Assembly: GCA_017612755.1 (NCBI GenBank)
Contig: JAGAFH010000050.1
Span: 1-12,125 of the forward strand
Source of the DNA: Clostridiales bacterium
GTDB lineage: Bacteria; Bacillota; Clostridia; Saccharofermentanales; Saccharofermentanaceae
DNA length: 12,125 bases
Direction: 5' to 3'
Part shown: piece after piece, positions 1-12,125 of the stretch
Layout: each line of letters opens with the position of its first letter
Numbering within the stretch: the stretch's first letter is position 1
Made by a program: the position numbers and the translations under genes
The notes under the pieces: model-generated
Database searches by the model: none
Told to the model about the DNA's origin: nothing
The model's input: only the letters and a program-made list of their open reading frames with translations

Positions 1-670
1 GAAGGGAGTGCCTGTCGTACTTCTTTCCATGACAGGTTCCGCTATGGATCTTTCTGTTGCAGATAAGGATGCAAATGCCATCCTCCAGGTCTGGTATCCC
101 GGCGCCGGCGGCGGAAAGGAGATCGGTGAGATCTTAAACGGCAAGACCGATCCTTCCGGAAAGCTTCCCGTAACTGTCTATAAGGCTACATCAGATCTTC
201 CCGAGTTTACGGATTATTCAATGAAGGGAAGAACATACAGATATATAGAGACCACGCCTCTCTATCCTTTCGGATACGGACTTACCTACAGCGACATCAG
301 GCTTACGGAAGCTTCCATCGTATCCGGTGACTCCTTCTCCAAGGCGTCGGAAGAGGGTATGGTCATTAAGGTTAAGGCTGAGAACTTCTCAGATATCAAG
401 GGCGCACAGGTAGTGCAGGTATACGTTAAGAATGGTGATTCCAACGAGACCCTTCATCCCCACCTGGCAGCCTTTGAGAGGATAAATGTGGATCCCAAGG
501 CGACATCGCAGATCGAGATCAAAGTTCCCGCCAAAGCATTTACGACCGTAGATGATGAGGGAGTAAGAGCAGTAAGAGGTTCTTCGGCAAAAGTCTTCGT
601 AGGCTGCGGACAGCCGGACGAGAGAACAAAGGAACTTCTGGATCTTAAGATATTCGAATTTGATATTTGA
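1..670 (+). CDS. Glycoside hydrolase family 3 beta-glucosidase-type protein, C-terminal part (5' end outside window)
   Basis: The reading frame is open from the first base (first full codon at 2-4) and stops with TGA at 668-670, so only about the last 222 residues are present. The visible part matches the end of the GH3 C-terminal alpha/beta sandwich: a WYPGAGGGKEIGEIL segment and DPSGKLPVTVY, then the GRTYRY...PLYPFGYGLTYS signature that leads into the fibronectin type III-like domain (about the last 120 residues). GH3 enzymes of this build usually remove terminal beta-linked glucose or xylose from oligosaccharides. The nucleophile domain and any signal peptide lie upstream, so substrate and location cannot be judged. 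The gene ends in a region of inverted repeats and converges with the next gene. The family call is firm; the exact specificity is unknown. Confidence 0.93.
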   Translation, partial: KGVPVVLLSMTGSAMDLSVADKDANAILQVWYPGAGGGKEIGEILNGKTDPSGKLPVTVYKATSDLPEFTDYSMKGRTYRYIETTPLYPFGYGLTYSDIRLTEASIVSGDSFSKASEEGMVIKVKAENFSDIKGAQVVQVYVKNGDSNETLHPHLAAFERINVDPKATSQIEIKVPAKAFTTVDDEGVRAVRGSSAKVFVGCGQPDERTKELLDLKIFEFDI

Positions 671-720
671 TCTTTTTCATAAAGATCCCCCGTCCTGTGT
701 ACTGGCCGATAAACAGGACG
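669..720 (+). repeat. Two consecutive inverted repeats after the GH3 stop codon
   Basis: A perfect 7-bp repeat, GATCTTT (669-675) with AAAGATC (681-687), has a 5-nt loop and begins inside the GH3 stop codon. It is followed at once by CGTCCTGT (691-698) with ACAGGACG (713-720) and a 14-nt loop. Neither is followed by a good T run on the plus strand. They may protect the mRNA end or assist the terminator just downstream. Confidence 0.5.
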
Positions 721-738
721 AGGGAAAACCTTTCACAG

Positions 739-776
739 GCGCCCTGCATCATAAGTTATGCGGGGCGTCTTATTAT
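739..776 (+). terminator. Probable intrinsic terminator, possibly bidirectional, between convergent genes
   Basis: An 11-bp stem is formed by 739-749 (GCGCCCTGCAT) and 758-768 (ATGCGGGGCGT), with two G-T wobble pairs and an 8-nt loop. A T-rich tail (CTTATTATTGTCTCTT) follows on the plus strand. On the minus strand the stem starts five bases after the stop codon of the convergent gene and is followed by a short TTTT, so it could serve both genes. The T tracts are interrupted, so its strength is uncertain. Confidence 0.6.
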
Positions 777-1423
777 TGTCTCTTAAGCTGGATAACGATA
801 AAGGCTGTCAGGGTGGCAGACACCGCCATAAGGACCAGTCCCACTGCCAGATTCCTGTTGGTATTTGTGCCCGAAGGCTCCACTACATAAGGCAGGTATA
901 CCCGGTCTGCAGCCGCGCCGGTATAACCGAGATCTCCCAGGTAGTCCCTGAGATACTGTTCTTCAGTGGAACTCATCTTTCTGAGTTTTCCGGATATATG
1001 ATAAGTGGTGGAATTTGAGATTATGTGGAAAGACGTGTAGCCGTTCTGCTTAAGGTTGGCCCTTATTGATTCGTAGTCATCGATCTCATCCCTGCTGCAC
1101 TTAAAGGTCAGATACATATTGATCTCCCCGTGAAGGGAATCGGAAAAGTCAAGAAGAGGATAAAGGTAACGTCTGGATACGGGATTTCCTGCCCTTGTAT
1201 ATTCCAGATAGTAATCCCCCATGTAGGGCAGATCCATCTCTATCCTGTCCCCGGCCTCAAGATCTTCCCATTTAACGTGGGGATCGGTCAGGTCGATGGC
1301 GCCGGCACTGCTGTCCATCATTCCGCTGATACCGGAAAAGATCAGGTAGAGGGAGATGAAGAACATAATGACAGCTCCGCCTATGGCTCTGTATAGGATA
1401 ATATTGCTGTTCTGACTGCTCAT
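773..1423 (-). CDS. Membrane-anchored protein of unknown function with two TM segments
   Basis: I do not recognise the family with confidence. From ATG at 1423 the product is 216 residues. It has a short polar N-terminus, a hydrophobic segment at about 9-35 (containing AVIMFFISLYLIFSGI), a soluble middle domain of about 150 residues rich in Tyr and acidic residues, and a second hydrophobic segment near the C-terminus (LAVGLVLMAVSATLTAFIVI) ending in KRQ. This topology puts the middle domain on one side of the membrane, probably outside. An in-frame GTG at 1459 would add 12 residues. Neither start has a good Shine-Dalgarno site. I prefer ATG because a minus-strand TATAAT at 1479-1474 would leave only about 8 nt of leader before the GTG. 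The gene converges with the GH3 gene and diverges from the lipoprotein gene at 1530. Confidence 0.75.
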   Translation of the reverse strand: MSSQNSNIILYRAIGGAVIMFFISLYLIFSGISGMMDSSAGAIDLTDPHVKWEDLEAGDRIEMDLPYMGDYYLEYTRAGNPVSRRYLYPLLDFSDSLHGEINMYLTFKCSRDEIDDYESIRANLKQNGYTSFHIISNSTTYHISGKLRKMSSTEEQYLRDYLGDLGYTGAAADRVYLPYVVEPSGTNTNRNLAVGLVLMAVSATLTAFIVIQLKRQ

Positions 1424-1473
1424 GGGGTGATTATATCCGAAAAAGCTGAGTTTTCCCACATTTAATAAAAAAA

Positions 1474-1479
1474 ATTATA
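1474..1479 (-). promoter_or_regulatory. Possible -10 element of the minus-strand membrane-protein gene
   Basis: On the minus strand, TATAAT is a perfect sigma-A type -10 hexamer about 50 nt before the preferred ATG at 1423. No convincing -35 is seen. It lies within 10 bp of the plus-strand -10 element, so the two divergent promoters would overlap and could compete. A second TATAAT (1435-1430) sits 6 nt before the ATG and could only give a leaderless message. Confidence 0.4.
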
Positions 1480-1485
1480 CTTTTC

Positions 1486-1497
1486 TGTGGTAGAATC
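1486..1497 (+). promoter_or_regulatory. Extended -10 promoter element of lipoprotein 1
   Basis: TGTGGTAGAATC contains a TGn extended -10 directly before TAGAAT. It is the same element, with two purine changes, as those at 3438-3449 and 8853-8864, and lies 32 nt before the ATG. A more classical alternative just upstream is TTCCCA (1453-1458), 17 bp, TATACT (1476-1481). Either could be used; the shared motif favours the extended -10. Confidence 0.5.
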
Positions 1498-1516
1498 TAA
1501 CGGAAATATATTTGAT

Positions 1517-1525
1517 GAGGGAAGA
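1517..1525 (+). promoter_or_regulatory. Ribosome binding site that selects the ATG at 1530
   Basis: GAGGGAAG lies about 6-9 nt before ATG 1530. Codons further upstream in the same frame (TTG 1512, ATG 1515) would overlap this site and have no site of their own, and they would put charged residues ahead of the lipoprotein signal peptide. Confidence 0.6.
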
Positions 1526-1529
1526 TAAT

Positions 1530-3422
1530 ATGTTCAAAAAGGTGACCGCCATCATACTTTCGGCAGTTATGCTGCTGGTGCCCCTGACGGGCTGTTCCAT
1601 GGGAGCAAAAAAAGAGATAGACAGCACTGTAGACTGGTATCTGTCTACCATGACGAAGCTTAAGTATGAGAAAGCTTCCGAGTATGTTATGGGAGAAGAC
1701 AACAACTACCTTAACTATATTCCCTCAGGCTCCGACAAGCAGATAGTCGATGCCCTTCTTGCCAACTGTGAATATGAGATCGGCGATGAGACCGTATCGA
1801 TGGCAGACGGTGAAGCCTCCGCAGACGTTACGTTTACTTTTGCGGATGTGCACCAGCTCACAGAGGATGGTATATCCGTAGCTGACCTGAAAAGTGAGAT
1901 CAGAAAGATGAAGAAGACTACGGAGGAAGTGTTCACCGTAGATCTTATCAAGGACGGAAGCCACTGGTTCATCGATCCTGATTCCGCCACCGAGTTTATG
2001 ATCTTTATGGGGAATATGGTGGAAGGCCTCGAGGTCATGGGCCTTTCCGATACGGGAGCCCTGGCTTATGCTGACCAGTTCGTGGAGACCTTAAGAAGCG
2101 GTGATATCGATGCTGCCATGGAGATGAACAACGGAGCGGATCTCACCCTTTCCGGTGATTTTACATACATGTATCTTTATGACATGACTGGTTTTTACGA
2201 GGCTGAAGGGGAGATGCTGGCAGATTATTATTCTTCCTTTGATTACACAGCTTCCATTATCGATTCCCAGGAGGACTATATCAGGGTAAGTCTGACAGGA
2301 CAGGCCCCCGACATCTCCCAGGGAATGGAAAACCTGAAAAATGACATGCCGGTCTTTGCTCCTCTCTATGGTGAGGCTTTGGGCGATTACTTCATGGATC
2401 CGCTGGGATATGACTACGACTCATATGATTATGATTCTGTCTACATTTCATACCTGAAACTGCTGGGTGCAGCAGCTGATTATTCAACGACCACTGTGCC
2501 TTTTTCCTTTGAGCTTGAGATAGCCGAGAGAAATAACGGAGAGCTTTATATTTCCAGCATGACAGACCTGATCCCTGCATCAGACGCTTTCTCCTACGGA
2601 TATCTGAACTATGATAACGAGATCATTATCCAGGTCCTTGACCAGCTCCTTGAAGACGGTCTGATCACCCGGGCAACTTATGAATATGATATCGACTCCT
2701 ATGGTCTCGGAACATATGTGGAAGGAATGCTCTTCACTTATAGCGGAACTGAAATGTATAACTTCGATGCTTATATGGATTCTGACAAGATCACCATGAA
2801 CATCACCACCTGGGGTTACTACAATACCGGAGATACCTTCAAATATGACGTCTATATCGACGGAGTACAGCAGCCCGGAAACCACACTATAACGGTCAAC
2901 GGATATGACACGGATGATATCGTCCTTGAATATCCTCTTCAGAACTGCGAACTCCCTGCAGGTGATTATGTCTTCGACATCTATGAGGAAGGCGGAGGAA
3001 CTTCAAATGTTATTATTACCATAAGTTTCCACTGTGACGGGATCGTCATGTCGGAGAATTATCACACATCCGGAGTTGTCTACGATACCAGCGATGACTT
3101 CTACTCCCTCTCCAGCTATCTTTCATCGGATTTTATATATGAGACTTATAACGGATATGCATCCACCAGTGACGGTATGTATATCATGATAAACACCTGG
3201 TCATTTAATACAGGTCTGCCTTCAGAATATACATATGAGATCACCCGGGACGATGAAGTCGTCGCGACCGGAACAGCCGAATACTACAACACCTATTCCG
3301 ACCAGATCAGGATCTCCTACAGGGAGGGCAGATCCGGAGGCCTTACGCCGGGCGTATATATCGTTACGGTCTATGAGCCGGACGGAAGTGTTCTCTGCCG
3401 GGTCAACTATAACGTACAGTGA
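1530..3422 (+). CDS. Large cell-surface lipoprotein with NTF2-like N-terminal modules and two C-terminal Ig-like repeats (lipoprotein 1)
   Basis: The 630-residue product starts with a clear lipoprotein signal peptide (MFKK, hydrophobic core, LTGC with Cys22), so it should be anchored to the outer face of the membrane. After the lipobox comes a region of the style YLSTMTKLKYEKASEYV...YEIGD...HWFIDPDSA. This resembles NTF2-like/DUF4878-type modules and seems to be present twice (about 27-170 and 175-345). The C-terminal part holds two 83-residue beta-rich repeats with Trp428 and Trp557 at equivalent places. The middle is very rich in Tyr and Asp (GYDYDSYDYDS). It is a paralog of the lipoprotein at 3874: Cys22, YEIG, the DPDSA motif and the TW-centred beta domain occur in the same order, but this copy has one extra C-terminal repeat. 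No enzyme motif is visible. Its role may be sensing or scaffolding at the envelope (inference). Confidence 0.85.
   Translation: MFKKVTAIILSAVMLLVPLTGCSMGAKKEIDSTVDWYLSTMTKLKYEKASEYVMGEDNNYLNYIPSGSDKQIVDALLANCEYEIGDETVSMADGEASADVTFTFADVHQLTEDGISVADLKSEIRKMKKTTEEVFTVDLIKDGSHWFIDPDSATEFMIFMGNMVEGLEVMGLSDTGALAYADQFVETLRSGDIDAAMEMNNGADLTLSGDFTYMYLYDMTGFYEAEGEMLADYYSSFDYTASIIDSQEDYIRVSLTGQAPDISQGMENLKNDMPVFAPLYGEALGDYFMDPLGYDYDSYDYDSVYISYLKLLGAAADYSTTTVPFSFELEIAERNNGELYISSMTDLIPASDAFSYGYLNYDNEIIIQVLDQLLEDGLITRATYEYDIDSYGLGTYVEGMLFTYSGTEMYNFDAYMDSDKITMNITTWGYYNTGDTFKYDVYIDGVQQPGNHTITVNGYDTDDIVLEYPLQNCELPAGDYVFDIYEEGGGTSNVIITISFHCDGIVMSENYHTSGVVYDTSDDFYSLSSYLSSDFIYETYNGYASTSDGMYIMINTWSFNTGLPSEYTYEITRDDEVVATGTAEYYNTYSDQIRISYREGRSGGLTPGVYIVTVYEPDGSVLCRVNYNVQ
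2784..3032 (+). repeat. Ig-like repeat unit 1 of lipoprotein 1
   Basis: This 83-codon unit has the pattern D-x-I-x-M-x-I-x-T-W, then FKYDV, D-D-I-V-L-E-Y, L-P-A-G-D-Y and IYEEGG. It aligns without large gaps with the unit at 3171-3419. The match is at protein-pattern level, not long DNA identity, so the duplication is old. Confidence 0.6.
3171..3419 (+). repeat. Ig-like repeat unit 2 of lipoprotein 1
   Basis: This 83-codon unit has the pattern D-x-M-x-I-M-I-N-T-W, then YTYEI, D-Q-I-R-I-S-Y, L-T-P-G-V-Y and VYEPDG, and runs to the stop codon. The paralogous lipoprotein at 3874 carries only one such unit (around its Trp442). Confidence 0.6.
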
Positions 3423-3437
3423 ACCTGAAGCCTCTTT

Positions 3438-3449
3438 TGTGATAAAATC
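3438..3449 (+). promoter_or_regulatory. Extended -10 promoter element of the five-gene signalling operon
   Basis: TGTGATAAAATC (TGn directly before TAAAAT) lies 29 nt before the ATG at 3479 and is identical over 12 bases to the element at 8853-8864. The best -35 match at 17 bp spacing (TGAACC at 3420-3425) is poor, as expected for an extended -10 promoter. No terminator hairpin is seen between 3422 and this site, so read-through from lipoprotein 1 is possible. Confidence 0.55.
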
Positions 3450-3478
3450 ACCTATATAAAACAAAAGGAGAAAAGATC

Positions 3479-3853
3479 ATGGCCTGTTTCCTCGTTCCTA
3501 CCGCTGAAGCAATAGCAGTCGCCGCTGCTAAGAAGGTCGTATCTAGGAAGGAAGACAATTCCGGAAAGTCCGTAAAGATACCTATGAGCGTTAAGCTTAA
3601 ATGGCTTAGCGGAATGCTGGTGGGAGGATCTTTCCTCCTGGCTTTCGAGCATATCTGGCATGGCGAAGTAACACCCTGGTTTCCTTTCCTTACGGCTATG
3701 TCCGATCCTTCCGACGCGGCAGAGATGTTTCATGAGATGGCAACAGTGGGCGTCACCATGGCTGTTCTCGTAACTTTAGTCTGGGTGGGCATCTGTATCG
3801 CCGCTGACATTATAGTTAAAAGAGTTCCGGAGACTTCAAAAGCCGGAGCATGA
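3479..3853 (+). CDS. Small conserved-type membrane protein, two TM segments, unknown function
   Basis: The gene has an excellent ribosome site (AAAAGGAG at 3463-3470, 8-nt spacer). The 124-residue product starts MACFLVPTAEAI, continues with a Lys/Arg-rich stretch (about 19-41) and has two hydrophobic segments: about 44-58 (WLSGMLVGGSFLLAF) and about 90-112 (VGVTMAVLVTLVWVGICIAADI). The loop between them holds FEHIWHGEVTPWFPFL and FHEMATVGVTM, which look too specific to be filler. I have an impression of having seen this MACFLVP...EHxWHGE pattern in hypothetical proteins of many anaerobes, but cannot name a family or function. His, Met and Cys near the membrane could in principle bind a metal or cofactor; nothing more can be said. 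It is the first gene of the operon, 20 nt before lipoprotein 2. Confidence 0.85.
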   Translation: MACFLVPTAEAIAVAAAKKVVSRKEDNSGKSVKIPMSVKLKWLSGMLVGGSFLLAFEHIWHGEVTPWFPFLTAMSDPSDAAEMFHEMATVGVTMAVLVTLVWVGICIAADIIVKRVPETSKAGA

Positions 3854-3873
3854 GATAAGGGAGATTTCATATT

Positions 3874-5496
3874 ATGAGAAGGAAAATAACCGGCGTTATA
3901 CTCGCCGTATCTGTACTTGCGGGCTCTTTGACCGGATGCTCGCTTTTTACGTCTAAAGACAGAGCCGCCATCGAAGAAAAGGCGGATACTTTCATGTCTG
4001 AGATCTTACAGGTCAGATATGAAAGAGCTGCCAGAACCGTTCTGGACGGGGATGAACACTTCATGAAAAAGCTGCCCGATGATAACAAGCAGCTCACTCT
4101 TATGGAAGAGGTGATGTACAACAGCACTTATGAGATCGGGGAGATCGAAGTCCATAAGATGGACAAGGAAGCCACCTGTCTTGTGACAGTATCCTATTCC
4201 GATGTGGAAGCCATCACCGCCGGCGGCGATCTTCTCATGGGAGAAGTGATAACGGCTGTGGACGAAAAACAGGAGATAACAGAGACGGAGCTGACGGTAA
4301 ACTTTGTCTATGAGGATGATGAGTGGTCCGTAGATCCCGACTCCGCATCGGACATTATCATTTTCTTCTCTGATCTTTGTGAAGACCTGTCTCTCGGAGG
4401 TATTAACGAGGAGAATTCCATAGAGTTTGCGCAGCAGTTTATCGGTATGATGGCCGGCGGATCCGGTATGGATGCTCTCGCTATGGCCGGCATAACAGAA
4501 GATGATGTTATCGATGCTCTCGATCTTGAATATTACTTCTATGATAATGATATCGACCAGGAGATCACAGACAGCCTTGACGAGATGATGGCCGCTTATT
4601 TTTCCACTTATGAACCCACATATACAGCCCAGTATGTGAATGATAATACATATGGCGTTTCTATTTCCGGAGATGCGGTGGATGATATGGCAGCTATTCA
4701 GGAACTGATGCTGGACGAGGACAGTTTTGTTCCCCTGTTTGCCGATCTGCTGGAGCCTTTCGCTGCTGTATATGACAGCTACGATTTTAACATTGACCTG
4801 AACTCATTCTTCAGTTCATATGCAGATATCTATACGACTGCCTTACAGGGGTGTACAGCTACTGCCGACAAGTCATTTTACGTTGAAGTGACCTGTGATG
4901 ATTATGGTAACTATTCTATTGTTACAGATGGTTGCGGGGATATCCTTCCTGACTGTATAGAAAATCTCTTTTCTATCCTTGAAGGTGTTGATGAAAGCAC
5001 TATGCTGGCGGCTGTGGAGCTCCTTCACGATGAAGGCCGTATGTCCGATGCAGCATACCAGAGTATCGCTTCCCAGTATTGGGAGACGGAACTTCCTGAA
5101 GGTATGGAGCTGTTCATACCCGCTGTGTATGAGGATGCGGTCTATCAGCATGAGGCTTTCTTCACCGGAAACATGGTGTGCTTCGGTATAGAGACCTGGG
5201 ATTATTCCGATGCGGGAGACATATACAGATATGATCTTATGCTGGACGATGAACCTCTGGTGGAAGGCGGCACCTACGAGTCCCCTACCGATTACTCCGA
5301 TGTGATATTTATTTCCTATGATTTCGGAGATGAGATCCCCGAGGGTACTATATCTCTCACTGTCTATACAGAGGGAGCTTCCTCACAGACAGTTCTGATC
5401 CAGCTCTATCTCGTGCCTGAAGGTTCGGATACCGTGCCGGACGATCCGGGTTCCGGAAGTGGCAGCGGTTCCCTAAGGTTTGACACTGATGACTGA
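3874..5496 (+). CDS. Cell-surface lipoprotein with NTF2-like modules and one Ig-like domain (lipoprotein 2)
   Basis: The 540-residue product carries a lipoprotein signal peptide (MRRK, hydrophobic core, LTGC, Cys22). The order of elements copies lipoprotein 1: YERAARTVLDGDE for YEKASEYVMGED, STYEIGEIEV for CEYEIGDETV, EWSVDPDSAS for HWFIDPDSAT, a second helical/beta module (about 180-360), a helical stretch (about 370-410) and a beta domain around Trp442 with IPEG...TVYTEG. It lacks the extra C-terminal repeat and ends in a low-complexity PGSGSGSGS tail. The protein is strongly acidic. Its stop codon lies only 2 nt before the 7TM sensor gene, so the two are very probably co-translated. A role as an extracytoplasmic partner or input module of that sensor is a reasonable inference, not shown. 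Translation starts at ATG 3874 after AAGGGAG at 3857-3863. Confidence 0.87.
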   Translation: MRRKITGVILAVSVLAGSLTGCSLFTSKDRAAIEEKADTFMSEILQVRYERAARTVLDGDEHFMKKLPDDNKQLTLMEEVMYNSTYEIGEIEVHKMDKEATCLVTVSYSDVEAITAGGDLLMGEVITAVDEKQEITETELTVNFVYEDDEWSVDPDSASDIIIFFSDLCEDLSLGGINEENSIEFAQQFIGMMAGGSGMDALAMAGITEDDVIDALDLEYYFYDNDIDQEITDSLDEMMAAYFSTYEPTYTAQYVNDNTYGVSISGDAVDDMAAIQELMLDEDSFVPLFADLLEPFAAVYDSYDFNIDLNSFFSSYADIYTTALQGCTATADKSFYVEVTCDDYGNYSIVTDGCGDILPDCIENLFSILEGVDESTMLAAVELLHDEGRMSDAAYQSIASQYWETELPEGMELFIPAVYEDAVYQHEAFFTGNMVCFGIETWDYSDAGDIYRYDLMLDDEPLVEGGTYESPTDYSDVIFISYDFGDEIPEGTISLTVYTEGASSQTVLIQLYLVPEGSDTVPDDPGSGSGSGSLRFDTDD

Positions 5497-5498
5497 TC

Positions 5499-6980
5499 GT
5501 GGATAACGCCAGCGTACATACCAAAAAATGGTTCGCTTTTATGATATCTCTGATAATAGCTGGAGGTATCTTAAGACTTCTTGGCTTTCAGAGCGGTCTC
5601 ATCATCTTCTGTCCCGGTGTCATCATCTGGCGTGAGACGGTGGCGGTCAGGATCACGGATAAAAAGATAAGACATTCCCTTCTGGCTATATCGGATATCA
5701 TCGTCCTCTTCATGGTCTGCAGGGCCGTCAGGTATGTATTCCCGGAACATGATACTAATATCTCACTGTTTTCCTGGTATCTTTACAGCGCATGCCGTTC
5801 CATGATCGCGGCCTTTTCCTTTAAGGTGGCCTACGACGTTAAGTCGAATATAAAGACCGGCAGTATCCTTCCCAGGATCGTCTTCGCTCTTGAAGTGGCC
5901 ATATCCATAGCCGTACTTACAAACAATCTTCATCATCTGATCTACAGGTTCCCCACCGGGGACATACTGGATTATACCCACGGGCCTCTTTATATCCTCT
6001 GCCAGGTCTTCGTATGGGTGCCCCTGGCCTCATCTTTCTTTATCCTTTACAAGAAGTGCAAGATCACGGCCAGCAGGAAGTTCGCCTGGATCCCCTTCAT
6101 CATCATGGGTACCGGCGGAGCCCTTCTTATCATAAGGGAAGCAGTGTCACCGGATCTTCTCATATTCGCAATGTACAACGTGCCGGAGATCTTCTCCATC
6201 ACCATCCTGGTATTCTGGGAGGCCATGATCCAGATAGGATTCCTTCCCACCTGTTCAGGCTACGAAAACCTCTTTGAGATCTCATCGGTCTGCATGTCCA
6301 TCGAGGGAGAGGAGGAGTCATCCTCAAGAGTATCCAGAGCCGCCAGAGGCATCAAGGGCGGGTCAGACCACATAAGAAAATCCATGAAGATCACCGGGGG
6401 CACCCTGGTGTGGTATGAGGACAGGGCGAAGATCAACGCTCTTAAGAACGAGATCGGAAGAAGGGTGGAGATCCTGTCGGAGGAGAACGAGCTCATCAGC
6501 GCCGAGAATGCCCTTCTCGAAAAGAAGAAGAGATATGAAGTCAACAACGGCCTTTATAATGCCATCGCAAAAGAGGCCGGCACCCAGATAGAGAAGATGG
6601 AAAAGGAACTGGACGGCGGCGGGGATCTGGCACTGTGCGCCGTTTACGGAGCCGGCATAAAGAGAAAGGCCAACCTGGTCATCCTGGCCACCCAGGGGGA
6701 CAAGATCCCCCTGTCGGAACTTTACCTGTCCATCAGGGATTCCATGGAGTACGTGAAGCTCACCGGGGCCTATGCTGCGGTGTTTATCGACAGCGATATA
6801 GGAACGAGACAGGAAGAGCCCCTTTTCCTTTTCGATATATTCACCAGATACCAGAATTTCGTGGAGGAAAACCTTCCGGGTATCGACTACCTTTCGGTCA
6901 TCATAACCGGCAGGGAAAAAACGGAGGTCCGTATGGAGATCTCCAAGGGAGAGGAGACGTTCTATGACAGGGTTATGTGA
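5499..6980 (+). CDS. 7TM sensor protein with coiled coil and a degenerate kinase-like C-terminal domain
   Basis: The 493-residue protein has about seven or eight hydrophobic segments over residues 10-240. The stretch NNLHHLIYRF...THGPLYILCQVFVWVPLA resembles the His_kinase_N7TM family, known as the input region of some histidine kinases and cyclases. A cytoplasmic stretch with a coiled coil (about 308-375) follows, and then a 115-residue C-terminal domain. In the kinase-like helix (YEVNNGLYNAIAKEAG) no phospho-acceptor His is found, and no N, G1 or G2 box is recognisable, so it appears unable to phosphorylate (inference). It starts at GTG 5499, 2 nt after lipoprotein 2, without a good ribosome site, which suggests translational coupling. 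ATG 5541 is a less likely alternative. Its end overlaps the true kinase gene by 17 nt. It probably acts as the sensing partner of that kinase. Confidence 0.8.
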   Translation: MDNASVHTKKWFAFMISLIIAGGILRLLGFQSGLIIFCPGVIIWRETVAVRITDKKIRHSLLAISDIIVLFMVCRAVRYVFPEHDTNISLFSWYLYSACRSMIAAFSFKVAYDVKSNIKTGSILPRIVFALEVAISIAVLTNNLHHLIYRFPTGDILDYTHGPLYILCQVFVWVPLASSFFILYKKCKITASRKFAWIPFIIMGTGGALLIIREAVSPDLLIFAMYNVPEIFSITILVFWEAMIQIGFLPTCSGYENLFEISSVCMSIEGEEESSSRVSRAARGIKGGSDHIRKSMKITGGTLVWYEDRAKINALKNEIGRRVEILSEENELISAENALLEKKKRYEVNNGLYNAIAKEAGTQIEKMEKELDGGGDLALCAVYGAGIKRKANLVILATQGDKIPLSELYLSIRDSMEYVKLTGAYAAVFIDSDIGTRQEEPLFLFDIFTRYQNFVEENLPGIDYLSVIITGREKTEVRMEISKGEETFYDRVM

Positions 6981-8223
6981 TCTTCTCTTCGCTTACAGGT
7001 TTGTGCTCTTCATGGTGAACGTGATCATCCTTTACGTTTCCGTAAAGAGTTTTGCCGTCACCGTCAACAGCCCCATCAGGCACAAGTGGGTCATCGTACT
7101 GCCCCTTCTGTCCTTTGTGTACTGCGGAGCCATGATCGAGACCCTGGCCGATATCGAACTGAAGACGGACAGTGTTGTTTTCGCTTTCCTGATGAAGGCC
7201 CCCGCAGTGATCCTGGGGACTTTTGATTTCCTGCTCCTGTTCCTTCTCATCGGGTTCTATGTGGTGATCAACGAAGTGAAGACCAGGTATGTGGGTCCCC
7301 TGTCGGTAAAGGACGGTATCGACCAGATCGGAGCGGGCCTGTGCTACTTCTGGGACAACGGCATCGTGAAGCTGGCCAACACCAGGATCAACGAGATCTC
7401 CAGGGCCATGACGGGGACTGATATCTATGATGCCAGGGAGTTCATGTCGAAGATAAACGAGCACGGCAGCAAGTACACCATGCCCGACGGGAAAGTCTAT
7501 GAATTTGATACCAGAAGGCTCATCATCGACAAGGTGGAGATCAATGAGCTGGTGGCTACGGAAGTAACGGAGGAGGAGAACCTTCTGAAGGAACTGATGA
7601 ATAAGGAGAACGAGCTCACCGCCTTTAACGAGAGACTTAAGTCCTACGGCGCCTCGGTAGATGAGATCACGGTCCAGAGGGAGATACTTAACACCAAGCT
7701 CAAGATCCATGACGACATGGGCCAGACCCTTCTTAAGACGAAGCATTTTATCGAGTCGGGAAGCGAGGATCCGGAGGAAAAGGCAGAGCTTATAGACACT
7801 TGGAAAAAGGCCCTGAGCCTTAAGGGCGAGACATCTGTTCCCGGCTCCAACGAAGGCGTCCTGGATGATATGTATGAGGCGGCGGACGCCATCGGCATAA
7901 AGATGCATGTTGAAGGGGAACTTCCCAAAAACAACAGGGAGCAGGTCAGGATCTTAGTCCAGGGAATAAGGGAATGTCTGACAAATGCGTATAAATATGG
8001 CGAAGCTAAGAATATTTATATTAAGATAGACGCGAAAGTGGAATATACTTATATAGAATATACGAATGACGGGACCCCGCCCAAAGAGAAGATCAGGGAA
8101 GGCGGAGGGCTGTCGGGACTTCGAAAAGTAGTGGAAGGGTACGGCGGAAAGATGGCTGTAGTATCAGAGCCTCAGTTTGCCGTCAGATTATTATTACCGG
8201 AACGGAGGAAGAGACGTGGATAA
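6964..8223 (+). CDS. Membrane sensor histidine kinase (PAS-like domain, H box HDDMGQ, HATPase)
   Basis: The 419-residue kinase has three hydrophobic segments (about 9-33, 42-58 and 80-103), a PAS-like domain (about 112-200: GIDQIGAGLCYFWDNGIVKLANTRINEIS), a coiled coil (about 203-245), the phospho-acceptor helix LKIHDDMGQTLL with His249, and a HATPase_c domain. The ATP site shows the N box RECLTNAYKYG (Glu337, Asn341), the G1 motif NDGTPP (Asp369, Gly370) and the glycine-rich G2 motif EGGGLSGL (379-386). It should autophosphorylate on His249 and pass phosphate to the regulator encoded next. The gene starts at ATG 6964 inside the preceding gene, with AGGGAGAGGAG at 6946-6956 as ribosome site, and overlaps the regulator by 8 nt. 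Codon use becomes AT-rich and TTA-containing towards the 3' end (about 7978-8200). Confidence 0.9.
   Translation: MTGLCDLLFAYRFVLFMVNVIILYVSVKSFAVTVNSPIRHKWVIVLPLLSFVYCGAMIETLADIELKTDSVVFAFLMKAPAVILGTFDFLLLFLLIGFYVVINEVKTRYVGPLSVKDGIDQIGAGLCYFWDNGIVKLANTRINEISRAMTGTDIYDAREFMSKINEHGSKYTMPDGKVYEFDTRRLIIDKVEINELVATEVTEEENLLKELMNKENELTAFNERLKSYGASVDEITVQREILNTKLKIHDDMGQTLLKTKHFIESGSEDPEEKAELIDTWKKALSLKGETSVPGSNEGVLDDMYEAADAIGIKMHVEGELPKNNREQVRILVQGIRECLTNAYKYGEAKNIYIKIDAKVEYTYIEYTNDGTPPKEKIREGGGLSGLRKVVEGYGGKMAVVSEPQFAVRLLLPERRKRRG
8204..8208 (+). promoter_or_regulatory. Ribosome binding site that selects the GTG start of the response regulator
   Basis: GGAGG with a 7-nt spacer precedes GTG 8216. 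The longer frame from TTG 8177 has no site of its own and would add 13 residues before the normal receiver start (KKKVLIVEDQ). Confidence 0.75.
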
Positions 8224-8839
8224 GAAAAAAGTACTCATTGTTGAAGACCAGGTACTGGTCAGGAAATTCATCGAGAATGCCCTTGCCGACAGCGACAGGT
8301 ATGAAGCATCTTTTTCCATCAAGAATGCGGATCTGGCGGATGTCTACTGCCAGAAGAACGAGATCGATCTTATCCTGATGGACGTCTATACCGACCTGGG
8401 AGCTTCAGGCCTTGAGGCAGCTGCCAGGATCAAGAAGCAGTATCCGGAGATCAAGATCATCGTCATCACATCCCTTCCTGAGTTCTCCTTCATCAAGAGG
8501 GCAAGAGAGATCGGAGTTGAGAGCTTTATGTACAAGGAAGATGAGGCCAATTCCCTTATCTCCATCATGGACAGGACCATGGCAGGTGAGTCCGTTTATC
8601 CCGACAAGACCCCGGAAGTAAAGATCGGTCTTGCCAGCTCTTACGACTTCTCCGAAAGGGAACTGGAAGTTCTGAGGGAACTCACTTCCGGAAATACAAA
8701 TGAGGAGATCGCAGCCAAGCTCTGTATCTCCACTGCAACGGTCAAGACCCACATCGCAAATCTCATGGACAAGACCGGCTTTAAGAGCAGGACGGAACTT
8801 GCCATAAAAGCAAGGGAATTGGGGCTTGTAATACTGTAA
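8216..8839 (+). CDS. NarL/LuxR-type response regulator
   Basis: From GTG 8216 the product is 207 residues, the usual length for this class. The receiver domain (about 3-120) has the acidic pair Glu10-Asp11, the phospho-acceptor Asp56 (LILMDVY), Thr85 and Lys107, so all key residues are present. The C-terminal LuxR-type helix-turn-helix (about 144-198) reads FSERELEVLRELTSGNTNEEIA, then STATVKTHIANLMDKTGF. It should bind DNA when phosphorylated by the kinase encoded just upstream, with which it overlaps by 8 nt. The target promoters are unknown; the shared upstream elements at 1486, 3438 and 8853 are candidates to test. It is the last gene of the operon. No clear terminator follows, so transcription could continue into the GGDEF fusion gene 60 bp away. 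Confidence 0.94.
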   Translation: MDKKKVLIVEDQVLVRKFIENALADSDRYEASFSIKNADLADVYCQKNEIDLILMDVYTDLGASGLEAAARIKKQYPEIKIIVITSLPEFSFIKRAREIGVESFMYKEDEANSLISIMDRTMAGESVYPDKTPEVKIGLASSYDFSERELEVLRELTSGNTNEEIAAKLCISTATVKTHIANLMDKTGFKSRTELAIKARELGLVIL

Positions 8840-8852
8840 TCCCGACTTCTGA

Positions 8853-8864
8853 TGTGATAAAATC
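8853..8864 (+). promoter_or_regulatory. Extended -10 promoter element of the GH16-LacI-GGDEF gene
   Basis: TGTGATAAAATC is identical to the 12-mer at 3438-3449 and lies 34 nt before the ATG at 8899. The TG directly before ATAAAAT is an extended -10 arrangement; no convincing -35 is seen at 16-18 bp spacing. Ribosome site GGGAG (8886-8890) follows, 8 nt before the start codon. Confidence 0.55.
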
Positions 8865-8898
8865 CCATTAGAGGCTTTAGAGAGCGGGAGTTTATCAG

Positions 8899-11547
8899 AT
8901 GGATAATAATATCATTCCGGAAAGTTATCATCTGATCTGGTCAGATGAGTTTACCGGGGACAGCCCCCATGTCCGGAACTGGAACTATGAGATTCAAAAA
9001 CCCGGCAGGATCAACGGCGAGCTTCAGGAGTATATCGCCAGCGACAAGTATGTCTGCGTAAAAAACGGCGAACTCATCATCCGCCCCGAGAAGACGGAAG
9101 GCCCGGACGGGAAGGTCTCATACTACTCAGGGCGCGTAAACACTTTTTCAAAACATGACGTAAAATACGGCCGGATCGAGGCTATGATCAAGGTGCCCAA
9201 GGGCAAAGGCCTCCTTCCCGGTTTTCAGATGCTCCCGAAAGACGACAGATACGGAAGATGGCCCGAAAGCGGATGCATCAATGTAATGGAGATCAGGGGA
9301 GACCGGACCGATACGGTCAGGGCCTCTGTGGAATACGGACTTCCCTTCCGGGAAGATGCGGGATCCTATGTGATCCCTGACGGGACAGAATTCTCGGATG
9401 GATATCATATCTTCACCTGTGAATGGGAGCCGGGAAAGATCAGCTTCTTCGTAGACGGTAAGCTCTATCACACTGTTGATAACTGGTTCAGCACTGACAT
9501 CGCCGGCAAGAAGAGAGCATATCCCACGCCTTTTGATATGCCCTTCTATCTTGTGTTCTACGTGGCCGTCGGAGGCACCAAGGCGAGAGAGCCCGATGAG
9601 GATCTGGTCCTTAACGAAGACACCGCCATGCATGTTAAATATGTAAGGGTCTACCGGAAGGATAATTACGAAGAGATCAGGAAAAGGCAGGTCAGGATCA
9701 GGAAGACTATCGCCATCTGCGGTGTCTGGGAAGATGCAGACAACCTGAACCTCTTCTTAAGGTCCATGCTGGACAGCGGGATCTCGGATAATTATCTTCT
9801 GGAATGTTTCACCTTCGGTATCGCCAACGAGAATCCGGAGGAGGTGGCTACGGAACTGGAGTTTGCCGACTTTGTGGGCAATATGGACCATGCGGCCATC
9901 ATCCTTTTCGGAGAGATGCTGAAGACCCAGGCCCTTATCGACAGGCTCAAATCCTACGGACTGAAAAAGAAGATCCCCGTCTTCATGTTCGAGCGGTATG
10001 AGGAGGGGTGCATCAACGCGGTCATGGATTATAAGAGCGGGTTCCGGGAGATGGTGGAACACGTGGTGAAGAAACACGGTATAAGGGACGTGGACATGTT
10101 CGCGGGATTCCGCGGCAACGCTTTTTCGGAAGAGCGTATCGACGTCTATAAGCAGGTCCTTGAAGAGAACGGTATCCCCTTTGAAGAGTGGAGGATCCAT
10201 TACGGGGATTTCTGGGATGCCCAGGCCTTCCAGGTCCTTTCGGGTCTCATCAGTTCCGGCTACAAGCTCCCCAAGGCTTTTATCTGCGCCAACGACTCCA
10301 TGGCTATCGGTGTCTGTGACTGTCTTAAGCAGTACGGATACAAGGTCCCGGACGACATAATCGTCACCGGTTTTGACGGAGTCTGGCAGGGTGAGTGCCA
10401 CAATCCGTCCATATGTACATGTAAGCCGGACATCCCCATGGTCACCAGCCTTATAGGCGAAAAGATAAGGAAGTGGGACGAGTCCATGGCCGGGGAGACG
10501 GATTCCATCGGATTTGATTTCGAGCTGGTGCCTAACCATTCCTGCGGATGCCTCCGGGCGGAAGACAAGGACTGGAGCGAAGCGGTGGTCTCTTTGGTAT
10601 CCAACAACCAGGATTACTTCAGGCATGTTCTTGAGATGGGAAGGTTTATCTCCAGGACCATCGGCATGAGCGACGTGGACGAAGGCGCAAAGGATCTGGA
10701 AAAATATCTGTGGCTGTGGAAATGGCAGTACTACTTCATCGGCATCAACGAACCGGATGAAACGGTCCGGGCCATCTTCCACGGAAGAAACGGTGAATAT
10801 AAATACCGGGAGACTTACAGAAATGTCAGAAACGGCATCCCGGATATAAAGAGCATCAGCGCTGAGGACAGTGATATAAATATCCTTCTGTTCAAGCAGA
10901 TCAGGGAACCCTCAAGAAGCCTTGGATATATAGTGGAAGGATTCCAGTATATGACTCTCCGGTTTGAGCAGAGATTTGAGGAGTTCTCCATCTTCGTTTC
11001 CGCCATGGTCAATGCGGTCCTTAACAACCGCCAGCTCATGAAGGCCAACGAACAGATCGAGAATCTGTCCGAGACCGACTATCTGACGGGGATCTATAAC
11101 AGGAGAGGATTCTTTAAGAAGATCGAGTCCGCCCTGGCCGACATCAAGAACAAGGGCAGGAATCTTACCATGGTCTCTCTTGATATGGACGGCCTTAAGA
11201 CCATCAACGACAACTACGGCCACTACGAAGGCGATATCGCCATAACCACCCTGGCCCACGCCATAAAAGCGGCTATCGGGGAGGACGGCATCTGCGCCAG
11301 ATACGGCGGAGACGAGTTCGCCTTTGCCATCCTCAGGGACGAGAGCGCTGAGGATGAGATCGAGACCATCAGGAAAGATATCGAGCAGATGACAGATCAG
11401 GATGAGGCCACCAGGGATAAGCCCTATAAGATCCGCATCAGTATCGGCGCATCATCCGGGACCATCAACAGAAGGCTGGACATCGAGGCCATGATCAGGG
11501 AAGCCGACGAGAAGATGTATGAGGACAAGCAGCAGCGAAGGATCTGA
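8899..11547 (+). CDS. Fusion protein: inactive-looking GH16 beta-glucanase domain, LacI-type sugar-binding domain, GGDEF diguanylate cyclase
   Basis: This 882-residue protein has no signal peptide or TM segment, so it should be cytoplasmic. Residues 10-258 have the GH16 laminarinase fold signature (LIWSDEFTG, NGELQEYIAS, YGRIEAMIKVP, FYLVFYVAVGG). The catalytic ExDxxE is CxNxxE here (Cys126, Asn128, Glu131), so the nucleophile is lost and the domain probably only binds glucan. Residues about 269-553 resemble the effector domain of LacI/GalR regulators (AFICANDSMAIGVCDCL...GYKVPDDIIVTGFDG) without any HTH. Residues 554-724 are a helical, perhaps GAF-like linker. The GGDEF domain (725-882) has DMDGLKTINDNYGH and an intact GGDEF at 803-807, so it should make cyclic di-GMP from two GTP. 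The I-site RxxD is GEDG (794-797), so product inhibition at that site is unlikely. LacI-GGDEF fusions occur in Clostridia; I do not know a described GH16-containing form. The next gene follows after 5 nt. Confidence 0.9.
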   Translation: MDNNIIPESYHLIWSDEFTGDSPHVRNWNYEIQKPGRINGELQEYIASDKYVCVKNGELIIRPEKTEGPDGKVSYYSGRVNTFSKHDVKYGRIEAMIKVPKGKGLLPGFQMLPKDDRYGRWPESGCINVMEIRGDRTDTVRASVEYGLPFREDAGSYVIPDGTEFSDGYHIFTCEWEPGKISFFVDGKLYHTVDNWFSTDIAGKKRAYPTPFDMPFYLVFYVAVGGTKAREPDEDLVLNEDTAMHVKYVRVYRKDNYEEIRKRQVRIRKTIAICGVWEDADNLNLFLRSMLDSGISDNYLLECFTFGIANENPEEVATELEFADFVGNMDHAAIILFGEMLKTQALIDRLKSYGLKKKIPVFMFERYEEGCINAVMDYKSGFREMVEHVVKKHGIRDVDMFAGFRGNAFSEERIDVYKQVLEENGIPFEEWRIHYGDFWDAQAFQVLSGLISSGYKLPKAFICANDSMAIGVCDCLKQYGYKVPDDIIVTGFDGVWQGECHNPSICTCKPDIPMVTSLIGEKIRKWDESMAGETDSIGFDFELVPNHSCGCLRAEDKDWSEAVVSLVSNNQDYFRHVLEMGRFISRTIGMSDVDEGAKDLEKYLWLWKWQYYFIGINEPDETVRAIFHGRNGEYKYRETYRNVRNGIPDIKSISAEDSDINILLFKQIREPSRSLGYIVEGFQYMTLRFEQRFEEFSIFVSAMVNAVLNNRQLMKANEQIENLSETDYLTGIYNRRGFFKKIESALADIKNKGRNLTMVSLDMDGLKTINDNYGHYEGDIAITTLAHAIKAAIGEDGICARYGGDEFAFAILRDESAEDEIETIRKDIEQMTDQDEATRDKPYKIRISIGASSGTINRRLDIEAMIREADEKMYEDKQQRRI
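9274..9291 (+). other. Degenerate GH16 catalytic signature (CxNxxE) within the fusion gene
   Basis: Codons TGC, AAT and GAG encode Cys126, Asn128 and Glu131 in WPESGCINVMEIRG. In active bacterial GH16 enzymes this site reads E-x-D-x-x-E: nucleophile, helper Asp and acid/base. Two of the three are replaced while the framework (WP.SG..I.VME) is kept. Confidence 0.8.
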
Positions 11548-11552
11548 CGTAA

Positions 11553-12125
11553 ATGAAAAAGACTATCCTTCTTATCCTGACTGCTGCCTTCTGCCTCTCG
11601 TCCTGCGTCTCCTACGACAAGACCTGGGAGACTGCGCCCACCACCACCAGGGAACCCATACCTGAACTGGATCTTCCGGAAGATCCCCAGTCGGATCCTT
11701 TTGCGGAAGGTCTTATAGATGCTTTCTATTCAGGACTTCTGGGAAGATCCCCGCTGCAGGAGGAGATGGACATAACTGCCCTTCAGCTTTCCACCGGAAC
11801 CATCACTCCGAAAGACATAGTCAGGGACATCCTGGCAACGGAAGAATTCCAGGCTATTATCCTGAGTAACCAGGGATACGTAGACCGGATCTTCGGGAGC
11901 CTTCTGGGAACAGAGGCAAGTGAGGCGGCAGAGGATTACTGGGTTCGTATGCTGGAGGAAGGGACCACCAGGGATGAGATGGCAGAAGCTGTCATGGACT
12001 ATCCCGAGTTTAATGAATTCTGCGAAGCCTTCGGCTATGAGGCGGGATCTGAAGACGAAGAGGAAGGATATGTTGAGATCACCCCGGATGAGGTCCCGGA
12101 TATCGTGGATCAGACCAGGGACATC
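11553..12125 (+). CDS. DUF4214-like lipoprotein, N-terminal part (3' end outside window)
   Basis: An open frame starts at ATG 11553, 5 nt after the GGDEF gene, and continues for 191 codons to the window end without a stop. GAAGGA at 11537-11542 can serve as ribosome site. The N-terminus is a short lipoprotein signal peptide (MKKTILLILTAAFCLSSC, Cys18), followed by a Thr/Pro/Glu-rich linker. Two repeats of the DUF4214 type follow: about residues 58-107 (GLIDAFYSGLLGRSP...IVRDILATEEF) and about 113-165 (YVDRIFGSLLGTEASEAAEDYW...AEAVMDYPEFNEFC, then FGYEAG). After that comes an acidic stretch. DUF4214 modules occur in surface proteins of many bacteria and have no firmly established activity. The tight coupling to a diguanylate cyclase suggests that a cyclic di-GMP-related surface or matrix function is shared (inference). 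The lipobox is less canonical than LTGC. Confidence 0.8.
   Translation, partial: MKKTILLILTAAFCLSSCVSYDKTWETAPTTTREPIPELDLPEDPQSDPFAEGLIDAFYSGLLGRSPLQEEMDITALQLSTGTITPKDIVRDILATEEFQAIILSNQGYVDRIFGSLLGTEASEAAEDYWVRMLEEGTTRDEMAEAVMDYPEFNEFCEAFGYEAGSEDEEEGYVEITPDEVPDIVDQTRDI

Follow-up and report, generated by a model that had tools for sequence, protein, structure and literature searches.

A putative LacI-gated diguanylate cyclase of a Clostridiales genus with a GH16-derived pseudoenzyme as its probable second input

What can a beta-glucanase fold do at the front of a signalling protein of the cytosol? The question is raised by one gene in the window, which is the whole 12,125-nucleotide stretch of Clostridiales DNA analysed here. 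Its product, P0001, had been described in an initial annotation as one cytoplasmic protein of 882 residues in which a beta-glucanase fold and a LacI/GalR domain without a helix-turn-helix (HTH) precede an intact diguanylate cyclase. The description agrees with the reading frame, which starts with ATG and whose coordinates (8899-11547, + strand) and length (882 codons) are exact, and with the domain matches. The gene and its parts are laid out as follows.

8899..11547, + strand: gene for P0001, the 882-aa GH16-LacI-GAF-GGDEF protein (Pfam scan and orthologues)
8926..9672, + strand: GH16 module, residues ~10-258 (Pfam 65-220; PDB phmmer 12-253)
9274..9291, + strand: former GH16 catalytic motif ExDxxE, residues 126-131, which reads CINVME (alignment)
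9703..10557, + strand: LacI/GalR-type effector-binding domain, residues 269-553, no HTH (Pfam Peripla_BP_3/4; Foldseek)
10573..10956, + strand: GAF-like domain, residues ~559-686 (AlphaFold and Foldseek)
10957..11073, + strand: signalling helix or coiled coil, residues 687-725 (single helix in AlphaFold models)
11071..11544, + strand: GGDEF diguanylate cyclase domain, residues 725-882, with RYGGDEF at 801-807 (Pfam E 2e-33)

Pfam placed Glyco_hydro_16 (E 4.9e-12, residues 65-220), Peripla_BP_3 (E 3.8e-15, the LacI-type receptor, residues 391-515) and GGDEF (E 2e-33, residues 725-881) in one frame, and the PDB sequence matches of P0001 were GH16 beta-1,3-glucanases, LacI-family proteins, and diguanylate cyclases. 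No HTH family appeared in the Pfam scan of P0001 at E 0.01; the GH16 part fills that slot. A GAF-like domain and a coiled coil, at ~559-725, were not part of the initial description. No transmembrane segment or signal peptide was apparent in P0001 (19-residue hydropathy maximum 1.03; N-terminal 60 residues 0.01). Because there is no membrane-type hydrophobic segment and the frame stays open for no more than six codons ahead of the ATG, P0001 is cytosolic by sequence, and a membrane-anchored sensor facing outside was rejected as a candidate.

Could the fusion be a chimera of separate genes joined by an assembly error? The source assembly is fragmented (240 contigs, 70% complete), which is the one point in favour of such an artefact. 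However, at least 10 of the 85 genus genomes contain the same fusion, flanking genes are common to the three closest members, and full-length orthologues exist in other, independent assemblies (L020 in RUG11234, 71% identical; L021 in UBA9425, 57%). One of the outcomes that the initial annotation had named as fatal to its reading is thus in effect ruled out, and the chance that P0001 is a chimera is negligible.

The family search covered 115 genomes, 85 of them from the genus, and used residues 1-560 of P0001 as the query. In this domain-architecture search, a check that had been proposed at the outset, the fusion proved common in the genus. The compact architecture (868-882 aa) was found in at least 10 of the 85 genus genomes. 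At least 39 others have a longer form of 1031-1052 aa that contains a CBM4_9-like insert, which brings the total to at least 49 of 85. Elsewhere, no GH16-LacI fusion was present among the matches listed, which came from 188 genomes of the order and 391 of the class. The ~150 extra residues of the ~1045-aa form were considered as a membrane segment, a candidate that was rejected because they are CBM_4_9-like where Pfam scores them. The genus includes Saccharofermentans sp. RUI139, and the long form is carried by Ruminococcaceae bacterium AB4001, whose record is not marked as a MAG. The genus-wide commonness, the longer CBM-containing form and the small number of catalytically intact members had no place in the initial annotation.

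Sixty members were collected from 62 listed LacI-matching places. Their heads consist of GH16 (10 members), GH16 with the CBM4_9-like insert (39), a CBM (1), a short head without a family assignment (3), barstar (6), or no head at all (1). Among the 49 members given to Pfam, GGDEF and Peripla_BP_3 were each found in 49, GH16 in 38 (all GH16-headed members of the 49), barstar in 6, and CBM_4_9 in 18; an insert or CBM head is present in 29 of the 49, and the CBM assignment of 11 of these comes solely from the alignment. A tree of the shared core distributes the six head types with five changes, the minimum possible, although this tree was built by a quick method with SH-aLRT support only and gave long-branch warnings. 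In a tree of the GH16 part, the sensors fall into a single group with support 84, next to 21 exported GH16 relatives. A single capture of GH16 by the sensor family would be the favoured history, not a proven one.

Is the captured domain still an enzyme? By sequence its fold is that of GH16, as PF00722 scored 46 bits against a cut-off of 22 and residues 12-253 matched 2hyk with E 3.1e-38. In the full AlphaFold model the GH16 part was of low confidence because only 4 of the 18 alignment rows cover it. In other words, the structure prediction suggested by the initial annotation gave mostly confident LacI, GAF-like and GGDEF domains but a poorly modelled GH16 part. The catalytic machinery has been lost in P0001, where the nucleophile Glu is replaced by Cys and the helper Asp by Asn; the same motif reads SVNVME and SINIMD in the two closest orthologues. 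Across the 48 sensors with a readable motif, the triad is broken in 43 and whole in 5 (L081 and L083-L086, all of the compact form), and the nucleophile position is occupied by Q in 24, S in 10, E in 7, R in 3, D in 2, C in 1, and T in 1. The motif ExDxxE is intact in 21/21 exported GH16 relatives, a set hand-picked from stop-free top matches in which the lipoprotein-like signal was judged by eye. Five further residues of these enzymes (W110, H145, H150, Q154, and W228 in P0001 numbering, each 21/21) are Q, E, F, A, and K in P0001. The original substrate cleft of the P0001 head is predicted to be remodelled because these five are replaced in addition to the nucleophile and the helper Asp. The triad-intact sensors all keep four of the five cleft residues, and only one of them keeps the first Trp; a second other Trp, 21/21 in the enzymes, is absent from all five.

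The fold itself is maintained. Residues F18, W28, Y90, G91, H170, W176, and D186 are kept in 48/48 sensors and W14 in 47/48. The dN/dS of the GH16 part was 0.04-0.15 in 11 pairs, 10 of them pairs of triad-lost members, and ranged from similar to that of the receptor up to ~3 times higher; these values are rough, as dS was often above 1 (1.73 for the pair that includes the window). Judged from its residues, then, the GH16 head of P0001 is a pseudoenzyme, as the initial annotation had supposed, dead as an enzyme and yet kept under purifying selection. An exchange of Glu for Gln is familiar as a 'substrate trap' from laboratory mutants. Such a reading suits the 24 of 48 sensors with Gln, but it is not claimed since cleft residues change too. 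No other GH16 gene was found by Pfam among the ten ORFs scanned in the window.

The receptor and the cyclase are invariant where the head drifts. Foldseek assigned the receptor part to the LacI family (E 6e-16), and a PDB sequence search matched it to CcpA, LacI and relatives. Four residues that we take to lie at LacI sugar contacts (R413, N465, D466, and D493) are identical in 60/60 members with any head type. The Foldseek match and these invariant pocket positions identify a LacI/GalR-type effector-binding fold that is predicted to bind sugar. The isolated piece of residues 555-725 was modelled with a mean pLDDT of 82, and its best Foldseek matches were phytochromes and the Aquifex Nlh2 GAF domain (best E 2e-4; 15 matches at E <=0.001; query TM-score ~0.4-0.6). 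The GAF assignment of ~559-686 based on these models is fair but not firm. The cyclase domain matched TIGR00254 with E 1.7e-33. Its GGDEF motif is kept in 60/60 members, together with D762, D764, K767, N770, D771, and D779, which presumably have single-residue roles such as metal or guanine binding, and the domain is predicted to synthesize c-di-GMP. D779, we assume, also bears on the specificity of Hypr versus diguanylate cyclases; as it is kept in 60/60, a Hypr (cGAMP) cyclase is not favoured. The inhibitory RxxD I-site is an optional feature located 6-9 residues before GGDEF; P0001 has G794 and G797 at its positions, and Asp occupies the second place in 0/60 members. A sugar-gated cyclase core is well supported as a prediction because both the sugar-contact residues of the receptor and the cyclase residues are invariant in 60/60.

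Does the genus have the circuitry that such a cyclase would serve? EAL phosphodiesterase matches were found in 85/85 genus genomes. GH94-family matches above the cut-off were likewise found in 85/85, some of them weak or partial only; the best in the window's own genome had E 3e-39 in a 1008-aa frame. Because both occur in 85/85, c-di-GMP turnover and cytosolic beta-glucoside handling are plausible for the genus. In one genome (G031), a GH94-family gene lies directly before an exported GH16 gene. PilZ was matched in 0/85 genus genomes and in 5 of 14 controls. The c-di-GMP-I riboswitch was found in 2/85 genus genomes under stricter filters with which no control genome matched, and the c-di-GMP-II riboswitch in 0/85, the control genomes likewise being without a match.

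A different view of the N-terminal slot comes from the members whose head is not GH16. A barstar domain occupies the slot in 6 of the 60 (best E 1.1e-18 in Pfam), and a genus-wide barstar search added two more barstar-headed genes (G035 and G041) by open-frame length, for a total of 8. Barstar matches occur in 40/85 genus genomes, and most of the others are free-standing small proteins. A barnase-family ribonuclease gene was detected by tblastn directly upstream of five of the six barstar-headed loci; the gene was confirmed by Pfam in 4/4 loci tested (E 1e-17 to 6e-19). At the remaining locus (L134), no RNase was found by tblastn within 1.5 kb upstream. The upstream RNases have a lipoprotein-like start, as judged by eye. 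Barstar is a tight inhibitor of barnase. Because of this, and because the RNase gene adjoins, the slot can be read as a binding input for which a protein ligand is possible. The N-terminal slot probably serves as an exchangeable input for binding, and the barstar heads suggest that it may bind partners other than sugars.

The genes around the sensor were examined as another guide to function. Four of them on the + strand in the window are as follows.

5499..6980, + strand: HK1, a membrane protein that in part resembles the 7TM portion of histidine kinases (PF16927 E 1e-5, below the cut-off; hydropathy 2.14)
6964..8223, + strand: membrane histidine kinase with HATPase_c, HK2 (PF02518 E 1.3e-6)
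8216..8839, + strand: response regulator of the NarL/LuxR type, separated from the sensor by 59 bp (PF00072, PF00196)
11553..12125, + strand: DUF4214 lipoprotein, which runs off the window (Pfam)

The order of two membrane kinase-like genes, NarL-type regulator, sensor, and DUF4214 lipoprotein is shared by the window and L021, and L020 has the same order from the second kinase gene, where its contig begins. HK1 has a relative in L021 (43% identical) and HK2 in both L020 (88%) and L021 (44%); the start of the response regulator was chosen by comparison with L020. The DUF4214 lipoprotein of L020, present at full length, has a C-terminal Beta-lactamase2 domain, and the copies in L021 and the window run off their contigs. 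The kinases, regulator and sensor likely form one operon in the window because the frames of the kinases and the regulator overlap and a gap of just 59 bp precedes the sensor. Promoter and terminator scans stayed at chance level. In other lineages the neighbours are different: in L161 a SepF-family gene lies upstream of the sensor and another LacI-GGDEF gene follows it (Pfam), L168 and L169 have a similar-sized GGDEF-related gene downstream (BLAST over 171 residues), and L165 neighbours a BacA/UppP gene. The sensor neighbourhood thus differs between lineages and points to no single pathway, and it was rejected as a guide to function.

How does P0001 compare with known systems? Clostridial Peripla_BP-GGDEF cyclases share with it a LacI-like domain, a linker and GGDEF. 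Relatives of this kind over residues ~270-880 of P0001 occur in Butyrivibrio, Ruminococcus, Treponema, and others, but their frames are mostly 610-660 aa and, judged by this length, too short for a GH16 head. The exported GH16 lipoproteins of the same genus (such as L002, 45% identical) belong to the same family and stand beside the sensors in the tree; however, their 320-560 aa frames leave no room for a receptor and a cyclase. A glycoside hydrolase turned sensor is known from RsgI6 of Clostridium thermocellum, whose GH10 domain has very low activity and is reused to bind polysaccharide (PMC4711584). RsgI is a membrane protein whose GH10 sensor lies outside and which acts on a sigma factor, whereas P0001 is cytosolic, carries GH16 and ends in a cyclase; neither the RsgI N-terminal anti-sigma domain nor its TM segment was present in P0001 by Pfam scan and hydropathy. 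A GH126 protein with a C-terminal GGDEF, one of ten with extensions, is reported from Bacillus velezensis (PMC7479077). It too joins a glycosidase-family domain to a cyclase, but GH126 has another fold and the excerpt available mentions no LacI domain. Likewise, a metagenomic HAMP-GGDEF protein ('protein 5') was reported as GH53 with a claimed alpha-glucosidase activity, which links GGDEF to a glycosidase as in P0001; the text available lists no Pfam domains for it other than HAMP and GGDEF, and hence no GH16 or LacI part (PMC5457731). In rumen Fibrobacter, c-di-GMP was reported to be ~2.5-fold higher on cellulose than on glucose (PMC6851124). The LacI-like Peripla_BP domain is named in the accessible part of a review only as a possible binder of solutes including sugars (PMC8846402). 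The GH16-LacI-GGDEF architecture, held to be undescribed by the initial annotation, found no description in the accessible parts of the open-licence literature.

We infer the following scheme. P0001 is probably a soluble one-component, LacI-gated diguanylate cyclase with a dead GH16 head as a second input. A small sugar bound in the LacI-type domain would alter domain closure, and this change, relayed by way of the GAF-like domain and the coiled coil, would reach the GGDEF dimer and set c-di-GMP output in one direction or the other. The GH16-derived head would occupy the place of the DNA-binding head of a LacI repressor and act as the second input, taking either a beta-glucan oligosaccharide in its remodelled cleft or a protein partner. 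The initial annotation had proposed that, through two sugar-recognising modules in series, a glucan or its breakdown product sets the c-di-GMP level. The LacI-gated core of that proposal is supported, but its glucan reading of GH16 is weakened by the remodelled cleft and the barstar heads, and glucan sensing by the head may be entertained less firmly than was held there. Points that count against the scheme are the cleft, which may bind no glucan, PilZ in 0/85 and the c-di-GMP-I riboswitch in 2/85 genomes, the barstar heads, the lineage-varying neighbourhood, and the poor GH16 model.

What else could the head be? If it were a module for binding a protein partner rather than a sugar sensor, the remodelled cleft and the purifying selection on the GH16 domain would fit, and so would the barstar heads, which probably bind the RNase encoded directly upstream in five of six loci. 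However, GH16 is accompanied by a CBM4_9-like module in the longer form (CBM_4_9 in 18/49 scanned), which speaks for carbohydrate, five members keep the whole triad, and the window has no other GH16 gene among its ten scanned ORFs. A protein-binding GH16 head is possible, though doubtful. A scaffold that only aids folding or dimerization of the receptor would fit the retention of fold residues in 48/48 sensors while cleft residues drift, and also the one headless member (L105). It does not predict, however, that GH16, CBM-like and barstar folds, which are unrelated, should take each other's place in the slot, and the GH16 dN/dS is close to the receptor's or a little higher; this is an unlikely explanation. 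An active cytoplasmic glucanase in a bifunctional protein finds its best case in five compact members, in which EIDIME, the two His, the Gln and the late Trp are all retained. These five lack two other Trp that are 21/21 in the enzymes (the first missing in 4/5, the second in 5/5). With Cys and Asn in P0001 as nucleophile and helper and a triad broken in 43/48, a bifunctional enzyme is very improbable.

The LacI-gated cyclase with a dead GH16 head as second input thus stays the preferred reading, and a tentative extension of it, rather unlikely as a whole, may be put forward. The DNA-binding head of LacI may have been replaced by a mirror of an exported hydrolase, which would be a dead GH16 with or without CBM, or else barstar as the inhibitor of an exported barnase-like RNase from the adjoining gene. 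The state of the cell's own secretome, or its products, would then be combined with a small sugar into c-di-GMP.

The wiring of carbohydrate supply to c-di-GMP seems to be little known, at least from the available part of a review (PMC8846402). In the sensor family described here, two candidate inputs stand one after the other in a soluble protein, the same core carries GH16 heads that range naturally from catalytically intact through half-dead to dead, and the barstar heads have a known protein as their probable ligand. Because of these two inputs, the graded GH16 series and the barstar heads, the effect of an N-terminal input on a LacI-gated cyclase would be directly testable.

In three species, that of the window and those carrying its closest full-length orthologues (L020 and L021), the sensor gene is directly followed by a gene encoding a DUF4214 lipoprotein:

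window 11553-12125, DUF4214 lipoprotein gene
L020:4479-5777, DUF4214 lipoprotein gene
L021:6096-6677, DUF4214 lipoprotein gene

The L020 protein, which is the sole full-length copy of the three, also contains a Beta-lactamase2 domain. Elsewhere in the window, two large ORFs (1512-3422 and 3874-5496) gave zero Pfam matches at 0.01, and both are lipoprotein-like. Downstream of the long-form sensors, in which a CBM4_9-like insert accompanies the GH16 head, a further GGDEF-related protein of ~770 aa was found at L161, L168, and L169. At L161, this protein is a LacI-GGDEF protein by Pfam, and a SepF-family gene lies upstream of the sensor.

EAL matches were present in 85/85 genomes of the window's genus, PilZ matches in 0/85 (controls positive, 5/14), and c-di-GMP-I riboswitches in only 2/85 (controls, 0).

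The LacI-GAF-GGDEF core also carries other heads. In three members (L118, L125, and L127), the head is ~150 residues long and was assigned to no family. In L122, L126, L129, L131, L133, and L134 (also L171-L174), the core is joined to a barstar domain, and these members are barstar-diguanylate cyclase fusions. A barnase-family RNase gene, whose product has a lipoprotein-like start, is located immediately upstream of the cyclase gene in 5/6 loci. In one genome, a barstar-headed cyclase adjoins a serpin family protein (L171:2908-4185, E 9e-85), also with a lipoprotein-like start.

Five compact relatives (L081, L083, L084, L085, and L086) have an intact GH16 catalytic triad and retain most cleft residues as well. 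These proteins could be cytosolic glucanase-cyclase hybrids.
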